Shown piece after piece: positions 1-64,000 of a stretch of DNA of 64,000 nucleotides. Origin of the DNA: Synechococcus sp. CB0101 (GTDB lineage: Bacteria > Cyanobacteriota > Cyanobacteriia > PCC-6307 > Cyanobiaceae). The notes beneath the pieces were generated by a model. That model made no database searches. It was not told the DNA's origin and saw nothing but the letters and a program-made list of their open reading frames with translations. The stretch covers positions 2,700,554 to 2,764,553 of the forward strand of contig NZ_CP039373.1 of assembly GCF_000179235.2 (NCBI RefSeq), read 5' to 3'. Position 1 is the stretch's first letter; each line of letters opens with the position of its first letter. The translations under genes and the position numbers were made by a program.

Positions 1-668
1 GCAGCGGCTTTCTGTTTGCCCTGATCACCGCCGGTCAGTACCTGCGCGGCGGCGTCATGCGCCGGGCTCTGGTGATCGGCGCCGATCAACTGAGCCGCTG
101 GGTGGACTGGGATGACCGCACCACCTGCGTGCTGTTCGGCGATGGTGCTGCCGCTGTGGCCGTGGAAGCCTGCCCGGCAGAGCAGGACGGCCTGCTGGGC
201 TTCCGCATGCACTCCGATGGCAGCCGCAACGGCTGCCTCACCCTCGCCCAGACTGATACCCACACCGACGTGCTCGGTGGCGTGCGCGCCCAGGTGGGCG
301 GCTTTGCACCGCTGCGCATGAACGGCCAGGAGGTGTACAAGTTCGCGGTGCGGGAAGTGCCGGCAGTGCTCAAGGAACTGCTGGAGAGCACCGGCACCCC
401 GGCCTCCGATCTGAACTGGCTGCTGTTGCATCAAGCCAACCAGCGCATCCTCGATGCCGTGGCCGATCGCTTCGCCATCCCCCACGAGCGGGTGCTCAGC
501 AATCTGGCCAGCTACGGCAATACCTCCGCCGCCACGATTCCGTTGATGCTCGATGAGGCGGTGAAGGATGGTCGGGTCAAACCCGGAGACCTGATCGCCA
601 GCAGCGGCTTTGGCGCTGGCTTGAGCTGGGGCGGCGCCCTGTTGCGCTGGGCTGGCCCTCAGGGCTGA
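1..668 (+). CDS. fabH: 3-oxoacyl-ACP synthase III (FabH), 5' end cut off
   Basis: Condenses acetyl-CoA with malonyl-ACP to start fatty-acid synthesis. The frame is open from base 3, so the N-terminal third, including the catalytic Cys region, lies outside the window. What remains is the C-terminal thiolase-fold half: FGDGAAA, then the catalytic His in LLHQANQRI and the catalytic Asn in SYGNTSAATIP, ending in the usual SSGFGAGLSWG stretch. It is followed 60 bp later by fabD and then plsC on the same strand, the usual cyanobacterial lipid gene order. Confidence 0.95.
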   Translation, partial: SGFLFALITAGQYLRGGVMRRALVIGADQLSRWVDWDDRTTCVLFGDGAAAVAVEACPAEQDGLLGFRMHSDGSRNGCLTLAQTDTHTDVLGGVRAQVGGFAPLRMNGQEVYKFAVREVPAVLKELLESTGTPASDLNWLLLHQANQRILDAVADRFAIPHERVLSNLASYGNTSAATIPLMLDEAVKDGRVKPGDLIASSGFGAGLSWGGALLRWAGPQG

Positions 669-695
669 GGCGACAGGGATTTCAGCCCCGCCGCG

Positions 696-701
696 TAATC
701 T
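696..701 (+). promoter_or_regulatory. possible -10 box (TAATCT) for fabD
   Basis: TAATCT lies 27 nt before the fabD ATG in the short fabH-fabD gap. The same hexamer recurs before the LapA-like gene at 16054-16059. No good -35 is visible, so this is a weak call. Confidence 0.3.
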
Positions 702-728
702 CCCCCCGACAGTGCAACGCGAGCGGCC

Positions 729-1619
729 ATGGGTATCGCCTGGGTGTTTCCCGGACAGGGCTCACAGAAGCTGGGCATGGCCGCCGGGGTGCTCGAGCTG
801 CCAGGCGGCCGCGAGCGCTTCGCCGCCGCTTCGGAGCTGCTGGGGCGTGATCTGCTCGCCATCTGCGCCGGTGAGGCCGAGGGCGAACTGAGCGATCTCA
901 ACGACACTCGCAACACCCAGCCAGCGCTGTTCGTGATCGAGAGCCTGCTGGTGGATGGCCTCAAGGCCCAGGGCCGCAGCGCCGATCGGGTGGCAGGGCA
1001 CAGCCTGGGTGAACTGGTGGCCCTCTATGCCGCGGGCGTGTTTGACGTGAACACGGGGCTGCAGCTGATGAAAACCCGCAGCGAGCTGATGGCCGCCGCC
1101 GGGGGCGGCGCCATGACCGCCGTGATGGGCTTCGATCGCGCCGAACTCGATCAGTTGGTGGGCGCCACCGAAGGGGTGGTGATCGCCAACGACAACAGCA
1201 GCGCCCAGGTGGTGCTCTCCGGCAGCCCCGAAGCAGTGGCAGCCGTGAGCGGCCAACTGAAGTGCAAGCGCGCCATCCCTCTGGCCGTGAGCGGCGCCTT
1301 CCACTCGCCCTTCATGCAAAGCGCAGCCGATGCCTTTGCGACGGCACTGGAGGCTGTGCCCTTCAACGATGCGGCGATTCCGGTGCTGAGCAACACCGAT
1401 CCCACCCCTGAAACCAGCGGTGCGGCCCTCAAGCAGCGGCTGCGCAGCCAGATGACCACCGGCGTGCGCTGGCGCGAAACGATGGAGGCCTTCAGCAGCA
1501 GCGGGATCGACACCGCCGTGGAGATCGGCCCCGGCAACGTGCTGAGCGGCCTGATCAAGCGCAGCTGCGAAGGGATCACCACCGCCCAGATCAGCGGCGC
1601 TGCCGACCTGGCGCTGTGA
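729..1619 (+). CDS. fabD: malonyl-CoA:ACP transacylase (FabD)
   Basis: Moves the malonyl group from CoA to acyl carrier protein, supplying the extender unit for fatty-acid synthesis. The 296-residue protein starts with the FPGQGSQ motif and carries the active-site serine in GHSLGEL (about residue 92). The conserved acyltransferase His is seen in GAFHSPFM, and FAS-type ends are intact. It sits between fabH and plsC; its stop overlaps the GTG start of plsC (GTGA), which suggests translational coupling. Confidence 0.96.
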   Translation: MGIAWVFPGQGSQKLGMAAGVLELPGGRERFAAASELLGRDLLAICAGEAEGELSDLNDTRNTQPALFVIESLLVDGLKAQGRSADRVAGHSLGELVALYAAGVFDVNTGLQLMKTRSELMAAAGGGAMTAVMGFDRAELDQLVGATEGVVIANDNSSAQVVLSGSPEAVAAVSGQLKCKRAIPLAVSGAFHSPFMQSAADAFATALEAVPFNDAAIPVLSNTDPTPETSGAALKQRLRSQMTTGVRWRETMEAFSSSGIDTAVEIGPGNVLSGLIKRSCEGITTAQISGAADLAL

Positions 1620-2395
1620 GCGACATCACCCCGCGGCCGGGCAGCCGGCCGGTGAATGCGGTGAAACGGGTGCTGCGCCGCCGGCGCAAGCCCGCGGAGC
1701 CGCCGGCATTGCTGCGCACGCCGAAGCCAAGCCTCACCTACCGGCTGGTGAGCTACCTGCTGGTGTTCCCGATCTACCGGCTGCTGTTCCGCGGCCGCAC
1801 CGCCGGCAACGCCAATGTTCCCCATGAAGGGGCACTGGTGGTGGTGGCCAACCATGGCTCCCATCTCGACCCGCCCCTGCTGGGCCATGCCCTCGGGCGC
1901 CCGGTGGCCTTCATGGCCAAGGCCGAGCTGTTTCGGATCCCTCTGCTGGGGCCGATCATCCGCGCCTGCGGCGCCTACCCCGTGGCCCGCGGTGCCAGCG
2001 ACCGTGAAGCGATCCGCACCGCCACCGATCGCCTCGAGCAGGGCTGGGCCACCGGTGTGTTCATCGATGGCACCCGCCAAGCGGACGGCCGCGTGAATAA
2101 CCCCCAGCCCGGCGCGGCGCTTCTGGCCGCCCGCGCCGGCGTGCCGCTGCTGCCGGTGGCGATCATCAACAGCCACCGCGCCCTTGGCACCGGCTCCAAG
2201 CACCCGCGGCTGCTGCCGGTGCATATCCGCATCGGCACGCCGATTCCGCCGCCGGCGTCGCGCAAACGGGCTGATCTCGATGCCGCCACCGCCGCCTGCC
2301 AGGCCCAGATCAACGCCCTGCTCGATCAGGGCCTGATCAGCGGCCCCGCGCTCCCTCCAGCAGCGGACCGAACCGCGCTGCCGCCCAGCGCCTGA
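1616..2395 (+). CDS. plsC: 1-acyl-sn-glycerol-3-phosphate acyltransferase (PlsC)
   Basis: Adds the second acyl chain to lysophosphatidic acid, giving phosphatidic acid at the membrane. The 259-residue protein begins at a GTG overlapping the fabD stop. It has a basic N-terminal tail of about 45 residues, a membrane-interacting segment, the NHxxxxD catalytic motif as NHGSHLD, and the substrate motif as FIDGTR (the common E of EGTR is D here). The C-terminus is proline/alanine-rich. Its 3' end overlaps the convergent ydcF-like gene by 59 bp. Confidence 0.93.
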   Translation: MSDITPRPGSRPVNAVKRVLRRRRKPAEPPALLRTPKPSLTYRLVSYLLVFPIYRLLFRGRTAGNANVPHEGALVVVANHGSHLDPPLLGHALGRPVAFMAKAELFRIPLLGPIIRACGAYPVARGASDREAIRTATDRLEQGWATGVFIDGTRQADGRVNNPQPGAALLAARAGVPLLPVAIINSHRALGTGSKHPRLLPVHIRIGTPIPPPASRKRADLDAATAACQAQINALLDQGLISGPALPPAADRTALPPSA

Positions 2396-2894
2396 GATCG
2401 CGGCCCGTCAACACCCACAGGGCCGCACGGGCCCCATCGCCCCATACCTTGCGCCAGCCCTCCGGCGTGCAGCGCTCTCCGCAGGGCACTTCCACGGGCG
2501 TGAGGCCGATGCCACGGCTACCGGCCACCAGACGGCCCACGAGCATGGCTCGCTGCATGTGATCGCTGCTGGTCACCAAGAGCACATGGCGCACCTTGGC
2601 GCGGCGCAGGTCCTCCACGATCGAGGTGAAGTTGGTGAGGGTGTCGGTGGCGCGGTAATCCAGCTGCACGCGCCCCTGATCGAGGCCCCGCCGCCCGAAC
2701 AGCCAATGGGCATATTCCGGATTGCTGCCGCCACTCACCAGCACCGGCAGACCATCCCGCTCCGCCAGTTCAGCGGCCACGCGCTCCCGTTCCACGTCGC
2801 CACCGAGCACCAGGATCATCTGGGGCGGAGGCAGCGGCGGCTGCCACAAGCCACGGGAGAACACCAACAGCCCTGCGGCCGCAAGACCTGCCAA
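2337..2894 (-). CDS. YdcF/SanA (DUF218) family membrane-anchored protein; start uncertain, probable frameshift
   Basis: DUF218 proteins are membrane-anchored envelope proteins of poorly known chemistry. Core motifs are present: MILVLGGD, SGGSNPEYA, a YRATDTLTNF stretch and LVTSSDHMQRA. A transmembrane anchor (LLAGLAAAGLLVF) comes first. No ATG or GTG exists in this frame after the tsaB stop; the only downstream candidate is a TTG at 2894, inside the anchor. A GTG that overlaps the tsaB stop (2989, GTGA) opens an Arg-rich leader in a neighbouring frame, which is what would normally precede this anchor. A one-base loss in the GC-rich run near 2900-2935 would explain this. The boundaries given are therefore minimal. 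Confidence 0.75.
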   Translation of the reverse strand: MAGLAAAGLLVFSRGLWQPPLPPPQMILVLGGDVERERVAAELAERDGLPVLVSGGSNPEYAHWLFGRRGLDQGRVQLDYRATDTLTNFTSIVEDLRRAKVRHVLLVTSSDHMQRAMLVGRLVAGSRGIGLTPVEVPCGERCTPEGWRKVWGDGARAALWVLTGRDLRRWAAARFGPLLEGARGR

Positions 2895-2985
2895 CAGCCA
2901 GCGTCCCCGGCGGGGCGCCGCCGCCGTCGCCGGACCCGGGGGGCGGGCGGTCGCTGACGTGAACTCGGGCGCGGACGGGGACGCG

Positions 2986-3627
2986 TCACAGCCCCTCCAC
3001 CGGGCTGGTGGGATAGAGCGGCAGCACTGGCGCCCAGGGGCCGGGCAGAGCAGCGGCGTGAGCAAGCTGGGCCAGCTCCAGCAGTTGACGGGCGTCGGCC
3101 GCTGCATCCACCGCGGCGGGAGCACAGGGGGAATCACCACTCCAGGGCTCCTCAGGGCGCACCAGCCGAGGGATCTCCAGCTCCGCCACCCCACCAAGGG
3201 CTTGTGGATCGAGGCCATAACAACCCACCACGCTGCCGCGACGCGGCAGCACCTGCTCCAGCCACAGCTTCTCGCCAGCCGAGGCATTCGCTTCAGCCGC
3301 CAGCAAGCGACGCGCGATCAACAAAAAGCTGCTGAAGCCATGGAGCGGGATCTGCAGCTGCTGCGCCAGGGTGCGCGCCAGCACCACCGTGAGCCGGGTG
3401 CCGGTGAAGCCGCCTGGCCCAGTCGCTACAGCCAAGCGGCCGATGCGGGGCCACTGATCAGCCGGCAACACCTGCTCCACGCAAGGGAGCAAGGCATTCG
3501 ACAAGCGCCGGCCCAAGTGAAAACTCTCCACCTGCGCGTCAGCATCCCCCTGCCCCAGGGGCTGCAGCGCCACCCCGAGGGTTTCGCTCGAGCTGTGCAG
3601 GGCCAGCAGCAACGGCGAGCCATTCAT
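2986..3627 (-). CDS. tsaB: tRNA threonylcarbamoyladenosine synthesis protein TsaB
   Basis: Partner of TsaD/TsaE in forming the t6A37 modification on tRNAs that read ANN codons. The protein has 213 residues and the ASKHA fold start (LLALHSSSETLGVAL), then the diagnostic GPGGFTGTRL motif near residue 70. It lacks the metal-binding histidines of the TsaD paralogue, as expected. The start ATG overlaps the ycf34 stop (ATGA), so the two genes are probably co-translated; ydcF follows. Confidence 0.92.
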   Translation of the reverse strand: MNGSPLLLALHSSSETLGVALQPLGQGDADAQVESFHLGRRLSNALLPCVEQVLPADQWPRIGRLAVATGPGGFTGTRLTVVLARTLAQQLQIPLHGFSSFLLIARRLLAAEANASAGEKLWLEQVLPRRGSVVGCYGLDPQALGGVAELEIPRLVRPEEPWSGDSPCAPAAVDAAADARQLLELAQLAHAAALPGPWAPVLPLYPTSPVEGL

Positions 3628-3875
3628 GTGGGCACCACCTGATCCGGGCGCAACCGCTGCCAGCGGCCGCGATCGAGCTCAAAACTGCTGCAACCGCGCA
3701 CATCCCACTCCACGCCAACCTGACCATCCGCCAGGTCGAGCACCTGCACGTGAATTCTGGGTTCCTGCGGAGCGAACAGAGGATTGGCCGTGAGATGAGC
3801 CACACCGTGTTGACGCTCAACCGCGTGGTAGGCCTGGCATTGATCGACCCAGCGGCAATCCACGCAGATGCACAT
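3624..3875 (-). CDS. ycf34: Ycf34 family Fe-S protein
   Basis: An 83-residue protein conserved in cyanobacteria and red-algal plastids. The N-terminus MCICVDCRWVDQCQAYH carries four cysteines (2, 4, 7, 13), matching the family's Fe-S binding site; the Synechocystis homologue is reported to bind an Fe-S cluster and to affect photosynthetic electron transport. The start at 3875 is fixed by this conserved beginning. It reads into tsaB through an ATGA overlap and diverges from the CCA-enzyme gene, leaving almost no intergenic space. Confidence 0.92.
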   Translation of the reverse strand: MCICVDCRWVDQCQAYHAVERQHGVAHLTANPLFAPQEPRIHVQVLDLADGQVGVEWDVRGCSSFELDRGRWQRLRPDQVVPT

Positions 3876-3903
3876 GCCCGGCGCCGCAGCGGATGGTGCC
3901 ATT

Positions 3904-5157
3904 GTGAACCCTGCCGGGGCGGCTGAGCAGGCCTGGAGTCGGCTGCAACCGGAGCGCTGGCCAATCCCCCTGGCAGCCTTCCCCCACGAGGCTGCCCTGG
4001 TGGGCGGTGCCGTGCGCGATGCCCTGCTGGATCGCCTGGGCGAGGCACCGGATCTGGATCTGGTGGTGGAGGGCGATCCGCTGGCGCTCTGCCGGCAGCT
4101 GGGGCGGCGCCATGGGGGCAGCAGTGTGGTGCTGGATGCCGAGCGCTCGATGGCGCGGCTGGTCATCGGCGGCTGGAGCATCGATCTCGCCCGCCGCGAT
4201 GGCCCGAGCCTGGAGGCCGATCTGCATCGGCGCGACTACACGATCAATGCCATGGCGCTGCCCCTGGCGGATCGCCGGCAACTGGTGGATCCCCTGGATG
4301 GCCTCACCCACCTGCAGACGATGCAGCTGGTGGCCGTGGCGGAGGCCAACCTGCTCGACGACCCCCTCCGCCTGTTGCGGGGACTACGGCTAGCAGGCCA
4401 GTTGGGCTTTGAGCTGGAGCCGACCACAGCAGGGTGGATCGGCCAGCACGCCAACGCGATAGCCCCAGTGGCGGGCGAACGGGTGCTGGCTGAGCTGGAG
4501 AAACTCGCGGCCGCACCTGGCGGCGAACCGTGGCTGGCGCGCTGCCTGGAGCTGGGCCTGTTGGCCCCCTGGCGGCACAGCGCCTGGAGCGGTGATGAAG
4601 TCCAGCGGCTGATGCGTTGCAGCACACATGCCGCACAGCAGTTGGGCTGGAGCGAGGCGGAGCTCAGCAGCTTCCTGCCACTGGCACGACTGGCCAACGT
4701 GGTGGATGCCGAGGCGTTAGAGCGACTGCGCAGCAGCCGCAAGCTGCAAAAGCAGGTGCAGATCCTGCGCCGCTGGCAAGAGCAGCTGGGGGGAGCCGAA
4801 CCAGCGATCCGGGTAACCACACAACCGCAACCCGAACGGCTGCAGCTCCATCGCGATCTCGAGGAGATCCTGCCGGCGCTGCTGCTGGACTGGCCCACCG
4901 ATGTGGCCCGCACCTGGTTGGGGCGGTGGCGCGATGAGAGCGATCGGCTGTTTCATCCCAGGCCCCCCATCGACGGGCTGAGCCTGCAGCGGGAGCTGAA
5001 GATCCCGCCATCGCCGGCGTTGGGAGAGCTGTTGCTGTATCTGATGCAAGAACAAGCCTTTGGGCGCCTGCACAACCGCGAGGAGGCATTGGAGCTGGCC
5101 CAGCGCTGGCTCACTTGCGCACAACGTGCTGGCGAAAGGGCACCTCGCCGTGATTAA
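3904..5157 (+). CDS. cca: CCA tRNA nucleotidyltransferase (class II, polyA polymerase family)
   Basis: Adds or repairs the 3' CCA of tRNA. The head domain shows the GGAVRD motif, the catalytic pair in DLDLVVEG, and the RRDYTINAMA motif; a helical tail follows to residue ~417. I prefer the GTG at 3904 because the reading frame's ATG at 3868 would overlap the divergent ycf34 start by 8 bp and adds residues that are not family-like. No HD domain is obvious. About 200 bp of non-coding sequence follows. Confidence 0.9.
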   Translation: MNPAGAAEQAWSRLQPERWPIPLAAFPHEAALVGGAVRDALLDRLGEAPDLDLVVEGDPLALCRQLGRRHGGSSVVLDAERSMARLVIGGWSIDLARRDGPSLEADLHRRDYTINAMALPLADRRQLVDPLDGLTHLQTMQLVAVAEANLLDDPLRLLRGLRLAGQLGFELEPTTAGWIGQHANAIAPVAGERVLAELEKLAAAPGGEPWLARCLELGLLAPWRHSAWSGDEVQRLMRCSTHAAQQLGWSEAELSSFLPLARLANVVDAEALERLRSSRKLQKQVQILRRWQEQLGGAEPAIRVTTQPQPERLQLHRDLEEILPALLLDWPTDVARTWLGRWRDESDRLFHPRPPIDGLSLQRELKIPPSPALGELLLYLMQEQAFGRLHNREEALELAQRWLTCAQRAGERAPRRD

Positions 5158-5361
5158 CTTCCTACGCAAAGGCGTTTAAGACGACCTGATTCGCGCCAAT
5201 TCGGACGCTGAGATCTCGCCAGTTCGGTTAACAGCCTTGAAACGCCGATTTGTGCAGCTGCATTGCCAGCGCTGCATCAATCAGCGGGCACTTCCCAACC
5301 GCGTGGTGTCAGCCCGCAGGGCCAGAACACGTTTTTCCTTCTCTTTCCCCCCTTCCTCCCC
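5158..5361. other. intergenic leader region before the RRM gene
   Basis: About 200 bp without a credible gene. It probably holds the promoter and a long 5' untranslated leader for the RRM protein; genes of this family in cyanobacteria are often cold-regulated through their leaders. A short inverted pair, GGCGTTT near 5171 and AAACGCC near 5240, is visible but weak. No tRNA-like fold was seen. Confidence 0.4.
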
Positions 5362-5790
5362 ATGAGCGTTCGTCTGTACGTCGGCAACCTGCCCCAAAGC
5401 TTTGATGCCAAGGAGCTCGACGCTCTGTTCGCCAGCGTGGGTGAAGGAATTCGCTTCAAGGCCGTTCAAGATCGTGAAACCGGCGCCGGCCGTGGCTTCG
5501 GCTTCGCCAACGTCGACGACGAGAAAGTGGCAGATGCGGTGATCGAGCAGCTGAACGGCCGTGAATTCGCCGGCAACGCCCTGCGCATCGAGCGCTCCGA
5601 GCGCCGCGATGAGCGCCGTGGCAACGATCGTCGCCCCGGTGGTGCCCCCGGCACCCCCGCCGTGGCGCGCAAAGCGGTGAACAAAGTGGTGCACCGCGAT
5701 TCCGTGGAGGAGGGTGCTCCCGATCCCCGCTGGGCCGGTGAGCTGGCCAAGCTCAAGAACCTGCTCGACAACCAGAAAGCTGCGGTCTGA
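5362..5790 (+). CDS. rbp: RNA-binding protein with a single RRM domain (cyanobacterial Rbp type)
   Basis: Single-strand RNA-binding protein. One RRM spans residues ~2-80 with RNP2 as LYVGNL and RNP1 as RGFGFANV. It is followed by an Arg/Gly-rich linker (RSERRDERRGNDRR) and a conserved tail (DPRWAGELAKLKNLL). The 142-residue form starts at the ATG at 5362, directly at the RRM; an in-frame upstream ATG at 5263 would add an unlikely leader. Cyanobacterial members are typically induced by cold and some bind thylakoid-protein mRNAs. Confidence 0.93.
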   Translation: MSVRLYVGNLPQSFDAKELDALFASVGEGIRFKAVQDRETGAGRGFGFANVDDEKVADAVIEQLNGREFAGNALRIERSERRDERRGNDRRPGGAPGTPAVARKAVNKVVHRDSVEEGAPDPRWAGELAKLKNLLDNQKAAV

Positions 5791-5798
5791 GCAGAACC

Positions 5799-6734
5799 AT
5801 GGAGGAGCAGTGCTGGAACTGGCGCGGCTTCTCCATCAGCTACACCTGCCTTGAAGATCAAGCGAACGGCTCGTCCTCTGGTAGAGCCATTCTTTGTGTG
5901 CATGGCTTTGGCGCCTCTAAAGGTCACTGGCGCCACAACCTGCAGCCTTTAAGCACTGGGGCCACGGTGTATGCCATCGACCTCCTGGGCTTTGGAAACA
6001 GCAGCAAACCGATCTCCTGCCTCAGCGGTGAAGCGCTGATCCCAGGAGGCGTTCGCTACGGCTTTGATCTCTGGGCCGAGCAACTGCGTGACTTCTGCCT
6101 GGAGGTGATCGGAATCGATCGGGATGTTCAGCTGCAGTTGGTGGGCAACTCGATCGGTGGTGTGGTGGCCCTCAATGCTGCACGCCTACTGCAGGAGATT
6201 CACAAGGCACCGCAGCAGGTGATCCTGATCGACTGCGCCCAGCGGGAGCTGGATCTCAAACGGCTCGACACGCAGCCCTGGCCGGCACGCCTCACCCGCC
6301 CACTGTTGATGGCGGTGGTGCGGCAGCGTTGGCTGATCAACAGCCTGTTTCAAGTGCTGGCCCGCCCAGGCTTTGTGCGGGGTGTCCTGCGCCAGGCCTA
6401 TCCAAGCGGCCGCCATGTGGATCAGGAGCTGGTGGATCTCCTGCTGCGCCCCAGCCAACAACCGGGCGCAACAGAAAGCTTTCGCGGCTTTGTGAATCTG
6501 TTCGATGACTGGCTAGCGCCTCAGCTGCTGGAACAACTGAATGGCCCGGTGCGTTTGTTGTGGGGTGCCCAGGATCCCTGGGAACCGGTGGAGGAAGCCC
6601 GGCGCTGGCAACAGACCTATGCCTGCGTTGAGGAACTCGCCATTCTCGAAGGCCTCGGCCACTGCCCCCATGACGAAGCACCTGAGCAGGTGAATCCGAT
6701 CCTGCTGAACTGGCTTGAAAAGAGCTGGCGTTAA
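5799..6734 (+). CDS. alpha/beta hydrolase
   Basis: A 311-residue alpha/beta-fold hydrolase of unknown substrate. The nucleophile elbow is GNSIGG, the acid lies in the GAQDPWEP segment near the C-terminus and the His in GLGHCPHDE; the oxyanion motif HGFGAS is also present. It starts 8 bp after the RRM gene on the same strand. Neighbouring carotenoid genes are convergent and overlap its end by 4 bp. Related cyanobacterial proteins are sometimes labelled as haloperoxidase- or pheophytinase-like, but the sequence does not settle this. Confidence 0.88.
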   Translation: MEEQCWNWRGFSISYTCLEDQANGSSSGRAILCVHGFGASKGHWRHNLQPLSTGATVYAIDLLGFGNSSKPISCLSGEALIPGGVRYGFDLWAEQLRDFCLEVIGIDRDVQLQLVGNSIGGVVALNAARLLQEIHKAPQQVILIDCAQRELDLKRLDTQPWPARLTRPLLMAVVRQRWLINSLFQVLARPGFVRGVLRQAYPSGRHVDQELVDLLLRPSQQPGATESFRGFVNLFDDWLAPQLLEQLNGPVRLLWGAQDPWEPVEEARRWQQTYACVEELAILEGLGHCPHDEAPEQVNPILLNWLEKSWR

Positions 6735-7654
6735 CGCGCCTGAGCGATCACAAACGAACGGGGCAAATCCAGAAACTTGCCGGATGTGGGCACGTAGGCA
6801 CGGTGATTGAACACGTCGTAATCGAGCTCCTCAATCACATCGAGAATGCCGCGATAAAGACGCAAGGAAGCCCACACCGGCCAACGGGCATCAGGCGCCA
6901 ACCAACGCACACCGGCTTCGGATCGCGCGAACCAATCACGCGCGCGCTGAAGCTGGAAACGCATCAGCTCCCGCCAGCTGTCGTTGAGGGTGCCTGCCAT
7001 CAGCTCCTCTTCGCTGTAACCGAAACGCTCCAGATCTTCCTGAGGCAAATAGATGCGACCGCGGCCGCGGTCTTCACCCACATCGCGCAAGATGTTGGTG
7101 AGCTGATTGGCAATGCCAAGGGCCACAGCGGCTTCACTGGTATCCGGCGGATGGCTCCAGGGGGCCGAGGTGTAAGCCGGATCAATCCCCATCACTTCCT
7201 GGGTCATGAGGCCCACCGTGCCGGCCACGCGGTAGCAGTACAGCTTCAACTGCTCAAACGTGGCATAGCGATGGGTGGTGAGATCCATGCGCATGCCCTC
7301 GATCATGTCGAGATAGGGCTGGATCGGCTGGGGGTAGCGCTCAATCGTGTCGGCCATGACCCGATCCAGACCATCGCGCACGGTGCCAGCGAACAACTCA
7401 CGCGTGCGCCGTTCCCAAGCATCCAGCCGTAGAGCCAGCTCAGCCTCCGGGCGGGTCATCGCCTCGGGGCTGTCCATCAGCTCATCGGTGCGGCGACACC
7501 ACACGTAGATCGCCCAGATCGCCCGGCGCTTGGCCGGAGGCATCAGCAATGTGCCGAGATAGAAGGTTTTGGCCCACTCAGCAGTTTCCTGGCGGCAGGC
7601 CTCATAGGCCTCCTCAAGAGAAGGGATCAGCGTTGGCGCAGCAACCAAGGACAC
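6731..7654 (-). CDS. crtB: 15-cis-phytoene synthase (CrtB)
   Basis: Joins two geranylgeranyl diphosphates to phytoene, the first step of carotenoid synthesis. Both Mg-binding aspartate motifs are visible, as RRTDELMD and DVGEDRGRGRIYLP. The start is a GTG at 7654 giving a 307-residue protein, just 4 nt after the crtP stop; the longer open frame upstream overlaps crtP and is not family-like. It forms an operon with crtP, the next enzyme in the pathway. Confidence 0.96.
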   Translation of the reverse strand: MSLVAAPTLIPSLEEAYEACRQETAEWAKTFYLGTLLMPPAKRRAIWAIYVWCRRTDELMDSPEAMTRPEAELALRLDAWERRTRELFAGTVRDGLDRVMADTIERYPQPIQPYLDMIEGMRMDLTTHRYATFEQLKLYCYRVAGTVGLMTQEVMGIDPAYTSAPWSHPPDTSEAAVALGIANQLTNILRDVGEDRGRGRIYLPQEDLERFGYSEEELMAGTLNDSWRELMRFQLQRARDWFARSEAGVRWLAPDARWPVWASLRLYRGILDVIEELDYDVFNHRAYVPTSGKFLDLPRSFVIAQAR

Positions 7655-7658
7655 AGAT

Positions 7659-9127
<1,469 letters not shown>

Positions 9128-9175
9128 GTCGACTGAGCCGGTCCTTGGGTCTGCCGGCCTGCGCTGCCCCGCCCC

Positions 9176-9523
9176 ATGGCCGACACACTGCTGAAATCCA
9201 CCACCCGCCATGTGCGGATCTTCACGGCCCGCGTGGAGAACGGCCAGCTGGTGTATGACCCCAACCAGCTCACCCTCGATCTGGACCCCGACAACGAATT
9301 CATCTGGGACAGCGCCAGCCAGGACGCCGTGCAGCAGCGCTTCCGCGAGCTGGTGGAAGCCCATGCCGGCCACGACCTGAACGACTACAACCTGCGCCGG
9401 ATCGGCTCGGAACTGGAAGGCCAGCTCCGCGAACTGCTTCAGGCCGGCGCCCTCCGCTACAACCCTGACTGTCGGGTGCTGAATTACTCCATGGGCCTGC
9501 CTCAGGCTCCCCAGAGCGCATGA
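9176..9523 (+). CDS. ndhM: NDH-1 subunit M (NdhM)
   Basis: Oxygenic-photosynthesis-specific subunit of the thylakoid NDH-1 complex, lying at the hydrophilic arm. The 115-residue sequence has the family's features: [16 protein letters not shown] near the start, [11 protein letters not shown], and a C-terminal [14 protein letters not shown] plausible sigma70-type promoter lies upstream (9099-9127). It overlaps the DUF3172 gene by 4 bp (ATGA) and is probably co-transcribed with it. Confidence 0.95.
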
Positions 9524-10164
9524 CCCGATCCCGCAGCAGCCGCGGCTACGACGACGACCGTTACGGCTACCCGGAGGATCGACGCGAGCGCCCCAGCCGC
9601 GGACGCGATCCCTACGACATGCCCCGACGCGGAGGGGGATCTTCGGGCGGCCCAGGCGGTGGTTCCGGGGGCGGCGGTTTCCAGTTCAACGTAGCCAGCG
9701 GCGCGATTCTCGCGGGCGTGTTGGTGGTGGGGATCGGCATCGGCACCGGCATCTCCAGCACCACCCAGGGCGATCAGGGCAACATCGCCAGCTCCCAGCA
9801 GCTCGATATGGCGGTGCCTGACCCTGAGTTCTGCCGCCAGTGGGGGGCGAGCGCCTTCGTGATGGACATCGAGCTGTACACCACGATGAACCCCAGCACC
9901 AGCTTCGTGACCCAGCCTTCGCTCAAGCCCGGCTGCGTGATTCGACGGGAGAACTGGAGCGTGCTGCAGAAGGAAGGTGCGGTCACCGCCGAGCAGATGC
10001 GCCAGTGCAAGCAGCGCATGAACACCTTTGCCTACATCGGCTCGGTGAAAGACAAGCCCGTGGTGCGCTGCGTCTATCAGACCGACATCAGCGAGAACAA
10101 GTTCCTCACCAAGGGCGTGGCCGACGACACCGTGGGCATTACCCCCGAGGCGGATCAGTTCTGA
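9520..10164 (+). CDS. DUF3172 domain membrane protein
   Basis: Conserved cyanobacterial protein of unknown function, 214 residues. It starts with a charged, Arg/Tyr-rich cytosolic stretch, then a Gly-rich linker, one transmembrane helix (about residues 60-80, [13 protein letters not shown]) and a C-terminal domain with spaced cysteines ([30 protein letters not shown]) that would lie in the lumen or periplasm. The four cysteines could form disulfides; that is inference. Linked to ndhM by a 4-bp overlap; its end overlaps rbcR by 10 bp tail to tail. Confidence 0.88.
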
Positions 10165-11150
10165 TCGTCGCCGCCGGGCTCTGAGCCGGCCGCCTGGTTC
10201 TGCATCAGGGGCCGGCGCAGGGGGCTATCGGGGCTCGCGAACACCGGCAGCACCTCTTTGCGGAAGGCATCCGCAGCCCTTGAGCAGTAACGCGAGGGAT
10301 GGCTGATCAGCTTCAGCTGCCGCCGCACCGAGAGATCCGCCAGGGCTGGTCGATGCAGGCTTCCAGCCGCCAGCTCCCGCTCGATCGACACCACGGGCAG
10401 GAACGCTGCACCCAAACCACTCTGAACAGCGTTTTTGATGGCCTCAAAGGAATTGAGTTCCATCTCAATCTTCAGCCGCGACACATCCAGACCGGAACGG
10501 GCCAGCAGCTGGTCCACCATCTTGCGGGTCGTGGATTGGGCGTCCAGGCAGACAAAACCCAGCCGGTAGAGATCGTCTTTGCTGAGCTCGGCTAAGCGGG
10601 CCAGGGGATGCTTGGTGGGCAGCACCAGCGCCAGCTCATCACTGGCATAGGGCACCACCTGCAGCAACTCGTTCAATTCGGTGGGGAGCTCCCCACCGAT
10701 GATCGCCAGGTCGATCTGGCCATTGGCCACGCTCCAACCGGTGCGGCGGGTGCTGTGCACCTGCAGCTGCACCGCCACCTCGGGGTATTTCTGGCGAAAC
10801 AGCCCGATCATCCGCGGCATCAAATAAGTGCCGGTGGTCTGGCTGGCGCCCACGATCAGCGAGCCGCCCTTGAGGTTGTGGAGATCGTCGAGGGCCCGGC
10901 AGGCCTCCTGACACTGGCTCAGGATCCGGTCGCAGTAGCTGAGCAGCAGATGGCCGGCCTCAGTGAGCTGCGCCTTGCGCCCGCCCCGGTCAAACAGCGA
11001 CACGTTGAGCTGCTTCTCCAGGTTCTGGATCTGGAGGCTGACCGCAGGCTGCGTGACATAGAGGCTGTCGGCCGCCTTCTTGAAGCTGCCCTCGCTAGCA
11101 ATCGCCCGCAGGATGCGCAGCTGATCAAGGGTGAAGGGCAGATCAGCCAT
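10155..11150 (-). CDS. rbcR: LysR-family transcriptional regulator, RbcR type
   Basis: LysR regulator with an N-terminal winged helix ([25 protein letters not shown]...) and an effector-binding domain starting near residue 95. Its close similarity in length (331 residues) and sequence to the RbcR group suggests a role in CO2 fixation or carbon-concentrating genes; the true targets are not visible. The ATG at 11150 is preferred over an upstream in-frame start at 11279 because the conserved N-terminus begins there. A TAGAGT -10-like box lies 32 nt upstream. Confidence 0.9.
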
Positions 11151-11182
11151 GCAGGGGGCGCAGGGATGCTGCGGGAAGCAGA

Positions 11183-11188
11183 ACTCTA
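11183..11188 (-). promoter_or_regulatory. possible -10 box (TAGAGT) for rbcR
   Basis: TAGAGT on the minus strand, 32 nt before the rbcR ATG. The same hexamer precedes the PedR-like gene at 19559-19564. Confidence 0.3.
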
Positions 11189-11252
11189 GGTGCCCTCTCG
11201 GGTCGCTCAGGCGACTGAGGAGAATCAGCACACTCCTTGCGCCGGCCGGCCT

Positions 11253-11993
11253 GTGACTCCCAGCAGCGATCTCCACCACAGCAGCTGGGTGATGCTGGCG
11301 TTATTGCTGGGCTTTGCCGTGATCCACAGCGGCGGCGCCTCCCTGCGCTACTGGGGGGTGGAGCGCATCGGTGAACGGGCCTGGCGCCTGCTGTTTGCTG
11401 GGGTGAGCATCCCCTCGGCCGTTGTGGTGATCGGCTACTTCCTGGCCCACCGCTACGACGGCATCCGGCTCTGGAATCTGCAGGACCAGCCCTGGATCAT
11501 TCCGCTGGTGTGGATCGGCACCGCCATCAGCTTCCTGTTTCTCTACCCAGCCACCTACAACCTGCTGGAGATCCCAGCGGTGCTCAAGCCCCAGGTGCGG
11601 ATGTATGCCACCGGCATCATCCGCATCAGCCGCCATCCCCAGGCAATCGGGCAGATCCTCTGGTGCTGCACCCATCTGCTCTGGATCGGCAGCAGCTTCA
11701 TGGTGGCCACCTGCGCAGGCCTGATTGCCCATCACCTGTTCGCGATTTGGAACGGAGATCGCCGCCTGGCCAACCGCTTCGGAGCGGCCTTCGAAGAGCT
11801 GCGTGCCAGCACCTCCGTGATCCCGTTTCGCGCCGTGCTCGATGGCCGCCAACAGCTGCAGCTGGCTGAATTCCTGCGGCCCGCCCAGCTGGGAATTGCC
11901 ATCGCCGTTGGTGTGTTCTGGTGGGCCCATCGCTTCATCGGCAGCGGTGCCACAGCCTTCAGCCGCACCGGGCTGGCCCATTGGCTGGGATAA
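11253..11993 (+). CDS. NnrU/Z-ISO family membrane protein, candidate 15-cis-zeta-carotene isomerase
   Basis: Polytopic membrane protein of the NnrU family, 246 residues with about six hydrophobic segments. Conserved histidines include [25 protein letters not shown] and [11 protein letters not shown], which fit the haem-coordinating pattern of plant Z-ISO. Plant and Synechocystis members isomerise 15-cis-zeta-carotene, the product of CrtP, whose gene lies 2 kb away. I choose the GTG at 11253; an ATG at 11190 in the same frame would crowd the divergent rbcR promoter. Function is by family, not proven here. Confidence 0.85.
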
Positions 11994-12010
11994 GCGCCTC
12001 TCGCGCTGCC

Positions 12011-12016
12011 TACACT
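12011..12016 (+). promoter_or_regulatory. possible -10 box (TACACT) for ndhF
   Basis: TACACT 23 nt before the ndhF ATG. An identical box stands 24 nt before ndhD (14342-14347), hinting that the two NDH-1 genes share promoter architecture. No -35 is evident. Confidence 0.35.
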
Positions 12017-12039
12017 CGCCCTGATTGCTCCAGCGCCGG

Positions 12040-14052
12040 ATGCCCTCGCCTGCCGAACTCGCCTGGCTGATTCCGGTGTTGCCCTTGATCGGGGCAGCGT
12101 TGGTGGGTCTTGGGCTGATCAGCTTCAACCGCACGGTGAACCGGTTGCGCAAACCGGTGGCGCTACTGCTGATCACGAGCGTGGGAGCCGCTGCAGTGCT
12201 CAGCTACGCCGTGCTGGCCGAGCAACTGGCGGGGGCCGGGCCCACCGAAGTGCTGTTCAACTGGGCCAGCGCCGGCGCCTTCACCCTGGAGATGGGCTTC
12301 CGCGTCGATGCCCTGGGTGCGGTGATGCTCGCCCTGGTCACCACCATCGCCGTGCTGGTGATGGTCTATTCCGATGGCTACATGGCCCACGACAAGGGCT
12401 ATGTGCGCTTTTTCACCTATCTGGCCCTGTTCAGCAGCTCGATGCTGGGCCTGGTGATCAGCCCCAACCTCCTGCAGATCTATGTGTTCTGGGAGCTGGT
12501 GGGCATGTGCTCCTACCTGCTGGTGGGCTTCTGGTACGACCGCGATGGCGCCGCCAATGCCGCCCAGAAAGCCTTCGTGGTGAACCGGGTGGGCGACTTC
12601 GGCCTCTTGCTGGGCATCCTCGGCCTGTTTTGGGCCACCGGCAGCTTCGGCTTTGAGCAGGTGGGCACTGGTCTGCAAGCCGCGATCGCCAACGGCAGCG
12701 TGTCGAACGGCATCGCCGTGCTGCTCTGCCTGCTGGTGTTCATGGGGCCCATGGCCAAATCGGCCCAGTTCCCGCTGCATGTGTGGCTGCCCGATGCGAT
12801 GGAGGGCCCCACTCCGATTTCAGCGCTGATTCACGCCGCCACGATGGTGGCCGCGGGCGTGTTCCTGGTGGCTCGCCTGCAGCCGGTGTACGTGCCGTTC
12901 CCTGAGGTGCAGGTGGTGATTGCCGTGATCGGCACGATCACCCTGTTTCTGGGGGCCTCGATCGCCCTCACTCAGATGGACCTGAAGAAGGGCCTGGCTT
13001 ACAGCACCGTGAGCCAACTGGGTTACATGATGCTGGCGATGGGCTGCGGCGCACCGGTGGCAGGCATGTTCCACCTGGTAACCCACGCCTTTTTCAAGGC
13101 GATGCTCTTCCTGGGCTCCGGCTCGGTGATCCACGCCATGGAAGAGGTGGTGGGCCATGAGGCGGTTCTCGCGCAGGACATGCGCCTGATGGGCGGCCTG
13201 CGCAAACACATGCCGATCACCAGCAGCACCTTCTTCATCGGCTGCCTGGCGATCAGTGGCATCCCGCCCCTGGCCGGCTTCTGGAGCAAAGACGAAATCC
13301 TCGGTCAGGCCTTCGGCAGCTTCCCGGTGCTGTGGGCCGCTGGTTTCATCACCGCCGGCATGACCGCCTTCTACATGTTCCGCTTGTACTTCCTCACGTT
13401 TGAGGGCAGCTTCCGCGGCAACGACAAGGCCATGCAGGCACAGCTGATGGCCGCCGCAGGCAAGAGCAGCGACGAGCACGGCGATGACCACGGCCACGCC
13501 CATGCCGAGCATCCCCACGAATCCGGCTGGCAGATGGCGATGCCCCTGGTGGTGCTGGCTGTTCCTTCCGTGCTGGTGGGTCTGCTGGGGGTGCCCTGGA
13601 ACAGCCGCTTCGGTTACCTCCTCGATCCCCATGAAGCCGCCGAGGTCGCCGAGCACTTCAGCTGGGGTGAATTCCTGCCCTTGGCCGGCGCTTCTGTAGC
13701 CATTTCCCTGGTGGGCATCACCGTGGCCGTGCTGGCCTACGCGCTGCGCAAGATCGATCTGGGCACCGCCGTCGCCGGCCGCTTCCCCACGATCAACGCC
13801 TTCCTGGCGAACAAGTGGTACCTCGATGCCATCAACGACAAGCTGTTCGTGCAGGGCAGCCGCAAGCTGGCCCGCTCCGTGCTGGAAGTGGATTCCAAAG
13901 TGGTCGACGGCGTGGTGAACCTCACCGGCCTGGTCACCCTCGGCAGCGGCGAAGGCCTCAAATACTTCGAAACCGGCCGCGCCCAGTTCTATGCCCTGAT
14001 CGTCTTCGGCGGCGTCATCGCACTGGTGGTGCTGTTTGGCGTCCTTGGGTGA
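12040..14052 (+). CDS. ndhF: NDH-1 subunit 5 (NdhF)
   Basis: Large proton-pumping antiporter-like subunit at the distal end of the NDH-1 membrane arm; with NdhD1 it defines the respiratory/cyclic NDH-1L form. The 670-residue protein has about 16 hydrophobic helices, the core motif FPLHVWLPDAMEGPTPISALIHAATMV split over helices 7-8, and the long C-terminal amphipathic section. A His/Asp-rich cytosolic loop (DEHGDDHGHAHAEHPHESG, residues ~484-502) stands out. ATG 12040 is used rather than the TTG at 12025. Confidence 0.97.
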   Translation: MPSPAELAWLIPVLPLIGAALVGLGLISFNRTVNRLRKPVALLLITSVGAAAVLSYAVLAEQLAGAGPTEVLFNWASAGAFTLEMGFRVDALGAVMLALVTTIAVLVMVYSDGYMAHDKGYVRFFTYLALFSSSMLGLVISPNLLQIYVFWELVGMCSYLLVGFWYDRDGAANAAQKAFVVNRVGDFGLLLGILGLFWATGSFGFEQVGTGLQAAIANGSVSNGIAVLLCLLVFMGPMAKSAQFPLHVWLPDAMEGPTPISALIHAATMVAAGVFLVARLQPVYVPFPEVQVVIAVIGTITLFLGASIALTQMDLKKGLAYSTVSQLGYMMLAMGCGAPVAGMFHLVTHAFFKAMLFLGSGSVIHAMEEVVGHEAVLAQDMRLMGGLRKHMPITSSTFFIGCLAISGIPPLAGFWSKDEILGQAFGSFPVLWAAGFITAGMTAFYMFRLYFLTFEGSFRGNDKAMQAQLMAAAGKSSDEHGDDHGHAHAEHPHESGWQMAMPLVVLAVPSVLVGLLGVPWNSRFGYLLDPHEAAEVAEHFSWGEFLPLAGASVAISLVGITVAVLAYALRKIDLGTAVAGRFPTINAFLANKWYLDAINDKLFVQGSRKLARSVLEVDSKVVDGVVNLTGLVTLGSGEGLKYFETGRAQFYALIVFGGVIALVVLFGVLG

Positions 14053-14130
14053 TGTCTGAGGCGCGGCCCTTCCGCCGGCTGCCGCGCACTGCGTGACGCG
14101 GATGCCGGCTCCAGGGCCGCGCCTCAGACA
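14053..14130 (+). terminator. long nested hairpin directly after ndhF
   Basis: Begins on the base after the ndhF stop. Perfect 18-bp outer arms at 14053-14070 and 14113-14130, then inner stems 14074-14079/14104-14109 and 14082-14086/14097-14101 around a 10-nt loop. No U-run follows, so it may act as a 3'-end stabiliser or processing structure rather than a classic terminator. Confidence 0.6.
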
Positions 14131-14217
14131 CCCAGCAGGAGGGGCATGGGGGGCAAAGCTTGCCCGGAGACCCAAGCCCTGCACGCATCAAGCCCTCGCC
14201 CAGCTCCCGCCTGCGGG

Positions 14218-14286
14218 GGCCTGGGGTTTGGCCTCGGGGCGCTGTCCGCCCCCAGCGGTGAGCGCCCCGAGGCCAAACCCCAGGCC
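14218..14286. repeat. 26-bp perfect inverted repeat, hairpin
   Basis: Arms at 14218-14243 and 14261-14286 are perfect reverse complements (starts GGCCTGGGG, ends CCCCAGGCC) with a 17-nt centre that can add four more pairs. The predicted fold is very stable in either strand. Could be an RNA element, an attenuator before ndhD, or a repetitive extragenic palindrome. Confidence 0.75.
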
Positions 14287-14341
14287 ACAACGCTCTGTGT
14301 GACATCCGCCACGCCACCGATGCAGCAGCGGCGGTGATTTC

Positions 14342-14347
14342 TACACT
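14342..14347 (+). promoter_or_regulatory. possible -10 box (TACACT) for ndhD
   Basis: TACACT 24 nt before the GTG start of ndhD, matching the box and spacing before ndhF. Confidence 0.35.
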
Positions 14348-14371
14348 CCGCCCAGAGCTGTTGCCCCGTCT

Positions 14372-16003
14372 GTGCATCTGGATGTCGCCACGCTCCTGGC
14401 TGCTGCCGCAGGCCAGGGCAGCAGCACAGCCTTTCCCTGGTTAAGTGCCTCGATCCTGTTTCCGATCGGCGCGGCGCTGTGCATTCCGTTTGTGCCCGAC
14501 AACGGCGATGGCAAGCAGGTGCGCTGGTTTGCGCTGGGGATCGCCCTGATCACCTTCCTGATCACGGTGGGGGCTTATCTCAACGGCTACGACCCCAGCA
14601 ACCCGGATCTCCAGCTGGTGGAGAAGGTGAGCTGGCTACCGGATCTCGGTCTGGAGTGGTCGGTGGGAGCTGATGGCATCTCAATGCCGCTGATCCTGCT
14701 CACCAGCTTCATCACCGCCCTAGCCGTGCTGGCCGCCTGGCCGGTGAGCTTCAAGCCGAAGCTCTTCTATTTCCTGCTGCTGGCCATGGATGGCGGCCAG
14801 ATCGCCGTGTTTGCGGTGCAGGACATGCTGCTGTTCTTCCTGGCCTGGGAGCTGGAACTGATCCCGGTGTATCTGCTGCTGGCGATCTGGGGCGGCAAAA
14901 AGCGGCAATATGCCGCCACCAAATTCATCCTCTACACCGCCGGAAGCTCCCTGTTCATCCTATTGGCGGGCCTGGCGATGGCCTTCTACGGCGGAGACAT
15001 CAGCTTCAACTACACCGATCTGATGGCCAAGGGCTTCTCGGTGAAGTTCCAGCTGCTCGCCTACGCCGGCCTGCTGATCGCCTTCGGGGTGAAGCTGCCA
15101 ATCGTGCCCCTGCACACCTGGCTGCCGGATGCCCACGGAGAAGCCACGGCCCCGGTGCACATGTTGCTAGCCGGCATCCTGCTGAAGATGGGCGGCTACG
15201 CCCTGCTGCGCTTCAACTGCCAGATCCTGCCGGATGGCCACGCCGTGTTTGCACCACTGCTGGTGGTGCTGGGGGTGGTGAACATCATTTACGCAGCCCT
15301 CACTTCGTTTGCGCAGCGGAACCTCAAACGAAAAATCGCCTACAGCTCGATCAGCCATATGGGCTTTGTACTGATCGGCATCGGCAGCTTCAGCGCCCTG
15401 GGCTCCAGCGGCGCGATGCTCCAGATGATCAGCCATGGCCTGATCGGCGCCTCGCTGTTCTTCCTGGTGGGTGCCACCTACGACCGCACCCACACCCTGC
15501 AGCTCGATGAGATGGGCGGGGTGGGCCAGAAGATGCGCAAGATGTTTGCCCTCTGGACCGTGTGCTCGCTCGCGTCCCTGGCGCTCCCGGGGATGAGCGG
15601 CTTCGTGAGCGAATTGATGGTGTTTGTGGGCTTCGCCACCGACGACGCCTACACCCTGCCCTTCCGGGTGGTGATCGACGGCCTGGCGGCGATCGGCGTG
15701 ATCCTCACGCCCATTTACCTGCTCTCGATGCTGCGCGAAATCTTCTACGGGCAGGAGAAAGCCGAACTGGTGGGGCACACCAACCTGGTGGATGCCGAAC
15801 CGCGTGAGATTTACATCATTGGCTGTCTGTTGGTGCCGATCATCGGCATCGGCCTCTATCCACGGCTGATGACCGACAGCTACAAGGCCTCCATGGAGGT
15901 GCTGGTGGCCAGGGATGAACGCGCGATGAAGGCCCTCAACGCCCCCGCCGGCACCGGCTTGATCCGTCAGGCCCCCCTGCGGGCGCCAGCACTAGCCGGA
16001 TAA
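14372..16003 (+). CDS. ndhD: NDH-1 subunit 4 (NdhD1)
   Basis: Antiporter-like proton-pumping subunit of the NDH-1 membrane arm. Length 543 residues from a GTG start, about 14 hydrophobic helices, with the core helix-7/8 motif [18 protein letters not shown] and an ionisable Glu in [13 protein letters not shown]. Placed directly after ndhF, which pairs with the NdhD1/NdhF1 form rather than the CO2-uptake NdhD3/F3 form, where cupA would be expected next; none is here. Confidence 0.96.
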
Positions 16004-16053
16004 CAAACCATTCAGGCTGCGCGATCCCTTGGTTCAGCGCGACGGGATCTACC

Positions 16054-16059
16054 TAATCT
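16054..16059 (+). promoter_or_regulatory. possible -10 box (TAATCT) for the LapA-like gene
   Basis: TAATCT lies 33 nt before the start at 16093; TTGGTT at 16029-16034 is a possible -35 at 19-bp spacing. Confidence 0.3.
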
Positions 16060-16092
16060 CCACAATCCAAACCCTTCGGTGCATCCCGACCG

Positions 16093-16452
16093 ATGAAGCA
16101 GCTGAACTTCCTGCTGATCTTCAGCTTCGGCCTGGCCATGGTGATGTTCACGCTGGAGAACACCGCCCCCACCACGGTGCAATTCCTACCTGGGCTCAGC
16201 GCCACCCTCCCGCTCGCGGCCCTGTTGCTGCTGGTGGGCGGCATCGGTGCAACGGCCGCTTGGGTGTTCGCCGTGTGGACCGGTGTGGTGAAGCGGGTGG
16301 AGAGCCAGGTCAACCCCGGTGAGGTGGAAGCCCAACAGGTGCGCATCCGCGAACTGGAGGAAGACGTGCAGCGCTACCGCGCAGCGGTCGATGCCCAACT
16401 GGGCCTGCTGCCGGCCGCCGGCGAGAGCACCGCCCAAAGCGAAGCGGCCTGA
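16093..16452 (+). CDS. LapA-domain (DUF1049) small membrane protein
   Basis: 119 residues with two hydrophobic helices (about 5-22 and 38-62) separated by a short polar loop (ENTAPTTVQFLP), the LapA/DUF1049 pattern. A charged, probably coiled-coil tail follows (EVEAQQVRIRELEEDVQRYR). LapA-type proteins help assemble envelope components in some bacteria; the cyanobacterial role is unknown. Ends 46 bp before scpA. Confidence 0.82.
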   Translation: MKQLNFLLIFSFGLAMVMFTLENTAPTTVQFLPGLSATLPLAALLLLVGGIGATAAWVFAVWTGVVKRVESQVNPGEVEAQQVRIRELEEDVQRYRAAVDAQLGLLPAAGESTAQSEAA

Positions 16453-16489
16453 AGGCAGATCTGGCCTGGCTTTTCAGGCTCTGAGCCGA

Positions 16490-16495
16490 TAGGGT
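16490..16495 (+). promoter_or_regulatory. possible -10 box (TAGGGT) for scpA
   Basis: TAGGGT lies 21 nt before an in-frame GTG at 16517 but only 3 nt before the GTG at 16499, which favours 16517 as the true scpA start if this is the promoter. Confidence 0.3.
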
Positions 16496-16498
16496 CGG

Positions 16499-17398
16499 GT
16501 GAGTGCAAGCGGATCCGTGGCCACAGATGGCGCCAGGCTGGCGATCCGCCTGTTGCAAGACGCCGCCGAACGGGGCGACCTGGATCCCTGGGATGTGGAT
16601 GTGATTGCCGTCGTGGACGGCTTTCTGGATCAGTTACGCCAGCGCATTGAAGTTCCGCGGCTGGTGGCCGCCATGGGGCGCGGCGGCAGTTACGAACAGG
16701 ACCTGGCCGAAACCAGTGAGGCCTTCCTCGCTGCCTCGATGCTCGTGAGCCTGAAGGCCGAGGTGCTGGAAGCGCAAACCTTTCCGCCCGAGCCGCTGCT
16801 GGACGACGACTTCAGCTTCGACTTCGACGCCGAGGGCCAGGGCTGGCTGCTCAGCCCGGGTGTGGAGCTCCCCAGGCGACCGGAGCGGCATCTGCTGCGC
16901 CGGCCCGTGGCTCCCCCGCCGCTGCAGCGGCCGGTGACCCTCGGTGAACTGATCCGCCAGCTCGAAGACATCGCCGAGCGGCTGGAGCAGGAAGAGGGGC
17001 AACGGATCAAACGCCAGCGCAGCAAGCGTTACAGCGACCGGGCGGTGATCGAGCAGGTGGCGGCCCTGGCTCACCGCGAAAAGCTGCCGGAAACCACCGC
17101 GGCCCTGAGCCAGTTCCTCTTGCAGTGGCCGCAATCCTTGGAGTGGACCTGCTTTGAGGGACTCGTGGAGGCCTGGGCAGCCGTGGCACCGGAGGATCTC
17201 GACAGCGACCGGGTGGGCGTGTTCTGGGCGCTGCTCTTCCTCTGCTCCCAAGGGAAGGTGGAGTTGGAGCAGCAAGGAGGTCTGTTTGGCCCACTGCAGC
17301 TCAAACGGCTGCTGGACGAACGTGAGAGCGTGCAATTGCCACTGCCCGCGGAGTTGGGGTCAGCTCGGGGGCCGGCTCGAGAGCCACTGGCCGCCTAG
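16499..17398 (+). CDS. scpA: segregation and condensation protein A (ScpA kleisin)
   Basis: Kleisin subunit that bridges the two SMC heads in the bacterial condensin. N-terminal helix bundle shows LAIRLLQDAAERGDLDPWDVDV and LAASMLVSLKAEVL; a charged middle and a C-terminal winged-helix region follow to residue 299. The start is either GTG 16499 or GTG 16517; a TAGGGT box at 16490 argues for the latter. scpB and smc are not in the window. A sugar nucleotidyltransferase gene follows 46 bp later. Confidence 0.9.
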   Translation: MSASGSVATDGARLAIRLLQDAAERGDLDPWDVDVIAVVDGFLDQLRQRIEVPRLVAAMGRGGSYEQDLAETSEAFLAASMLVSLKAEVLEAQTFPPEPLLDDDFSFDFDAEGQGWLLSPGVELPRRPERHLLRRPVAPPPLQRPVTLGELIRQLEDIAERLEQEEGQRIKRQRSKRYSDRAVIEQVAALAHREKLPETTAALSQFLLQWPQSLEWTCFEGLVEAWAAVAPEDLDSDRVGVFWALLFLCSQGKVELEQQGGLFGPLQLKRLLDERESVQLPLPAELGSARGPAREPLAA

Positions 17399-17408
17399 AG
17401 GCTGTGCG

Positions 17409-17414
17409 TAGGGT
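17409..17414 (+). promoter_or_regulatory. possible -10 box (TAGGGT) for the nucleotidyltransferase gene
   Basis: TAGGGT 30 nt before the ATG at 17445, the same hexamer as before scpA, dgkA and the MBL gene. Confidence 0.3.
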
Positions 17415-17444
17415 GGGCGGACTCACCGAAAGCAGACAGCGCCG

Positions 17445-18626
17445 ATGAAGGCGATGATACTGGCGGCCGGTAAGGGGACCCGGGTGCGACCGATCACCCA
17501 CATCGTCCCCAAGCCGATGATTCCGATCCTGCAGAAACCCGTGATGGAGTTTCTGCTCGAGCTGCTGCGGGAACACGGCTTCACCGAAATCATGGTGAAC
17601 GTCTCCCACCTGGCCGAGGAGATCGAGAACTATTTCCGCGATGGCCAGCGCTTCGGCGTGGAGATCGCCTACAGCTTCGAGGGCCGGATCGAAGACGGCG
17701 AACTGATCGGCGATGCCCTGGGCTCAGCCGGCGGCCTGAAGAAGATCCAGACCTTCCAGCGCTTCTTCGACGACACCTTTGTGGTGCTCTGCGGCGATGC
17801 CCTGATCGACCTGGACCTCAGCGAGGCCGTGCGCCGACACAAGGCCAAAGGAGCCATGGCCAGCCTGATCACCAAGCGGGTGCCGCGCGATCAGGTGAGC
17901 AGCTACGGCGTGGTGGTGACCGACGACGACGGCCGGGTGCTCTCCTTCCAGGAGAAGCCGTCGGTGGACGAAGCCGCCAGCGACATGATCAACACCGGCA
18001 TCTACATCTTCGAGCCCGAAGTGCTCGACTACGTGCCGGATGGTGTGCCGTTTGACATCGGCTCCGATCTGTTCCCCAGGCTGGTGGCTGATGACGCCGC
18101 CTTCTACGCCCTGCCGATGGAATTCGAGTGGGTCGACATCGGCAAAGTGCCCGACTACTGGCAGGCGATTCGCAGTGTGCTGCAGGGTCAGGTGCGGCAA
18201 GTGCAGATCCCAGGCAAGGAAGTGCGTCCCGGCGTCTACGCCGGCCTGAACGTTGCGGCCAACTGGGACAAGATCAAGGTGGAAGGCCCGATCTATGTGG
18301 GTGGCATGAGCCGCATTGAAGACGGCGCCACGATGATTGGCCCGGCGATGATTGGCCCGAGTTGCCACATCTGCGAAGGCGCCACGATCGACAACTCGAT
18401 CATTTTTGATTACTCCCGCATCGGCCCGGGTGTGCGGCTGGTGGAGAAGCTGGTATTCGGCCGCTACTGCGTCGACCGCAACGGCGATCACTTCGACCTG
18501 CAGGAGGCCGCCCTCGACTGGCTGATCACGGATGTGCGCCGCCAGGACCACGTCAGCCCCTCACCGCAGCAGAAGGCCATGGCCGAACTGCTGGGGACAG
18601 ACCTGGCGATCAGCAACGCGAGCTGA
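17445..18626 (+). CDS. sugar-phosphate nucleotidyltransferase (mannose-1-P guanylyltransferase-like)
   Basis: Activates a sugar 1-phosphate with an NTP to an NDP-sugar for polysaccharide or glycan synthesis. The Rossmann-type N-terminus carries the signature MILAAGKGTRVRPIT and the PKPMIPI motif; FDIGSDLFP and EFEWVDIGKVPDYWQ follow. The last ~130 residues form a left-handed hexapeptide region (GPIYVGGMSRIEDGATMIGP). The sequence fits the GDP-mannose pyrophosphorylase group best, but substrate is not certain. Its end overlaps metF by 17 bp. Confidence 0.88.
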   Translation: MKAMILAAGKGTRVRPITHIVPKPMIPILQKPVMEFLLELLREHGFTEIMVNVSHLAEEIENYFRDGQRFGVEIAYSFEGRIEDGELIGDALGSAGGLKKIQTFQRFFDDTFVVLCGDALIDLDLSEAVRRHKAKGAMASLITKRVPRDQVSSYGVVVTDDDGRVLSFQEKPSVDEAASDMINTGIYIFEPEVLDYVPDGVPFDIGSDLFPRLVADDAAFYALPMEFEWVDIGKVPDYWQAIRSVLQGQVRQVQIPGKEVRPGVYAGLNVAANWDKIKVEGPIYVGGMSRIEDGATMIGPAMIGPSCHICEGATIDNSIIFDYSRIGPGVRLVEKLVFGRYCVDRNGDHFDLQEAALDWLITDVRRQDHVSPSPQQKAMAELLGTDLAISNAS

Positions 18627-19527
18627 GACCCGCACGCTCCAAGATCAGCGGGATGCGCTCTTCGGCCTTCACGGCCATCAGATGCACCCCCTGGGCGATG
18701 CCGGCATAGGCAGCCACCTGCTCGGCGGCAATGCTGATGCCCTCATCCGCTGGATTGGAGGCGGCGGCGAGGCGATCAATGATCGATTGAGGAATGTTGG
18801 CGCCGGGCACCACCCGGTTGATGAAAGCCGCGTTCTTCGCCGACTTCAGCAGAAACACCCCCGCCAGCACCGGCAGGCCCAGGGGCCCGGTGATCTCTCC
18901 CACGAAGCGCTTCAGGCTCTCGCCATCCATCACCATCTGGGTTTGCAGGAAGCGGGCACCGGCCGCGTGTTTGCGGGCGATGCGGCTCTTGAGACCACTC
19001 CAGCTGGGGCTCTGGGGATCAGCCGCGGCGCCGGCAAACAGGGCGGTGGGGCCATCGGCCAAGGCGCCCTGCACTGGATCGAGGCCCTGGTTGAGGGCCT
19101 GCAGTTGCTGCAGCAACCGCACCGATTCCAATTCATTCACGGGCCGTGCGCCGGGCTGATCCCCGGCCCGCACCGGATCTCCGGTGAGGCAGAGCACGTT
19201 GCGGATACCGAGGGCATGGGCCCCCAGCAAATCCGCCTGCAAGGCAATGCGGTTGCGATCCCGGCAGGCGACCTGCCACACCGGCTCAATGCCCTGATCC
19301 AGCAGCAGGCGGCACACCGCCAGGCTGCTCATACGCATCACCGCACGGCTGCCATCCGTCACATTCACTGCATGCACACGCCCCTTGAGGGCCCGGGCAT
19401 GGGCCAGGGTGCTGCTGGCGTCACCACCGCGGGGCGGCATCACCTCCGCCGTGATGGCGAGGGATCCCACCTCCAGTGCCTGCTGCAGCCCCAAAACGCC
19501 CTGGATCCAATGCCAGGCCATCATCAA
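18610..19527 (-). CDS. metF: methylenetetrahydrofolate reductase (MetF)
   Basis: Reduces 5,10-methylene-THF to 5-methyl-THF for methionine synthesis. TIM-barrel protein of 305 residues with the catalytic Glu in ITAEVMPPRGGD, the folate-site region GRVHAVNVTDG, the flavin-site LCLTGDP segment and FLQTQMVMD near residue 195. It is divergent from the pedR-like gene with 60 bp between them, so both promoters must be compact. Length is like the E. coli enzyme with no regulatory extension. Confidence 0.93.
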   Translation of the reverse strand: MMMAWHWIQGVLGLQQALEVGSLAITAEVMPPRGGDASSTLAHARALKGRVHAVNVTDGSRAVMRMSSLAVCRLLLDQGIEPVWQVACRDRNRIALQADLLGAHALGIRNVLCLTGDPVRAGDQPGARPVNELESVRLLQQLQALNQGLDPVQGALADGPTALFAGAAADPQSPSWSGLKSRIARKHAAGARFLQTQMVMDGESLKRFVGEITGPLGLPVLAGVFLLKSAKNAAFINRVVPGANIPQSIIDRLAAASNPADEGISIAAEQVAAYAGIAQGVHLMAVKAEERIPLILERAGLSSRC

Positions 19528-19558
19528 CCAAGCCCTGTCCGCCCCGCGGCGGGCTCCC

Positions 19559-19564
19559 TAGAGT
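19559..19564 (+). promoter_or_regulatory. possible -10 box (TAGAGT) for the PedR-like gene
   Basis: TAGAGT 23 nt before the ATG at 19588; identical to the box before rbcR. Confidence 0.3.
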
Positions 19565-19587
19565 GGGGCCTCGGCCAGCGGGCGTGG

Positions 19588-19827
19588 ATGGATCTCTCGG
19601 AGCGCGAACTGGAGATCATCGATCTGGTGGCCCAGGGGCTGACCAACCAGGAGATCGGCGAACGGCTGATGATCAGCAAGCGCACCGTGGATAACCACGT
19701 GAGCAATGTGTTCACCAAAACCGGTGCGAAAAACCGCGTGGCCCTGCTGAATTGGGCGATGGATCACGGCAAGATCTGCCGCGATGGCTTCAATTGCTGC
19801 AACCTGCCTCAGGACGACGCTGACTGA
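19588..19827 (+). CDS. pedR: small LuxR-type regulator, PedR-like
   Basis: A 79-residue protein that is almost only a LuxR/GerE helix-turn-helix (LSERELEIIDLVAQGLTNQE, then MISKRTVDNHVSNVFTKTG). The C-terminal tail has three cysteines (KICRDGFNCCNLP). This matches PedR of Synechocystis, a small regulator that senses photosynthetic electron transport through a thioredoxin-linked cysteine; transfer of that mechanism is inference. The ATG at 19588 starts right at the domain. A small minus-strand gene overlaps its last 19 bp. Confidence 0.88.
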   Translation: MDLSERELEIIDLVAQGLTNQEIGERLMISKRTVDNHVSNVFTKTGAKNRVALLNWAMDHGKICRDGFNCCNLPQDDAD

Positions 19828-19979
19828 CCCCAGCGATCCTCAGCGTTCGGCTCATGCACCAACGATTCCAGGCTGAAGCTGCCATCGGCCAGCGCGAACA
19901 GCTCGGCATAGGCCAGGCAATCAGCCAGATCGCGGCCGCTGAAGCGCAACAACCCTTGCTGGTCGTAGAGACCGAGCAC
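19809..19979 (-). CDS. 56-residue conserved-looking small protein
   Basis: Short open frame from a GTG at 19979 with a good ribosome-binding site (GGAGAGGG, 6-7 nt upstream). The peptide starts VLGLYDQQGLLRFSGRD and continues DCLAYAELFALADGSFSLE, which reads like a small folded protein rather than a shadow frame; a CLAYAELF segment is typical of small picocyanobacterial unknowns. It follows the CYTH gene by 28 bp on the same strand. No function can be given. It is too short for routine gene callers. Confidence 0.55.
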   Translation of the reverse strand: MLGLYDQQGLLRFSGRDLADCLAYAELFALADGSFSLESLVHEPNAEDRWGQSASS

Positions 19980-20007
19980 CAGCCCTCTCCAAATCCTTAA
20001 GAGAATC

Positions 20008-20526
20008 CTAAGCCTGCTGCAGGTTGATGTTCAAGAGCCACGGCTCCTGTTCGGCTTGATCCCAGTGCTGAAAAGGGCGTCGGGCCAAGGCGGCATTGCT
20101 GAACGCACCGATTCCGGTGATCTCACAGCAGCACCAAGGCGGGATGGTCACCGCCGCCTCTTCGCTGCTGAGCTCCACCTCCGCGATCACCAGCGGGATG
20201 TTCTCCGCGCTGAACACATCCAGCACCCACTCCCCGCCGGGGAGATCGAGGCCAAAGCGCTCCTTCAGCACCCGTGCCTCACTGAGCTCCAGCAGGGCCT
20301 CCGCATCGGGAGCGGGAATGCCGTATTCGAATTCATAGCGGGCGATGCCCGCAGCGGGAACTTTCAGGGTGAGCCAGGCCGCCCCCTGGCCATCGCTGCG
20401 CACCCGCAGGGTGAGGCCGTCGGCGGAACCGGCGAGATAGCCCTGCATCAGATGGCGGCTCCACTGCACATGCTCCCGCCACTGCTCGCCGGCCACCAGA
20501 AAGCGCCGCTCAATCTCCAGGGCCAT
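20008..20526 (-). CDS. CYTH domain protein (triphosphate tunnel metalloenzyme)
   Basis: CYTH enzymes fold into a beta-tunnel that binds triphosphate with metals; bacterial members are mostly tripolyphosphatases, some thiamine triphosphatases. The signature starts MALEIERRFLV (ExExK-type, with R in the last position), followed by alternating charged strands such as LTLRVRSDG and YEFEYGIP. 172 residues. It lies 8 bp after nadK on the same strand, a common cyanobacterial pairing. Substrate is not known. Confidence 0.9.
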   Translation of the reverse strand: MALEIERRFLVAGEQWREHVQWSRHLMQGYLAGSADGLTLRVRSDGQGAAWLTLKVPAAGIARYEFEYGIPAPDAEALLELSEARVLKERFGLDLPGGEWVLDVFSAENIPLVIAEVELSSEEAAVTIPPWCCCEITGIGAFSNAALARRPFQHWDQAEQEPWLLNINLQQA

Positions 20527-20534
20527 GGCTCAGC

Positions 20535-21446
20535 TCAGTTGGGGGAGGGTTCGGCAGCGGTGAGGCTGCCGGCCCAATGGAGTTTGCGGCTCAAGGTGCG
20601 GTAGTAAGAGGGGTTCTGCTCCAGCAGCACCATCAGCGCATGGTGGGGCGAGCGACGCACATCGCAGCGATCACCGGGCTCGAGCACCGTGGCATGGGCG
20701 CCATCGTTCCAAAGGCGCACACGACGGCTCGCCTCCCCCAGGGGCCATACCGCCAGCTGCGCCCGCGGCGGGACCACCACCGGCCGGCTGGACAGGCTCA
20801 TCGGGCAGATCGGGTTCACCACAATCGCCTCTACCCCGGGATGCAGGATCGGGCCGCCGGCCGCCATCGAATAGCCCGTAGACCCCGTGGCCGTGGAGAT
20901 GATCAGGCCATCGCCGCGGTATTGATCCACCACCTCACCATCGATCTCGAGCTCCAACACACAGGTGGGCGACACCTCATCGAGGCCCGGCCGGAAATAG
21001 AAATCGTTGAGGGCGCCATACACCGCATCGCTGCGGTCGGTGCGGGCCTCCAGCATCATCCGCCGCTCAAGGGCAAAGCGATCGTCGCGCAGGCGATCCC
21101 ACAGATCACGCTCCCCATCGGGGCCCAGCCCCTGGCTGAGGAGCTTGCGCTCGTGGGTGAGAAAGCCGAAGTGCCCGCCCACGTTGAAGCAGAGGATCGG
21201 AATGCCCAGAGGCGCCAGGTGGCGCGCCGCCCCCAGCACCGTGCCGTCGCCGCCGAGCACCACCGCCAGATCCGGCGGACCTCCCTCATCGGCCAAGAGG
21301 CCCGGGAACGGATTGGCCGTGGCCCCACTCATCGCCACCGCCACCTTCACCCCCTGCTCGCGCAGGGTTTCAGCGCTGCGCCGAGCTTGCCGCAGAGCCG
21401 CCTGACTGGCGGCCCGGTGAATCAACCAGACGGTGTCAAGGCGCAT
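20535..21446 (-). CDS. nadK: NAD kinase
   Basis: Phosphorylates NAD to NADP, feeding photosynthetic electron acceptors. The 303-residue sequence has the GGDGT motif ([17 protein letters not shown]) and the [10 protein letters not shown] version of the second motif, followed by the NE/D-rich site [11 protein letters not shown] and [16 protein letters not shown]. Cyanobacteria usually have two NAD kinases; the partner is not in the window. It sits 27 bp after ndhE and before the CYTH gene, likely one transcript with the ndh operon or its own. Confidence 0.94.
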
Positions 21447-21473
21447 GGCAGCTGAGCAGTGCCCCCAGCCTGG

Positions 21474-21803
21474 CTACCAACGCAGCAGGTTGAAACGCTC
21501 CATGTCGACCGTCTCACGGTTGCGGTAGAGCGACAGCAGGATCGCCAGGCCAACCGCAGCTTCAGCAGCGGCCACGGTGATCACAAAAATGGTGAACACC
21601 TGGCCGCGGATCAGCTGACCATCGAGGTAGCTGGAGAACGCCATCAGGTTGATATTCACGGCGTTGAGCATCAGCTCAATGCTCATCAACACACGCACGG
21701 CGTTGCGGCTGTTGATCAGACCCCAAACGCCGGTGCAGAAGAGGATGGCCGCCAGGGCCAGATAGGCCTGCAGGGGCACGGTGGTGGGCAGCTCGAGGTT
21801 CAT
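21474..21803 (-). CDS. ndhE: NDH-1 subunit 4L (NdhE)
   Basis: NuoK-like membrane subunit with three helices in 109 residues; it shows the conserved glutamates in [12 protein letters not shown] that line the proton path. Start overlaps the ndhG stop by one base (TGATG). Last gene of the ndhA-I-G-E operon. Confidence 0.96.
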
Positions 21804-22402
21804 CAGTTGGTTTTCTCCAGCAGCAGAGGGGTGCGGGACTTCTCAATCAGACCCTGATCGGCGGGCTCACCGGTGCTGATGTCGGCGCTGAGCACATCAC
21901 GGCGAGCCAGCACGATGGCACCGATCATCGCCATCAGCAGCAGCACCGAGGCCAGCTCGAACGGCAGCAGGTAGTCGCTGAACAGGTGCTCACCGATGCG
22001 GATCGTGGCTTCTTCACCAACGGGCTCCGGACCAGGGGTTGCCCAGGGAGTGGTGAAAGCCACCCGCAGCAGCAGCGCGAACAAGCCCGCGCACACGGCA
22101 CCGGACAGAAGCCGGCGCACGGCCAAACCGGGGATCGCCGCCAGGTCTTCCTTCTTGTTCACGAGCATGATCGCGAACAGGATCAGCACGTTCACAGCGC
22201 CCACGTACACGAGCACCTGAGCGGCCGCCACAAAGCTGGCGTTGAGCAACAGGTAGAGGCCTGCCACCGACAGGAACACGCCGCCCAGCAGGAAGGCCGA
22301 ATACACAATGTTGGGCAGCAGCACCACGCCTAGGGCGCCGATGGCCACCACAGCCGAGAGCACCGTAAAGCAGATCAGCTGAGTGGAGGAGGCGATGGTC
22401 AT
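21803..22402 (-). CDS. ndhG: NDH-1 subunit 6 (NdhG)
   Basis: NuoJ-like membrane subunit, 199 residues, five hydrophobic helices with the conserved helix [18 protein letters not shown] in the middle. A long polar loop ([22 protein letters not shown]) separates helices 4 and 5. One-base overlaps with both ndhI upstream and ndhE downstream point to tight translational coupling. Confidence 0.96.
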
Positions 22403-23004
22403 CAGGCGTTCTCCTCACTCGAAGCGGCAGGGGCAGTCTGCACCTGAGAGGGCAGCTGACCGGAGCGGGGGCGGCTGGGATCCACACCATGGGGATCCAT
22501 CTCACCCTTGGGCAGATAGGCCAGCTCCCGCAGGGGGATCACCGCCGGATCACTGGTCACGCTGGTGGGCAGACGACCCAGGGCGACGTTGTCGTAGTTG
22601 AGACTGTGGCGATCGAAGGCGGCCAGCTCGTACTCCTCGGTCATCGAGAGGCAGTTGGTGGGGCAGTACTCCACGCAATTGCCGCAGAAGATGCAAACCC
22701 CGAAATCGATCGAGTAGTTGCGCAGCTCCTTCTTCTTGGTGGCTTTGTTCATCACCCAATCCACCACCGGCAGGTTGATCGGGCAGACACGCACACACAC
22801 CTCACAGGCGATGCACTTGTCGAATTCGTAGTGGATCCGGCCCCTGTAGCGCTCTGAAGGGATCAGCTTCTCGTAGGGGTACTGCACCGTGATCGGCCGC
22901 CGGCGCAGATGGTCGAACGTGACCGACAGGCCCTGGGTCAGGTAGTTGGCCGCACCCACCGCATCGCGGGTGTAGTCACCGACTTTCTTGAGAAACCCGA
23001 ACAT
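22402..23004 (-). CDS. ndhI: NDH-1 subunit I, 2x[4Fe-4S] (NdhI)
   Basis: Iron-sulfur subunit that carries electrons from ferredoxin towards plastoquinone. Two CxxCxxCxxxCP clusters are clear: [14 protein letters not shown] and [14 protein letters not shown]. 200 residues; the C-terminal tail after residue ~165 is variable and Ser/Pro-rich. It stands 64 bp after ndhA and overlaps ndhG by one base. Confidence 0.97.
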
Positions 23005-23068
23005 GAACAGGCGAGCAGGGGCGGAAACGCCGGCACCATGATGGCCCGGCCAGGCGGTGGGAGGGTGA

Positions 23069-24211
23069 TCAGCCGCCGAAGAAGGCGGGGAACGCCAGCT
23101 TGAGGCCCGCGGTGACCAGCAGGTTCACCAGGGCGATCGGCAGCAGGAACTTCCAGCCCAGATCAAGCAGCTGATCGATGCGCACCCGAGGCACGGTCCA
23201 GCGCAGCAGGATCGCGAAGAACACCAGCAGGTAGGCCTTCAGCACGGTCATCACAATGCCGGTGGTGGCCGTGATCACCTGCACCAGCGGCGCATCAATC
23301 GGCTGACCGGTGAGGTTCACGATCCACTCCACCGGCAGGGGGAAGCCCCAGCCACCCAGGTAGAGCACCGACACCAGCAGCGCCGAGAGCACCAGGTTGA
23401 TGTAGCTGCCCAGATAGAAGAGGGCGAACTTCATGCCGGAGTACTCGGTCTGGTAGCCCGCGACCAACTCCTCTTCAGCCTCGGGGAGGTCGAACGGCAG
23501 GCGTTCGCACTCCGCCAGAGCGCAGATCCAGAAGATGGCGAAGCCCACGGGCTGGCGCCAGATGTTCCAGCTGAGGATGCCGGCACCGGTCTGCTGATCG
23601 ACGATGTCGACGGTGCTGAGCGAGTTGCTCATCATCACGACCGCCAGCACCGCCAGTGCCAGGGGGATCTCATAGGAGATCGACTGCGCAGCGGCCCGCA
23701 GGCCACCCAGCAGCGAATACTTGTTGTTGGAGGCATAACCCGCCATCAGCAGGCCGATCGGCTGAATGCTGCTGAGGGAAATCCAGAGGAAGATCCCCAC
23801 GCCCACATTGCTGATCAGCAGGTTCTGGCCAAATGGAACCACCAGCCAGCTCAGGATCACCGGCACCAGCACCAGCACCGGGCCCAGGGTGAACAGCAGG
23901 CCGTCGGCCCGGGCCGGAATGATGTCTTCCTTGAACAGCAATTTCAGGCCGTCAGCCAGGGGCTGAAGGATGCCCAGGGCACCGGCGTATTCAGGGCCGA
24001 TGCGCTGCTGCACAGCAGCGGAGATCTTGCGCTCCAGCCACACATTCACGAGCACGCCCACCACGGCCGCCACCAGCACCAGCAGCATCGGCAGGGGCAG
24101 CCAGAGCAGGTGGGCTGCTCCCGGCGATAAGCCCAGACCCTGCAACAGGTCGGTGAAGCTGGCCTCCAGGTCGAGGCCGGCGCTCACGACGGCGGGATTG
24201 GCAAACACCAT
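23069..24211 (-). CDS. ndhA: NDH-1 subunit 1 (NdhA)
   Basis: NuoH-like membrane subunit that forms the quinone-binding chamber where the arms meet. 380 residues with eight helices; conserved loops include [18 protein letters not shown] and [20 protein letters not shown]. First gene of ndhA-I-G-E, 49 bp after gltA on the same strand. GltA and NdhA being adjacent is common in picocyanobacteria. Confidence 0.96.
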
Positions 24212-24260
24212 GGGTGGCCTGTGGATGGGGGCAACTTAAGCGGCCGCAGCCGCACTCGGG

Positions 24261-25433
24261 TCAGCGGGCTTCCAGCGGTGCCCAGGCACGCCCGGCCGAA
24301 CCGGTGTAGATCTGCGTGGGGCGGTAGATGCGGTTAGCACCGAGCTGCTCCTTCCAGTGGGCCAGCCAGCCGGCGGTGCGAGCGATGGCAAAGATCGGCG
24401 TGAACAGATCCACCGGGATCCCGAGCTTCCGATACACCAGGCCGGAATAGAAATCCACGTTGGGATAGATGCCCTTGGGGCCGAGGCGCTCCGCAGCCAC
24501 CTCCTCGAGCTTGCGAGCCAGGTCGTAGAGGGGGTCGTGGCCGAACTGATCAAACAGTTGCTCCGCCAGCTTCTGCAGGATCACGGCCCGGGGATCCTTC
24601 ACCTTGTATTCCCGGTGGCCGAAGCCCATGATCTTTCGCTTCTCCGCAATCGCCTGATCGAGCCAGGGCGCCACCTGATCGGCGCTGCCAATGCTGTCGA
24701 GCATCTCGAGCACATCCTCATTGGCGCCGCCATGGAGCGGACCGGCCAGGGTGCCCACCGCTGAGGCCACCACCGCATAGGGATCGGTGAGGGTGCTGGC
24801 GGTCACCCGCGCACTGAAGGTGCTGGCGTTGAGGCTGTGCTCGGCATGCAGGATCAGGCAGGCATCAAAGATCCGCGCCGCCAGCGGGTCGGGCTCCCGC
24901 TCGGTGAGCATGTAGAGGAAGTTGGCCGCGTAGGGCAGGTCGTCGCGGGGCTGGATCGGATCCTGGCCTTTGCGAATCAGCTGAAAGGCCGCCACCATCG
25001 TGGGGATCTTGGCGATCAGCCGCACCACCGCCGAGACGATGTACTCGGGGTTGTCGAGGGCTCGCCGCGAATAGAAGAGCCCGAGGGAGGCTGCACTGCT
25101 CTGCAGCGCGTCCATCGGGTGCCCCTGGGAGGGGAAGCACTTCATCATGTCGCGGATGCGGAAGCTCACCCGCCGGTGCATCTGCACCTCGTGCTCAAAC
25201 TCCCGCAGCTGTGACGCGGTGGGCAGTTCCCCCCAGATCAGTAGGTAGGTGGTTTCCAGGAAGGTGCTGTGCTGCGCCAGCTCCTCCACGCTGTAGCCGC
25301 GGTAGGTAAGCCGCCCCCGCTGGCCATCGATGTCGCACACCGACGATTGGGTGGCCGGCACGCCCTCAAGGCCGGGGCGGTACTCAGGGGTGGCTGGCTT
25401 CAACCCTGCCTCTGCAGGTGCTGTACTCACCAT
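24261..25433 (-). CDS. gltA: citrate synthase (GltA)
   Basis: Condenses acetyl-CoA and oxaloacetate to citrate, the entry to the 2-oxoglutarate branch of carbon metabolism. 390 residues; catalytic His regions LHAEHSLNASTF and MGFGHREYKVKDPRA, with HGGANEDVLEML between them, and the catalytic Asp in NVDFYSGL. A TAGGTT -10-like box lies 27 nt before the ATG (minus 25466-25461). The short 3' gap carries a small GC-rich hairpin that could end the transcript. Confidence 0.95.
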   Translation of the reverse strand: MVSTAPAEAGLKPATPEYRPGLEGVPATQSSVCDIDGQRGRLTYRGYSVEELAQHSTFLETTYLLIWGELPTASQLREFEHEVQMHRRVSFRIRDMMKCFPSQGHPMDALQSSAASLGLFYSRRALDNPEYIVSAVVRLIAKIPTMVAAFQLIRKGQDPIQPRDDLPYAANFLYMLTEREPDPLAARIFDACLILHAEHSLNASTFSARVTASTLTDPYAVVASAVGTLAGPLHGGANEDVLEMLDSIGSADQVAPWLDQAIAEKRKIMGFGHREYKVKDPRAVILQKLAEQLFDQFGHDPLYDLARKLEEVAAERLGPKGIYPNVDFYSGLVYRKLGIPVDLFTPIFAIARTAGWLAHWKEQLGANRIYRPTQIYTGSAGRAWAPLEAR

Positions 25434-25460
25434 GGCGGCATCAACCCAATCCGTTTCGGC

Positions 25461-25466
25461 AACCTA
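25461..25466 (-). promoter_or_regulatory. possible -10 box (TAGGTT) for gltA
   Basis: TAGGTT on the minus strand, 27 nt upstream of the gltA ATG, within a 62-bp gap. Confidence 0.3.
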
Positions 25467-25495
25467 AGGCCGCTGGGCGACACGCTTCGGTGCCA

Positions 25496-26053
25496 TCAGC
25501 CACCGGATGGGGGCATCTGGCGCCGGCCCAGCAACACCCGAGGCGGCAGCAGCAGCTCCAGCCGCGCACTGCCCAGCAGGCCAGCCTGGGGCGGCTTGGG
25601 CCATTGCAACAGCACCACACCGGCCTTCTTCAGCTGCAGGGCCTCGGGGGCCAGGGCCATGGGCACACCAATCAACAGCGCTGCCAAGGTGCTGAGGTCG
25701 GGCTCATGGCCCACGAGCGCCAGGCGCCGCCAGGCCGGCCGGGGCGACACTGCGCCCAGCCAGCGCTCCAGCAGAGGCAGCGGATCAGCCAGGGGGGCCA
25801 GGGCTGCGGCCAGCTCCAACTCAGGAGCCAAGCCGGCCTGCACAGCCAACTCAGCCGTTTGGCGGGCCCGCACCAGAGGGCTGCTCAGCACCAGATCACA
25901 ACCGAGATCGAGATCCACCAATTGGCGCAGCTGGGCGATGGTGCGCTCACGACCTTCCGGGGTCAGGGCGCGTTGGGCGTCGTCGGCCCCTTCGACCCGC
26001 TCCTCAGCGATGCCATGGCGCAGTAGCAGCAGCTCCCGTTTACGCGGTGCCAT
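25496..26053 (-). CDS. sixA: phosphohistidine phosphatase SixA-like
   Basis: Histidine-phosphatase superfamily, RHG branch. The catalytic motif LLRHGIAEE is at residues ~10-18 and the second conserved His lies in LVGHEPDLS. SixA removes phosphate from His in phosphorelay proteins; whether that is the substrate here is not shown. 185 residues. It starts 3 bp after the DUF3352 gene's stop and is likely in one transcript with it. Confidence 0.88.
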   Translation of the reverse strand: MAPRKRELLLLRHGIAEERVEGADDAQRALTPEGRERTIAQLRQLVDLDLGCDLVLSSPLVRARQTAELAVQAGLAPELELAAALAPLADPLPLLERWLGAVSPRPAWRRLALVGHEPDLSTLAALLIGVPMALAPEALQLKKAGVVLLQWPKPPQAGLLGSARLELLLPPRVLLGRRQMPPSGG

Positions 26054-26056
26054 TGC

Positions 26057-27655
26057 TCAACCCTTGAACTGCAGCAGGCCGCGCAGCCGCAAGGCCCGAG
26101 CGGAAGGCCCATCGCCCTCGAGGCTGAGGGCAGCCCCATCCACCAACGGCGTGAGCTCACTGCTGGAGAGGGCGCTCACCAGCCGCCAGGGCTGCCAGAC
26201 AGCCAGCAGTTGCTGTGCCGTGGGGCCATCCATGGCCCACTGCACGGGTGCCTTCGGGGTGCCAAGGCTCTCCAGCTGCTCGAGGCGTTCCGCCGGGGCA
26301 TGGCGACCTTCATCCTGCTGATTCAGCACGCTGAGGCCTTGACCCCACCAAGCCCAACCGCCCTGGAGGGAGCGAGCGCCCGCCAGCTGAGCCTGCAGCT
26401 GGTCGGGATTGCCCTTCACCGGCTTCGACTGGAGTTTGGTCCAGGCCTGCAGCGTGAGGCCATGGCTTTGCAGCGGCGAGTTGCTGTAGCCCTCGCTCGC
26501 CAGGGCCGCATCCAACACCTCAAGCGGCGGTTGCTGCGCCTGGGTCCCCAACAGCCAGCCATCGCCGGACTGGGCCCAGAGCAAAGGTCCATGATCTTCA
26601 GCCGCTACCAATGCCGGCAGAGACGCAGGCAGGCGCTCGAGGGCACCGCGCAGCACCGGACCCAGCAGCTGGGCCCAAGGATCGGGATCGCTGGTCTCCA
26701 GCAGGCGGGCCGGTTCGCTCAGCAGGGCCAGGCTGGTGGCTGGCAGCTGCAATTGCTGCGGCAGAGCGATCGGCACAGCCGGCAGAGCCGCCAAAGGCTC
26801 ACGCAACTGGGTGAGGGCATCCAGCTGGAGACCTCGGCTGGCGGGGCTGAGGGCGGCCACCAGCTCCACAGCAGCCCCAGGCTCATCTCCCAATTGGCCG
26901 GGTAGCCCCAGCCACTGCTCCATCGCCTGCGGCCGGGCGGTGAGCAAGGCCACGCCATGACCCAGGCGTGCCACGGCCTGCTGGAGCGGCGCACTAGCAG
27001 CCTGATTCAGTTCATCAATCTGCGACACATCCAGGGCCTGCTCCAGCACGCCGCGGCCGGAGGCGATCAGCACCAGTTCGTCGTTGATCAGGGCCGTGGC
27101 CAGAGGCTGCGGGTCCTGGCCCAGCAGGGCGCCGCGGCCACTGATCAAGCCCATGCCGCGGTAGCTGCTGATCTGCAGGTCGGTGCCGGCCAGGCTGCGG
27201 CTCTGCCAGAACCGCTGCAGGAAGCGGCGGGCGCCCTCGCCATCGCGGCTGCGCAGGGCCAGCACCCAACCGGGCTGCTCCGATGCCCCCGGCGGGGTGA
27301 GGAGGGCAAAGCTGCTTTCGCGCCCCAGCCAGGGGGCCAGCTCCGTGGCGTAATCCAGGCCAGCGGCGGCGAAGGCCCCATCACGCAAACGATCCGCCGC
27401 AGCTGCCGCCTGGCGCCGCTGCCGCGGTGCCGCCACCGCCCTGGCATAGGCGGCTGGCTGATCAGGTGTGAGCAACCAGTGCAGGCTGAGCGGTGCCGTG
27501 CGGGGCACAAACCGAGCTGCCAGCGGCAATTCCAGCCGTTGGGACTGCAACCCAAGGGGACTGCGCTGCCACAGCAACCACCAGCCCGTTGCCCCCAGAC
27601 TCAGCAACGCGATGGCTGCCGCCAACACTGCCGCCAGGAAGGGGCGGGCCTTCAT
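26057..27655 (-). CDS. DUF3352 domain membrane-anchored protein
   Basis: Cyanobacterial unknown of 532 residues. One N-terminal hydrophobic segment (about 7-29) looks like a signal anchor, and the rest is a soluble Leu/Ala/Gln-rich domain with repeated LLTP/GLQLDAL-type stretches, the DUF3352 layout. The protein probably faces the periplasm or lumen. It lies upstream of sixA on the same strand and diverges from the rhodanese gene with 77 bp between. No function known. Confidence 0.85.
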   Translation of the reverse strand: MKARPFLAAVLAAAIALLSLGATGWWLLWQRSPLGLQSQRLELPLAARFVPRTAPLSLHWLLTPDQPAAYARAVAAPRQRRQAAAAADRLRDGAFAAAGLDYATELAPWLGRESSFALLTPPGASEQPGWVLALRSRDGEGARRFLQRFWQSRSLAGTDLQISSYRGMGLISGRGALLGQDPQPLATALINDELVLIASGRGVLEQALDVSQIDELNQAASAPLQQAVARLGHGVALLTARPQAMEQWLGLPGQLGDEPGAAVELVAALSPASRGLQLDALTQLREPLAALPAVPIALPQQLQLPATSLALLSEPARLLETSDPDPWAQLLGPVLRGALERLPASLPALVAAEDHGPLLWAQSGDGWLLGTQAQQPPLEVLDAALASEGYSNSPLQSHGLTLQAWTKLQSKPVKGNPDQLQAQLAGARSLQGGWAWWGQGLSVLNQQDEGRHAPAERLEQLESLGTPKAPVQWAMDGPTAQQLLAVWQPWRLVSALSSSELTPLVDGAALSLEGDGPSARALRLRGLLQFKG

Positions 27656-27732
27656 CGGTTGCTTGCAGGACTGGCCTCATCTTTATGCATGGCGGCTGTG
27701 TTTGGCACCCCAACAGGCCCTAGCTTCTGGCG

Positions 27733-28077
27733 ATGAGCACCCCCACCCCGATTCGCGCCCAGGAGCTGCAGCAACGCCTGGAGGCCGGCGAGAACCTCCA
27801 GTTGGTGGATGTGCGCGAACCCATGGAGCTGGAGCTGGCCAAGCTGCAACAGCCGGTGATTCACCTGCCCCTCAGCAGCTCCGAGCAGTGGATCGGATCC
27901 CTCCACGAGCACCTCGACCCTGAGCGCGATGTGGTGGTGCTGTGCCATGCCGGCGTGCGCAGCTGGCAATTCGGCTGCTGGCTGATGGAAGCGCAGGGAT
28001 TCCCCAAGGTGTGGAACCTGCAGGGCGGCATCGACGCCTGGAGCGTGGAGGTGGATTCGAGCGTGCCCCGCTACTGA
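27733..28077 (+). CDS. rhodanese-like sulfurtransferase
   Basis: Single rhodanese domain of 114 residues with the active-site loop CHAGVRS (Cys at residue ~73) and LVDVREP near the start. Likely moves sulfane sulfur or serves in sulfur relay; the partner is not evident. It is close upstream of hrcA (62 bp), and an alternative frame runs through both, which is a shadow of the true start at 28140. Confidence 0.9.
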   Translation: MSTPTPIRAQELQQRLEAGENLQLVDVREPMELELAKLQQPVIHLPLSSSEQWIGSLHEHLDPERDVVVLCHAGVRSWQFGCWLMEAQGFPKVWNLQGGIDAWSVEVDSSVPRY

Positions 28078-28103
28078 ATGCCCTGCTGAGCCAACAGCGC
28101 CCC

Positions 28104-28109
28104 TACGAT
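28104..28109 (+). promoter_or_regulatory. possible -10 box (TACGAT) for hrcA
   Basis: TACGAT lies 30 nt before the GTG at 28140. No CIRCE inverted repeat was seen in this gap. Confidence 0.25.
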
Positions 28110-28139
28110 CCCGGCACCCACGACACAGACGCCGCTCCC

Positions 28140-29132
28140 GTGCAGCCATTGCCCCGCCGGCAAGAGCAAGTGCTGCAGGCCACCGTGCGTCACTACGTGG
28201 ACACCACCGAACCGGTGGGCAGCAAAACGCTGGTGCAACGCTTCGGGTTGGAGGCCAGCCCCGCCACCATCCGCTCCGCCATGGGAGCCCTGGAGCAGCG
28301 CGGTCTGCTCACCCAGCCCCACACCTCCGCCGGGCGAGTGCCCAGCCCCCTGGGCTACCGCCACTACGTGGATTGCCTGCTGCCCGCTCCCGGTGCCGCC
28401 GCCATCCAGTTGCAGCGGGAGCTGATGGGGCTGAGCCTGCAGTGGGCTGCCTTCGACGACCTCCTGCTCCATCTGGCCCGCCGCCTGGCCGATCTCACGG
28501 GGCTCCTGAGCCTGATCACCCGGCCACAGCGACCCAGCCCCGCCCTGCAGGCCCTGCGCCTGGTGCCCAGCGGCGATCGCCTGCTGGTGTTTCTGGTGGA
28601 TGGCGGGGCCTCGGCCACCAGCCTCAACCTGCGGCTGCCCCACGGCAGCACCCACACCCTGCCGGCCCTGGAGCGCTGGGTGAGCGAACAGCTGGCCGAG
28701 GGTCCGATCAACTGGCAGAGCCTGCCTCCCCAACTGCAGAGCTGCGGCGACCTGTTGCGCCAGGGGCTACTCAGCCATCAGCAGGCTGACACCAGCCAAC
28801 AGGCCAGTGCAGTGTCCCTGGGACTGGGCGGATTGCTCGGGCAACCGGAATTCCAACGCAGTGCCTCCCTCAGGCCCCTGCTCCAGCTCGTGGAAAGTGA
28901 ACCGCAGCGGGTGCTGGAACCCGCTCGTGCCACGCCACTGGGTGGCGTGTGGATCGGCGCCGAGCACCCGGATACGGCCCTGCACGCCTGCGCTGTGGTG
29001 CAGGCCAGCTATGCCGCAGCCGGTGGTTCTGCTGGGCAAGTGGCCCTAATCGGGCCGATGCGGATGGCTTATGCCACAGCACGGGCAGCCGTGCAGGCCG
29101 TGGCCAGCACCCTGGAGCGGCTGCTCAGCTAA
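28140..29132 (+). CDS. hrcA: heat-inducible transcription repressor HrcA
   Basis: Represses chaperone genes by binding the CIRCE operator, in a GroEL-dependent way. 330 residues from a GTG start. The N-terminal winged helix is clear (RQEQVLQATVRHYVDTTEPVGSKTLV, and SPATIRSAMGALEQRGLL, QPHTSAGRVPS), followed by a GAF-like domain and the family ending LIGPMRMAY. Its groESL targets are outside the window. Confidence 0.94.
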   Translation: MQPLPRRQEQVLQATVRHYVDTTEPVGSKTLVQRFGLEASPATIRSAMGALEQRGLLTQPHTSAGRVPSPLGYRHYVDCLLPAPGAAAIQLQRELMGLSLQWAAFDDLLLHLARRLADLTGLLSLITRPQRPSPALQALRLVPSGDRLLVFLVDGGASATSLNLRLPHGSTHTLPALERWVSEQLAEGPINWQSLPPQLQSCGDLLRQGLLSHQQADTSQQASAVSLGLGGLLGQPEFQRSASLRPLLQLVESEPQRVLEPARATPLGGVWIGAEHPDTALHACAVVQASYAAAGGSAGQVALIGPMRMAYATARAAVQAVASTLERLLS

Positions 29133-29138
29133 ACGCAA

Positions 29139-30392
29139 TCAATCGCCGAGGGCGCTACCGAGACGGTCGGCCACGGTGTTCACGTCCTTGTCGCCGCGGC
29201 CGGAGAGGTTGATCACCACCTCGGTGCCTGGCGCGAGGGTGGGGCAGAGCTTGTCGAGCCAGGCAAAGGCGTGAGCCGTTTCCAAGGCAGGAATGATGCC
29301 CTCCAGCTGGCACAGCAGCTGCAGCGCATCGAGGGCCTCGGCATCGGTCACCGCGCCGTATTCCGCACGGCCGATCGTTTTGAGATAGCTGTGTTCCGGG
29401 CCCACGCCGGGGTAGTCGAGACCGGCACTGATCGAGTGGGCTTCCTTCACCTGACCTTCGCCGTCCTGCAGGAGCAGGCTCATGGCGCCGTGCAGCACAC
29501 CCACGCGGCCCTCAGTGATCGTGGCGGCATGGCGTCCGGTGGCGACGCCATCACCGGCTGCTTCCACGCCCACCAGGCGCACATTGGTGTCCTCCACAAA
29601 CGGATGGAACAGACCCATGGCGTTGGAGCCCCCGCCCACGCAGGCCAACAGCACGTCGGGATTGCGGCCAAAGGCTTCGTGACACTGACGCTTGGTTTCC
29701 TCGCCGATCACGGCGTGGAAATCGCGCACCAGCATCGGGAAGGGGTGGGGCCCAGCCACCGATCCGAGGATGTAGTGGGTGGTTTCCACGTTGGTCACCC
29801 AGTCGCGGATCGCTTCACTGGTGGCGTCCTTGAGGGTGGCGGTGCCGGCGGTCACGGGCTGCACCGTGGCGCCCAACAGACGCATGCGGAACACGTTGAG
29901 GGCCTGGCGGCGCATGTCTTCAGCGCCCATGTACACGACGCACTCCAGGCCGAAACGGGCACACACGGTGGCGGTGGCCACGCCGTGCTGCCCCGCGCCG
30001 GTCTCCGCAATGATCCGCTTCTTGCCCATGCGCAGGGCCAGCAGCGCCTGCCCAAGCGCGTTGTTGATCTTGTGGGCACCGGTGTGATTGAGGTCTTCGC
30101 GCTTCAGCCAGATGCGCGGGCCACCGTCGGCACGGCGGTAGTGCTCGGTGAGCCGCTCAGCTTCATAGAGCGGATTCGGCCGCCCCACGTAGTTGCGGAG
30201 CAGGTGGTTGAGCCGATCGGTGAAAGCGGGGTCCTTCCAGGCTTCGGCCGCCGCCTGCTCCAGTTCCGCCAGGGCAGGGATCAGGGTTTCGGGCACGTAT
30301 TGCCCGCCGAACTGGCCATAGCGGCCGAGGCTGTTGGGCCGAGCAGCAAGCTCCAGGGCCGCGGGATCAACCTGGGGGATGCTGCTGGTCAC
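29139..30392 (-). CDS. trpB: tryptophan synthase beta chain (TrpB)
   Basis: PLP enzyme that makes tryptophan from indole and serine. The Schiff-base lysine is in [13 protein letters not shown] and the phosphate-binding loop in [23 protein letters not shown] begins the conserved core. I place the start at GTG 30392 (417 residues), the normal family length; longer frames run upstream but add unrelated sequence. trpA is not adjacent, as in many cyanobacteria. A small unknown gene lies directly upstream. Confidence 0.96.
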
Positions 30393-30408
30393 CGACGCCT
30401 GCGCGGAA

Positions 30409-30630
30409 TCACTGCAGCGTAGGAACTGGCGGCGGCGGCAGCGCCGGCCAGCCGGCTGGCTCATCAATGCGGATGCGACCCGCCTCGCGGCGACAGGGCT
30501 CCGCCGGGCCACCCCACACCCCCGAGAGACTGGCCTTCACCCGCGTTTCAGAAGGCCTGCACTCCGCCGCGGCCGGCTGACCCTGAAACCCCAAGCGCAC
30601 CATTTCCAGCTGCAGGGGCGGAAGGTCCAT
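30409..30630 (-). CDS. 73-residue unknown protein upstream of trpB
   Basis: Open frame on the trpB strand, ending 16 bp before the trpB start. The predicted peptide begins [20 protein letters not shown] and has a plausible folded pattern ([33 protein letters not shown]) ending in a Pro-rich tail. It fills an otherwise empty gap; codon composition matches the neighbours. I cannot name a family. An ATG further up (30690) is in frame but lies over the SUI1 start. Confidence 0.5.
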
Positions 30631-30689
30631 GGGAGAGGCGGGATCGCTTTGAGCGGTGCGCTGAACTGGGTGTAGCGAACGGCAGCGCA

Positions 30690-31013
30690 ATGGCCAAGGG
30701 CGGCTGGCAGGAATTCAGCAGACCGGAGAGCTTGCAGCGCGGTGCCGCAGCGTCGGAGCCCACCCCAAAAACGCAGCAGCGGGTGCGGGTGCAGCGCACC
30801 AAATCTGGCAAGGGCGGAAAGATGGTGACCGCCATCACCGGGCTCGAAGCAGCGGAGAGCGAGCTCAAGGCCCTGCTCAAGCAGCTCAAGGCGGCCGCAG
30901 GCACCGGCGGCACCGTGAAGGATGGCGTGATCGAACTCCAAGGCGATCAGGTGGCTCCGGCCCTGGCGGCTCTGGAGAAGGCTGGTTATCGCCCGAAGCA
31001 AGCCGGGGGCTGA
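30690..31013 (+). CDS. SUI1/eIF1-like translation factor (YciH type)
   Basis: Bacterial SUI1 proteins resemble eukaryotic eIF1 and influence start-codon fidelity. The 107-residue sequence has a basic linker (RVRVQRTKSGKGGKMVTAI) and the characteristic C-terminal SUI1 core GGTVKDGVIELQGDQV. It ends 7 bp before the ChaN-like gene. Confidence 0.92.
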   Translation: MAKGGWQEFSRPESLQRGAAASEPTPKTQQRVRVQRTKSGKGGKMVTAITGLEAAESELKALLKQLKAAAGTGGTVKDGVIELQGDQVAPALAALEKAGYRPKQAGG

Positions 31014-31020
31014 GGTGCTG

Positions 31021-32154
31021 ATGAGGCGCTGGGATTGCGGTGCGATCGGCCTGCTGCTGAGCGTGCTGATGGGCGGCCTGCCGGCCGTGGGCGAGCTGCT
31101 GCCGGCCGAATGCCAGGCAGCCCTGGCGACGGCCGAACGGCAGCGCCTGGATCTGCAACGCCGCACAGCGGATCTTGCAGTGCTGATGCTGGGCGAAATC
31201 CACACCAGCGTTGACGACCACGCCTGGCAGCTGGGCACCCTGGAGAGCCTGAGCGCCCAGCGAAGGCTGACGCTGGCACTCGAGATGATCCCCGCGGCGC
31301 GCCAGCCGATCCTCGATCGCTTCAACCGCGGCGAGCTGGATGAGGCCGCCCTGCTGCAGGAGGTGGACTGGCCAGCCGTGTGGGGGCACGACCCTGAGCT
31401 GTACCTGCCGCTGCTGCGCTGGGCCCGGCTGCGGGGCGTTCCCCTGCTGGCGATCAATGCGGAGCCGGAATTGGTGCGGCGGGTGCGGCGGCAGGATCTG
31501 GCGACCATCCCTAAGACCGAGCGCGACGGCATCGGCACACCCGCACCACCAAGAGCTGCCTATCGCCAGCGCCTGGAGGCCAGCTGGCGGGGGCACCGCA
31601 GCCTGGCGGCTGCTTCCGAGAGCAAGGACGATCTGCAGCTGTTTATCGACAGCCAGCTGCTGCGCGATCGCGCCATGGCGGAGCGGCTGGCGGCCGCCCA
31701 CCGCGAGAACCCCGATCGCCTGGCGGTGGCCCTGATCGGGGTGGGGCATCTGGAAGGGGGTGATGGGGTACCCCAGCAATTACGCGACTTGGGGATCAAC
31801 GCGCAGCTCAGCCTGCGTCGCCCGGCCTTGCCGGCGGGCTGCACACCGGCACCACGGGGGGCACGGCTCGGGGCCTACCTGGAAAGCGACGCGAACGGCG
31901 TGTGGGTGCGCCAGGTGGCACCGGGATCGGCCGCCGCAGCCGCTGGCCTGGAACCCGGCGATCGGATCCTGAAACTGAACGGCCAGCCGGTGCAGCGAGC
32001 CGGCCAGGTGATCCGCGGCGTGCGGCTGCAGCCCGACGGCCGGCCGCTGCAGCTCACGATCGAGCGGGCTGGACGGCAACGGCAGCTGGAGCTGCAGCTA
32101 CCTCCCTCCAGCGACCCCCGCCTCGCGGCCAGGGATAATGGCGCCAACGCCTGA
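31021..32154 (+). CDS. ChaN-like (Tiki superfamily) protein with C-terminal PDZ domain
   Basis: N-terminal signal peptide (about 1-26), then a ChaN/Tiki-type domain with LMLGEIHTSVDDHAWQL and ALEMIPAARQP, which provides conserved Glu/His ligands; ChaN binds haem iron in Campylobacter. A second His is in GVGHLEGG. From about residue 285 a PDZ domain follows (YLESDANGVWVRQVAPGS, AGLEPGDRILKLNGQPV), typical of periplasmic protease modules. The start is the ATG at 31021; GTG 31015 also has a ribosome-binding site. Close upstream of cysC. Confidence 0.88.
   Translation: MRRWDCGAIGLLLSVLMGGLPAVGELLPAECQAALATAERQRLDLQRRTADLAVLMLGEIHTSVDDHAWQLGTLESLSAQRRLTLALEMIPAARQPILDRFNRGELDEAALLQEVDWPAVWGHDPELYLPLLRWARLRGVPLLAINAEPELVRRVRRQDLATIPKTERDGIGTPAPPRAAYRQRLEASWRGHRSLAAASESKDDLQLFIDSQLLRDRAMAERLAAAHRENPDRLAVALIGVGHLEGGDGVPQQLRDLGINAQLSLRRPALPAGCTPAPRGARLGAYLESDANGVWVRQVAPGSAAAAAGLEPGDRILKLNGQPVQRAGQVIRGVRLQPDGRPLQLTIERAGRQRQLELQLPPSSDPRLAARDNGANA
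32134..32139 (+). promoter_or_regulatory. possible -10 box (GATAAT) for cysC
   Basis: GATAAT at the end of the ChaN-like gene, 21 nt before the cysC ATG; five of six bases match TATAAT. Confidence 0.35.
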
Positions 32155-32160
32155 CGCACC

Positions 32161-32808
32161 ATGACCGCAACCACCACCTACGGCGAGCTCACCAACCAGG
32201 GGGCTTCCACCAACATCGCCTGGCACCACGCCTCGGTGGATCGGGCGGCACGGGCTGAGCAGCGCGGCCACCGCAGCGCCATCCTCTGGTTCACAGGCCT
32301 GAGCGGTTCGGGCAAGAGCACCCTGGCCAACGCCGTGAACCAGGCGCTATTCGAGCGCGGCCTGGCCTGCTACGTGCTCGATGGCGACAACATTCGCCAT
32401 GGTCTCTGCAAAGACCTCGGCTTCTCCGACGCCGACCGCGAGGAGAACATCCGCCGCATCGGTGAAGTGAGCAAGCTGTTCCTCGATGCCGGCGTGGTGG
32501 TGCTCACCGCGTTTGTGTCGCCCTTCAAGGCCGACCGCGATCGCGCCCGCGCCCTGGTGCAGGCCGGCGACTTCGTGGAAATCCACTGCGCCGCTGATCT
32601 GAGCGTCTGCGAGCAGCGCGACACCAAAGGCCTCTACGCCAAGGCCCGCGCCGGGGAGATCAAGGAATTCACCGGGATCTCAAGCCCCTATGAAGCCCCA
32701 GAAGCCCCAGAACTCAAGGTGGATACCGGCAGCCAGAGCCTCGAGCAGAGCGTGGAGCAGGTGCTGGCCTACTTGAGCGCCCAGGGCGTTATTCCCCAGA
32801 AGGGCTGA
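32161..32808 (+). CDS. cysC: adenylylsulfate kinase (CysC)
   Basis: Phosphorylates APS to PAPS in sulfate assimilation. 215 residues with the P-loop GLSGSGKST, the [17 protein letters not shown] segment and the conserved [10 protein letters not shown]-like [14 protein letters not shown]. The longer C-terminal tail beyond residue ~190 is normal for picocyanobacteria. Its end overlaps the AI-2E transporter gene by 20 bp. Confidence 0.95.
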
Positions 32809-33865
32809 GCGGCTCGGGCTGCTGCGGCCGCCAGGCATCGAAGAAGGTTTTGATGCAGCTCGCCACGGGCACCGCCAGCAGCAGCCCCAGGAGATCGCCG
32901 AAGCCCATCAAGCTGCCGATGCGCGCACCCACCGGCAGCGACACCAGCAGCCAAGCGGGCTGCAGGCCCACGATGCTGCCCATCAGGCGCGGCTGGATCA
33001 CTTGATCCACCACCTGGCCCACGCTGATGGCCGCGGCCAGCACCTCCAGGCCGGTGCGGGGGTTATCGAGCGCCAACAGCACGCTCACCAGCACGATCGT
33101 GAGGGCACTGGCGTAGGGCACCAGGGTGGTGAAGCCGATAGCAACAGCGAACAGCACGCCGTAGGGGATCCCCAACAGCGTGAACACCACGATCTGCAGC
33201 ACGCTCAGGATCAACGCCAGCAGCACCTGGCCGGCGAAATACCCGCGAAAGGTGCGGTTCAAGGTGGTGGTGACCAGCTCGCGCACGCTCTCCGGCAGCC
33301 AGCGGGCCAGGCCGGCCACGATCCGCTCGCCGCCCAGCAGTAGAAACACCGCCAGCACCACCACGATCACGGTGTTCACGGTGATGCCCACCGTGGCCCC
33401 AAGAATCCCAAGCACCCGCTGGCTGAGCTGGCTGGCCAACTGACTGGCGCGGGCAAACAGGGTGCTGCTGAGGTCGGTGAAATCGGTGGGCAGTCCGCGT
33501 CCCGACGCCCATTCCTCCAAACGATCGAGCCAGATTTCGCCTTCCGCCAACCACGACGGAAGGGCATTGATCAGCTCACCGAGCTGCTCCACCAACCGCG
33601 GCACCAGCCACAGCGCCGACAACACCAACAAGCCGAGGCCCAGACCCACCACCAGCAACACCGCCAGCCAGCGAGGTAGGCCACGATCCGCCAGCCAGCG
33701 GGTGGGCAGATCCAACAGAAAAGCGATCAAAGCTGCCGCCACAAACAGCGCCGGGAAAGGCGCCAAAGGCAGCAGCAACTGACGCAACACCCAGAGATTG
33801 AGGGTGAGCAGGGGCAGAGCCAGGCTGAGGCGCAACCAGAGCGGCAGCACCAGGCGCTCGAGCAT
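32789..33865 (-). CDS. AI-2E family (PerM/YhhT) transporter
   Basis: 358 residues with about eight hydrophobic helices in two blocks, separated by a soluble central region (residues ~95-150). Conserved family landmarks: [34 protein letters not shown] and [19 protein letters not shown]. The family exports AI-2 or acts as Na+/H+ antiporter in different bacteria; the cyanobacterial substrate is not known. Gene convergent with cysC. Confidence 0.9.
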
Positions 33866-33877
33866 GGATCGGGAAGC

Positions 33878-34489
33878 TCAGGCCTTCAGCTTGGCGGCGC
33901 CGGCAGCGGCCTGCCACCAGAAGGCCAGCCAGGTGGCGATCCCCAGGAACTTGGCTCCTTCCTCGAACAACTGCAGCGTGGTGTACGGCACAGGAATCAC
34001 TTCCTGCAGCTGATCGATCACCACCGACGCACCGAGCAACACCACCGCCAGCAAAAACGATCCACCCCCCAGGGCCCGCACCTGCGGACGAAACCGGAAG
34101 AGGATGAGGAGCGCGAAGATTGCGTACAGACTGTACAGAAATGTGCTGCCGATGTAGCGGTCATGCAGCAGGAACATGTCGTCGATGCAGAGCAGCAGCG
34201 AAAACAGGCCACCGCTGACCAGCAACTGCCGCACACGCCCGCGGATCGCCAGCACGCCGGATAAGCCCGCGAACAGAGCGATGGCGGCGGCTGAGATCCA
34301 GAGCAGGTAGCCGATGTTGGAGAGCAGGCCCACCCCCAGAGCGGTGTCGCAGGTCTGCGCCAGATCGCGGATCACCAGCTGCGTGCGGATCCCTGCTGCA
34401 GCGCTCAACCAGAGCGCCAGCACATACACGAGCAAGGCCGGCAAAAGCGCGATCAGACCCACCCGTACCAAGGGTCGTTGGGGCATCAC
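33878..34489 (-). CDS. unknown polytopic membrane protein
   Basis: 203 residues and about six hydrophobic helices. Inside or near the helices lie charged clusters: DDMFLLHDR (103-111), DQLQE (159-163) and FEEGAK (175-180). Buried Asp/His/Glu in this layout is what metal-binding membrane hydrolases or transporters show, but no named family is recognised. Two 8-bp direct repeats resembling a Pho box lie just upstream (34515-34533). It follows purE by 55 bp on the same strand and ends 12 bp before the AI-2E gene. Confidence 0.75.
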   Translation of the reverse strand: MMPQRPLVRVGLIALLPALLVYVLALWLSAAAGIRTQLVIRDLAQTCDTALGVGLLSNIGYLLWISAAAIALFAGLSGVLAIRGRVRQLLVSGGLFSLLLCIDDMFLLHDRYIGSTFLYSLYAIFALLILFRFRPQVRALGGGSFLLAVVLLGASVVIDQLQEVIPVPYTTLQLFEEGAKFLGIATWLAFWWQAAAGAAKLKA

Positions 34490-34514
34490 AACAGGGGCTC
34501 CCGGCGTCGTGAGG

Positions 34515-34533
34515 ACGTTAAGCCGGGGTTAAG
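34515..34533 (-). promoter_or_regulatory. Pho-box-like direct repeat
   Basis: Read on the minus strand: CTTAACCC, three bases CGG, CTTAACGT. Two 8-bp repeats at 11-bp period match the cyanobacterial Pho box pattern (C/T-TTAA-C/T-C/T). It lies 25 nt before the membrane protein at 34489; no clear -10 follows. Confidence 0.4.
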
Positions 34534-34544
34534 TCACTGGCCCG

Positions 34545-35075
34545 TCAGCCCATCTGATTGAGATAAGCGGCGCTGCCGAGCTCCAGCAAGCGGGCATCCT
34601 TCGCCACCACCTGATCGTGGAGCTCCTGCCGGTAGGCCGCCACCCGCTCCGCCAGAGCAGCATCCGCTGTGGCCAGGATCTGGGCCGCCAGCAGCCCGGC
34701 ATTGGCGCCGTTGCCGATGGCCACCGTGGCCACGGGAATACCCGCTGGCATCTGCACGATCGAATGCAGCGAATCCACGCCGGAGAGTGCGCGCGTCTGC
34801 ACCGGCACTCCAATCACCGGAAGCGTGGTGAGCGAGGCCACCATGCCCGGCAGGTGCGCGGCGCCGCCTGCTCCGGCGATGATCACTTTGAAACCGCGGC
34901 CGGCGGCGGCCTCAGCGAAGGCCACCATCTCCAAGGGCGTGCGGTGGGCTGACAGCACCCGCACCTCCGCTGCCACCCCGAAGCGCTCGAGCATGGCCAC
35001 TGCCGGCTGCATGGTGGGCAGGTCGGAGTCGCTGCCCATCACCACGGCCACCAGGGGGGCTGACTGTTCAGACAT
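34545..35075 (-). CDS. purE: N5-carboxyaminoimidazole ribonucleotide mutase (PurE)
   Basis: Converts N5-CAIR to CAIR in purine synthesis. 176 residues with [19 protein letters not shown] and the glycine-rich [12 protein letters not shown]. The ATG at 35075 begins the conserved part; an in-frame start at 35120 would cross into nagA's upstream region. Divergent from nagA with 44 bp between starts. Confidence 0.95.
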
Positions 35076-35119
35076 CGGGGAGGTCCAGCGAGGATGGCAT
35101 TGTCCCGCTCCGCATCCCA

Positions 35120-36253
35120 ATGCGCTGGCTCAGCTGTGTGCGCCTGCCGACTGAGCCTGGCCAGTGGCGGATCGGCCTGGATCGCCAGGGCGTGATCCAA
35201 CAGGTGCAGCCCTTGCCTGCCAGCAGCGCCGCCCGCGGCGAGAGCTGGCGTGGCGACTGGCTGAGCCCAATGGGCATCGACCTGCAAATCAACGGCGGCC
35301 TGGGACTGGCCTTTCCGGAACTCACACCCGGCGATCTGCCGCGGCTGCTCGAGCTCCTGGAGCGGCTCTGGCGCGATGGGGTGGAAGCGATCGCGCCCAC
35401 GCTGGTGACCTGCGGCATCCCCGAGCTGCGCCAAGCCCTGGCGGTGCTGCGCGAAGCCAGGGCAGCGCATCAGCCGGGCCGTTGCCGCTTGCTGGGGGCG
35501 CATCTGGAGGGGCCCTTCCTGGCGGAGGCCCGGCGCGGTGCCCATCCCCGCCAGCACCTGGCGGCTCCCAGCCTGGAAGCTCTCAACGCACGGATCGCCG
35601 GCCATGAACAGGAGATCGCCCTGGTCACGCTGGCACCAGAACTTGCCGGCGCCGGCGAGGTGATTGGGGCCCTCCAGGAGCTGGGCATCCTCGTGAGCCT
35701 CGGCCACAGCGAGGCCACGGAAGCCCAGGCCGCCGAAGCCTTCCATCAGGGAGTGGGGATGATCACCCACGCCTTTAACGCCATGCCGGGCCTGCACCAC
35801 CGCGCCCCGGGGCCGATCGCCGCGGCCGCCCTGCGGGGAGACGTGGCCCTGGGCCTGATCGCCGATGGGGTGCACGTGGCGCCCTCGATGGCGGTCTTGC
35901 TGCAGCGGCTGCTGCCCGAGCAGGTGCTGCTGGTGAGCGATGCCCTGGCCCCCTACGGCCTGGCCGATGGGGTGCACCGCTGGGATGAGCGGGCCCTGAT
36001 CGTGGAGAACGGCAGCTGCCGTCTGGAGGACGGCACCCTCGCCGGGGTAACCCTGCCTCTGCTGGAAGCGGTGCGGCGCCTGGCCAGCTGGAGCGGCGAT
36101 GCCGAGCAAGCCATCGCTGCGGCCACCGTGCTGCCCCGGCGCCTCCTGGGCGGCACAGGGCCATTGCCGCAGCAGCTGATCGGCCGTCCCCTGGCGGAGC
36201 TGCTGCGCTGGAGCGGCGACGCCGGAGATCTGCGCTGGAGCCGGGCGGCCTGA
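35120..36253 (+). CDS. nagA: N-acetylglucosamine-6-phosphate deacetylase (NagA)
   Basis: Removes the acetyl group from GlcNAc-6-P in amino-sugar recycling. 377 residues of the amidohydrolase fold: metal Glu in GAHLEGPFL, His ligands in SLGHSEA and THAFNAM, substrate loop LHHRAPGP, and the catalytic Asp in LLVSDALAP. Family length is typical. nagB is not present nearby. chlM follows 43 bp later. Confidence 0.93.
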
Positions 36254-36254
36254 A

Positions 36255-36260
36255 TAGGAT
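36255..36260 (+). promoter_or_regulatory. possible -10 box (TAGGAT) for chlM
   Basis: TAGGAT lies 36 nt before the chlM ATG, just after the nagA stop. Confidence 0.3.
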
Positions 36261-36296
36261 CCGCGCCATCGCACCGTTCGCCGCAGGCCCGCTCCA

Positions 36297-37022
36297 ATGC
36301 CCACCGAGCAGCTTCTCAACACCACTGAGGCCCAGAAGGCCGCCGAGAAGCAGGAGGTGAAGGGCTACTTCGAAACGACTGGTTTCGATCGCTGGAACCG
36401 CATCTACAGCGAGTCGGACGACGTGAACAAGGTGCAGCGCAACATCCGTATCGGCCACCAGAAAACGGTGGACAACGTGCTGGCCTGGCTCAAGGAGCAG
36501 GGCAACCTGGCGGGCCGCAGCTTCTGTGATGCCGGCTGCGGCGTGGGCAGCCTCACCCTGCCGCTGGCTGAGCTGGGAGCCGGCTCCATCGCCGCTTCGG
36601 ACCTCTCGGAAGCGATGGTGAAGGAAGCCGAGCGGCGCGCCAACGAAGCGGGCGTGCAAAAGGGGCAGATCAGCTTCCTGGCCTCCGACCTCGAAAGCCT
36701 GAGCGGCCGCTACAACACCGTGGTGTGCCTGGATGTGTTCATCCACTACCCGCAGGAGCCGGCCGAGGAGATGGTGCGCCACCTGGCCTCCATGGCCGAG
36801 CAGCACCTGATCGTGAGCTTTGCCCCGTACACGCCGCTGCTGGCCCTGCTCAAAGGCATTGGCCAACTGTTCCCCGGACCCAGCAAAACCACTCGCGCCT
36901 ACACCCTCAAAGAAGCCGGCATCGTGAAAGCCGCTGAGGAAGCGGGCTTCGTGCTGAAGCAGCGCAGCCTCAACCAAGCCCCCTTCTATTTCTCCCGCCT
37001 GCTGGCCTTCGAGAAGGCCTGA
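36297..37022 (+). CDS. chlM: Mg-protoporphyrin IX O-methyltransferase (ChlM)
   Basis: Transfers methyl from SAM to Mg-protoporphyrin IX in chlorophyll synthesis. 241 residues, SAM motif I as DAGCGVGSLTLPL near residue 79 and a YFETTGFDRWNRIYSESD N-terminal signature. Member of the BchM/ChlM group by length and sequence. A TAGGAT box precedes it; a 20-residue hydrophobic micro-ORF follows 4 bp after its stop. Confidence 0.96.
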   Translation: MPTEQLLNTTEAQKAAEKQEVKGYFETTGFDRWNRIYSESDDVNKVQRNIRIGHQKTVDNVLAWLKEQGNLAGRSFCDAGCGVGSLTLPLAELGAGSIAASDLSEAMVKEAERRANEAGVQKGQISFLASDLESLSGRYNTVVCLDVFIHYPQEPAEEMVRHLASMAEQHLIVSFAPYTPLLALLKGIGQLFPGPSKTTRAYTLKEAGIVKAAEEAGFVLKQRSLNQAPFYFSRLLAFEKA

Positions 37023-37026
37023 GCTC

Positions 37027-37089
37027 ATGGAGCTTCAAGCAACGGTGCTGGCCGCCGGTGCTGTGATCGCACTGGCGGCCGCGCTTTGA
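37027..37089 (+). CDS. 20-residue hydrophobic micro-ORF after chlM
   Basis: ATG at 37027 to TGA at 37089 encodes MELQATVLAAGAVIALAAAL, a single membrane helix, 4 bp after chlM. No strong ribosome-binding site, and it is shorter than PetN, PsbM or Psb30, so it does not match a known photosystem small subunit. May be real or chance. Confidence 0.25.
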   Translation: MELQATVLAAGAVIALAAAL

Positions 37090-37090
37090 G

Positions 37091-37690
37091 TTAGAAGCGC
37101 TGGAACAGCTTGAGCTGAACGACCGGGGGATTGCCTGGCTCCACGACAGCACTCCCGATCTGCCCGGTGTAAGCCCCTCCCTGACCGATTACAGAAGCTT
37201 CATGCTGTTTCGGGAACAAATCGCCTAGCCCCAGCGCCACCGGACCAGTGCGATTCATTTCCGCCATTTCCTCAGCCTTGATGGTCACAAAACCCATAGA
37301 GCGCAGCTGCAAATTGCCATCAGGCAGCACAAACGTGCCCTGAAAATTCGTCAGGAATTTCGACACGCCGGCATCAACCGATTGCTCCTGCACAATTTCC
37401 TCAACCCCAAAGAATTGGCCGGTTGCCTCATCACAGGCCTTAGGCCCCGTAGCCGTCGAAACATTGACCGTGTAAGTCCAGCTGTCACCCACCGTGGGCC
37501 GGCCGTCATCACTGGCACTGTCATCGAACGAGGCCCGCTGAACCTTGCAGAGCGTGAGGGTCATGGCTGTGGGCTGGTCTTGCTCCAGACCACTCCGCAA
37601 GCCCTGCGACGTGGAACAGGCCGTGACGGTGAACAACGAGCAAGCCACCAGCGGGGCAAGACAACGGCGCATGGGGATCGGACGGCTCAC
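37091..37690 (-). CDS. predicted lipoprotein of unknown function
   Basis: 199 residues. The N-terminus has basic residues, a hydrophobic run and a lipobox ending TVTAC (Cys ~25), so it should be lipid-anchored in the periplasm. The rest has no motif I recognise; a segment GDSWTYTVNVSTATG and an ATGQFFGVEEIVQEQS stretch look like a small beta-rich domain, and it ends PPVVQLKLFQRF. Between chlM and the RluA-like gene; convergent with chlM. Confidence 0.8.
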   Translation of the reverse strand: MSRPIPMRRCLAPLVACSLFTVTACSTSQGLRSGLEQDQPTAMTLTLCKVQRASFDDSASDDGRPTVGDSWTYTVNVSTATGPKACDEATGQFFGVEEIVQEQSVDAGVSKFLTNFQGTFVLPDGNLQLRSMGFVTIKAEEMAEMNRTGPVALGLGDLFPKQHEASVIGQGGAYTGQIGSAVVEPGNPPVVQLKLFQRF

Positions 37691-37710
37691 ACAGGTCTAA
37701 CCACGAGGGA

Positions 37711-38760
37711 TTAAGCCTCGGTAAATCCCAGGATCGTCGTGGTGCCGGGTGTGATCCGCAGAGGCAGCGGCGGCGGCGCCTCCAGGTGCAGCGGTGCACG
37801 CGCCGGAGGTCGCAACACGAAGCGACAGGCATGCAGAAGATATCCGCCGTCACCAGGCAGCACCTGCGGATCCGCACGACCACCGGCGCGATACAACGGG
37901 TCGCCCTCCAACGGTGCCCCGATCGCAGCGGCATGAATGCGGATCTGATGCGGGCGGCCCGTGGCAATCGCCACCTCAACCAGACAGCTCTCCGGCCGGC
38001 GCTCCAGCAGGGTGAAGCAACTGCGGGAGGGCAACGCAGCTCTGGGGGAGACATCTGCGGCGCACCAGATCTCCCCCAACAGCGGATGGGGACGCCGGCC
38101 GATCGCGGTGGTCACGTCGCGGGATTCACCGACTTGCCAGTCCGCTGGCAACGGCTGCGTGAGGGCGCGGTAGATCTTGAGGCACCCGGAGTGGGGATGC
38201 TCCTCGGCGCCGAAGTATTCCTGATCGCCATGCGGCTGAGCCGCCGCGGTGCTCTCGCGCAACTGGGCGCTCAGCCAAGCGCGGCTCTCGGCACGACGCG
38301 CGCACACCAACAGCCCTGAGGTGAAGCGCCCCAGCCGGTGCACCGGGCGAGCTTCCGGTGCCCAGCCCTGCAACTGCGCCAGCAGCGTGTGCTCCAGGAA
38401 GCCTCCGGCGGGCAGCACCGGCAAGCCGCTGGGTTTGTTGAGCACCAGTAGATCGCCGTCGTCGAACACGACCGAGGCCTCGTTCAGCACCGGCACGGCA
38501 GGCTCCAGCCAGGGCGGCCGATGCCACACCAACCGATCCCCGGCTGAGAGGGGCGCATCGGCCAGGAGCGGCTGGCCGTTACGCCACACCTCACCGGCGG
38601 CAAGGCGCTCGCTCCACAGCGCCCGATCTGAATGGGTGTAGCGCCCGGCGTAGAAAGCAACAACGCTCGGGGATGCCGCGCTGATGCGATCGCGGTAGGC
38701 GTGGCCGCCATTGAAGGCAGCCGGTAGCCAGTCTTCGCGCGGAAGCTCGGCGCTACTCAA
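37711..38760 (-). CDS. RluA-family RNA pseudouridine synthase with HRLG motif
   Basis: Likely converts uridine to pseudouridine in rRNA or tRNA. 349 residues: S4-like N-terminus, LLVLNKPSGLPVLP, the catalytic-loop region and GRPHQIRIHAAAIG. The usual HRLDxxTSG, whose Asp is the nucleophile, reads VHRLGRFTSGLLV here; the RNA code in the DNA is clearly Gly. Plant and cyanobacterial members of this subgroup seem to share HRLG, so the enzyme may still be active or may act only as an RNA-binding protein. Overlaps the response regulator by 8 bp. Confidence 0.85.
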   Translation of the reverse strand: MSSAELPREDWLPAAFNGGHAYRDRISAASPSVVAFYAGRYTHSDRALWSERLAAGEVWRNGQPLLADAPLSAGDRLVWHRPPWLEPAVPVLNEASVVFDDGDLLVLNKPSGLPVLPAGGFLEHTLLAQLQGWAPEARPVHRLGRFTSGLLVCARRAESRAWLSAQLRESTAAAQPHGDQEYFGAEEHPHSGCLKIYRALTQPLPADWQVGESRDVTTAIGRRPHPLLGEIWCAADVSPRAALPSRSCFTLLERRPESCLVEVAIATGRPHQIRIHAAAIGAPLEGDPLYRAGGRADPQVLPGDGGYLLHACRFVLRPPARAPLHLEAPPPLPLRITPGTTTILGFTEA

Positions 38761-39499
38761 CCAGGCCGTGTTCGAGGGCGTAGCGCACCAACTCGGTGCG
38801 GCTGGCGGTGCCGGTTTTGGTGAACAGGCGGCTCACGTATTTCTCCACATTGCGGATGGAGGTTTCCAGGCGCCTGGCGATCTCCTTGTTCATCATTCCC
38901 TCCGCCACGAGCTGCAGCACCGAGGCTTCCCGCGGGGTGAACTCGTGCTTCACCGCAGCGCTTTGCTTCTTGCTGCCGCCCGTGGCCAACAGGGAGCGGA
39001 TCTCGGTGATCTGCTTGGCCATCTGACCGATGTCGGCATCAGCGAAGCGAGCCGCTTCCTGCAGCAAGCGCTCCTGACGACGCACCACGTTGCGCACGCG
39101 GGCCACCAGCTCATCAGGGTCGAACGGCTTGGGGATGTAGTCGTCGCAGCCGGCCTGGAAGCCCTCGATGCGATCGGCCGTCATGCCCTTGGCGGTGAGG
39201 AAGATCACCGGCGTGCCGCCGAGGCGCTCGTCATCGCGCAGCTTGCGCAGCAGCCCATAGCCATCGAGGCGGGGCATCATCACGTCGCTGATCACCAGGT
39301 CTGGCAGCAGCTCCTGGGCCTTGGCCCAGCCGTCTTCCCCATCCACGGCGGTGGTCACCTGGAAGCCCTCATCCTCCAGATAGGCCTGCACGGCGGTGCG
39401 TAGCCCGGGTTCATCGTCCACCAGCAGCAGCCGGGCCGGGGGCTGGGGAGCGGCGGCTTCGGCCTGCTCGGGGGCCTGGGATTCGGGTTCGAGGCTCAT
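38753..39499 (-). CDS. response regulator with receiver and LuxR (NarL-type) HTH
   Basis: 248 residues. A Pro/Glu-rich leader of ~20 residues, then a receiver domain with acidic pocket LLVDDEPG, phospho-Asp in ISDVMMPRLDG and Lys in FLTAKG; a linker, and a GerE HTH (FTPREASVLQLVAEGMMNKE, SIRNVEKYVSRLFTKTG). It resembles the Ycf29/NarL group of cyanobacteria and plastids. No histidine kinase lies nearby, so its input is unknown. Confidence 0.92.
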   Translation of the reverse strand: MSLEPESQAPEQAEAAAPQPPARLLLVDDEPGLRTAVQAYLEDEGFQVTTAVDGEDGWAKAQELLPDLVISDVMMPRLDGYGLLRKLRDDERLGGTPVIFLTAKGMTADRIEGFQAGCDDYIPKPFDPDELVARVRNVVRRQERLLQEAARFADADIGQMAKQITEIRSLLATGGSKKQSAAVKHEFTPREASVLQLVAEGMMNKEIARRLETSIRNVEKYVSRLFTKTGTASRTELVRYALEHGLVE

Positions 39500-39508
39500 G
39501 GCCGCAAT

Positions 39509-40057
39509 CTATCGAGGGTTGCCAGGGAGCACCTGCTGCTGCTCACGCAACTGACCCGAGTAACCGAGCTGACGGGCTGTGGCCTGGAGCGTGGCGGGAT
39601 CCTTGCCGGCCTGTTCCGGGAAGCAGGCCGCCCACCAGATCTGGTGATCGAGCCGATTGGCCTCGGTGATGGTGCCGCCGGGATTGAGCTCCTTGATCAG
39701 CAGATCGCGGCCCCTGCGGGTGAGCCGCATCGGCGCCTCCGGGCTGCAACGCAACGTATCCACCGCCAACTTCACATCACCGGGAGCTTCCACCCACACC
39801 ACAATCGTGCGGGCCGAAGCATCCCGCGGATCGGGCTTGGCGTTGTGCACACCGATGGCAAACGCCCCTTGCATCGTGGTCCATTCGCGCAGCAACACCA
39901 AATCGGCGGGTCGCTGATCGGTGGCACTGCGGTGCGGGTTGCTGGGGTCTGGAGCCCCGAGGGAGGTCTGCGCGACGGCGGGAGCGGCGGCAAGGCCGAG
40001 CAGCAGCCCGCCGCCCACGGCGAAACGGCGCCAGATCCGCGGGAACGCATCAGCCAT
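39509..40057 (-). CDS. unknown secreted protein
   Basis: From ATG 40057 the 182-residue protein has a clear signal peptide (RRFAVGGGLLLGLAAAPAVAQ) and a mature part with EWTTMQGAFAIGVHNAKPD, TIVVWVEAPGD and two cysteines (DTLRCSPEAP, WWAACFPEQAG), consistent with a small disulfide-bearing periplasmic protein. An in-frame ATG at 40114 would reach into the iscS-like gene's start. No family recognised. It ends 9 bp before the response regulator. Confidence 0.75.
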   Translation of the reverse strand: MADAFPRIWRRFAVGGGLLLGLAAAPAVAQTSLGAPDPSNPHRSATDQRPADLVLLREWTTMQGAFAIGVHNAKPDPRDASARTIVVWVEAPGDVKLAVDTLRCSPEAPMRLTRRGRDLLIKELNPGGTITEANRLDHQIWWAACFPEQAGKDPATLQATARQLGYSGQLREQQQVLPGNPR

Positions 40058-40097
40058 CAGGGCGACCACAGCACGCTGCTTGCCAGCATGGGGGGCC

Positions 40098-41246
40098 ATG
40101 GCCGATCCCGTCATCTACCTGGATCACCAGGCCACCACCCCGTGCGAGCCGGCGGTGGTGGAGGCGATGGCGCCTTGGTGGACTGCGCAGTTCGCGAATC
40201 CCGCCAGCCGCAGCCACCGGCCCGGTCTGCTGGCGGCAGCGGCGGTGGAGCAGGCCCGAGGTCAAATCGCCGGTGCCCTGGGGGTGGAGCCCGCAGCGGT
40301 GGTGTTCACCAGCGGCGCCACCGAGGCCAACAACCTGGCCCTGAAGGGCCTGGCCGAAGCGGAGCTGCAGGCTGGCGGCGCGCGGCGCCACCTGCTCTGC
40401 CTCAGCACCGAGCACCGCGCCGTGCTCGATCCGCTGCGCTACCTGAGCCGCCACGGTTTTGAACTCACCGAACTGGCGGTGCCCGCCTCGGGGCTGGTGG
40501 ATCTCGAGCAGCTCCGCCAAGCGCTGCGGCCCAGCACCCTGCTGGTGAGCGTGATGGCGGCCAACAACGAAATCGGGGTGCTGCAACCGATCGCGGCCAT
40601 CGCCGAGCTCTGTCGATCCCAGGGAATCCGCTTCCATTGCGACGGCGCCCAAGCCGTGGGCCACATCCCGGTGCGGCCGGCGGAGCTTGGGATCGATCTG
40701 CTCAGCCTGAGCGCTCACAAGCTCTATGGCCCCAAGGGCATCGGTGCCCTGGTGGTGGCCCCGGGGGTGACCCTGGCGCCACAACTGCATGGCGGCAGCC
40801 AGGAGCAGGGCCTGCGGGCCGGCAGTTTGCCGGTGCCGCTGATCGTGGGGCTGGCGACAGCGCTCGAGCTCGCCCTAACCGACCAAGCGGCACGGGCCGA
40901 GAGGCTTGAAGCGCTGCGGGAGCGCCTCTGGCAACAGCTGCAGGAGCTGGGCGGCATCCAGCGCAATGGCGCCCCGGCACCGCGGCTGGCCCACAACCTG
41001 AATGTCTGGATCGAGGGGGTGGAGGGCAGTGCCCTGCAACGGCGGCTGCGGCCTCACCTGGCGATCAGCAGCGGCTCCGCTTGCAGCAGCGGCGAACCGT
41101 CCCACGTGCTGCAGGCCCTGGGGCTCAGCCGCCAGCAGGCAGCGGCGGCGCTGCGCTTCGGCCTGGGCCGCCACACCAGCCCGACCGACATCGACAACGC
41201 TGCTGCCCTGGTGCGGGCCGCCGTGACGGACTTACGCCAGCGCTGA
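40098..41246 (+). CDS. cysteine desulfurase (NifS/IscS-like)
   Basis: PLP enzyme that takes sulfur from cysteine for Fe-S clusters and thio-cofactors. 382 residues: YLDHQATTP start, TSGATEANNLALKG, the PLP lysine in SLSAHKLYGPKG and the persulfide Cys in SSGSACSSGEPSH. Group I-type short loop. The ATG at 40098 starts the conserved sequence. Divergent from the secreted protein at 40057, leaving 40 bp. Confidence 0.93.
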   Translation: MADPVIYLDHQATTPCEPAVVEAMAPWWTAQFANPASRSHRPGLLAAAAVEQARGQIAGALGVEPAAVVFTSGATEANNLALKGLAEAELQAGGARRHLLCLSTEHRAVLDPLRYLSRHGFELTELAVPASGLVDLEQLRQALRPSTLLVSVMAANNEIGVLQPIAAIAELCRSQGIRFHCDGAQAVGHIPVRPAELGIDLLSLSAHKLYGPKGIGALVVAPGVTLAPQLHGGSQEQGLRAGSLPVPLIVGLATALELALTDQAARAERLEALRERLWQQLQELGGIQRNGAPAPRLAHNLNVWIEGVEGSALQRRLRPHLAISSGSACSSGEPSHVLQALGLSRQQAAAALRFGLGRHTSPTDIDNAAALVRAAVTDLRQR

Positions 41247-41325
41247 GAGCCCCGCCTCAAACCGTTCACACTGAACGCTTAGTGCAACAAAAGCTGGGCG
41301 GGCGCTGCAGCGATCGCTACCTTCC

Positions 41326-41337
41326 AGGCAATTGCCT
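41326..41337. repeat. 12-bp palindrome AGGCAATTGCCT
   Basis: Perfect palindrome 7 nt before the ATG at 41345, close to a GCGATCGC octamer. It could be a regulator site or affect the ribosome-binding region; no regulator is known for it. Confidence 0.35.
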
Positions 41338-41344
41338 TGTGCTG

Positions 41345-42115
41345 ATGAGCCTGCCGACCCCCGGCACCAACAAGCTGCAGGTGCTGCGTGCTGTCGAAGA
41401 CGGCTGGCAGGCCTTTTGCCGTGCCCCCTGGCCTTTTTTGCTGTTCCAGGTGCTCGTCACCTTGATCCTGGTGCCCTTCGGTGCGCTGCTGCTGGGGGGC
41501 CTGCTGCGCCTCAACAGTGGTGAACTGACCTTCCTGCACCCGGTGGCCGCCGGCATCGCCGTGGTGGTGGGCGCCATCGGCTACGTGATCGTGGGCCTCT
41601 GGGGCGTGGTGGGCATCACCCGCTGCGCCTGGATGAGCCTCGATGGCCAGCGCCCTTCCTTCCGCAACTTCACCCGCTGGGATGGGGCCGCCAGCGGCCG
41701 CCTGCTCGGTTCAGCCATCCTGCTGGCGATCGTGCTGGGCGTGGTGGGCTTGGTGGCCGCGCTGATCGGCACCGGCCTGAATGCGCTCAACACCACCCTC
41801 ACCGTGATTCCGGTGATCGTGTTCGGCATCTTCTACATCTGGTTCCTGATCTCTCAGAAGTTCCTGCTGCAGCTGTCGCTGTTCGGTGTGAAGCGTCCTG
41901 TGGAAACCCTGCAAGCCGGCGTGAGCGGTGTGAACCCCAGCTGGTGGGTGGTGCTGTGGCTGGGGATCGTGGAAAGCGTGATCCACGCCGTGGCCGCCCT
42001 GTTCAGCTACGGCGGACTGTTCGTGATCTTCCCGGTGGTGATCTGCATCAGCACCGCGGCCTACCGCCAGCTATTCGGCAGCCAAGACCACACCGGCATC
42101 CTCAGCAACGGCTGA
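41345..42115 (+). CDS. unknown polytopic membrane protein
   Basis: 256 residues with about five or six hydrophobic helices (e.g. LLFQVLVTLILVPFGALLLG, AGIAVVVGAIGYVIVGLWG, VFGIFYIWFLI). It resembles the YciC/DUF-type membrane proteins with an amphipathic start (LQVLRAVEDGWQAFCRAP), but no specific family can be fixed. ATG 41345 is chosen; GTG 41339 is also possible. The 3' end overlaps the TTC38-like gene by 14 bp. A 12-bp palindrome sits just upstream. Confidence 0.8.
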   Translation: MSLPTPGTNKLQVLRAVEDGWQAFCRAPWPFLLFQVLVTLILVPFGALLLGGLLRLNSGELTFLHPVAAGIAVVVGAIGYVIVGLWGVVGITRCAWMSLDGQRPSFRNFTRWDGAASGRLLGSAILLAIVLGVVGLVAALIGTGLNALNTTLTVIPVIVFGIFYIWFLISQKFLLQLSLFGVKRPVETLQAGVSGVNPSWWVVLWLGIVESVIHAVAALFSYGGLFVIFPVVICISTAAYRQLFGSQDHTGILSNG

Positions 42116-43439
42116 TCCAGACGCGATCCAGCGGCGTGAGCGAGGGGCGATCTGCCCGCAGCCGCGCCGCGATCTGGTCCGCGAGCGCATCTCGGCCGCT
42201 GCGCCGAGCGGCCACCAACAGCATCTGGTGGAGAAGCAGGGCCTGAGCGTCGCTTCCCCCTGCCAGCGCGAACCAACCCTGCAGGGGCTCCAATCGATCC
42301 AAAGCCTGTTGATGCTGGCCTCGGGCCAGGGCGATCGCAGCCTCCACCAAATCAACAGCGGCTGGCCGCCAGCACCAGCCAACGGACTGAGCCTGCATCG
42401 CCACCCCGCGGCGCAGGGCAGCTAGGGCTTCTGCCTGGTTGGCCCTTGGCTCGGCGCGGGCTAGACACCAGGCGTACTGCACAGCGATCAACGGTGCCTC
42501 CGGCTGATGGCATCGATCGGCGATGCCATCAGCCAACTGCCGCCAGATTGGATTCAGCACCACCGGCCAGCGCTCTGGGCCGGCGAGCTCGAGTCGGCAT
42601 GCCAACGCGATCCAATCGAGCGCTTCGCCGGTGCCCAGCGTCGGGGTGACATGGCCTGCCACGGCCAGCCACTGACGCCAAGCCAAGCGATCCTCCGCGG
42701 CTTCCAGCCATAGAAGTGAACGGTGCCAGTGGTTATGCAGGGCCATGGGCCACGCCGCAGCCTGCCAACTGCCATGGCGCTGCTCAGCCCATTGCAACGC
42801 CTGATCCAGCGCTCCCCGACGCTGGAGGCTATGCATCAAAGCGTGATCAGCCCAGGGATTAAGAGAACGCTGCTCAACCGCTTCATGAGCACACCGCTCC
42901 GCCTGAGGCAAGCACCCACAAAGCTCCAGAGCAAAGGCCTCAATCGCCAAAACATCAGGCTGTTCCGGATGGTGCTCACGACACCAACTCGCCAATTCGA
43001 GAAGCCGTGGGCCATGGCTCTCCTGCCCGCGCAAGTAACAGACCCACTCGGCAACCTTGAGCGGAAACACGGCCTGCGGAGCCTCCAGCAGCAGCAGCTC
43101 CAACCGACGCAGCGCCCAACCCAGCTCCCCGCGGTACCAAAGCTGAGCAGCCTCCAGCAGACCCTGCCCCCAGCGATCCAGCTGCTGCAGCCCGTCGCCG
43201 GCGGCCTGTAGCTGTGAGGCGGCCTCTGCCCTGGCTTCGGGCGTCTGCCCTGTGAGCGCCACAAGAGCAGCCAGCAATCTGAGCTGCGGCCACTCGGGCG
43301 CCGCAGAGGCGGCAGCAGTGGCCAGCTCCATCCCCGGCAGATATCCCATCCAGGCGGCAGCCACGGCCTCCGCCTGCTTCCGCTGTTCGGAGGACAGGGG
43401 TTCAAGAAAATCCGGCGACAGCAGGAGAGCCTGGGTCAC
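42102..43439 (-). CDS. TTC38-family tetratricopeptide protein
   Basis: 445 residues of helical repeats. The central part carries the TTC38 signature: [16 protein letters not shown], the segment [16 protein letters not shown] and [14 protein letters not shown], matching animal TTC38 where the His/Trp residues are conserved in the same order. Such proteins have no assigned catalysis. It is coupled to rsmH by an ATGA overlap and ends inside the facing membrane-protein gene. Confidence 0.8.
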
Positions 43440-44365
43440 CCCTCGATCGTGCAGCGGCGGTGGGCCAGGCGCAAGCGCGCACTCCGGCTGCGGGGGTTGC
43501 GTTCCTCCTCCTCAGTCGTGGCCATCACCGCTTTACGGGTGATCCGCTGCAACCGCTCATCGCTCACAAAGGCGGTTTTCACACGGCGGTCTTCCAGGGA
43601 GTGGAAGCTGATCACGCCAAAGAGTCCACCTGGCACCAACCAATCAGGTGCGCTGGACAGCAATCGGTCGAGCACCCCCAGCTCATCGTTCACGGCGATC
43701 CGCAGGGCCTGAAAGGTGCGCGTGGCGGGATGGATGCGGCCGCGCCGCGCCTTGGGGGGGTAGCAACCGGCCACGGCATAGGCCAGGGCGGCGGTGCCGC
43801 CGTAAGCCCCCTGCTCCGCCAAGTCGTGCTTGATCCGGCGGGCGATGCGGCGCGACAGGCGCTCCTCGCCATAGGCATAAATCAGATCAGCCAGCTCGGT
43901 TTCATCGAGCCGATCGATCAGCGCTGCCGCGGTTTCACCGGCATCGGGATTCATCCGCATGTCGAGCGGGCCATCCAAACGGAAGCTGAATCCCCGCTCC
44001 GCGACATCGAGCTGAGGGCTGCTCACGCCCAAATCCGCCAGCACCGCCACCACAGGCTCTGCAGGGGTGTAAGTGGCGAAGTTGGTGGCCACGATCTCCA
44101 CCCGATCGCCGAAGGGCGCGAGCCGCTGGGCAGCTGCAGCACGGGCGGTTGGATCTTGATCTAGGCCGATCAGGCGCAGGCGTGGATGGGCCTCCAGCAG
44201 CAAGGCACTGTGCCCCCCGCCACCCAAGGTGCAGTCGATCAGCACTCCCTCGCCGCGCTGATCCAGCAGCCCCTCAAGCTCGGCAAAACCAGCCAGCACC
44301 GGCTCCGCCAGCACCGGAACGTGATCAAACGTGGCGGAATCCGGCGGATCGCCCAAGCGCAGCAA
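43436..44365 (-). CDS. rsmH: 16S rRNA m4C1402 methyltransferase (RsmH)
   Basis: Methylates N4 of C1402 in the ribosomal P-site. 309 residues starting at a TTG; SAM motif I as [16 protein letters not shown], then [32 protein letters not shown] and [10 protein letters not shown]. The start has no ATG in frame; TTG 44365 or TTG 44356 are the choices. A TAGGAA box on the minus strand near 44385-44390 lies 20 nt before it, back to back with the ndhH promoter. Confidence 0.94.
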
Positions 44366-44384
44366 CAGAAGCAGCGGCCCTTCC

Positions 44385-44393
44385 TTCCTAAGA
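44385..44393. promoter_or_regulatory. overlapping divergent -10-like boxes for rsmH and ndhH
   Basis: Minus strand TAGGAA (44390-44385) lies 20 nt before rsmH; plus strand TAAGAT (44388-44393) lies 31 nt before ndhH. The two start regions overlap, implying competing transcription. Confidence 0.3.
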
Positions 44394-44424
44394 TCCCGCC
44401 AGCGAGCCCATCCCCCTCGGCCCC

Positions 44425-45609
44425 ATGACGCAGCTGGAAACGCGCACGGAGCCGATGGTGGTCAACTTCGGGCCGCACCACCCCTCAATGCACGGGGTGC
44501 TGCGGCTCGTGGTGACCCTCGACGGTGAGGACGTGGTGGATTGCGAGCCGGTGATCGGCTACCTCCACCGCGGCATGGAGAAGATTGCCGAGAACCGCAC
44601 GAACGTGATGTTCGTGCCCTACGTGAGCCGCATGGACTATGCGGCCGGCATGTTCTACGAGGCAATCGTGGTGAATGCACCCGAACGCCTGGCCGATGTG
44701 CCGGTGCCCAAGCGCGCCAGTTACATCCGCGTGTTGATGCTGGAGCTCAACCGCATCGCCAACCACCTGCTCTGGCTTGGCCCCTTCCTGGCGGACGTAG
44801 GCGCCCAGACACCGTTCTTCTACATCTTCCGTGAGCGGGAGATGATCTACGACCTCTGGGAAGCGGCTACCGGCCAACGCCTGATCAACAACAACTACTT
44901 CCGCATCGGCGGTGTAGCGGCGGATCTGCCCTACGGCTGGCTGGAGAAGTGCCTCGACTTCTGCGATTGGTTCGGCCCCAAGATCGATGAATACGAAAAG
45001 CTGATCACCAACAACCCGATCTTCCGCAAGCGGATTGAGGGTCTGGGCACGATCACCCGCGAACAGGCGATCAACTGGAGCCTCTCGGGGCCGATGCTGC
45101 GCGCCTCAGGGGTGCCCTGGGATCTGCGCAAGGTGGATCACTACGAGTGCTACGACGACTTCGACTGGGATGTGGCCTGGGAGAAGGAAGGCGACTGCTT
45201 CGCCCGGTACCGGGTGCGGATCGAGGAAATGCGTCAGTCGCTCAAGATCCTGCGCCAGGCCTGCGCGATGATCCCCGGCGGCCCCACCGAGCACCTGGAA
45301 GCCCGCCGCATGGCTGAGGGCAAAACCAGTGAATTCGCCGGCTTCGATTATCAAATCGTGGCCAAGAAAGTGGCGCCCACCTTCAAGATTCCCGGCGGTG
45401 AGCTCTACACCCGCCTCGAATCCGGCAAGGGTGAGATCGGCGTGTTCATCCAGGGCAACGACGACGTGACTCCCTGGCGCTTCAAGATCCGCGCCGCCGA
45501 TTTCAACAACCTGCAGATCCTTCCCCACATTCTCAAGGGGGCGAAGGTGGCCGACATCATGGCGATCCTCGGCTCGATCGACGTGATCATGGGTTCGGTG
45601 GATCGTTGA
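44425..45609 (+). CDS. ndhH: NDH-1 subunit H (NdhH), 49 kDa
   Basis: Hydrophilic-arm subunit that helps form the quinone site next to NdhA. 394 residues with the N-terminal [17 protein letters not shown] and [16 protein letters not shown], the conserved GRDNNYF-like [15 protein letters not shown] and the [12 protein letters not shown] ending. Lies alone here, apart from the other NDH-1 loci. Confidence 0.97.
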
Positions 45610-45716
45610 TCAGCTCTGCTGCCTGATCGATTGCTCTGAACCGATTCCTGCGCCGCCTTCAACACGCCGGCTGGCTGCTCCCAGCCGGCTTCACGGGCCA
45701 CCTCTGGCTCAAGGGA

Positions 45717-46031
45717 TTGCATCCAAGCCTCCCAGGCTGGGACTGCCCTCTGAGGGGGCTCACAGGCATCCCTTGCCCCACCTGCTTTCTCACCCGCGCC
45801 ACCAGCGCAGCGCTCACAGGCAACCTGTCTGAGTCACTCCACTGGCATGCCTTCGGCCCGATCGCAGCGGCGGGGCTGGTGGGCTGGTCGGTCCTCGCCA
45901 TCCAACGGCGTGAACTGCTGCCCTTCCCGTTGCGCGCAGGCACCTTGGGGTGGGGCGCCGGGGCTCTCCTCGCCTACTGGGCGGTGCGCCTCGGCCTCAG
46001 CTTCACTGGCCTGCAAGCCTTCCCACCATGA
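45717..46031 (+). CDS. DUF2752 membrane protein, true start probably upstream
   Basis: Small two-to-three-helix protein with the DUF2752 signature CPLRGLTGIPCPTCFLTRAT (three Cys). The TTG at 45717 gives 104 residues but removes the family's first hydrophobic segment. In the same frame the sequence stays open back to 45627 and reads NRFLRRLQHAGWLLPAGF before the Cys region, as family members do; only ATT (45630) or CTG codons can serve as starts. Stop overlaps the menI ATG (ATGA). Confidence 0.75.
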   Translation: MHPSLPGWDCPLRGLTGIPCPTCFLTRATSAALTGNLSESLHWHAFGPIAAAGLVGWSVLAIQRRELLPFPLRAGTLGWGAGALLAYWAVRLGLSFTGLQAFPP

Positions 46032-46477
46032 ATCCCGACAGCTGGCTCCTGCTCTGCCGCACCGTGCGCTTCGGCGACACGGATGCCGCCGGCGTAATGC
46101 ACTTCCCGCAGCTGCTGCACTGGTGCCACGAGGCCTACGAAGAGAGCCTGGAGCGCTTTGGCATCGCGGCAGCTGAGGTGTTCCCCCAGCCGGGATCGTG
46201 CCCAGAAATCGCCCTGCCGATCGTGCATTGCAGCGCTGATTTCTTCAAACCGCTGGTGTGCGGCGCCCCCCTGGCGATTGCCCTGGAGCCACGCCGCCTC
46301 GATCCCGGCAGCTTTGAGATCCACTACCGATTCAGCAGCAATGGCACGGCTGTGGCGCAGGGACTCACCCGCCACCTGGCCATCAGCACCGGGCAGCGGG
46401 AGCGGCGGGAGCTCCCGGCTGCCATCAACCGCTGGTTGGAGGCCTCAGCACTGAAGGGGGGCGTGCAGCCGCTGTAG
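46028..46477 (+). CDS. menI: 1,4-dihydroxy-2-naphthoyl-CoA thioesterase (MenI-like hotdog protein)
   Basis: Releases DHNA from DHNA-CoA in phylloquinone synthesis. 149-residue 4HBT hotdog fold; the diagnostic active-site stretch is FGDTDAAGVMHFPQLLHWCHEAYEE, with catalytic Asp in GDTD. Neighbouring menE, menC, menA and menF support the assignment. The ATG is fixed by the 4-bp overlap with the DUF2752 gene. A minus-strand small gene overlaps its last 53 bp. Confidence 0.92.
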   Translation: MNPDSWLLLCRTVRFGDTDAAGVMHFPQLLHWCHEAYEESLERFGIAAAEVFPQPGSCPEIALPIVHCSADFFKPLVCGAPLAIALEPRRLDPGSFEIHYRFSSNGTAVAQGLTRHLAISTGQRERRELPAAINRWLEASALKGGVQPL

Positions 46478-46652
46478 ACGACGCCTGAATGCACCAAAAC
46501 ACGGCCGCCAACTGCAACGGCAACAGAGCTGTGAGCAGGGCGAAGGGATGAAAACCCTCGTGAGGCATAGATCCCCAGGCCCCCACACTCACCGCTCCAG
46601 CCACCAGCAGCAGCAGAGCGGGCAGCCGATTCAGCGAACGGTTCAGAACCAT
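46425..46652 (-). CDS. small two-helix membrane protein of unknown function
   Basis: 75-residue frame with two hydrophobic helices (ALLLLVAGAVSVGAWG and LTALLPLQLAAVFWCI) and a Pro/Ser tail. It starts inside the end of the TM2-domain gene (10-bp overlap) and overlaps menI by 53 bp on the other strand. Overlap with menI weakens the call, but the start and helices look real. No function known. Confidence 0.5.
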   Translation of the reverse strand: MVLNRSLNRLPALLLLVAGAVSVGAWGSMPHEGFHPFALLTALLPLQLAAVFWCIQASSTAAARPPSVLRPPTSG

Positions 46653-46924
46653 TCTTTGCGCCCATCGAGATAGGTGGCCTTGAACTCCTGGGGCGTTTGG
46701 GTGAGGTAGATCACCCCTTCAATCACCCCGATCAATCCCATCACAAACCCCGCCACACCGCAGGTGAGCACGGTGAGCAACAGCATGATCAGGCCGGCCT
46801 TCGTGTAACCCAACACGAATTTGTGGAGTCCGAAGGATCCGAGAAAGATCCCCAGCAGGCCAGCCGCCAGCTTTTTGTTGCTCACCTCGGTGAGATCCAG
46901 GGCACTCCAGTCGCCGTTGCTCAT
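46643..46924 (-). CDS. TM2 domain protein
   Basis: 93 residues from ATG 46924. Two transmembrane helices joined by the TM2 motif: NKKLAAGLLGIFLGSFGLHKF, then GLIMLLLTVLTCGVAGFVM. TM2 proteins are of unknown function. A 49-bp gap to menE upstream on the same strand makes it probably transcribed with the men genes. Confidence 0.88.
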   Translation of the reverse strand: MSNGDWSALDLTEVSNKKLAAGLLGIFLGSFGLHKFVLGYTKAGLIMLLLTVLTCGVAGFVMGLIGVIEGVIYLTQTPQEFKATYLDGRKEWF

Positions 46925-46973
46925 CCACCCACAGGCCGCTACCCCCCGCTTGTAGCGATCCGAACGGGGCTTG

Positions 46974-48206
46974 TCAGGGATTGGGGGGCGGCGGCGTGAG
47001 CAGCCAACGGCTCCAACGCCCGCGCTCCCACTTCCCCAGCGGATTGCGCTCCAACGCCCCGCAAAGCAACCAACGCCGCGGCCGTTGGCTTGGCGGCAGG
47101 CTGAGCGCCAAGCCCTGAAGGCTCTGCAGCAACCCCGCTGCCGCTGTGCCTGCACCAGCAGCCGGCTTCACCAGCGCCACCAGCCGTGCCCCCCAGAGCG
47201 CATCCGGCTCCGGCAACAGGAGCAGATCCAGCAGCGGCAGCTCCTGAGCTCTGGCCAGCTCCAGCAAACGCTGCTCCACCTGCTCCGGGAACACGGTTTC
47301 GCCGCCGCTCTGGATCGCTCCATCCAGACGCCCGAGAACCTGCCAACTCTCCGCCACCCACTCGGCGCGATCGCCACTGCTCCACCAGCCCTGCGTGCGG
47401 GGGAGTGGTTCCAGCACCCCGTTCTGAAACACACCCCCAGCCAGGCTGCCGGCCTGAATCTGCAAGGCACCACTGCTGGGGTCAGAGCGCAACTGCACGT
47501 GCGGTAGCCCAGCTCCGCAGCCATCTACGCCCGCCAGAAACCGTTGCGGCGCCAGCGCCATCACCATCGCGCCGGTTTCGGTGCTCCCGTAGCAAGGTGC
47601 CAGCCGAATCTTCCGATCGCGGCAACGCTGGGCCAGAGCCGAATGCAAGGCCGCACCACCCACCCAGATCAGGGCAAAACGCTCCAACCAGCGAATCCCC
47701 GCTGGCGCCTCCAGCAAGCGCTGCAACTGCGTGGGCACCAGCGAGAGCACGGCCCGCTCCGCGGATCGAGGGCTGGCGGTTGCCAACAACTGCTCAGGAT
47801 CACGCATCAGCTCAGGAGAGAGCCAGCGCAGCTCAGCCCCCCAAGCCCTGGCCCGCAGCAGCGGCATCAGACCACTCACGTGATGCAGCGGCAGGGGATT
47901 GAACAGTTCCAGCTGCCCAAGGGGGAACCCAAGACCCTCCAGCCACTGGGCCGTGCCCGCCACCGCCACTTGCAAGTGGGCAAGCGGCTGCAAACACCAG
48001 CGCCGGCCACCGCTGCTGCCACCGGTGCCCAGCACCACCGCCGGCCCCCACGCGGGATCGATCACCTCTGGCAAGGCAGCTCGCAGCAGCTCCGCTTCCT
48101 CAGGCGCTGCGATCGCCACGGTTTGGCCCTGCTGCCAGGCCTGCTGCAGGGTGTCGGCAAGCCCAACCCGATCAGCACCGGCCACCAACAGCAGGGGTTG
48201 GCTCAT
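46974..48206 (-). CDS. menE: 2-succinylbenzoate-CoA ligase (MenE)
   Basis: Acyl-adenylate enzyme that activates OSB to OSB-CoA. 410 residues, with phosphate loop GTGGSSGGRRW, GSTETGAM, the SSGDRAEW hinge and the C-terminal catalytic Lys in NPLGKWERG. The ATG at 48206 is set by the 4-bp overlap with menC (ATGA). Shorter and more divergent than E. coli MenE but all adenylation motifs are present. Confidence 0.93.
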   Translation of the reverse strand: MSQPLLLVAGADRVGLADTLQQAWQQGQTVAIAAPEEAELLRAALPEVIDPAWGPAVVLGTGGSSGGRRWCLQPLAHLQVAVAGTAQWLEGLGFPLGQLELFNPLPLHHVSGLMPLLRARAWGAELRWLSPELMRDPEQLLATASPRSAERAVLSLVPTQLQRLLEAPAGIRWLERFALIWVGGAALHSALAQRCRDRKIRLAPCYGSTETGAMVMALAPQRFLAGVDGCGAGLPHVQLRSDPSSGALQIQAGSLAGGVFQNGVLEPLPRTQGWWSSGDRAEWVAESWQVLGRLDGAIQSGGETVFPEQVEQRLLELARAQELPLLDLLLLPEPDALWGARLVALVKPAAGAGTAAAGLLQSLQGLALSLPPSQRPRRWLLCGALERNPLGKWERGRWSRWLLTPPPPNP

Positions 48207-49180
48207 GCCGCGGCCTCCCACACCCGCTGGGCATCGACGGCGAACAACTCTCCATGAGGCCGCCATCCCGGGGCGAAGCCTGGAGCCACGGGTGTGGGGC
48301 CTTGAGCTTGCAGGGCCGCCAGCTGTTCCACAAAGCGCCGGCCGATCCCGGTTTCAAAGGCTGTGCTGATCATCTGCCGGGGCAGGCCCGCCTGCAACTG
48401 CGCCAGCAACGGCCGGGGATCGGCCTCCTGCAGGGGCCGGCGCACCAACCAGCCCGGCCAGGCGACCTGCTGCTCAGGTTGAAGATGGGGCAACGATTCA
48501 TCCAGCGCCACAGGCACGCGGGCCGCCAAGCGCAGCAGCTCTGCCCAAGCCGCTGGTGCCAGTGGTTGCTCCAGCCACTGCAGCCGCGGTTCATCGCGAA
48601 GGCGATCGGCCCAGCGCTGGGCGGTGGCCGGATCCCAGCCGCCATTGGCATCCAGACGCAAGCGGGCCGAAGTGGGCAGCCGCTGCAGCAGCTGCTCGAG
48701 CACGCCGCACTCCAGCGCATCAGCGGCGGCGGCCACTTTCCACTTGAAGGTGAGCTCGCCCCGCTGATCCGCCAGCACCCGATCGAGCGCATCGAGGGCC
48801 AACTCTCCGGCCGGCAGCAGCCAGGCCGATGCAGGCACCCGAAGCCCGTTCTCCGGAGCCGCAGCCCAGCCGCCATCCAGTTCCGCCAGCGCCATGCCAA
48901 CGGCACAGGCGAACGCCGCCGGCAATGCAGAGATCCGTTGCTCTAGGTCGTCACGCCTGAGAACAGGCGGCAGCCTCTCCAACGCCGCGGCCAGGTGTGC
49001 CGGCGACTCCCCCAACAACGGCGCCGCCGCCTCACCCCAGCCCAGGGCACCATCCGAGGCTTCCAAGCGCAGCAGCCAACCGGAGCGTTCCACCAACGCG
49101 CCGCGGCTGGTGATCAGGCTGCGCGGCAACACGAAGCGATAGGGCCGCCAGCTCAGCTGCAGCAGGCCCTCAGCGCTCAT
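48203..49180 (-). CDS. menC: o-succinylbenzoate synthase (MenC)
   Basis: Enolase-superfamily enzyme that dehydrates SHCHC to OSB. 325 residues from ATG 49180, with KxK-type lysine in TFKWKVA, metal ligands in RLDANGGW, WLEQPL and ALDES. Overlaps menA by 4 bp and menE by 4 bp; the three genes form one operon. Confidence 0.94.
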   Translation of the reverse strand: MSAEGLLQLSWRPYRFVLPRSLITSRGALVERSGWLLRLEASDGALGWGEAAAPLLGESPAHLAAALERLPPVLRRDDLEQRISALPAAFACAVGMALAELDGGWAAAPENGLRVPASAWLLPAGELALDALDRVLADQRGELTFKWKVAAAADALECGVLEQLLQRLPTSARLRLDANGGWDPATAQRWADRLRDEPRLQWLEQPLAPAAWAELLRLAARVPVALDESLPHLQPEQQVAWPGWLVRRPLQEADPRPLLAQLQAGLPRQMISTAFETGIGRRFVEQLAALQAQGPTPVAPGFAPGWRPHGELFAVDAQRVWEAAA

Positions 49181-50202
49181 CCCAACCAGCGCCCCAGGGC
49201 CAGGCCCACCGCCAAGCCCAGGCCATTGAGGGCCTGGAAGCGCAGGGCTAAAAACTTGCTGCCCACGATCCGTTCCGGTTCGCGGTGGTGCTGACGCAGC
49301 AAACGGATCAGCGCCTGGGCAGGCGGCAGCCCGATGGCCCCCAGCAGGGCCGTGAGCGGCCATTGCCGCACCAGCACCGGCGCCCACTCCAGGGCCAGGG
49401 CAGCCGCCACAAACCAGGGGATCAAGCCTGCGGCCGCTCCAGTGCCCAGGCGCACCACGGGGGAGCGCTTGCCATGGGCTGCGTCTTCCTCCACTTGATG
49501 GAAGTGGGAGCAGAACAGCACGAGGGTGGTCGCCAGGGCCGGGCCACCGCCAAGCTCCAATGCCACCCGCCAGGGCACCCCGACATCTCCGGCGGGGGCC
49601 AGGGCCAGCAGTGCGGCAGCGGTGGCCAGCGGCCCAAAGGCAATCCAGCAGAGAGGCTCACCAAGGCCCCGGTAACCCAGGCGCAGCGGCGGGCCTTGAT
49701 AGGCATAACCAATGCCACAGCAGGCGAGCACCAGGGCCAGCACGGCAGAACTGCTGCGGAGCGCCACCAGGGCCATGAGCACCAGCCCCAACAGCAGCGC
49801 ACCGTTGGCCAGCAGCGACACGCGATCGCGCCGGCCCGTGAGGTTGACCACCGAATGGGGTTTGCCGTGGGTGTCGACGCCGGTGTCGGCATCGAAGACA
49901 TCGTTGGCGAGGTTTTCCCAGGCCAGCAGCAACACCGCTGCCAGCAGAAACAGCAGCAGCTGATCGAGGCGCACCACCAACCCCTGCCCGGCCCGCCACC
50001 CGGCGGCCAGCAGCACGGGCATCACCGCCACCGAATACATCGGCCACTTGATCGCCGCTTTCCACAGGCGCCGCCGCTGAGCCGGATCGGCGTGAAGGCT
50101 TGCGACGACCTGAGGCTCGGACGCGGGCAGGGGCAACTGGCGACGCAAGAAGGCCCATACATTTGAGCAGCCGCTTCTGCCCGTTCCGGGTGCAGGCTCC
50201 AT
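49177..50202 (-). CDS. menA: 1,4-dihydroxy-2-naphthoate phytyltransferase (MenA)
   Basis: UbiA-type prenyltransferase that attaches the phytyl tail to DHNA. Nine or so helices in about 320-340 residues; metal-binding motif NDVFDADTGVD (first Asp cluster) and a second in the HFHQVEEDAAHGK loop. The frame's ATG at 50202 overlaps the start of divergent menF by 13 bp; a TTG at 50148 (FLRRQLPL) is the alternative. The conserved portion begins with RRRLWKAAIKWPMYS. Confidence 0.92.
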   Translation of the reverse strand: MEPAPGTGRSGCSNVWAFLRRQLPLPASEPQVVASLHADPAQRRRLWKAAIKWPMYSVAVMPVLLAAGWRAGQGLVVRLDQLLLFLLAAVLLLAWENLANDVFDADTGVDTHGKPHSVVNLTGRRDRVSLLANGALLLGLVLMALVALRSSSAVLALVLACCGIGYAYQGPPLRLGYRGLGEPLCWIAFGPLATAAALLALAPAGDVGVPWRVALELGGGPALATTLVLFCSHFHQVEEDAAHGKRSPVVRLGTGAAAGLIPWFVAAALALEWAPVLVRQWPLTALLGAIGLPPAQALIRLLRQHHREPERIVGSKFLALRFQALNGLGLAVGLALGRWLG

Positions 50203-51596
50203 CCAGCGTCACAACCAGCTTCAGCGATCTGCTGGCGGCAGCCGCCGAAGGCGCCCGCCAGCTGGAGGGAGAAGGCGTGCTCAGCCTGGCGCTGCCCCTG
50301 ACGGGCCGCGACCCAATGGCGCTGCTGAGCCAACTGGATCAAGGCGAGCGCTTTCGCTTCCTCTGGGACAGTGCCCCGGGCCTGTGCCTGGCCGCCAGCG
50401 GCCGCTGCAACAGCCTCGAGCTGAGTGGCCCGCGCCGCTTTGAACTCGCCCAGCGCTTCAGCGCCGTGAGCCTGGGGCGCCTGGCGGCACCGCAAGCCTG
50501 CCCGCCGCTGGCACGGCCACGGGTGCTGCTGGCCTTCTCCTTCTTCGATAGCCCCTTGCAGGAGGGGGATGGCGTGCCTGGGGTGCAAGCGGTGCTGCCC
50601 CGCTGGCAGCTGAGCCGCCAGGGCCGCCATTGCTGGCTGCGCCTGCAGCGCACCCTGGGCGGCGAGGTGAGCGCCCGCTCCCTGGCCGAGGAACTGTGGG
50701 AGCAAGCCGAGCGGCTGGCGCAACTCCCCGCCGATCCCAGCGCCGATGCCGGCGATCAGCCAGGCCCCGCCATCGTGAGCAGCTCCCCCTGGCAGGAGGG
50801 CTACCGCTCTGTGGTGGAACGGGGGCTAGAGCTGGTGGAGGCCGGCAACCTCCGCAAGCTGGTGCTGGCGGTGCGCCAACAGCTGCAGCTGGCCCAACCG
50901 CTCGATCCGCTGCTGCTGCTCGCTCAGCTGCGTCAACGCCAACCCGGCAGCTGCCGCTTCCTCTGGCAGCAGGCCGATGGCCCCGCCCTGCTGGGCGCCT
51001 CCCCCGAGCGGCTGCTCACCGTGCGCCAGGGCCAGCTGCGCAGTGATGCCCTGGCCGGCACGGCACCGGTGGGCGCCAACGCCGACCAGCTCCTCCACTC
51101 CGACAAAGACCGCCGCGAGCACGAGCTGGTGGTGGAAGCGATCACCGAAGTGCTCCAGCACAGCGGGCTCACGCCCCGGCGCCCCCGCCATCCGCGCCTC
51201 GCCCGCCACGGGCAACTGGTGCATCTGCACACACCGATCACGGCAGCCCTGGGAGAGCAACAGCCACTGGCCGTGGCGGCAGCGCTGCATCCCACGCCCG
51301 CCGTGGCGGGGCTACCCAGGCGTGAGGCGATGGCTGCCCTGCGCAGCCTGGAGCCGTTTGAGCGGGGTTACTACGCAGCCCCCATCGGCTGGATCGACAG
51401 CGAAGGCGACACCGAGCTACGGGTGGCGATTCGGAGCGGCAGCCTGCAGGGCCAACGGCTTGAGCTCACGGCCGGTGCCGGCCTAGTGCGTGGCTCAGCC
51501 GTGGAACGAGAGCTGGCGGAAGTGGCCCTGAAGCTGGGCGTGCTGCAGCAGCAACTGGATCTGCCCCGGCTGCACCCCAGCAACGCCACCCCGTGA
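50190..51596 (+). CDS. menF: isochorismate synthase (MenF)
   Basis: Converts chorismate to isochorismate, the entry step of phylloquinone synthesis. Chorismate-binding C-terminal half with GASPERLLTV, AGTAPVGA, the KDRREHELVVEAI segment and HPTPAVAGLPR; N-terminal half is variable. GTG 50190 or TTG 50163 start; about 468 residues. Its end overlaps the channel gene by 4 bp (GTGA). Confidence 0.92.
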   Translation: MQAPSSVTTSFSDLLAAAAEGARQLEGEGVLSLALPLTGRDPMALLSQLDQGERFRFLWDSAPGLCLAASGRCNSLELSGPRRFELAQRFSAVSLGRLAAPQACPPLARPRVLLAFSFFDSPLQEGDGVPGVQAVLPRWQLSRQGRHCWLRLQRTLGGEVSARSLAEELWEQAERLAQLPADPSADAGDQPGPAIVSSSPWQEGYRSVVERGLELVEAGNLRKLVLAVRQQLQLAQPLDPLLLLAQLRQRQPGSCRFLWQQADGPALLGASPERLLTVRQGQLRSDALAGTAPVGANADQLLHSDKDRREHELVVEAITEVLQHSGLTPRRPRHPRLARHGQLVHLHTPITAALGEQQPLAVAAALHPTPAVAGLPRREAMAALRSLEPFERGYYAAPIGWIDSEGDTELRVAIRSGSLQGQRLELTAGAGLVRGSAVERELAEVALKLGVLQQQLDLPRLHPSNATP

Positions 51597-52444
51597 ACGC
51601 GTTCAGCGCCGGACTCGGGCTCCTGGCCGGGCTGATGGTCGTCGCCCTGGCGATCCGCAATGCGGTGGGGCGTGCGCAGCTGGAGCGGGTGATCTTTGAA
51701 TCCGACACCCCAGCTGGGAAGCGCTTTGATCTGGCGCTGCTGATCGCCATCGTGCTCAGCGTGCTGCTGGTGGCGTTGGAGAGCGATCCACGGCTGCGCG
51801 GCCAACACCGCAGTGTGTTCGAGGCCCTGGAACTGCTGTTCTCCAGCCTGTTCAGCCTCGAATACCTGCTGCGACTGCTCTGCAGCCGGCAGCCCTGGTC
51901 CTATGCCCGCAGCTTCTTCGGCCTGGTGGACTTGGTTTCGAGCCTGCCGCCGCTGCTCACCCTGGGCATCCCGGCCGGGCAATCGCTGCTGATCGTGCGG
52001 GTGCTGCGGCTCCTTCGGGTGTTCCGGATCCTCAAGCTGGGCTCGTATCTCGATGAGGCCGAGGTGCTGCGTCAGGCCCTGGTGGCCAGTCGGCGCAAGA
52101 TCAGCGTGTTTCTGCTCACGATCGTGGCGCTGGTGGTGCTGATCGGCACGTTGATGTACGTGATCGAAGGGGAACGCAGCGGCTTCACCAGCATTCCGGT
52201 GGGCATCTATTGGGCGGTGGTCACGATCACCACCGTGGGCTACGGCGATGTCGCTCCCGTCACCACCCTGGGCCGCTTCGTGGCCTCGCTGGTGATGCTG
52301 CTGGGCTACAGCATCATTGCGGTGCCCACCGGAATCGTGACGGCCAGCCTCCAGGAGGCACACCGCCAGCAGCGCCACCAAACGGAAGGATCAAAGGCAC
52401 AGGAGCAATGCCCGCACTGCGGCGGGCCGCTTCACCTCGACTGA
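51593..52444 (+). CDS. voltage-gated K+ channel-like ion transporter
   Basis: Six-helix channel with pore filter TVGYGD and an S4 helix rich in Arg (RVLRLLRVFRILKLG). 283 residues; the C-terminus carries a CxxC pair (QCPHCGGPL). Starts at a GTG overlapping menF's stop. Likely homotetramer in the plasma or thylakoid membrane. Substrate K+ is inferred from the filter. Confidence 0.92.
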   Translation: MNAFSAGLGLLAGLMVVALAIRNAVGRAQLERVIFESDTPAGKRFDLALLIAIVLSVLLVALESDPRLRGQHRSVFEALELLFSSLFSLEYLLRLLCSRQPWSYARSFFGLVDLVSSLPPLLTLGIPAGQSLLIVRVLRLLRVFRILKLGSYLDEAEVLRQALVASRRKISVFLLTIVALVVLIGTLMYVIEGERSGFTSIPVGIYWAVVTITTVGYGDVAPVTTLGRFVASLVMLLGYSIIAVPTGIVTASLQEAHRQQRHQTEGSKAQEQCPHCGGPLHLD

Positions 52445-52451
52445 GCCACGA

Positions 52452-53447
52452 TCAGCTGCTCAGCAGTTGCGCGATGGTCTGATCGGCCAAGGCGATCCCA
52501 CCCAGTCGCTCCACCTCGCGCACACCGGTGGGGCTGGTCACGTTGATCTCGCTGAGGCGGCCATCGATCACATCGATGCCCACAAAGAACAAACCCTCCG
52601 CCTGAAGAGCCGGGGCCAGCTCGGCGCAGATGCGCCGCTCCTGATCCGTGAGCTCGGTGGCTTCCGGTGAACCACCCACCGCCAGGTTGCTGCGGAACTC
52701 CCCGGGGGCGGGCTTGCGGTTCACAGCGCCGAGCGGCTCACCGTTCACCAGCAGGATGCGCTTATCGCCCGCGGTCACCGCTGGCAGGAAGGCCTGCACC
52801 ATCACGGGCAAGGTCTGCTGGTTGGTGACTAGCTCCAGCAGCGCCTTCAAACCAGGTGCATCGGCATGGCTGCGCACCACCCCCTGACCAGCACGCCCCC
52901 CAAGGGGCTTGAGCACCACATCGCCGTGATCCGCGGCGAAGCCGGCCAACTGTTCGGCGTTGCTGCTCACCAGGCTCGGAGCCATCAGATAGCTCCAGCG
53001 CAGGGCCCCCAGCTTCTCGTTCCAGGCCCGCAGCGAGGCAGGGCGGTTGAGCACCCGCACCCCTTGGCGCTCCGCCAGTTCCAGCAGATGGGTGGCATAG
53101 AGGTAAGCCTCATCCACGGGCGGGTCTTTGCGCATCCACACCCGCGGGAACGCGCTCAGCGGCAGCCAGCGGGGCTCCTCGGCCTCAAACCAGGGGTCCG
53201 GCAGATCCCAGCCACTGGCGGTGGGACGAATCTCGGCCAGCCAGATCGGTTGGGCCAGCACCATCGGCTCATGGGCGGGATCGCTGCCACGCACCGCCAA
53301 CTGAGCTGGCGTGCACACCCAGACCTGCTGACCAGCACGTTGCGCGGCCTGCATCAGCGCCACGCTGGAATCTTTGGTGGGACGAAGCTGCGTGATCGGA
53401 TCGATCACAAACAGTTGGGCCTCGCGCCCCAGATCAATCCGGCTCAA
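52452..53447 (-). CDS. gshB: glutathione synthetase (GshB)
   Basis: Adds glycine to gamma-glutamylcysteine. ATP-grasp enzyme of 331 residues: [31 protein letters not shown] and [19 protein letters not shown]. Its start overlaps the glutaredoxin stop (ATGA), so the two are one operon supplying and using glutathione. Confidence 0.95.
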
Positions 53448-53707
53448 GCGGTGGCTCCGAGCAGCACATCGAGCTGGCCGCTGCGCTCGAGGGCATGCAG
53501 GTCGTCGCAGCCACCCACGTGCTGCCCATTGATGAAGGTCTGCGGCACGCTGCGCCGGCCGCCACTCTTGGCCGCCATATCAGCTCGGGCCGCCTCATCA
53601 CCATCGATGGCGTACTCGGTGTAGGTCACACCCTTGCGATCCAGCAGTGCCTTGGCCCGTACGCAAAAGGGACATAGTCGCCAGGTATAAATCTCGACGC
53701 TCGGCAT
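53444..53707 (-). CDS. grxC: glutaredoxin 3-like (GrxC)
   Basis: Thiol-disulfide carrier, 87 residues, dithiol active site CPFC at residues ~12-15, cis-Pro in [16 protein letters not shown]. Co-transcribed with gshB. Its start region overlaps a 29-bp palindromic element (53712-53740) shared with the divergent FUSC genes. Confidence 0.95.
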
Positions 53708-53711
53708 AAAT

Positions 53712-53740
53712 CCCGCATAATCACCTGGATCTTATGCGGG
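53712..53740. promoter_or_regulatory. palindromic divergent promoter/operator
   Basis: CCCGCATAA (53712-53720) and TTATGCGGG (53732-53740), a perfect 9-bp inverted repeat with an 11-bp centre. It contains CATAAT on the plus strand and CATAAG on the minus strand, both -10-like, 17-37 nt before the two start codons. It could bind a dimeric regulator for both transcripts. Confidence 0.5.
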
Positions 53741-53757
53741 TCTGATGCTTCGGAGCG

Positions 53758-54552
53758 ATGGCCCTCCGCTCACTTTCAGCTCAGCAAATCCGCAACGCTT
53801 GGCAGGTGGGGTTCGCAGGCTTCCTGGCCACTGGCCTTTACCTGAGCGCTGGCGACGCAGCCCTGCGCATCGATGGCTTCTATGTGGTTTACGGAGTAGC
53901 TCGCAGCCTGCTGCCTACCCCTGAAGCCTCGCTGAAAGCAGCAAAGGCAAGGATCGTGGGCACGGTCTTTGGTGGCCTCGTCGTGGTGATGCTGATCAAA
54001 GCGGTCAGCAACTGGCTCGCCGTGGGCATTGGCTATGTGCTGGTGAAACTGCTGGGCCGGCGTCTGGGACTGGATGACGCCACCTTGATGAACGGCGTGA
54101 TCATGGCGTTGCTGCTGGTGGCGGTGCCCGGGTACCAGGACATGGGAGGCCTGTATGTGCTGTACCGCACTGGCTGGCATCTGATCGGTCTGATGCTCGG
54201 CATGGCCGTTGAACGATTGTTTTGGTTCAGTCCTCTGCTGAAGCGACTGCAATCCAGCGAATTGGCACTGATCGCCCAACTGGAAGATCTTCTGAACCGG
54301 GCACCCGCCCAACGCGACCTGGAATTGATCAGCGCATACGACTCCCACTGCAGCCTGCGCAGCGTCGTGCTGAGAAGTGATCAGGCCGCTGTGCTCAGCA
54401 CTCCTGAATCCCAGCAACGGCAAGAGTGGCTGGAACGAGCCGTGCGCCATGGCGTCGCACGGCAACGAGTCCAGGGGCCGCTGGCAGCCATTGATGCAGA
54501 TGGATGCAGTGAAGCCCTGCGACAGCTCAAATGCAGTGGCGGCGTGGCATGA
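53758..54552 (+). CDS. FUSC-family half-size exporter protein, copy 1
   Basis: 264 residues: about six hydrophobic helices (to residue ~165) and a cytosolic helical tail. The FUSC/aromatic-acid exporter signature ARIVGTVFGGL is present. It is half the usual size of proteins such as AaeB, which have two membrane blocks. Overlaps copy 2 by 4 bp (ATGA); the two share motifs and are probably a heterodimer. Base composition looks less GC-rich than neighbours. Confidence 0.82.
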   Translation: MALRSLSAQQIRNAWQVGFAGFLATGLYLSAGDAALRIDGFYVVYGVARSLLPTPEASLKAAKARIVGTVFGGLVVVMLIKAVSNWLAVGIGYVLVKLLGRRLGLDDATLMNGVIMALLLVAVPGYQDMGGLYVLYRTGWHLIGLMLGMAVERLFWFSPLLKRLQSSELALIAQLEDLLNRAPAQRDLELISAYDSHCSLRSVVLRSDQAAVLSTPESQQRQEWLERAVRHGVARQRVQGPLAAIDADGCSEALRQLKCSGGVA

Positions 54553-55574
54553 CGATGCCCCCTCAATGGGCCTTGGTTCTGCGCAATGGGGTCATCTTGA
54601 TGCTCGCAATTGCAGCCGCGAATTTCATTGGCCTGCCGGAGGGCTTGTTTCTCGCCCTCGCAATACTGACGGTTCTCGAGCCGGATCTTGGTGGTGGCGT
54701 CATCGCCGGTCGCGAGAGAATCGTAGGCACGCTGCTGGGATTGCTGGCGGTTGTGATCACAGCAGGAATCGCTCCGGTGCTTCCGCTGCCGGCACGGGTG
54801 TTTAGCGGCCTACTTCTTGTACGCCTATTCGGCTTCACCGCCGGACTGAACAATGGCTTCATTGTGGGCGGCCATGTAGTGGCGGGCAGCCTCCTTCACC
54901 ATCTGGACAGCTGGTGGGATTACGCCTTCTGGCGCACGTTGATGACCATTCTCGGAGTTCTGATCGGTGTGCTTGTATCCCAGCGCGTGTACAGCCAGCG
55001 CTCAGCCAGCAACTGGAGAGAACGGTGCCGCAGCTGGACCGAAGCATTGGCTGATGCTCTTCTCAACATGAACAACATTCATGGCAATGATCGGGTTTAT
55101 CTGACTCTTCGGGAGCAACGCAATGCCCTGCGCCGAGGCCTCCCCCAGCTCGTAGCTGAGCAATCGGTGACACGCAGCAAGCATGATGACGTTCGCTGGG
55201 CCCAAGAAGTCCTGCAGCACTGCAGCACCGTGATGAGCAGCTGCAGGGACATCAGTGGATTGCTCAGGAGCCAGCTCAACCTGACACCCGCTCTAACGCA
55301 AACAACACAAGCCCTGCAGCACCTGGGCAGCGATCGCCTGCGCGCCACCGGGCGTGAAGCATCCTTGCAGCAAAACGAATGGCCCCGTGTTCGCCGCCAA
55401 CTGAACCAGGCGATCGAGACAGATCTCCTCCAGCCTTGCGGACCTGAGCCCCCCTCTGAGGATGCGGAGAAACAGACCAAGCTGTTTCTGGCCAGTCGGC
55501 TGCTTTTGCTCGCTGATGCCCTTGAGCGACTGGCCGAATCACCGGCGAGAAAGCAGCAGGATCCCCTGATCTAG
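54549..55574 (+). CDS. FUSC-family half-size exporter protein, copy 2
   Basis: 341 residues: six helices, again with a [12 protein letters not shown] motif matching copy 1, then a long cytosolic helical part with [17 protein letters not shown] and CTT/GTA codons are more frequent than in flanking genes, suggesting different origin or lower selection. The stop TAG is the first part of a TAGGGT -10-like box for prfB. Confidence 0.82.
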
Positions 55575-55577
55575 GGT
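55572..55577 (+). promoter_or_regulatory. possible -10 box (TAGGGT) for prfB, overlapping a stop codon
   Basis: The TAG is the stop codon of the FUSC gene; GGT completes the hexamer. 25 nt separate it from the prfB GTG. Confidence 0.3.
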
Positions 55578-55602
55578 CTCAAAATCCTGCCCTAGTGCAC
55601 CG

Positions 55603-56731
55603 GTGCTCGATCTCACCGACTTCAAGCGCGACCTCTCCGAGCTCACTGACCGCCTGGGCAATGCCCAGGACTGTCTTTGACGTTCCTGCACTGAAAGCAC
55701 GCCAGCAGGACCTCGAACAACTGGCCTCCCAGCCCGATTTCTGGGATGACCAGAAGCAGGCCCAGGCCAAGATGCGCCAGCTCGATGAGGTGAAAGCCCA
55801 GCTCGAGCAGCTCTCCCAGTGGCAAGGCGCCGTGGCCGATGCCGAGGCCACCGTGGAGATCTACGGCCTCGAACCCGATGAGGAGCTGCTCAGCGAATCC
55901 AACGAAGCCCTGCAGAAGCTGCGGTCCGATCTGGACCGCTGGGAGCTGGAGCGCCTGCTCAGCGGCCCCTACGACAAGGAGGGCGCCGTGATCAGCATCA
56001 ACGCGGGTGCCGGTGGCACCGACGCCCAGGACTGGGCGCTGATGCTGATGCGCATGTACACCCGCTGGGCTGAAGACCACGGCATGAAGGTGACCGTGGA
56101 CGAACTCAGCGAGGGGGAAGAAGCAGGCATCAAGAGCTGCACGATCGAGATCGAGGGTCGCTACGCCTACGGCTACCTGCGCAATGAGAAGGGCACCCAC
56201 CGCCTGGTGCGCATCTCACCGTTCAACGCCAACGACAAGCGCCAGACCAGCTTCGCCGGTGTGGAGGTGATGCCCAAGATCGAGGAGGAGGTGAAGCTCG
56301 ACATCCCCGACAAAGACCTCGAGATCACCACCTCACGCTCCGGTGGCGCCGGCGGCCAGAACGTGAACAAGGTGGAAACGGCCGTGCGCATCCTGCACAT
56401 CCCCACCGGCTTGTTCGTGCGTTGTACCCAGGAGCGCTCGCAGCTCCAGAACAAAGAAAAGGCCATGGCCCTGCTGATGGCCAAGCTGCTGGTGATCGCC
56501 CAGGAGCAGCGCGCTGCCGAGATCGCCGACATCCGCGGCGACATCGTGGAAGCGGCCTGGGGCAACCAGATCCGCAACTACGTCTTCCACCCGTACCAAA
56601 TGGTGAAAGACCTGCGCACCCAACACGAAACCACCGACGTGCAAGGCGTGATGGACGGCGATCTCGATCCCTTCATCCAAAGCCTGTTGCACGCAGGCGT
56701 TGAAGTGGCAGGAGGCGGCGGCGATGAGTGA
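55603..56731 (+). CDS. prfB: peptide chain release factor 2 with programmed +1 frameshift
   Basis: Recognises UGA and UAA stops. The first 25 codons from GTG 55603 ([13 protein letters not shown]...) end at CTT TGA (55675-55680); reading then resumes one base later with GAC (55679), giving a 375-residue RF2. The GGQ motif ([16 protein letters not shown]) and an RF2-type anticodon region are intact, and an SD-like AGGA (55667-55670) precedes the shift site. RF2 feeds back on its own synthesis by this mechanism. Overlaps the next gene by 8 bp. Confidence 0.96.
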
Positions 56732-56930
56732 TCCCATCAACGAGGCCGCCCCAGCGCAAGCGACCGCCGCTGCCAGCGGCGAAAACCCCAGCTTCACCAA
56801 GCTGGCGATGCGCAACATGGTGCGCAAGGGCAAGCTCAGCCTGTTCCACTTCGGCCTGACCGCCCTGGGGTTTGTCGGCTTCATCGTGCTGGTGGCCTGG
56901 CTGGGCCGGCCGCAGCTCCCCGGGAGCTGA
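56724..56930 (+). CDS. DUF3285 small membrane protein
   Basis: 68 residues: polar N-terminus, the conserved [16 protein letters not shown] segment and one transmembrane helix ([13 protein letters not shown]). Restricted to cyanobacteria and unknown in function. ATG 56724 overlaps the prfB stop by 8 bp; ybeY follows 3 bp after its stop. Confidence 0.88.
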
Positions 56931-56933
56931 ACG

Positions 56934-57503
56934 ATGGCATCCACCGAAGCCGCTGACCTCAAGCCCGATCTGGATCTTGCCTTCGAGGCCGATGACAGCC
57001 TCGCGGCCGAGCTGCTGGCCGCAGCGGGAGACCTGGCCGATCCGATGGCGGGTGCCGAGCTTTGGCACACCCGCATCAGCGACTGGCTGGAGCAGATGGC
57101 GGCAGAGCTACCGGCGGAGCTGCAGGCACCGGCCTACAGCCTGGGGCTGAGCTTGGTGGGTGATGCCGAAATCGCTGAGCTCAACGGCGATTGGCGCGGC
57201 AAGAGCGGTCCCACCGACGTGCTCGCCTTTGCCGCCCAAGACGATGGCCTCGACGACGCGCCGCCGATCCCGATGCCCGACGACGAGGGCGAGGAAGCCC
57301 TCGAACTCGGCGACATTGTGATTTCCCTGGAAACCGCCGCCCGGCAAGCGCCGGAGCATGGACATTCCCTGGTGGAGGAACTGCAGTTCCTGGCCACCCA
57401 CGGTCTGCTGCACCTGCTGGGTTGGGATCACCCCGACGACGCCAGCCTGGCGCTGATGCTGGCCCGGCAGGAACGACTACTCGCCAACCCCGACCAGCGG
57501 TAG
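56934..57503 (+). CDS. ybeY: rRNA maturation endoribonuclease YbeY
   Basis: Zn-dependent RNase needed for 16S rRNA 3' maturation. 189 residues with an N-terminal extension of about 35 acidic residues, WRGKSGPTDVLAF, and the metal triad THGLLHLLGWDH. Adjacent to dgkA and trpG in the usual cyanobacterial order. Its TAG stop begins a TAGGGT box. Confidence 0.94.
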   Translation: MASTEAADLKPDLDLAFEADDSLAAELLAAAGDLADPMAGAELWHTRISDWLEQMAAELPAELQAPAYSLGLSLVGDAEIAELNGDWRGKSGPTDVLAFAAQDDGLDDAPPIPMPDDEGEEALELGDIVISLETAARQAPEHGHSLVEELQFLATHGLLHLLGWDHPDDASLALMLARQERLLANPDQR

Positions 57504-57506
57504 GGT
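57501..57506 (+). promoter_or_regulatory. possible -10 box (TAGGGT) for dgkA, overlapping the ybeY stop
   Basis: TAGGGT starts with the ybeY stop codon and lies 33 nt before the dgkA ATG at 57540. Confidence 0.3.
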
Positions 57507-57539
57507 GCGGCCGGATGCACGCAGCGGGAGCCTTGGCGC

Positions 57540-58061
57540 ATGCTCGTTCCCCAGGAACCCAGCCCCGAGCGGAGACCGATGCTGCGCGATCTGAACCGAG
57601 ACGGGATGCGCACCAGCCTCGATCAACCCGCTAACACCCTGCCGAACAGCACCGACCCAGCACCCAAGGTGCGCCGCCTCGGCGCCTGGGCCGTTGCCGG
57701 TGATCTGCCCTCCAGCTTTCGCTACGCCGCCCAGGGACTGATCTACGGCTTCCGCAGCCAACGCAACTTCCGCATCCATGTGGTGACGGGAGCTGTGGTG
57801 TTCTTCCTCGGTCTATGGCTGCAGTTGCCGCTCGAGCAGCTGGCGGTGCTCGTACTCACCGTGGCGGCGGTGCTCGTGCTGGAGCTGATCAACACCGCCA
57901 CCGAAGCGGTGGTGGATCTGGCGATCGGCCGTCGCTTTCACCCCCTGGCCCGCATCGCCAAGGACTGCGCCGCCGCCGCCGTGCTCGTGTCGGCCATCAG
58001 TTCACTGGTGATCGCGGTGCTGCTGCTGCTGCCACCCCTGCTGGCGCGCCTGGGCGTTTGA
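57540..58061 (+). CDS. dgkA: diacylglycerol kinase / undecaprenol kinase family (DgkA)
   Basis: Small integral kinase with three helices. 173 residues, the first ~55 polar; the core has [40 protein letters not shown] and [12 protein letters not shown] with the conserved Glu, Asn and Asp. Several starts are possible inside the polar leader (ATG 57540, ATG 57579); the enzyme core is certain. trpG follows 23 bp later. Confidence 0.92.
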
Positions 58062-58084
58062 ATGGGGCCTGGCCAGGCGCGGCG

Positions 58085-58681
58085 ATGCTTCTCGTTCTCG
58101 ACAACTACGACAGCTTCACCTTCAACCTGGTGCAGTACCTGGGTGAGCTGGCCGCCGATCACCCGATCACCGACGACCTGCGGGTGGAGCGCAATGACGC
58201 GCTCACCCTGGATCAGATCCGCGAACTCGCTCCCGACGCGATCCTGATCTCCCCCGGCCCCGGTGACCCCGACCAATCCGGGGTCTGCCTGGAGGTGCTG
58301 CGGGAGCTCAGCCCCACCATCCCCACCCTGGGGGTGTGCCTCGGCCATCAATCGATTGCCCAGGTGTACGGGGGCAAGGTGGTGCGCGCCAAGGAACTGA
58401 TGCACGGCAAAACGTCGCCCGTGCTGCATGAAGGGCAAGGCGTGTTCGCCGGCCTGCCCAACCCCCTCACCGCCACCCGCTATCACAGCCTGATCGCCGA
58501 GCGTGAGTCGCTACCTGACTGCCTGGAGATCACCGCCTGGCTCGAGGACGGCACGATCATGGGCCTGCGCCATCGCGACTATCCGCACCTCCAGGGAGTG
58601 CAGTTCCACCCCGAGAGCGTGCTCACCCAGAACGGCCACCAGCTGCTGAGCAATTTCCTCACCCAGGCAGCAGCGGGCTAG
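58085..58681 (+). CDS. trpG: anthranilate/aminodeoxychorismate synthase glutamine amidotransferase subunit
   Basis: Supplies ammonia from glutamine to TrpE and/or PabB. 198-residue class I amidotransferase: [17 protein letters not shown], the Cys nucleophile in LGVCLGHQS, and the His-Glu pair in VQFHPESV. Cyanobacteria often use one such subunit for both folate and tryptophan. The ATG at 58085 lies 23 bp after dgkA. Its TAG begins another TAGGGT box. Confidence 0.94.
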
Positions 58682-58684
58682 GGT
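58679..58684 (+). promoter_or_regulatory. possible -10 box (TAGGGT) for the MBL gene, overlapping the trpG stop
   Basis: TAGGGT starts with the trpG stop codon; the MBL gene's ATG is 33 nt downstream. Confidence 0.3.
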
Positions 58685-58717
58685 TCGGCCCACGCATTCC
58701 AGGCAACCCGCTCCACC

Positions 58718-59482
58718 ATGGCCCTGCCGACGTTGGTTGCTCTGCGCAAAAAGGTTTCTCTGCATCAGACCGTTTCGTTGCCGATTCGCGCGCTGACCGC
58801 CGCGGCCGTCACCCTGCCGCTGGCCGCCAGCGCCAACACCGGCGTCACGATCACCAGCTACGGGCACAGCGCCTTGCTGATCCGCGGCGGTGGCGCCACG
58901 GTGCTGCTCAACCCGTTCAAGGCCGTGGGCTGCGCCGCGGGCCTCGCCGAACCGCGGGTGAGTGCCAACGTGATCCTGGCGAGCAGCCGCCTGCTGGATG
59001 AGGGGGCGCCTGTGGCCAGTGGCCGCCTGCTCAGCAGCCCCGGCTCCTACCGCGTCGCTGGCCTGAAGATCGAGGGCATCTCCGCTCCCCACGATCGCTT
59101 CGGCGGACGCCGCTTCGGTCAGTCCACCCTGTGGCGCTGGAAGCAGGGCGGCCTGGAGTTCGCCCATCTGGGCGGCACGGCCGCCGAGCTCAACCCCGAA
59201 GACAAGGTGCTGCTGGGCAAACCCGATGTGCTGATCATCGGCGTGGGCGGCGGGGCCAAGGTGTACACCGGTCCGGAAGCCGCCGCCGTGGTGCGCGAGC
59301 TCAACCCACGGCGGGTGATTCCGGTGCAATACGTGAGCGGCACCGCTCCGAAAGACTGCGATCAGGGCGGCGTGGACCCCTTCCTTCAGGCGATGAGCGG
59401 CACGCCGGTGAAACGCGTCGGCCGGGTGCTGAGCCTCCCCGCCAAGCTGAGCGAAGGCACCCAGATTGAGGTGATGCGCTGA
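58718..59482 (+). CDS. MBL-fold protein lacking the HxHxDH site
   Basis: 254 residues resembling the UlaG-like branch of metallo-beta-lactamase folds (ITSYGHSALLIRGGGATVLLNPF, FAHLGGTAAELN). The HxHxDH position reads ILASSRLLDEG, with no histidines, so metal binding is probably lost or different. A hydrophobic N-terminus (LTAAAVTLPLAASA) suggests export. Likely non-catalytic or altered chemistry; function unknown. Ends 37 bp before convergent hisC. Confidence 0.78.
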   Translation: MALPTLVALRKKVSLHQTVSLPIRALTAAAVTLPLAASANTGVTITSYGHSALLIRGGGATVLLNPFKAVGCAAGLAEPRVSANVILASSRLLDEGAPVASGRLLSSPGSYRVAGLKIEGISAPHDRFGGRRFGQSTLWRWKQGGLEFAHLGGTAAELNPEDKVLLGKPDVLIIGVGGGAKVYTGPEAAAVVRELNPRRVIPVQYVSGTAPKDCDQGGVDPFLQAMSGTPVKRVGRVLSLPAKLSEGTQIEVMR

Positions 59483-59519
59483 TCTGGAGCCCTGAGCTGC
59501 ATCCAGGGCTCCGAAGGCC

Positions 59520-60641
59520 TCAGGTGCGGAGCGCCTCGATGGTCTGGTAGGCGTCCCAGAAGCGCCGCATCTGTTCACGGGTGCCGATGCTCACCCGCAG
59601 CGATCCATCAATCAACGGCTTGCCGGTCATCGCCCGCACCAAGATCCCAGCAGCGCGGAGCTCCTGATCCACCTCAGCGGGATCACGCTGGGGCCAGACC
59701 AACAGGTAGTTGCCTCCCTCCACGTGGTGGCGCACCCCGGCAACCCGCAACTGCTCCGCCATCCAGGTGCGGGCTTCGATCACCTCAGCCACATAGCCAT
59801 CCACATAGGCCTGATCCTTCAACGCCGCAAAAGCAGCGGTGACGGCAAAGCTGTTGATGTCGTAGGGGCCGGTGACGCGGCTGATGCGATCCACCACAGC
59901 GGCATGGCCGATAGCAAAACCGATACGCAGGCCCGCCAGGCCAGCCGTTTTGGCCAAGGAGCGAAGCACCAGCAGATTGGGTAGTGAGCTGAAATCGGCC
60001 AGGGGCAACACGCTGTCGCCAGTGAAGGCTTCGTAGAGCTCATCCACCACCACCAACGTTTGCGGGGCAGCAGCAGCCAGCGCCAGGATCTGCTGCGGCG
60101 CCAGGCGCGTGCCAGTGGGGTTATTGGGGTTGCAGATCAACAGCAAGCGAGGGTTGGCGTTGAGCGCATGACGGATCGGCTCCAGCGGGAAGGCAAACGC
60201 GGCACCTTCGTAGGGAATGGCCTGGATCGCCATGCCCTGCATCTGGGCGCAGGGGGTGTAGTAGCCGAAGGTGGGCGATGTGGTGAGCAACGTCTCGCCG
60301 CGGTCGCCATAGGCATGAAAGATGGCGTGGATCGCCGCGTCGACCCCGTTGAACAGCCCCACCTGCTCAGGCTGCAACGGCAGATTCAGATTGGTGATCA
60401 CGGCCTCCCGCAGGCCGTCGTATTCGGGATAGATCGCGATCTGATCGGCAGGGATCGCCCGCAACGCCTCCACCACCTGCGGGCTCGGGCCGATGGTGTT
60501 CTCGTTGAAATCGAGCCGCAGCATCGGGCGCCGCCCCTCCAGCGGTGCGCTGTAGGCATGCAGGCTCTCCACCTCGGGGCGAGGCTGAGGGAACGAACTC
60601 TGCGAGGACGGATGGTCCTGGGCGGTGCGGTCTGCTGTCAT
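59520..60641 (-). CDS. hisC: histidinol-phosphate aminotransferase (HisC)
   Basis: PLP aminotransferase for histidine biosynthesis. 373 residues from ATG 60641; PLP Lys in SLAKTAGLAGLRIGF, LRLDFNENTIGPSP start and ICNPNNPTGT. Could also act on other imidazole or aromatic substrates. Begins 4 bp after the argS stop, so both are likely in one transcript. Confidence 0.92.
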   Translation of the reverse strand: MTADRTAQDHPSSQSSFPQPRPEVESLHAYSAPLEGRRPMLRLDFNENTIGPSPQVVEALRAIPADQIAIYPEYDGLREAVITNLNLPLQPEQVGLFNGVDAAIHAIFHAYGDRGETLLTTSPTFGYYTPCAQMQGMAIQAIPYEGAAFAFPLEPIRHALNANPRLLLICNPNNPTGTRLAPQQILALAAAAPQTLVVVDELYEAFTGDSVLPLADFSSLPNLLVLRSLAKTAGLAGLRIGFAIGHAAVVDRISRVTGPYDINSFAVTAAFAALKDQAYVDGYVAEVIEARTWMAEQLRVAGVRHHVEGGNYLLVWPQRDPAEVDQELRAAGILVRAMTGKPLIDGSLRVSIGTREQMRRFWDAYQTIEALRT

Positions 60642-60645
60642 CCGT

Positions 60646-62439
60646 TCACATGCGCTCGAGCGTGGGAATGCCCAACAGACCCAGCCCCAGTTTGAGGGTG
60701 TTAGCCGTGAGGCGACAGAGGGCCAGGCGGGAAGCGCGGGCTGGCTCATCGGCCTTCAGCACAGGCACCTGGTCGTAGAAGCGGTTGAAGACCTGGCTGA
60801 GCTCAAACAGGTAGGTGCAGAGACGATTGGGCAGCAACTCCTCCTCCACCTCGGCGATCACGGCGTCAAACTTGAGCAGCTCGCGCACCAGGGCCCATTC
60901 CTGCGGTTCGTGGAAGCTGAGGGGCTGATCGATCGGCACTGAACTGCCCTCCAGGTCACCACCTTTACGAGCGATGCCGGCGATGCGCACCACCGCGTAG
61001 AGCAGATAGGGCGCGGTGTTGCCCTGCAAGGCCAACATCCGGTCGAAGCTGAACTGGTAGTTGGTGATCCGGTTCTGGCTGAGATCGGCGTATTTCACCG
61101 CCGCCAGCCCCACCGTGGTGGCCACCTGCTGAATGAAGGCCTCCTCCTCCTGGCGGCCCTCCTCCTCCAGGCGGCGGCGCAGGTCGGCCTCAGCCCGCTC
61201 CACCGCCTCATCGAGCAGATCGCGCAGACGCACGGTGTCGCCGGCGCGGGTTTTCAGCTTCTTGCCGTCTTCCCCTTGCACCAGCCCGAAAGGCACGTGC
61301 TCCAGCCGGCCGTCTTCAGGTACCCAGCCGGCTCGGCGCGCCACCTGGAAGACGCCGGCGAAATGGTTGGCCTGGCCGGCATCGGTCACGTAGATCACCC
61401 GGCGGGCGCCATCGCCATCCGGTGCAGCGCCAAAGCGATAGCGGATCGCCGCCAGATCGGTGGTGGCGTAGTTGAAACCACCGTCGCTCTTCTGCACGAT
61501 CACCGGCAGCGGCTTGCCGTCCTTGCCGCTCACACCCTCAAGGAACACGCAACGGGCGCCGTCATCCACCACCAGCAGACCGGTGGCCTCCAGATCGGCC
61601 ACCACACCCTCGAGGTAGGGGTTGTAGAAGGATTCACCACGCTCGCTGAGACGAATGTCGAGCCGGTCGTAGATCTTCTGGAATTCACGGCGGCTTTGAT
61701 CGCAGAGCAGGCCCCAGGCCTTCAGCGACACCGGATCACCGCCCTGCAGCTTCACCACCTCCTCACGGGAGGTGGTCTGGAAGGCCTCGTCGTCGTCGAA
61801 GCGCTTCTTGGCCTCGCGATAGAAGGCCACCAGATCGCCGAGGTCCACCGCATCGGCCGTGTCGAGCGCCTCGGGTGCCACCTGTTTGAGGTGGGTGATC
61901 AGCATCCCGAACTGGGTGCCCCAATCGCCCACATGGTTGAGCCGCAGCACCGGATGGCCGCGGAACTCCAGCACCCGGGCCAGCGAGTCGCCAATGATCG
62001 TGGAGCGCAGGTGCCCCACGTGCATCTCCTTGGCGATGTTGGGGCTGGAGAAATCCACCACCACCGGCGATCCGCCCTGCACCGCCGGCACCCCAAGGCG
62101 TTGGTCCTGGAGGCAGGCCTGCACTTCAGCCGCGAGCCGCTCGGGGCGCAAGGTGAGGTTGATGAACCCGGGCCCTGCGATCTGGGGCTCGAGGCACAGC
62201 TCCGCAAAGCTCGGATACGCCTTCAGCTGCTCCACCACCGCCGTGGCGATCGCCCGCGGCGGCTGCCCCAGCGGTTTGGCCAGTGGCAACGCTCCATTGG
62301 CCTGAAAATCGCCGAACTCGGGCTTGCTGGCGGGGGCCAACTGGGGATCGAACCCACCAGCCGGCGGCGCCGCCTCAGGAAAGGCACGCTCCATCGCTGC
62401 TCGCAGCTGGTTGTCCAGGGTTTCAGCGATGCGGAGCAT
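60646..62439 (-). CDS. argS: arginyl-tRNA synthetase (ArgS)
   Basis: Class I synthetase, ~597 residues. HIGH-type motif is [11 protein letters not shown]; the KMSKS-like loop is [13 protein letters not shown]. The N-terminal tRNA-binding domain and C-terminal DALR domain ([11 protein letters not shown]) are intact. ATG 62439 ([11 protein letters not shown]) is preferred over a GTG at 62454. Confidence 0.95.
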
Positions 62440-62483
62440 GGAATCACCCACCACCCCCAGGGGCGGCCTTCAAGGTGATGTGA

Positions 62484-63998
62484 TCATCCCCCTTGAAGCT
62501 GCCGGCGCAGATCCGCCAGGGTGAGCGCATCCAGGCCGTAGCCCCGCAGGGTGGATTCCAGAGCCGCCAGCCGCTGCTCCGCCGGCAAGTGGGCCACCTC
62601 TTGCCACACCGTGCTGCCAATGGGGCCGATCAGGCGCAACAGCAACTGCTCTCCATCCACAGCCGCAGGCTCGTCCCGCTCGGGGGTGGTGGGCTGAAGG
62701 GCCTCCGCCACGACGGGAGCTGACTCAGCCACCGCCTCCGAGACCTGCTGCAACAGCGACTCCACAGCTGTCTCCGGAACGCTGGCCTGGAGCAATAACT
62801 CGCGCAATCGCTGCGGATCAGCCGCCGCAGCCCGCTCCATCTCCGCCGTCCAGATCAGATCAGCGATCGGACCAATCGCCAGGCGCAGCGCTGCCAGGGT
62901 TCCGAGCCCAGGCCCCGCCTGTTGAGCCGGGGAGGACACAGAGGCCTGCGGGCGCTCGGGTTCCACCGCAACCGCCGGCTCCGGCTGCACCTGCGCGGTG
63001 CGGCAGGCCTCCTCCACGTCAGCGCGCGCCAGGCCGGCCGCCACCAACCGCTCCTGCAGCGCAGGCACCTGTGCGGCCGCAATCACGCTGGGCTGGCTGT
63101 CGAGCAGCAACTCCACCATCGGGCCATAGGTGCTCACCAGCTGCTGATGCAGCACGGGCTTACTGAGCGCACCGTGGCTGGTCGCCGAGCTCCCCAGCGC
63201 CGGGGCGGAGCTGGCCAACGGAGCCGTGGGCGGCTGATCGAGCAGCCGCAAGGCATCAGCTGCCTGCTGAACCCGCCGGGCCGGCAGGTCCTCCAGCAGG
63301 GGGGCCAGCCAACCAGCCACCTCCGCCTCCACCCCCTGCAGTGACCAACAGCCCTGGGCTTCGTCGTAGAGGCTGGCGGGATCTTGACCGGTGTAAAGGC
63401 TCAAGGCCGACACCCCCAAGGCGTAAAGGTCGGCGGCTGGGGTGAGCCGGCCGAAGCGAGCTCGCTCCGGCGCTGAGAAAAACGGACGCCCAGCCTCAGA
63501 CACACCCGTGAACCCTGCGGTGCGCTGATCGGACCCCGCATCCAGGCGGGCTTTCAGCAACGAGAAATCCACCAGGAAGAGCGGGCCCTCCTCCTGTGGA
63601 GGGATCAGGTTGGCGGGGTGCAAATCGCCATGGACCAGACCAGCCGCATGCACCTGCTCGAGCACCTGCAGCACCTGACGCAGCAACTCCGCCAACCGCT
63701 GCTTGCGCCGCAGCAAATCCAGTGATCCCTGGAGGGATGGGCCAGGAATGTATTCCTGAATGAAGCAGAACATCCCTGCGCGGGCATAGGCATCCAGCAC
63801 CCGCGGGATACGAGGGTGGCGCATCCGATCCAGACAAGCAGCCTCCACCTGCAGAGCCTCCACCAGCGACGGCCCTGCAGGGATGAGCTTCATCACCGCC
63901 TGGCGCTCCCGTTGCCGCTCCTGGAGCAGCAAGGTCTGCTGAGCGGGAGAGCGTCCCAACGGGCGCACCAGCTCAAACGGCGTATCCGCCAGCAGCAT
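62484..63998 (-). CDS. Ser/Thr kinase-like protein with three C-terminal repeats
   Basis: Kinase fold of about 255 residues with Lys37 (AVMKLI), HGDLHPANL replacing HRD (Asp125) and DFS replacing DFG (Asp144). The Gly-loop is atypical. A Pro/Ala linker is followed by three similar ~53-residue units (284-336, 369-421, 451-503), each with a (I/Y)GPxxxxxW/L core and a helical tail. The ATG at 63998 is only 2 bases from the window end, so a longer start cannot be excluded. Divergent from nothing visible; convergent spacing of 45 bp to argS. Confidence 0.8.
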   Translation of the reverse strand: MLLADTPFELVRPLGRSPAQQTLLLQERQRERQAVMKLIPAGPSLVEALQVEAACLDRMRHPRIPRVLDAYARAGMFCFIQEYIPGPSLQGSLDLLRRKQRLAELLRQVLQVLEQVHAAGLVHGDLHPANLIPPQEEGPLFLVDFSLLKARLDAGSDQRTAGFTGVSEAGRPFFSAPERARFGRLTPAADLYALGVSALSLYTGQDPASLYDEAQGCWSLQGVEAEVAGWLAPLLEDLPARRVQQAADALRLLDQPPTAPLASSAPALGSSATSHGALSKPVLHQQLVSTYGPMVELLLDSQPSVIAAAQVPALQERLVAAGLARADVEEACRTAQVQPEPAVAVEPERPQASVSSPAQQAGPGLGTLAALRLAIGPIADLIWTAEMERAAAADPQRLRELLLQASVPETAVESLLQQVSEAVAESAPVVAEALQPTTPERDEPAAVDGEQLLLRLIGPIGSTVWQEVAHLPAEQRLAALESTLRGYGLDALTLADLRRQLQGG

Positions 63999-64000
63999 CT

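Follow-up and report, generated by a model that had tools for sequence, protein, structure and literature searches.

The window, a 64-kb stretch of DNA from a genome consisting of a single contig of 2,789,616 bp, contains the genes ndhF and ndhD, separated by a gap of 319 bp in which two long hairpins, H1 and H2, are found (Table 1). The initial annotation, made from the sequence, had called both genes as well as a 78-nt nested hairpin beginning on the base after the ndhF stop and a perfect 26-bp inverted repeat further downstream. The gene calls were verified by matches to NCBIfam models, and the two inverted repeats correspond to H1, whose 34-nt arms are 85% complementary, and H2. The fold of positions 14040-14380 reaches -216.9 kcal/mol, compared with -160.1 +/- 5.5 kcal/mol in 100 shuffles (z -10.3), none of which was as low. 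No inverted repeat in the window other than H1 and H2 has a score of at least 16; at a score of at least 12 one more appears (42502-42534, score 14), and five 64-kb first-order Markov controls yielded one inverted repeat in total, with a score of 12.

Table 1. Positions of the features in and around the ndhF-ndhD gap of the window, and of the hairpins in the glmS gap of other genomes.
Feature	Position	Strand	Details
ndhF, NAD(P)H-quinone oxidoreductase subunit 5	12025-14052	+	NCBIfam NF005626, 1215.5 bits; stop TGA 14050-14052
H1, long nested hairpin	14053-14130	+	Inverted-repeat search and fold; first base is the base after the ndhF TGA
Short hairpin	14151-14165	+	6-bp arms, 3-nt loop
H2	14218-14286	+	26-bp perfect outer arms 14218-14243 and 14261-14286; 17-nt apical part re-pairs
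ndhD promoter-like element	14296-14347	+	TGTGTGACA 14296-14304; TTTCTACACT 14338-14347; -10-like TACACT 14342-14347
ndhD, NAD(P)H-quinone oxidoreductase subunit 4	14372-16003	+	NCBIfam NF002713, 1007.4 bits; GTG start as read
glmS-gap hairpins, G006	L166 1501-1572, 1707-1784		
glmS-gap hairpins, G017	L274 1322-1386, 1475-1543		
glmS-gap hairpins, G014	L218		

The short hairpin between H1 and H2, which the initial annotation had also listed, does exist but does not stand out as an element: among 1000 base-shuffled versions of the 87-nt spacer, 20% do equally well, which is chance level. None of the other gap sequences that were tested contains its exact sequence. The absence of a U-run after the hairpins, noted initially, holds for both strands: sequence inspection revealed no T-run 3' of either H1 or H2, and a terminator scan flagged neither hairpin.

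A conserved element upstream of ndhD

Directly downstream of H2 lies an element reading TGTGTGnCAtC ... ATTTCTACACTCC from position 14296, which is conserved 5' of ndhD in picocyanobacteria, Prochlorococcus included. It is also common to marine Synechococcus, and its conservation is strong and specific to ndhD. The motif TTTCTA is present in 89 of 98 gaps upstream of ndhD (some records being counted twice), and the box pattern stands at its main offset in 140 of the 146 gaps where it was recognised, with 36 more gaps lacking a recognised pattern. In the window and in 400-kb samples of three genomes (the G091 sample excludes its ndhD), the element occurs only upstream of ndhD. This conservation and near-constant spacing suggest that positions 14296-14347 form a promoter preceded by an activator site, from which ndhD transcription would start. 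A sigma-70 consensus scan of positions 13900-14500 flagged no promoter, this element included. The upstream box TGTGTGnCAtC may be a binding site for an activator. An RNA structure within the element was considered and rejected: GUGUG could pair with UACAC, but the observed changes mostly break these pairs, and RNAalifold returned no consensus structure from 133 distinct sequences of the element. In L028, L098, L099, L101, L102, and L104 the -10-like site reads TACGAT and a short hairpin (TGTGTCATC...GATGACACA) lies inside the element; elements of this type are perhaps regulated differently.

The position of H2 relative to this element bears on two functions that had been suggested for the gap initially, namely an attenuator or riboregulatory leader for ndhD and a small RNA. 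The 3' end of H2 precedes the -10-like site, and the hairpin would thus lie outside an ndhD mRNA begun at the promoter-like element, which makes a leader unlikely. For a small RNA the strong fold does speak, but an Rfam covariance-model search of positions 13800-14600 returned 12 matches at E of 1 or below, most of them to microRNA families of animals and every one below its gathering score, and the scan described above found no sigma-70-like site. We consider either kind of regulatory RNA very improbable.

Copies and distribution of the hairpins

Also among the initial suggestions was a palindromic repeat family, together with a genome-wide search for further copies of the 26-bp arm. Searches of the genome with the whole gap, with an H2 core pattern, and with the covariance model R1 (150 of 5825 first-look candidates scored) retrieved no second copy of H2, and an H1 core pattern retrieved no second copy of H1. 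The whole-gap search returned the locus and its reverse-complement matches plus one 28-bp match at C1:1349073 without a hairpin, and no long hairpin was present at any of the remaining matches of the H2 core pattern when these were checked in context. A repeat family with many dispersed copies per genome was therefore rejected.

Within the genus, a covariance model of H2 found the hairpin at the ndhF-ndhD locus in 13 of 25 genomes (with up to 150 candidates per genome scored), and the apical tip is conserved in 12 of these, that of the thirteenth (G019) being different. Among the first 30 ndhF-ndhD gaps, the window's included, H2 was detected in 11 by a strict scan and in a twelfth (G015) by looser scans. 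H1 is common to the window and five close relatives in the gap comparison. Apart from this locus, the H2 model found a single site in the 25 genomes, the glmS gap, in G006 and G017. The G006 gap has one hairpin after the stop of a glmS-like gene and another that overlaps the end of a convergent gene, and G017 has two hairpins in the same places; we take the convergent pair, from reading the sequences, to be glmS and a sugar-phosphate nucleotidyltransferase gene. In a survey of 17 glmS loci, in which the end of the gene escaped detection in one locus and another locus reached the end of its contig, a long hairpin was present only in G006 and G014. The tips of the G006 and G017 glmS-gap hairpins resemble the tip of the G019 ndhD hairpin.

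 An H2 tip pattern matched in 7 of 149 genomes, all within the genus, and a family-wide search with the H2 model matched in 10 of 251 (20 candidates per genome scored, under strict filters), again all within it, so hairpins of other genera are alike in form and place and not enough in sequence for the model. A wider tip pattern produced matches above those of a reversed control in G010 and G018 and not in the other 23 of 25 genomes; of its 33 places, 30 were examined, and only three coincide with inverted repeats with a score of at least 16, two of them in G006 and the third in G017; these three belong to the glmS gap. No general loop-tip motif was found across genera, the tips being different.

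We then considered form and place in 121 hand-picked genomes, comprising the first 30 and 91 chosen for the region upstream of ndhD from among those listed (many listed genomes, mainly of genera g5 and g57, were passed over, and unlisted ones are absent). A hairpin was counted as H2-type if it had a score of at least 18 and lay within 20 nt of the mark. Such hairpins, with differing arms and tips, adjoin the element in 26 of the 121 genomes and 6 of 22 genera (g1 12/22, g68 8/13, g53 3/12, g6 1/23, g70 1/4, g82 1/3, and none in the 16 others), a share that describes this selection and not a population rate. TGTGTG is present in all 26 positives, 7-21 nt 3' of the hairpin foot; in the window this distance is 9 nt. 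In two further loci outside this set, L084 and L087, the end of ndhF is 2.2-2.8 kb upstream of the hairpin, which nonetheless adjoins the ndhD element. The two genes are separated there by an ORF of 417-418 residues on the opposite strand (L084 7302-8555 and L087 7105-8361, minus strand); its product is presumably glycosyltransferase-like, by reading of the sequence.

H2-type hairpins are absent from the other 95 genomes, the close relatives G011, G012, and G013 among them, and where at least 60 bp are available upstream of the element, 18 of 28 gaps carry a long hairpin and 10 do not (some records being duplicates); the hairpin is thus dispensable. Mapped onto an ndhF tree of 24 genomes, which excludes G019, its presence and absence require at least four changes, with G011, which lacks H2, nested in a positive clade. 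The possibility that homologous gaps lack the stems had been raised initially; overall the stems recur, although many such gaps are indeed without them.

Hairpins at the ndhF stop codon were scored separately (score of at least 14, loop of up to 60) in the 85 of 92 genomes whose ndhF end was in reach. They are present in 15 of the 85, and 11 of these 15 genomes are also H2-positive; by hand tally, uncorrected for ancestry, an H1-type hairpin accompanies 11 of 15 H2-positive and 4 of 70 H2-negative genomes. In other genera these hairpins start 15-20 nt before the first post-stop base, and in G022 exactly on that base. The two-hairpin arrangement of the gap is present in some freshwater picocyanobacteria.

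Long inverted repeats are otherwise rare. In 400-kb samples of G000, G006, and G091 (1.2 Mb together; loop limit 24 for G006 and 40 for G000 and G091), one inverted repeat with a score of at least 20 was found, and among 59 named loci around ndhF (639 kb) 7 of the 8 inverted repeats with a score of at least 18 lie in or beside the ndhF-ndhD gap. The single repeat of the 400-kb samples (L182 12907-12956, G000:C1 about 952907), which comes from the sample of the genome that contains the window, is a 25-bp loopless palindrome with an AT-rich center.

Covariation of the hairpin arms

Compensatory changes among relatives had been proposed initially as a check on the stems, and the homologous gaps do contain recurrent stems with compensated changes. 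Across 12 aligned H2 sequences, whose arms differ between species, 97% of 329 cells are paired, and 18 of 28 pairs have changed on both sides, a number reached in none of 500 shuffles. Only 2 of the 329 cells are G-U pairs. The cells of H2 include 60 double changes, 2 one-sided changes, and 10 unpaired cells, and those of H1 include 11, 0, and 4, respectively, compared with 21, 37, and 10 in RNase P RNA from the 16 genus genomes with a full match, which served as the sole control RNA with its structure taken from RNAalifold. The ratio of double to one-sided changes differs from that of RNase P with Fisher p values of 2e-13 for H2 and 7e-5 for H1, which are indicative since the cells share ancestry. 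Of the 60 double changes in H2, 43 are of the transversion type and so have no route through a G-U pair. In a second clade (G204, G268, and G091), the stems differ only by one to three double changes, where the upstream regions differ by 5-6% of aligned sites. Additionally, in H1 of G005 and G008 two 3-nt blocks look, by eye, as if they may have been re-copied in opposite directions.

Because double changes dominate, are nearly free of G-U pairs, and exceed those of the RNase P control, we infer that the hairpin arms have been copied onto each other by template switching. Homogenised inverted-repeat arms are a known outcome of this process, per the available parts of PMC8794818 and PMC8604942. 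The same outcome would be expected if template switching simply creates and keeps palindromes in a GC-rich gap as a functionless by-product of mutation, and the patchy presence of H2, with its repeated changes on the ndhF tree, accords with this. Such repeats are, however, nearly absent elsewhere in our samples and yet recur here at two fixed positions in several genera, and the H2 tip is conserved in 12 of the genus genomes; we give an entirely mutational origin a low probability.

The scarcity of G-U pairs is also relevant to a role in RNA processing, whereby ndhF and ndhD would be co-transcribed and the long duplexes cut by RNase III to part the two mRNAs. A perfect 26-bp duplex is a plausible RNase III substrate, and a stem adjoins the ndhF stop. 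A role in RNA only, on the other hand, should tolerate G-U pairs, and the hairpin stays with the ndhD element in L084 and L087 even with ndhF far off behind an opposite-strand ORF, making this reading improbable. Nearly exclusive Watson-Crick pairing and the short distance from hairpin to promoter-like element would suit a DNA cruciform, extruded when the DNA is negatively supercoiled, that modulates the ndhD promoter next to it. GC-rich arms with an unpaired or re-paired apex are poor for extrusion, however, and the apex is of this kind, with 15-23 nt, in most hairpins; a cruciform would also leave H1 at the ndhF stop unexplained, and the hairpin is missing from most genomes. We regard it as quite improbable.

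A possible transcription boundary and its relation to known systems

Three observations argue instead for a boundary: the fixed position of H2 beside the element in all 26 positives and in L084 and L087, the co-occurrence of H1 and H2, and the rarity of such repeats elsewhere. The placement of hairpins at the ends of two transcription units, seen in the glmS gap as well, suggests the same. We tentatively favor, while stopping short of calling it probable, the reading that the ndhF-ndhD gap is a two-hairpin transcription boundary without U-tracts whose arms are kept matched by copying. H1 would end or protect ndhF transcripts, in keeping with the mRNA-end element among the initial suggestions, which fits its place at the ndhF stop in the window and in further genera. 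Placed shortly before the promoter-like element, H2 would block transcription crossing that element from either side, whether read-through from ndhF or transcription running leftward from the ndhD promoter. As no U-tract is present, this would proceed by pausing or release at the hairpin, RNase processing, or exonuclease blocking and not by canonical intrinsic termination. Template switching during replication would copy the arms, so that the stem sequence drifts and pairing stays perfect. The tie between H2 and the ndhD element, the recurrence in other genera, and the nearly G-U-free covariation were invisible to the initial annotation from the window alone.

A more specific form of this boundary, which we consider unlikely, would have H1 facing ndhF transcripts and H2 facing leftward transcription from the ndhD promoter, with polymerase or a factor reading the internal-loop tip, and thus a bidirectional boundary without U-tracts. 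Within the genus the tips of H1 and H2 look mutually reversed, on the basis of few unpaired bases, which would fit elements facing opposite ways. If this is true, the same arrangement would be in place between convergent genes in the glmS gap of Vulcanococcus limneticus (G006) and of G017. We found no description of a U-tract-free bidirectional termination mode in Rho-less picocyanobacteria, and no paper that deals with these hairpins in its title or the opening of its abstract, in the open-licence PMC literature.

The available part of PMC13289151 provides context on both sides: cyanobacteria are without Rho, only 22% of transcription units in S. elongatus resemble canonical intrinsic termination, most end outside known termination pathways, and structure is present at 46% of defined ends lacking a U-tract; against a boundary, non-canonical ends there are broadly without strong structure. 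Hairpin clusters without a U-trail have been proposed as terminators (PMC8355165, in the part available), and bacteria at large are reported to carry an excess of perfect inverted repeats close to the starts and ends of genes (PMC13155455, likewise). We would like to note a further point against a boundary. Palindromes of great length can survive through mutation alone. Long hairpin pairs without U-tracts that are present or absent among close relatives would allow a direct test of what ends transcription, and they are a natural bacterial example of intergenic palindromes whose arms change together.

With the template-switch homogenised repeats of PMC8794818 and PMC8604942, as far as the available text describes them, the hairpins share compensatory changes with few G-U intermediates, and compensated arm changes in excess of a selected RNA were found here relative to one control RNA. 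Those papers describe block changes matching the other arm, which the two 3-nt blocks in H1, read by eye, may represent; they concern RNA genes and yeast coding DNA, whereas the pairs described here are intergenic and occupy fixed sites next to two genes. REP and tagged palindromic repeats, per the available part of PMC3733652, are likewise extragenic palindromes; here the locus is fixed and no second copy was found. H1 has in common with an intrinsic terminator a GC-rich stem-loop right after the gene end, and both H1 and H2 lack the U-tract 3' of the stem. The gap also resembles the U-trail-less hairpin and cluster terminators in the available parts of PMC8355165 and PMC13289151, with which it shares GC-rich hairpins just after the stop and two hairpins per gap. 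Unlike in those terminators, one of the two hairpins here goes with the promoter-like element of the next gene, and the arms are nearly perfect and far longer than those of other hairpins in the sampled stretches.
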